Shown here piece by piece: positions 1 through 10,605 of a stretch of DNA of 10,605 nt. The position numbers and the translations under genes were made by a program. The notes below the pieces were generated by a model. That model did not search any database. It saw only the letters and a program-made list of their open reading frames with translations, and was not told the DNA's origin. The DNA lies in NCBI GenBank assembly GCA_013821865.1, contig PNJM01000066.1, positions 1-10,605 on the forward strand, given 5' to 3'. This DNA comes from Rhodocyclaceae bacterium. GTDB taxonomy: Bacteria > Pseudomonadota > Gammaproteobacteria > Burkholderiales > Rhodocyclaceae. Position 1 is the stretch's first letter. Each line of letters opens with the position of its first letter.

Positions 1-62
1 ATGGCGTGCGCGCCCCCGTTCTGCTAGCCTTTCCGCAACATACGGATCAAGGAAGCAGAACC
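1..62. other. Left-edge leader upstream of nikR
   Basis: This stretch holds no complete gene. A frame open from base 1 ends at a TAG at 25-27 and could be the tail of an upstream gene, but nine codons are too few to identify it. An AAGGAAG ribosome-binding site at 49-55 lies 7 nt before the ATG at 63 and fixes the nikR start. An ACATAC at 38-43 resembles one half of a NikR operator, but no partner half-site sits at the usual distance. Confidence 0.5.
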
Positions 63-539
63 ATGGAACGCTTCACCATCTCGCTCGACGAGAAGCTGGC
101 GAAGGAATTCGACCGCCTGATCCAGGCCAGGGGCTACGACAACCGTTCCGAGGCGGTGCGCGACATCCTGCGGGAGAATCTGGAGCAGAGCCGCCTGGCG
201 CGAGACGAGGCGCCCTACTGCATCGCCGCACTCTCCTACATCTACGACCACCACGAGCGCGAGCTGGCTGAGCGGCTGACGGCGCGCCAGCACGATCACC
301 ACGATCTGTGCGTGTCCACCCTGCACGCCCACCTCGACCACGACAATTGCATGGAGACGGTGATCCTGCGCGGGCCGACCGGCGCGGTGCGCGAGTTCGC
401 CAATGCCATGATGGCCGAGCGCGGCGTGCGCCACGGCGCCCTCAACATCGTGCCGGCGGACATGAACGCCGGGCGCCAGCATCATCACCATCACGGCCCG
501 GATCACCCCTATCATGTGCACAGCCGGCCCAAGAGCTAA
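63..539 (+). CDS. nikR: Nickel-responsive transcriptional regulator NikR
   Basis: NikR is a tetrameric DNA-binding repressor that senses intracellular Ni(II) and shuts down nickel uptake genes. Residues 1-45 form the ribbon-helix-helix DNA-binding domain (begins MERFTISLDE). Residues 55-135 form the ACT-like metal-binding domain. The square-planar Ni ligands known from E. coli NikR (His76, His87, His89, Cys95) are all present at the same spacing as H77, H88, H90 and C96, within the motifs QHDHHD and LHAHLDHDNC. The protein is 158 aa, against about 133 aa in E. coli. The extra length is a His-rich tail (five consecutive His at 140-144, then HPYHVH). The ATG at 63 is chosen because the domain begins there and a good ribosome-binding site precedes it. 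A kinase gene follows after 24 bp and a nickel permease lies further downstream, consistent with local control of nickel uptake. Confidence 0.95.
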   Translation: MERFTISLDEKLAKEFDRLIQARGYDNRSEAVRDILRENLEQSRLARDEAPYCIAALSYIYDHHERELAERLTARQHDHHDLCVSTLHAHLDHDNCMETVILRGPTGAVREFANAMMAERGVRHGALNIVPADMNAGRQHHHHHGPDHPYHVHSRPKS

Positions 540-563
540 GGGCTTGCCCATGGATAAACCCTG

Positions 564-1964
564 ATGCCCAAGCGAAGCGAGGAAAAACGCAAGATCGAGG
601 CGCAGGTTTTCCTGCCACATACCGCCCGCCCGCCGGAAGGCGTCGGCGAGGACGTGTGGATCGACGTCATCCGCAAGATGGACGAGGTCTACAGCGACCT
701 GCTGCAGTACGAGGTGGCGCTGGAGGAGAAGAACGCCGCGCTGGAGGAGACGCAGAAGTTCATCTTCAGCGTGCTCACCTCGATGTCGGACATCCTCGTC
801 GTGTGCGACCGCCACGGCAACATCCAGGAAGTGAACCAGGCGCTGGCCCAGCTCACCGGCAAAACCGAGGCGCAGTTGCGCGGCACGCCGCTCATCGATC
901 TTTTCGCCGACGAGGCCTCGCGCGCGCAGGCCGACCGCTTCATGCGCGACCTGCACATGGAGCGCATCCACGACTGCGAGTTGCAGTTCAAGTCGCGCGA
1001 AGGCGCCGCCATGCCGGTGGCGGTGAACTGCACGCCGCGCCTGTCGCCGGTGGGCAAGTTCGTCGGCATGGTGGTCACGGGTCGCCCGGTGGGCGACCTG
1101 CGCCGCGCCTACGATGCCCTGCGCCAGGCTCACGAGGATCTGAAGCTGGCCCAGCAGCAACTCATCCATTCCGAGAAGATGGCCTCCCTCGGCCGCCTGG
1201 TGGCGGGCGTGGCGCACGAACTCAACAACCCGATCAGCTTCGTGCTGGGCAATGTCTATGCCCTGCAGCGCTACAGCCAGCGCATGCGCGAGTACCTCGG
1301 GGCGATCCATGCCGGCAAGCCGCCGGAGGAGATTGCCGAGCTGCGCAGGAGCCTGCGCATCGACCGCCTGATCGAGGACATGCAGCCGCTCATCGACGGC
1401 ACCATCGAGGGCGCCGAGCGCACGCGCGACATCGTCGCCGGGCTCAAGCGCTTTTCCGCCGCCGACCGCGGCGAGGAAGCGGTGTTCGACCTCGCCGAAG
1501 TGCTGGAACGCTCGGTGCACTGGGTGGTCAAGGCGTCCGGCTCGAAAATCCAGGTCAGCCTCGATGTGCCGAAAGACATTCCCGTCGCCGGTTCGGCCGG
1601 CCAGATGCAACAGGTGCTGGTGAATCTCGTGCAGAACGCCATCGACAGCACCGACCAGCAGCCGGATGCGCGGCTGGAGATCAACGGCGACCTGCGCAAC
1701 CGCAGCGTGGTGCTCACCTTCCGCGACAACGGGCCGGGCTTCCGGGAAGAAAACCTCGGTCATGCCTTCGACCCGTTCTTCACCACCAAGCCGGTGGGCA
1801 AGGGCACCGGACTGGGGCTGTCGATCAGCTACGGCATCGTCGAGCGCCACCGCGGCCAGCTCAAGGCCGCCAACCATCCCGAGGGTGGGGCAGTGATGAC
1901 CCTCACGCTGCCCCTCGCCGAGCGTCCGGCCAGGGGTTATGGAGATTCCACAAAAACTTCATAA
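564..1964 (+). CDS. hoxJ: PAS-domain sensor histidine kinase, HoxJ-like
   Basis: This is a cytoplasmic two-component sensor kinase of 466 aa with no membrane segment. A coiled coil (about 44-66) leads into a PAS domain (about 67-175). The HisKA dimerisation domain follows, with H-box SEKMASLGRLVAGVAHELNNP and phospho-acceptor H218, and then the HATPase_c domain with N-box (N354, N358), G1 DNGPG (388-392), F-box FDPFFTTKP and G2 GKGTGLGLS (412-420). All catalytic boxes are intact. The soluble PAS-HisKA-HATPase layout, the NNPISF variant of the H-box and the position next to a HoxN-type nickel permease resemble HoxJ. In Ralstonia, HoxJ works with the hydrogen sensor HoxBC and the regulator HoxA to control hydrogenase genes. 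Neither HoxBC nor HoxA is in this window, so the assignment is an inference. The start ATG overlaps the stop of a five-codon reading frame (550-564, TGATG), with no clear Shine-Dalgarno. Confidence 0.85.
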   Translation: MPKRSEEKRKIEAQVFLPHTARPPEGVGEDVWIDVIRKMDEVYSDLLQYEVALEEKNAALEETQKFIFSVLTSMSDILVVCDRHGNIQEVNQALAQLTGKTEAQLRGTPLIDLFADEASRAQADRFMRDLHMERIHDCELQFKSREGAAMPVAVNCTPRLSPVGKFVGMVVTGRPVGDLRRAYDALRQAHEDLKLAQQQLIHSEKMASLGRLVAGVAHELNNPISFVLGNVYALQRYSQRMREYLGAIHAGKPPEEIAELRRSLRIDRLIEDMQPLIDGTIEGAERTRDIVAGLKRFSAADRGEEAVFDLAEVLERSVHWVVKASGSKIQVSLDVPKDIPVAGSAGQMQQVLVNLVQNAIDSTDQQPDARLEINGDLRNRSVVLTFRDNGPGFREENLGHAFDPFFTTKPVGKGTGLGLSISYGIVERHRGQLKAANHPEGGAVMTLTLPLAERPARGYGDSTKTS

Positions 1965-1990
1965 GCGGTAAGCTTGCTTCCGAAACGGCC

Positions 1991-2004
1991 GTCCGTGTCG
2001 GACA
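1991..2004. promoter_or_regulatory. Small palindrome after the kinase gene
   Basis: GTCCG-TGT-CGGAC (1991-2003) is a perfect 5-bp inverted repeat, and the overlapping TGTC-G-GACA (1996-2004) is also perfectly symmetric. It sits 26 bp after the kinase stop, about 33 bp upstream of a sigma-54-like element, and is followed by ATTTAA but no T-run. It could be a weak terminator hairpin or an operator. The sequence alone does not decide. Confidence 0.3.
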
Positions 2005-2036
2005 TTTAACTCAGGAAACTCAGCAGGTTGCGCATC

Positions 2037-2052
2037 TGGCACGATTCCTGAT
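2037..2052 (+). promoter_or_regulatory. Partial sigma-54-like promoter upstream of the Ni permease
   Basis: TGGCACG at 2037-2043 matches the -24 element of sigma-54 promoters exactly. At the -12 position there is CTGAT (2048-2052) rather than TTGCA, so only the TG is kept. Hydrogenase genes in Ralstonia use sigma-54 with the NtrC-type regulator HoxA, which makes the match plausible by context. The missing GC at -12 keeps confidence low. Confidence 0.25.
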
Positions 2053-2072
2053 AAGAGAAACCTGGTTTTCTT
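2053..2072. promoter_or_regulatory. Imperfect inverted repeat before the Ni permease
   Basis: AAGAGAAACC-T-GGTTTTCTT can fold into a hairpin with one bulged base. It lies between the sigma-54-like element and the ribosome-binding site (GAGGG, 2084-2088) of the permease gene. It might be an mRNA hairpin or a regulator site. No known regulator consensus was recognised. Confidence 0.3.
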
Positions 2073-2095
2073 CATAAAGGGTTGAGGGTCGAGCG

Positions 2096-2923
2096 ATGGA
2101 AACCCTTCCGAACGACTGGCTGGCGCTGATGTTCCTGGTGTTTATCCTCGGCGTGAAGCACGGGCTGGACGCCGACCATCTCGCCACCATCGACGGCCTG
2201 ACCCGCTTCAACGCTTGCGGCAATCCGCAGCTGGCGCGCTGGTGCGGCTTTCTCTTCTCGCTGGGCCATGGCGCCCTGGTGATCGTTATCGCCCTGGCGG
2301 TGGGGGCGGCCAGCGAACGCTGGACGGTGCCGGTGTGGATGGAAGACCTTGGCGCCTGGATTTCCATTACCTTCCTGGCGCTGCTCGGCGCCATGAATCT
2401 TGTCGCGGTGCTCGCCGCGCAGCCGGACCAGGTGGTGCAGCCGGTCGGCCTGAAGGGGCGCTTCCTCGGCCGCCTGCAGCGCACCGGCAACCCGCTGCTG
2501 ATCGCCGCCGTCGGCGCGCTGTTCGCGCTGTCCTTCGACACCATGAGCCAGGCGGCATTGTTCGCGCTGACCGGCACCCAGTTCGGCGGCGTGGCGCATT
2601 CGCTCACGCTCGGCCTGCTCTTCATGCTCGGCATGATGCTGATGGACGGCATCAACGGCCTGTGGATCTCGCGCCTGATCCGCCGCGCCGACCGCATCGC
2701 CTGCGTCGCCTCGCGCGTCATGGGGCTGGCCGTGGGCGGACTGTCCCTGCTGGTGGCCGGCTTCGGCATCGCGAAGTATGCGTCGCCGGAAGTCAGCGCC
2801 TGGTCCGACGGCAAGGAACTCGCCTTCGGCCTTTCCTTCATCCTCGTTGTCGCTTTGAGTTTCGTCTTCGCGCTGCGGCTCGCCCGCGGCGGCGAACCGG
2901 CCAAGGCCTTGTCTTCCTCCTGA
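2096..2923 (+). CDS. hoxN: Nickel/cobalt permease of the NiCoT family (HoxN-like)
   Basis: This inner-membrane secondary transporter imports Ni(II) (or Co(II)) for metalloenzymes such as [NiFe]-hydrogenase or urease. The family signature H-x4-DH in transmembrane helix 2 is present at H22 to H28 (KHGLDADHLATID). The other conserved NiCoT segments follow in order: LFSLGHG (53-59), LFALSFDT (142-149) and GMMLMDGINGLW (179-190). Several hydrophobic helices are visible between residues 8 and 262. At 275 aa it is shorter than Ralstonia HoxN (about 350 aa), but all signature motifs are present and the reading frame is intact. The ATG at 2096 follows GAGGG with 7 nt spacing. The neighbours nikR upstream and a TonB receptor/tonB pair downstream support a nickel role. 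Substrate choice between Ni and Co is inferred from nikR, not from this sequence. Confidence 0.9.
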   Translation: METLPNDWLALMFLVFILGVKHGLDADHLATIDGLTRFNACGNPQLARWCGFLFSLGHGALVIVIALAVGAASERWTVPVWMEDLGAWISITFLALLGAMNLVAVLAAQPDQVVQPVGLKGRFLGRLQRTGNPLLIAAVGALFALSFDTMSQAALFALTGTQFGGVAHSLTLGLLFMLGMMLMDGINGLWISRLIRRADRIACVASRVMGLAVGGLSLLVAGFGIAKYASPEVSAWSDGKELAFGLSFILVVALSFVFALRLARGGEPAKALSSS

Positions 2924-2957
2924 GCCATTAAACCGATGTCTTGAAGCGCCAGTCGAT

Positions 2958-3914
2958 ATGATGAAAACTAAAAACATCTTAACGATTTTTGCCTTCCTCC
3001 CGCTTGCCGCCGCCGGTGGCGGCATTCCCACGCTTGATGTGGTCGAGGTGGTGGCCGGTCAGGACGGGCTGATCGGCAGCGCCGACTCGGCGACACAGGA
3101 CACCGTGTCGGCGCGCCAGTTGGAGACGCAGCCCTTGCTGCGCCCGGGCGAAGTGCTGGAGACGATGCCGGGTGTCATCATCACGCAGCACTCCGGCGAC
3201 GGGAAGGCCAACTAGTACTTCCTGCGCGGCCTCAATCTCGACCACAGCAACGACGCGCGCGGCGCGACTATCACGGTCGACCCGGCGACACTCCTGCCGG
3301 CGCAGAAAGTGGATCCGCTGGTGCGCGCGAAAGGCGCCATCGGCCTGCGCAGCGCCATCGTGCCGAAGCTGCAGACGACGCTGGCGCTGTGGCGCCTCGA
3401 CGTCGCTTCCGAACTGCTGTTCGTCGGCGACGCCGGCACGACCGAGCCGAGCCGGCCGAACCGGCGCTCCGGACTGGAGTGGGCCAACTGGTGGACACCG
3501 CGCGACTGGCTGACGATCGACGCCGATTTCGCCTGGTCGCGCGCCCGCTTCAACAACGACGATCCTGCCGGCAATCGCATCCCCGGCGCCATCGAGAAGA
3601 CCGTTTCGGTCGGTGTCAGCGTAGACAACCTGAACCGCTGGTTCGGCGGCCTGCGCCTGCGCCGTTTCGGCGCTCGTCCGCTGATCGAGGACAATTCCGT
3701 GCACTCGCCGCCTTCGACGCTGGTCAATCTGCGCGTCGGCTACCGGTTCGACAGACAGCTGAAGCTGACCCTCGATGTGCTCAATCTGTTCGACCGCAAG
3801 GTGAGCGATATCGACTACTGGTACGAGTCGCGCGTCACGCCCGACTCGGCTGCCGCCTTCGGCCTCCCCGCCGAACCGCGTACGCTGCGGCTGGCGTTGC
3901 AGGCGGGCTTCTGA
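2958..3914 (+). pseudogene. TonB-dependent outer-membrane receptor, internally deleted and with a nonsense codon
   Basis: This is the remains of a TonB-dependent receptor of about 700-800 aa, now about 318 codons. The N-terminal part has a short signal-like segment (1-20) and the start of the plug (RPGEVLETMPGVIITQHSG, then GKAN). An in-frame TAG at 3213-3215 follows, where relatives have a Gln codon before YFLRG. The frame then continues with YFLRGLNLDH and jumps straight to late-barrel sequence (SNDARGATITVDP). The junction is near 3243-3248, so the rest of the plug and much of the barrel are missing. The C-terminal barrel (about 3252-3914) is in the same frame and ends normally in ...LQAGF with terminal Phe. 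Both halves share one frame, so deletion and stop are separate lesions. It sits 34 bp after the nickel permease and 1 bp before tonB, suggesting a former nickel-complex receptor. The ligand is inferred. Confidence 0.88.
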
Positions 3915-3915
3915 C

Positions 3916-4219
3916 ATGGAGCGCACGCTGTGCACGGCACTTGCCGGTTCGCTGGCGCTGCACGGCGTGGCCTTGCTGCTGGCTCCCCACAGTGCGGAAC
4001 GGAATGTGCCGCTCGTGTGGGAATTGAGGGTTTTTCTGGTGCCGGCCGTGAGTGCCCCGATCGCGGCGGTGCCGTCGGGCGGCGCGCCCGCCAGCCGCAT
4101 GCTCGGCACAAAAAAGAACGCAGCTGCCGTCACGCCTGTGGAGACGATCGCCGGCGCGGCGAGGCGCGAAGGCGGTCGCCGCGTGGGTCGAGGTGCCGGT
4201 GCGCTTCCGGATCGAGTAG
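3916..4219 (+). pseudogene. tonB: TonB energy transducer, internally deleted and frameshifted
   Basis: TonB spans the periplasm and passes proton-motive energy from ExbBD to outer-membrane receptors. The ATG at 3916 begins 1 nt after the receptor stop (TGACATG). The N-terminal membrane anchor is visible at residues 4-24 (LCTALAGSLALHGVALLLAP), followed by a short linker. The frame runs to about 4170, after which the typical TonB C-terminal strand appears in the +1-shifted frame (KAVAAWVEVPVRFRIE, stop TAG 4217-4219). Nearly all of the Pro-rich linker and the C-terminal domain, including the segment that pairs with the TonB box, is gone. About 100 codons remain where more than 200 are expected. 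If translated from the ATG, the product runs out of frame into the opposite-strand gene to about 4368. It could not energise a receptor. The identification rests on the two preserved ends and on position after a TonB receptor. Confidence 0.75.
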
Positions 4220-4222
4220 CGC

Positions 4223-4570
4223 TTACCGCGCGCTGCGGCAGCTGGCCGTCACCTTGTTGCCGGAGAGTTGAATGCTCGGCGTCATGTCTCCACACAGCTT
4301 GCCCAGATCCGACACGGCGGCCTCCATCGCGGCTCGCCAGCTGCCCGGGCGGGTCGCCTCGTAGTTGACCATCGTGCGGCTTTCGCCCGCGGTAGCGTGG
4401 ATGCGGAACCACGTGACCTGGCTTCCCGCGCAATCCAGGCGGCGGACGTTGGACAATTCGGTGAGTTTCAACTGGCCGCCCGAAGCGGCGCAGAGCGCTT
4501 CGAGGGCCGTCTCGTCGGCGTGGGCGGGGAGGGCGCAGAAAACGGCGACGGCAATGAGATAACGCTTCAT
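4223..4570 (-). CDS. Small secreted Cys-containing protein of unknown function
   Basis: The protein is 115 aa and I do not recognise its family. Residues 1-18 form a clear Sec signal peptide (MKRYLIAVAVFCALPAHA), with likely cleavage after AHA and a mature chain of about 97 residues. The mature part has four cysteines (C27, C47, C93, C111), which could form two periplasmic disulfides. There is no membrane segment after the signal and no lipobox. The gene is convergent with the tonB pseudogene, with only 3 bp between stops, and lies 14 bp downstream of the GNAT remnant. No strong ribosome-binding site is visible; a possible -10 lies at 4603-4608. Signal peptide, even Cys spacing and normal codon bias argue for a real gene. 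Confidence 0.75.
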   Translation of the reverse strand: MKRYLIAVAVFCALPAHADETALEALCAASGGQLKLTELSNVRRLDCAGSQVTWFRIHATAGESRTMVNYEATRPGSWRAAMEAAVSDLGKLCGDMTPSIQLSGNKVTASCRSAR

Positions 4571-4584
4571 GGGGAACGGGCAGC

Positions 4585-4870
4585 CTATCTGCTATGCAAC
4601 CCAGTATAGCGTGGCCCGTAGCCGATCAGGTAATCGTGTCCGTTCCGCAGCATGTAACGGGCCAGGCCGGACCAGAGCAGCGCGATGGCGGTGCCGGTGC
4701 GGTAATCCGAATCGATGCAGGAGCGCCCCACCTCGACCATGCGTTCGCGCAGATGCCGCAGGCGGACCAGGTCGAATTCGTTCTCCGAGTAGTAGCCGAC
4801 CCACCTCGGGCGGCAGGATGCGGTAGGTGCCGACGATGCGGCCGTTGTTCTCGTCGTGGAGCCAATCGCT
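4585..4870 (-). pseudogene. Remnant of an OlsB-like GNAT N-acyltransferase
   Basis: This is a fragment of about 95 codons from the hemolysin-like/OlsB family, which transfers an acyl chain to an amino acid (first step of ornithine lipid synthesis in OlsB). It begins directly after the glycosyltransferase stop with no start codon. The first frame reads DENNGRIVGTYRILPPE. A frameshift near 4801-4807 follows, and a second frame reads GYYSENEFDL, then EVGRSCIDSDYRTGTAIALL, then ARYMLRNGHDYLIG, with a stop at 4585-4587. The Y-SENEFDL and GRSC-YRTG segments are hallmark motifs of this acyltransferase family, which is normally about 250 aa or longer. Both ends are missing and the middle is shifted, so it is non-functional. 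Position beside a glycolipid-type glycosyltransferase and a PlcP-like phosphoesterase suggests a lost role in phosphorus-free lipid synthesis. Some relatives have other acyl acceptors. Confidence 0.75.
4603..4608 (-). promoter_or_regulatory. Possible -10 box for the small secreted protein gene
   Basis: TATACT on the minus strand matches TATAAT in five of six bases and lies 32 bp before the ATG at 4570. No convincing -35 element is found at 16-18 bp upstream. It lies just where the GNAT remnant loses similarity to its family, so the promoter may belong to sequence brought next to the remnant by the deletion. Confidence 0.25.
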
Positions 4871-6073
4871 CTATCCCGGCTTGCGTTCGTGGGCAGCCAC
4901 GACCTGCGCCAGGGTCACGGCGAAATCGCGGACAACGTGCTTCCAGTCGAGGCGCTCGATTGATTCGCGGGCCTTCAGGCGCATGGCGGCGCGGCGCACC
5001 GGGTCCTCGACGAGGCGGCATGCCGCTTCGACAAACATGCCAGCGTCGCCGCAAGATGCCACTCGTCCGTTCTCGCCGTCGAGGATCAGTTGCGCCGCGG
5101 CGGCATAGTCGTAGGCGACGACAGCCAGACCGCTGGCCATGGCTTCAGCGGTGACGTTGCCGAAGGTCTCGGTCAGGCTCGGGAACAGGAAGATGTCGGC
5201 GGAGGCGTAGTGTGCCGCGAGGTCATCGCCCGTGCGCATGCCGGCGAAGACATGCTGCGGGTGCTTTGCCTCCAGCGCCGCGCGGGCAGGGCCGTCGCCG
5301 ACGAGAACGAGCCGGGCCCGCGGTGCGATTGCAAGCATGGCTTCGAAGGCGCGAAGCACGAGCGGCAGGTTTTTCTCGGGCGCCAGGCGGCCGACATGGA
5401 TTGCCACCGGGTCGCCGTCTTCGGCCCCCCACTGCGCGCGCAGCGCCGGCGAGCGGCGCCGCGGATTGAACAGCCGGATGTCCACGCCACGCGCAACGAC
5501 ATGCACCGCCTTGTAGCCCTCTCGCCGGAGATCTTCCCGCAGCGCCAGCGTCGGCACCAGCGTTCCGTCCGTGCGGTTGTGAAAGCGGCGCAAGTAGATT
5601 GCGATTGGCTGATGCAGCCAGCCGACGCCATAGTGTTGGCTGTAATGGTGAAAGTTCGTATGGAAGTCGCTGGTGACGGGCAGCCCGAGCTTGCGGGCGG
5701 CGGACAGGGCGGACCAGCCGAGCGGGCCCTCGGTGACGATGTGCACGATGTCAGGGCGCCGGGCGGACCAGAGGCGGCTCAATGTCTGTTTCGCCGGCAG
5801 CCCGAGCTTCAGGCCCGGGTAGCCGGGAATCGGCATGCCGCGCGAGAGCATTTCCTCGGGGCCGTCCTGTACTCCCGGCCGATCCGCCTCGTGCTGGCGT
5901 GGCCGTATCAGCTGCACCTGGTGCCCCAGGGCGAGCAGGCCTTCGACCATGCGGCCGACGGTCATGGCAACGCCATTGATTTCGGGAGGATAGGTTTCGG
6001 TGACCACCGCGACCCGCATCGTCGCGGTGCCGGCGGAGAACTGTCGGAGCGGGAGCGGGCGGCTGGAGTTCAT
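4871..6073 (-). CDS. GT4-family glycosyltransferase, probably making a membrane glycolipid
   Basis: This is an intact GT-B retaining glycosyltransferase of 400 aa. The N-terminal acceptor domain starts at TYPPEINGVAMT (28-39) and contains SDFHTNFHHYSQHYG (135-149). The donor-binding domain has HVGRLAPEKNL (226-236; the Arg and Lys contact the sugar nucleotide phosphates in this family) and the E-x7-E motif from E302 to E310 (ETFGNVTAEAMASG). The overall type matches MgtA/PimB/SqdX-like enzymes, which glycosylate diacylglycerol or related lipids. Flanking remnants of a PlcP-like phosphoesterase and an OlsB-like acyltransferase suggest an Agt-like enzyme that converts PlcP-released diacylglycerol into glycolipid; this is inference. 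Start choice is uncertain: the core begins at M19 (ATG at 6019) and neither ATG has a strong ribosome-binding site, so the longer form is given. No lesion is visible, unlike both neighbours. Confidence 0.9.
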   Translation of the reverse strand: MNSSRPLPLRQFSAGTATMRVAVVTETYPPEINGVAMTVGRMVEGLLALGHQVQLIRPRQHEADRPGVQDGPEEMLSRGMPIPGYPGLKLGLPAKQTLSRLWSARRPDIVHIVTEGPLGWSALSAARKLGLPVTSDFHTNFHHYSQHYGVGWLHQPIAIYLRRFHNRTDGTLVPTLALREDLRREGYKAVHVVARGVDIRLFNPRRRSPALRAQWGAEDGDPVAIHVGRLAPEKNLPLVLRAFEAMLAIAPRARLVLVGDGPARAALEAKHPQHVFAGMRTGDDLAAHYASADIFLFPSLTETFGNVTAEAMASGLAVVAYDYAAAAQLILDGENGRVASCGDAGMFVEAACRLVEDPVRRAAMRLKARESIERLDWKHVVRDFAVTLAQVVAAHERKPG

Positions 6074-6145
6074 CTCAAGAATGCCTGTGAGTGCGACGGG
6101 ATGATTTAATGAATGTCGGCCCAGGCAAAGACAGGTCGGCTGTCG

Positions 6146-6630
6146 TCATCGCGATGCATGGTTTGCCTGTACAGGGAGATCGCCGGCCGCCGGGCCGGGG
6201 GCCGGAAGGTGGTGGATGATTTCGAGGCGGCCGTCGAGGTGCTCCACCACGGCCGTGCAGCTGTCCACCCAGTCGCCGCAGTTGACATAGTCGATGCCAT
6301 CGATCTGCTTGATGACGGCGCAATGGATGTGGCCGCAGATCACGCCGTCCACTCCCCTGTCGCGAGCCGCGCGGGCGACAGACTCCTCGAAGTCGAAAAT
6401 GAAGCTGACCGCGTGCTTCACCTTGCGCTTCGCATATCCCGCCAGCGACCAATATCCGGGAACGCCGAGACTCCGGCGAATCCACGAAAGCCACGAGTTG
6501 ATCCTGACCAAGAGGTTGTACGACACGTCGCCCAGAATGGCGACCCAGCGGTGGTAGCGCGTGACCTGGTCGAATTCGTCCCCGTGCAAAAGCAGGTATC
6601 GGAAAGAAATATCGCCCTTACCTGCCGCAT
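6146..6630 (-). pseudogene. PlcP/LpxH-like calcineurin-type metallophosphoesterase, internally deleted and frameshifted
   Basis: This is the remains of a metallophosphoesterase of the PlcP/UDP-diacylglucosamine-diphosphatase-like group (usually 270-300 aa). The N-terminus reads MRQVRAIFLSD, which in relatives runs into DLHLG. Instead the sequence breaks near 6598-6603, changes frame, and resumes at YLLLHGDEFD. Roughly 110 residues are gone, including the metal-binding DxH, GDxxD and GNHD motifs. The C-terminal half is continuous (6601 to the stop at 6146) and keeps YWSLAGYAKRKVK, CGHIH and YVNCGDWV. With half the metal ligands gone it cannot be active. The ATG at 6630 is taken as the original start; an in-frame ATG at 6726 would place the start almost at the predicted transcription start. 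The gene lies 72 bp upstream of the glycosyltransferase on the same strand, the arrangement expected of a plcP-agt pair. Confidence 0.82.
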
Positions 6631-6734
6631 GGGTGCGGAGTTTTCATGGGCGGGCCGGATGGCCTGCGTCCGCTTTGCGGCTGCGGTGTGGGCGTCAGCA
6701 AGGATTTCCGGATTGATCGAGTCCAATGGCGCTC

Positions 6735-6768
6735 AATCTAGCCGTGCAAGATGACAGCTGTGTGACGT
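6735..6768 (-). promoter_or_regulatory. Candidate Pho box with -10 element
   Basis: On the minus strand, ACGTCAC-ACAG-CTGTCAT (6768 to 6751) fits the PhoB-binding pattern of two 7-bp repeats with 11-bp period. The second repeat matches CTGTCAT perfectly and the first keeps GTCAC. Ten bases downstream is TAGATT (6740 to 6735), four of six matches to TATAAT, at the spacing seen in PhoB-activated promoters. It points into the metallophosphoesterase pseudogene and the glycosyltransferase. The context of phospholipid-sparing enzymes supports it. It was found by eye, not by matrix scoring. Confidence 0.5.
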
Positions 6769-6799
6769 TCCCGGATCCGGACTGCGCCGGGAGGGTTCA

Positions 6800-6815
6800 G
6801 CCCGCCATTGCGGGC
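6800..6815. terminator. Stem-loop downstream of the MFS gene
   Basis: GCCCGC-CATT-GCGGGC is a perfect 6-bp stem with a 4-base loop, 20 bp beyond the stop of the minus-strand MFS transporter gene. A T-run is absent, so it is at best a weak or Rho-assisted terminator. A separate 10-bp palindrome CCGGATCCGG lies at 6771-6780. Confidence 0.35.
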
Positions 6816-6834
6816 CGGAGGGATGCGGGCGGCT

Positions 6835-8013
6835 CTACGCCGTTTGACGGGTGCGCCGCCGCAGCCATAGCACGGCAGTCGACAGCGTGGTTATCCCGAG
6901 GAAGGGCAGGGCGAGCTGGTTCAGCGCCGCCCAGCCGCTGCCGGTGACCACCATGCCGGAAGCGAGCGAGGAGCCGGCCATGGCGAGGAATATCAGGAAG
7001 TCGTTGATGCCCTGCGTCTTGGCGCGCTCGGCCGGCGCACAGACTTCGGTGAGCAGGGTGGTGCCGCCGATATAGAGGAAGTTCCAGCCCACGCCGAGCA
7101 GCACCAGCGCCCACCAGAAATGCATCAGCGAAACGCCGGACATGGCGATGAAGACGCAGGCGAACATCAGGGCGGCGCCGGCCAGCAGGACGTTCTGCAC
7201 GCCGAAGCGCTTGATGAGCGAGCCGGTGAAGAAGCTGGGGGCGAACATGCCGATGACGTGCCACTCCAGCACGAAGGCGGCATCGCTGAAGGAATGCCGG
7301 CAGATGTCCATCGCCAGCGGGGTGGCGCTCATCAGGAGATTCATCACTCCGTAACCGACTGCGGCGGCCAGCATTGCGACGATGAATGCGGGCTGCAGCA
7401 TGATGGCGGAGAGCGGCCGCCCGGATTCGCGCTTTTCCTCCGCAGAGAGCGGCGGAATGTCGAGCTGCCGCACGATGGCCAGCGAGGCCAGCGCGAACAC
7501 CAGCAGCAGCGCGTACGAGGCCATGAACTGCGGCTGCAACAGGTCGCGCGTCAGCTTGCTCGTCTCCGGCCCGAGCACGCCGCCGATGATGCCGCCGGCC
7601 AGCGTGAGGGAGATGGCCCTGCTCTTGAAGTCCGCGCCGGCCATGTCGGCGGCGGCGAAGCGGTAATACTGGCCGAAGGCGTTGTAGATGCCGGAGAAGA
7701 AAGTGCCGAGGCAGAGCAGCCAGAAGCTCTGCATGAAAATCGCCAGCACGCCGGTCGCCGCGCCGACCATGCCGAGCGCCGAGCCCAGCGTGAAGCCGGC
7801 GCGGCGGCCGTAATGCTTCATGAAGAACGATGCCGGCAGCGTGGACAGTGCCGAGCCGATGACATAGGCCACGATCGGCACGGTGGCCATGCGGCGGTCC
7901 GGCGCCAGCGCCAGCCCGGCCAGGCCGTTGATGGCCATCAGGGTGACGCCGTTGGTAAGCAGGAGGGCCTGGCAGGCGGCGAGAAGGGCGACGTTGCGCT
8001 TGGTCTTGTCCAC
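6835..8013 (-). CDS. MFS transporter, substrate unknown
   Basis: This is a 392-aa inner-membrane protein of the major facilitator superfamily with about 12 predicted helices and a central hydrophilic loop (about 187-203, rich in Glu, Lys and Arg). The loop between helices 2 and 3 carries the motif-A remnant MKHYGRRAG (65-73), where the usual Asp is absent. A second segment, GPETSKLTRDLL (148-159), follows helix 5. The frame is intact. The start is a GTG at 8013, placed 4 bp after the stop of the DUF2189 gene, so the two are very likely cotranscribed and coupled. No substrate can be assigned from sequence. It is clearly a different MFS subfamily from the broken transporter at 8927-9278. Confidence 0.88.
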   Translation of the reverse strand: MDKTKRNVALLAACQALLLTNGVTLMAINGLAGLALAPDRRMATVPIVAYVIGSALSTLPASFFMKHYGRRAGFTLGSALGMVGAATGVLAIFMQSFWLLCLGTFFSGIYNAFGQYYRFAAADMAGADFKSRAISLTLAGGIIGGVLGPETSKLTRDLLQPQFMASYALLLVFALASLAIVRQLDIPPLSAEEKRESGRPLSAIMLQPAFIVAMLAAAVGYGVMNLLMSATPLAMDICRHSFSDAAFVLEWHVIGMFAPSFFTGSLIKRFGVQNVLLAGAALMFACVFIAMSGVSLMHFWWALVLLGVGWNFLYIGGTTLLTEVCAPAERAKTQGINDFLIFLAMAGSSLASGMVVTGSGWAALNQLALPFLGITTLSTAVLWLRRRTRQTA

Positions 8014-8017
8014 CCGC

Positions 8018-8791
8018 TCAGGCTATCACATCGCGGTAGGCATGCCATGTGGCATGGCCGATCAGCGGCATGGTGACGAGCAGCCCGAGGAAGAGAGTGG
8101 ACAGCCCAACGGCCGTGAGCAGGACGATCAGGGCCGCCCACACCGCCATGGCCGGGAGGTTTTTCGCCAGGGCCATGACGCTGGCGATCATGGCGGTGAT
8201 CGTGTCCTGGTTGCGGTCGAGCATGAGCGGGATGGAGATCACGCTGAGGGCGAACACGATGGCGGCGAAAATGAAGCCGACGGCGAAATACACGGCGAGG
8301 AAATTCAGGTTGTCAATCGACAGCACCTGCTGAAAAAAGCCGGCCAGGGTCGGCATCTCGCTCGTGTAGAAGAGGGCGAAGATGACCAGCGAGGCGCGCG
8401 CCCAGACGAGGAAAACGACGATGAGGATGAGCGAGAAAAGGCCGATGCCGGCGGCGTTCGGGCGCCACGCGGCGAGCGTGGGGGCCAGCGTGCAGCCCTC
8501 GCCACGCTCGCGCCGGCGGCTGATCTCGTAGAGTCCGATGGCGAGAAAGGGGCCGAGCAGCAGGAAGCCGGAGGTGAGCGCCGAGAGGTACTCGTAGGCA
8601 TTGGCGAAGACGAACTTGATGAGGAAGCCCATGCCGGCGAAACAGACGCCGTAGAAAAGGCTGGGGCCGGGGCGGCTTCTGAGATCCTGCCAGCCGCGCT
8701 TCAGCCAGTCGAACGGCGCGGCGGGGGAAATGTTGCGCACTTGCGGAAACGCGGGCAGCGCGACGCCCTGATCCTGCCGGGTCATTGTCAT
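8018..8791 (-). CDS. DUF2189 family integral membrane protein
   Basis: This is a 257-aa membrane protein of the DUF2189 (COG5473) type, whose function is unknown. The N-terminal cytoplasmic stretch carries the family pattern of PFDWLKRGWQDLRSRPGPSLFYG (26-48, given as family context) followed by about five or six hydrophobic segments near 43-60, 70-88, 115-140, 165-190 and 213-242. The motif GPFLAIGLYEISRRRERGE (80-98) after helix 2 is also typical. A strong AAAGGAG ribosome-binding site on the minus strand (8799-8805) sits 7 nt before the ATG at 8791 and fixes the start. The stop is 4 bp before the GTG of the MFS transporter gene, so the two form an operon. Nothing suggests damage. Confidence 0.88.
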   Translation of the reverse strand: MTMTRQDQGVALPAFPQVRNISPAAPFDWLKRGWQDLRSRPGPSLFYGVCFAGMGFLIKFVFANAYEYLSALTSGFLLLGPFLAIGLYEISRRRERGEGCTLAPTLAAWRPNAAGIGLFSLILIVVFLVWARASLVIFALFYTSEMPTLAGFFQQVLSIDNLNFLAVYFAVGFIFAAIVFALSVISIPLMLDRNQDTITAMIASVMALAKNLPAMAVWAALIVLLTAVGLSTLFLGLLVTMPLIGHATWHAYRDVIA

Positions 8792-8814
8792 CGTCTCTCT
8801 CCTTTGTGGGTTGC

Positions 8815-8830
8815 GCCGGCTTGTGCCGGC
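8815..8830. repeat. Stem-loop in the DUF2189 leader
   Basis: GCCGGC-TTGT-GCCGGC forms a 6-bp GC-only stem with a tetraloop; each arm is itself a palindrome. It lies 24-39 bp upstream of the DUF2189 start, just before its ribosome-binding site. It could be a leader hairpin or a weak terminator. No T-run follows on either strand. Confidence 0.35.
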
Positions 8831-8899
8831 TGCATTTCGCCGCCGTGGTTCTGCGCCGCAACTGGTTGCTTTAATTCTAAACGAAAATGTCGGGACAAT

Positions 8900-8939
8900 C
8901 CCCTCTCCCCGCTTGCGGGAAGAGGGTCAGGGAGAGGGG
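8900..8939. repeat. REP-like palindromic intergenic repeat (CCCCTCTCCC type)
   Basis: The outer arms CCCCTCTCCC (8900-8909) and GGGAGAGGGG (8930-8939) are a perfect 10-bp inverted repeat. Nested inside is CCCGC-TT-GCGGG (8908-8919) followed by GAAGAGGGTCA. Elements of this form, with a CCCTCTCCC arm and a CGCTTGCGGG centre, are known as dispersed intergenic repeats in many proteobacterial genomes. Only one copy is in the window. It overlaps the final codons of the MFS pseudogene, whose stop lies at 8927-8929. Confidence 0.7.
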
Positions 8940-9278
8940 TCGGTTTTCGCGGGGGCGGGCCCGGTGTGCATCCTGATCCGGCCGGCGAAGGCGACCGCCA
9001 CGTAGCCCACCCAGTCGTAGCAGCACGGCCAGCATGGCGGAGAGGGGATGGGCGCACTCAGTTTCGCTGACGATGGCCGAGGCGAGGTGGCCGCGCAGCG
9101 CCGGCAGCAGCTTCCATCCCAGCAGCAGAAAGCCGACGGCCAGCAGCGCAATGAAGATGAAGGGGAAGCGCCAGCCGAACTGGATGCCGGCCAGCGTCAG
9201 CAGCAGCGCGCGCTCGCGCAGCGGATCGAGCGGCAGTTGGGCCGGTGAAGCGGCCTGGGATTCGGAATTTTCTGTCAA
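8927..9278 (-). pseudogene. Second MFS transporter, collapsed by internal deletions
   Basis: This is the remains of a DHA1-type MFS transporter (normally about 400 aa), now about 117 codons. The N-terminus ends in RALLLTLAGIQF (to residue 34), which in relatives leads into helix 1. It then jumps at 9177/9176 to GWRFPFIFIALLAVGFLLLGW, a mid-protein helix followed by LPALRGHL. A second break with a frameshift lies near 9013-9024 (MLAVL to YDWVGYVAVAF). A probable third near 8985 leads into the typical tail AGRIRMHTGPAPA, with its stop inside the REP-like repeat. Only about three of twelve helices survive, so no transport is possible. The apparent start is a TTG at 9278, 36 bp after the ABC permease stop. 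Unshifted translation would instead run to 8877 through the repeat. Confidence 0.72.
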
Positions 9279-9313
9279 GGCGTGGCCGGGAAGGGTACGT
9301 CGAAAGGGCCGGG

Positions 9314-10513
9314 CTATTCGCTGCGCAGGGCTTCCAGCGGATCGAGCTGCGCCGCGTGCCGCGCCGGCAGCACGCCGGCGGCGAGCCCCACCGCGATGGC
9401 TACGCCTTCGGCGACGACGGCATACAGCCAGGGCGTGTGCACCGGCAGTTCCGGCAGGGCGACTTGCAGCACCAGCGCGATGCCCCAGCCGAGCAGCAGT
9501 CCCGCGGCGCCACCGATGGCCGCCAGCAGCGCCGCCTCGCCGAGGAACAGCAGCATGATGCGCCGCTGCGTCGCGCCGATGGCGCGCAGCAGGCCGATTT
9601 CCGAGGTGCGTTCGGCCACGGCGATGGTGAGGATGGTGAGGATGCCGACGCCGCCCACCAGCAGCGAGATGGCGCCGATGGCTGCCACGGCGAAGGTGAT
9701 GGCGTTGAGCACGGTGCCGAATACCTCCAGCATCTTCTGCTGCGGCGTGATGGTGAAGTCCTCCGCGCCGTGGCGCGAGATCAGGATGCGCCTGATGCCT
9801 TCCTCCACCTCGGCCAGCGGCGCCGTCGGTTCGTAGGTGATGTGGATTTCCTGCAGGCTCTCGCGGTTGAACATCTCCAGCGCGCGCCCCACCGGGATGT
9901 ACACCGTGTCGTCGAGGTCGAAGCCCAACACCTGACCCTTGGACTCCATGACGCCGACGATGCGGTAGCGCTCGCCGCCGACGCGGATGCGGGCGCCGAG
10001 CGGGTTCTCGCCGCCGAACAGCTCGCGCGCCACTTTCGAGCCGAGCACGACGAAGGCGCGCGGCGTGTGCGGGTCGTCCGGCGGAAGGAACTCGCCGATG
10101 GCCACCCGCATCGACAGCGCGCGGGCGAAGTCCGGCCCGGTGCCGTAGAGCGTGACGCGGCGGCTCTTGCCGTCATGCGCGACCTCGCCGTTGCCCTGCA
10201 CCAGCGGATCGCTCAGCTGCACGTAGGGCGCCTTGCGCAGCGCGATGGCGTCGTCGACGGTGAGCGGGCGCACGGTGTTCACGGCCCCCAGCGAGGCGCC
10301 GTGGGTCTGGATGCGCCCAGGCGCCACGCCGATGATGTTGGTGCCGAACTGGGTGAACTCGGCGATGACGAAGCGGTGCAGCCCCTCGCCGATCGAGGTG
10401 AGCAGGATTACCGCGGCGATGCCGACGGCGATGCCCAGCGCCGTCAGCACGGTGCGCAGCCGGTGCGCCTTGAGCGAGGCCAGGGTGAAGGCGATGAAGT
10501 CGGCGGTGCTCAT
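9314..10513 (-). CDS. MacB/FtsX-type ABC transporter permease
   Basis: This is a 399-aa inner-membrane permease of the MacB type, with one N-terminal helix (about 22-42, ending in TSIGEG), a large periplasmic MacB_PCD domain (about 45-265) and three C-terminal helices of the FtsX domain. Between helices 2 and 3 is the characteristic coupling segment AVAERTSEIGLLRAIGA. The C-terminus has the usual PARHAAQLDPLEALR ending. Such permeases pair with a separate ATPase and often a periplasmic adaptor for lipoprotein, peptide or drug efflux. No ATPase domain is fused here, so the partner should lie upstream, beyond the right edge. The ATG at 10513 is chosen because a GGAG lies 7-10 bases upstream. 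A GTG at 10558 opens the same frame but adds 15 low-complexity residues. The gene is intact. Confidence 0.9.
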   Translation of the reverse strand: MSTADFIAFTLASLKAHRLRTVLTALGIAVGIAAVILLTSIGEGLHRFVIAEFTQFGTNIIGVAPGRIQTHGASLGAVNTVRPLTVDDAIALRKAPYVQLSDPLVQGNGEVAHDGKSRRVTLYGTGPDFARALSMRVAIGEFLPPDDPHTPRAFVVLGSKVARELFGGENPLGARIRVGGERYRIVGVMESKGQVLGFDLDDTVYIPVGRALEMFNRESLQEIHITYEPTAPLAEVEEGIRRILISRHGAEDFTITPQQKMLEVFGTVLNAITFAVAAIGAISLLVGGVGILTILTIAVAERTSEIGLLRAIGATQRRIMLLFLGEAALLAAIGGAAGLLLGWGIALVLQVALPELPVHTPWLYAVVAEGVAIAVGLAAGVLPARHAAQLDPLEALRSE

Positions 10514-10605
10514 GTCGGCTCCGCCGGGCCGCCCCAAGGAGCCGGCGGCCTTGCACACGGAAGCCGCTTAAGCGGCTGAACCTTTGTCACTCCCTGCCAT
10601 GGGAA
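10510..10605 (-). other. Open frame at the right edge, possibly the end of a partner gene
   Basis: On the minus strand one frame is open from the window edge and ends in TGA at 10510-10512, overlapping the permease ATG as ATGA. Its 31 residues are Pro- and Arg-rich with no recognisable motif. A second frame (ending TAA at 10567-10569, tail GSDKGSAA) is an equally possible end of the upstream gene. An ABC ATPase is expected here, but these few codons do not confirm it. Confidence 0.25.
10562..10577. repeat. Perfect 16-bp palindrome upstream of the ABC permease
   Basis: AGCCGC-TTAA-GCGGCT is a perfect palindrome that can form a 6-bp stem with a TTAA loop. It lies 49 bp before the permease start and includes the TAA of one possible upstream reading frame. 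There is no T-run, so it may be an operator or an mRNA hairpin between genes. Confidence 0.45.

Follow-up and report, generated by a model that had tools for sequence, protein, structure and literature searches.

Five genes in the window, the 10,605-bp contig 66 of a Rhodocyclaceae assembly (548 contigs totalling 2.76 Mb, completeness 81.7%), are broken, and they are most probably real pseudogenes of dispensable accessory genes that decayed through one independent deletion after another, together with a nonsense change and frameshifts. Intact homologues are present in relatives, two relatives carry independent lesions, and two of the broken frames recur in other contigs. The separate, similar deletions in the same gene cluster of relatives make everyday gene loss a likelier explanation than either a novel process or an error of assembly. 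For the intact MFS transporter gene in the window, the closest records that carry a name are from Rhodocyclales-type betaproteobacteria, e.g., Sulfuritalea and Sulfurisoma.

Comparison with intact homologues confirmed deletions in the TonB-dependent receptor, tonB, PlcP-like phosphoesterase, second MFS transporter (MFS2), and GNAT genes (Table 1), the five genes that an earlier note made from the sequence had called broken. That note described four of them as keeping both ends around a missing middle. This holds, with the qualifications that MFS2 consists of three pieces rather than two and that the N-terminus of tonB is only weakly recognisable. GNAT has indeed lost both ends, and the junction coordinates given at that time were right to within about 30-45 nt. 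The small secreted protein, glycosyltransferase (GT), MFS, and DUF2189 genes, said to lie intact between the broken ones, are open reading frames, with Pfam matches for MFS and DUF2189. The frame next to MFS2 at 9314..10558 is presumably a MacB/FtsX-like ABC permease gene (MacB below).

Table 1. Features of the window, with coordinates, strand, and evidence.
Feature	Coordinates	Strand	Evidence and remarks
nikR, nickel-responsive regulator, intact	63..539	+	Pfam NikR_C 110 bits, RHH_1 42 bits
PAS sensor histidine kinase, intact	564..1964	+	Pfam HATPase_c, HisKA, PAS; between nikR and nicO in L119
NicO-type nickel transporter, intact	2096..2923	+	Pfam NicO 59 bits; immediately 5' of the receptor in L113, L119
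TonB-dependent receptor remnant, N-terminal part	2958..3241	+	TAG at 3213-3215; 60-66% identity to intact receptor N-termini
TonB-dependent receptor remnant, C-terminal part	3242..3914	+	In frame with N-terminal part; 57-60% identity to residues 466-end, L113 and L120
tonB remnant	3916..4219	+	N-terminus weak, middle lost; the C-terminal 21 codons clear, in another frame; frames compared with L113 tonB
Small secreted protein gene, intact	4223..4570	-	57-61% identity in L103, L104, L107
GNAT-like remnant	4621..4860	-	Residues about 79-161 of 263, both ends missing; 75-82% DNA identity, 4 references
Glycosyltransferase, intact ORF, 400 aa	4871..6073	-	56-62% identity to relatives
PlcP-like phosphoesterase remnant	6146..6630	-	First 11-12 codons kept, then a frameshifting loss of 304 bp; residues 112-247 follow
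MFS transporter, intact	6835..8013	-	Pfam MFS_1 68 bits; nearest relatives 64-75% identity
DUF2189 membrane protein, intact	8018..8791	-	Pfam DUF2189 134 bits
REP-like palindrome	8901..8937	unassigned	Pattern search; folding energy of 8886-8950, -25.4 kcal/mol (z -2.1)
MFS2 remnant, three pieces	8960..9278	-	Losses of 423 bp at about 9179, 491 bp at about 9020, and 21 bp at about 8988
Presumed MacB/FtsX-like ABC permease gene, intact ORF	9314..10558	-	Best copy 80-86% identical in L103-L109, L111, L112

The receptor gene lost its middle by an in-frame deletion of 1,071-1,092 bp (four references, DNA alignment with a long-gap model). In translated searches, residues 4-105 or 30-112 of intact homologues of 697-700 aa matched positions 2958-3254 or 3006-3254, and residues 466-700 (or to 697) matched positions 3243-3911 in the same frame. 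At the DNA level the junction slides over CCAC from 3241/3242 to 3245/3246, and a breakpoint scan with five references placed it between 3242/3243 and 3245/3246 at the protein level. Six of 46 conserved sites are broken in the remnant at a cut-off of at least 92% of 120 sequences (median, 1), a rank that moves with the cut-off: 2 of 120 at 92%, 6 of 120 at 85%, and 4 of 120 at 97%. In the adjacent tonB, similarity at the N-terminus, from 3916, is weak, whereas the C-terminus, ARRGAKAVAAWVEVPVRFRIE, is clear and ends at a stop codon at 4217-4219 in a different frame. Its junction is placed only roughly, at about 4124-4150, by a weak DNA alignment to one reference (L113), and a search of the protein collection with tonB gave no match at E 0.001.

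MFS2 was shortened at three places. Three of four references indicated an in-frame loss of 423 bp, a frameshifting one of 491 bp, and one of about 21 bp, the last at a position that differs by reference; the fourth, L106, aligned poorly and gave other gaps. A breakpoint scan placed the first junction between 9176/9177 and 9179/9180, with six of eight references usable. The fused frame across both main junctions is protein cluster P0001 (two member sequences, 10 contigs, the longest 13,135 bp compared with 10,605 bp for this contig) and the receptor remnant frame is P0003 (four members, 11 contigs, the longest also 13,135 bp); these are clusters whose members may differ and whose contigs may share one sample. 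A further cluster, P0002 (longest contig, 22,674 bp), agrees with the MFS2 remnant over its first 34 residues, reads through the first junction with no gap there, and diverges from the intact homologues beyond about residue 80.

In PlcP, the ATG at 6630 and its 11-12 codons are followed by the C-terminal residues at 6601-6197 in another frame, and all three references gave the same size of loss by DNA alignment. The GNAT remnant has an internal loss of 11-12 nt, located at 4800-4808 depending on the reference, and one end at 4620/4621, as read by eye. Among the loci compared, a GNAT-GT-PlcP block lies between the small gene and MFS in the window only; the small gene adjoins MFS in L103, L104, and L107, and the block is elsewhere in relatives.

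The broken genes look dispensable because not all relatives have them whole and free of stops: among the genus genomes searched, some of which are incomplete, MFS2 (about 407 aa) is intact in 6 of 10, PlcP in 2 of 10 (G001 and G008), and the receptor in none of 15. G011 and G013 also carry a whole MFS2, and the receptor is intact in 2 of 19 other genomes. The remnants have intact syntenic homologues in relatives, with tonB resting on one reference (L113) and the GNAT-GT-PlcP block lying at another place there, and each frame is broken by a stop, a frameshift, or the loss of a large segment. MFS2, the receptor, and PlcP each gave one match, and no second copy, in the window's own genome, which is 81.7% complete. 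The lesions fall in three units, a nickel-linked receptor/tonB block, a small-MFS-DUF2189-MFS2-MacB operon, and the displaced GNAT-GT-PlcP block; several related genomes lack members of these units or have them broken.

The full gene order is probably nikR, kinase, nicO, receptor, tonB, small gene, MFS, DUF2189, MFS2, MacB. It was assembled from L119, L113, L103, L107, and L025, none of which alone shows all of it. In Sulfurisoma (L025), MacB, MFS, the small gene, NicO, and NikR are near one another, and no receptor, MFS2, or tonB was found there at the thresholds of the locus comparison. Two gaps in L025 searched for relics of the receptor, tonB, and the kinase gave low-complexity-like tonB matches only, and we set aside the tonB match (32% identity, E 1e-8) on that ground.

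Relatives carry lesions of their own in the same gene cluster. MFS2 of G010 is a 35-codon frame that keeps the start, residues about 42-55, and the end, having lost 93 bp (seven of eight references) and 1,023 bp (eight of eight) at junctions that differ from those in the window. Its alignment scores were 29-53 depending on the reference; for a control reference the score was 39, compared with at most 9 in 60 shuffles. The start was placed by homology, and the frame is open upstream. In G013, MFS, the neighbour of MFS2, has a 266-bp frameshifting hole. Only the end of the small gene is left in G004, and we left it out of the count of genes with both ends kept; DUF2189 had no match in G002 or G013.

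Deletion between short direct repeats, proposed in the earlier note, is supported for some of the junctions and is not general. Shared bases were judged from relatives rather than from the parent sequence, and the figures vary by reference. The receptor junction shares CCAC with three of four references (TCAC with the fourth), the first MFS2 junction shares TTCG with L107 and just 1-2 nt with L109 and L103, the second MFS2 junction shares GC with three of four, and the G013 junction shares GCCG with two of three and nothing with the third. For one G010 MFS2 junction, three of eight references give 7, 6, and 5 shared bp, and the remaining five give 0-1. The PlcP and GNAT junctions share no bases, the 21-bp loss in MFS2 shares 0, 0, and 3 by reference, and the 1,023-bp loss in G010 shares 0-1 bp. 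Altogether, the window and the two relatives have eight large junctions, and five of these share 2-7 bp with at least one reference; the value for tonB is unreliable. The deletions, which range from tens of bp to about 1,100 bp and in some cases lie between direct repeats of 2-7 bp, may have arisen by replication slippage or another form of illegitimate recombination, and were presumably neutral and successive.

We considered whether the lesions might be artefacts of the assembly or its files, in which scaffold gaps were closed, blocks of 30 or 60 bases were removed, or strains were merged. Of 41 contigs of this assembly whose lengths were compared, 33 are exact multiples of 30 in length, as is 1 of 27 contigs of relatives, and P0002 is a version without the first MFS2 gap. 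Several junctions are also close to multiples of 60, a pattern noticed after the fact and given without a formal probability: the GNAT end at 4620/4621 (by eye) falls exactly on one, as does the GNAT loss at 4800/4801 with two of four references; the receptor, PlcP, and first MFS2 junctions are within a few bases of 3240, 6600, and 9180; and the rough tonB interval contains 4140. However, the scanned intervals for the receptor and first MFS2 junctions leave out the exact multiple of 60, and the other two MFS2 junctions, at about 9020 and 8988, lie far from any such multiple, which disfavours the exact form of dropped blocks, even though the two GNAT positions still fit it. A test of GC phase by position modulo 60 in 20 contigs found nothing, and is insensitive. 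The fused MFS2 frame belongs to a cluster on 10 contigs, and lesions of like kind are present in G010 and G013, for which none of five contigs and not the one contig seen, respectively, were sized in multiples of 30. The earlier note had warned that an assembly collapse could look the same; such a collapse would call for a repeat of at least k-mer length at both ends, and appears disfavoured because the window junctions, judged from relatives, share only 0-4 bp, which is too short. The odd contig sizes still speak for an artefact of some kind, and because they have no explanation we keep this reading as an unlikely one.

It seems more doubtful still that selection keeps the ends of these genes, with start, stop, and ribosome-binding regions needed for the next gene of an operon and the broken genes reduced to in-frame spacers. 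Consistent with such selection, MFS2 is flanked by MacB and DUF2189, all three on one strand, the short MFS2 of G010 is in frame with a start (by homology) and an end, and the 423-bp MFS2 deletion and the receptor deletion in the window are in frame. However, of eight large deletions, four are in frame (receptor, MFS2 423 bp, and 93 and 1,023 bp in G010) and four are not (tonB, PlcP, MFS2 491 bp, and G013 266 bp), and the chance of at least four in frame at one in three is 0.26. GNAT without either end, the G004 small gene reduced to its end, and the missing DUF2189 matches also argue against it. A broader version, in which the genus hollows out operon-interior genes while ends are kept for expression of the neighbours, and relics such as the 35-codon MFS2 are translated spacers or new small proteins, is one that we hold to be very improbable.

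Ordinary erosion of dispensable genes would itself leave remnants with two ends. A deletion shorter than a gene leaves its ends, deletions reaching a needed neighbour would be removed by selection, and whole-gene deletions, of which DUF2189 in G002 and G013 is an example, would leave no trace in a single sequence. The pattern of kept ends is thus largely a matter of ascertainment, with no special mechanism needed, and a shared special process behind the lesions, as the earlier note suggested, is probably not involved.

The decay was local, as far as sampled. We scored genes, using a filter on GC by codon position, in the window and in four other contigs (C60, C65, C64, and C2; C2 is L124, for which the first 20 kb were taken and references sought for the first 12 kb). 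In the window, 11 genes were scored: four were intact, one was at the edge, and six were flagged, four for the lesions and two (MFS and DUF2189) for over-long reference starts; tonB was missed by the filter. The other contigs gave 23 scored genes, 16 intact, one at the edge, and six flagged, none of which had two ends and a missing middle; most of the six appear to stem from the choice of an early start or from an antisense frame, but one covers only 44% of its reference. It is on these counts, 4 of 11 compared with 0 of 23, that we call the decay local, and the 0 of 23 also argues against an artefact. They cover four contigs of the genome-wide count that had been proposed. The genome, 2.76 Mb at 81.7% completeness, is within the range of seven genus genomes at least 90% complete (2.4-3.4 Mb). 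Because of this size and the absence of similar lesions in the 23 genes, a small sample, the idea of a shrinking genome was unsupported.

Mira, Ochman and Moran are said to have described, in 2001, the erosion of bacterial pseudogenes under a deletional bias. Decay by deletions is general in bacteria (Kuo and Ochman 2010, PMC2916853), and the window resembles the erosion described there, with unneeded genes inactivated and removed mostly by deletions and neighbours left intact. It differs in that single genes here lack half or more in large internal deletions, whereas in the Salmonella set more than 20% was lost in only a small fraction. A study of spontaneous deletions in Salmonella (PMC3411829) reports junctions between sites of the same orientation, separated by at most 5 kb and sharing a short sequence, to which the junctions here are similar; the cut-off for true deletions in that study was at least 8 bp, whereas the junctions here share 0-7 bp, read from relatives rather than a parent.

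The comparison captures gene loss in a betaproteobacterial operon across several genomes, three of which carry independent deletions, and indicates that relatives can help to tell decay from assembly error where reads are unavailable, even with odd contig sizes. The REP-like palindrome lies beside three remnants in the window. We set it aside as a cause of the lesions, since several are in the same operon in L106 without such lesions. Judged from neighbouring genes and domain names, which provide the link to nickel, TonB-dependent uptake at the nickel-linked locus has likely been lost, and the inner-membrane transporter NicO and the regulator NikR remain.

The relic of MFS2, the second MFS gene, in the related genome G010 has kept its original operon position. 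The 35-codon open frame that remains there consists of the start of the gene, a middle piece and the end. We also found that the TonB-dependent receptor remnant of the window differs from its homologues close to its C-terminus. At least 92% of 120 homologues conserve a stretch before the C-terminus whose histidines are missing from the remnant (3830-3911).

Coordinates of the G010 relic and of the REP-like palindrome
Feature	Location	Strand	Basis
MFS2 relic of G010, open frame of 35 codons	L104 (G010 locus), about 8716-8822	minus	
REP-like palindrome, CCCTCTCCC...GGGAGAGG	window 8901-8937; L104:8673; L109 (G004 locus):852		sequence pattern

A REP-like palindrome adjoins three remnants, those of MFS2 in the window, MFS2 in G010, and the small secreted protein gene in G004. 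Several copies are present in L106, a locus from a relative, without lesions like those beside the window, G010, and G004 copies. We counted four palindromes in 561,712 nt of the genome's own contigs and 24 in 405,263 nt of the relatives' loci.

The block of GNAT-like remnant, glycosyltransferase and PlcP-like phosphoesterase remnant (window 4620-6640) is displaced and sits between the small secreted protein gene and the MFS gene. Another relative's locus, L114, has an extra glycosyltransferase-like frame between the glycosyltransferase and PlcP genes that the window lacks.

Among the contigs seen of the window's own assembly, 33 of 41 have a length that is an exact multiple of 30, compared to 1 of 27 from the relatives. 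This excess may be an assembly or trimming signature.

In G001, a first frame and a second, small one lie between DUF2189 and MFS (L107, about 8350-9430), and in G002 these two frames occupy the expected place of DUF2189 (L108, about 6850-7970). The first, judging from the look of its sequence, is presumably ArsR-rhodanese-like.
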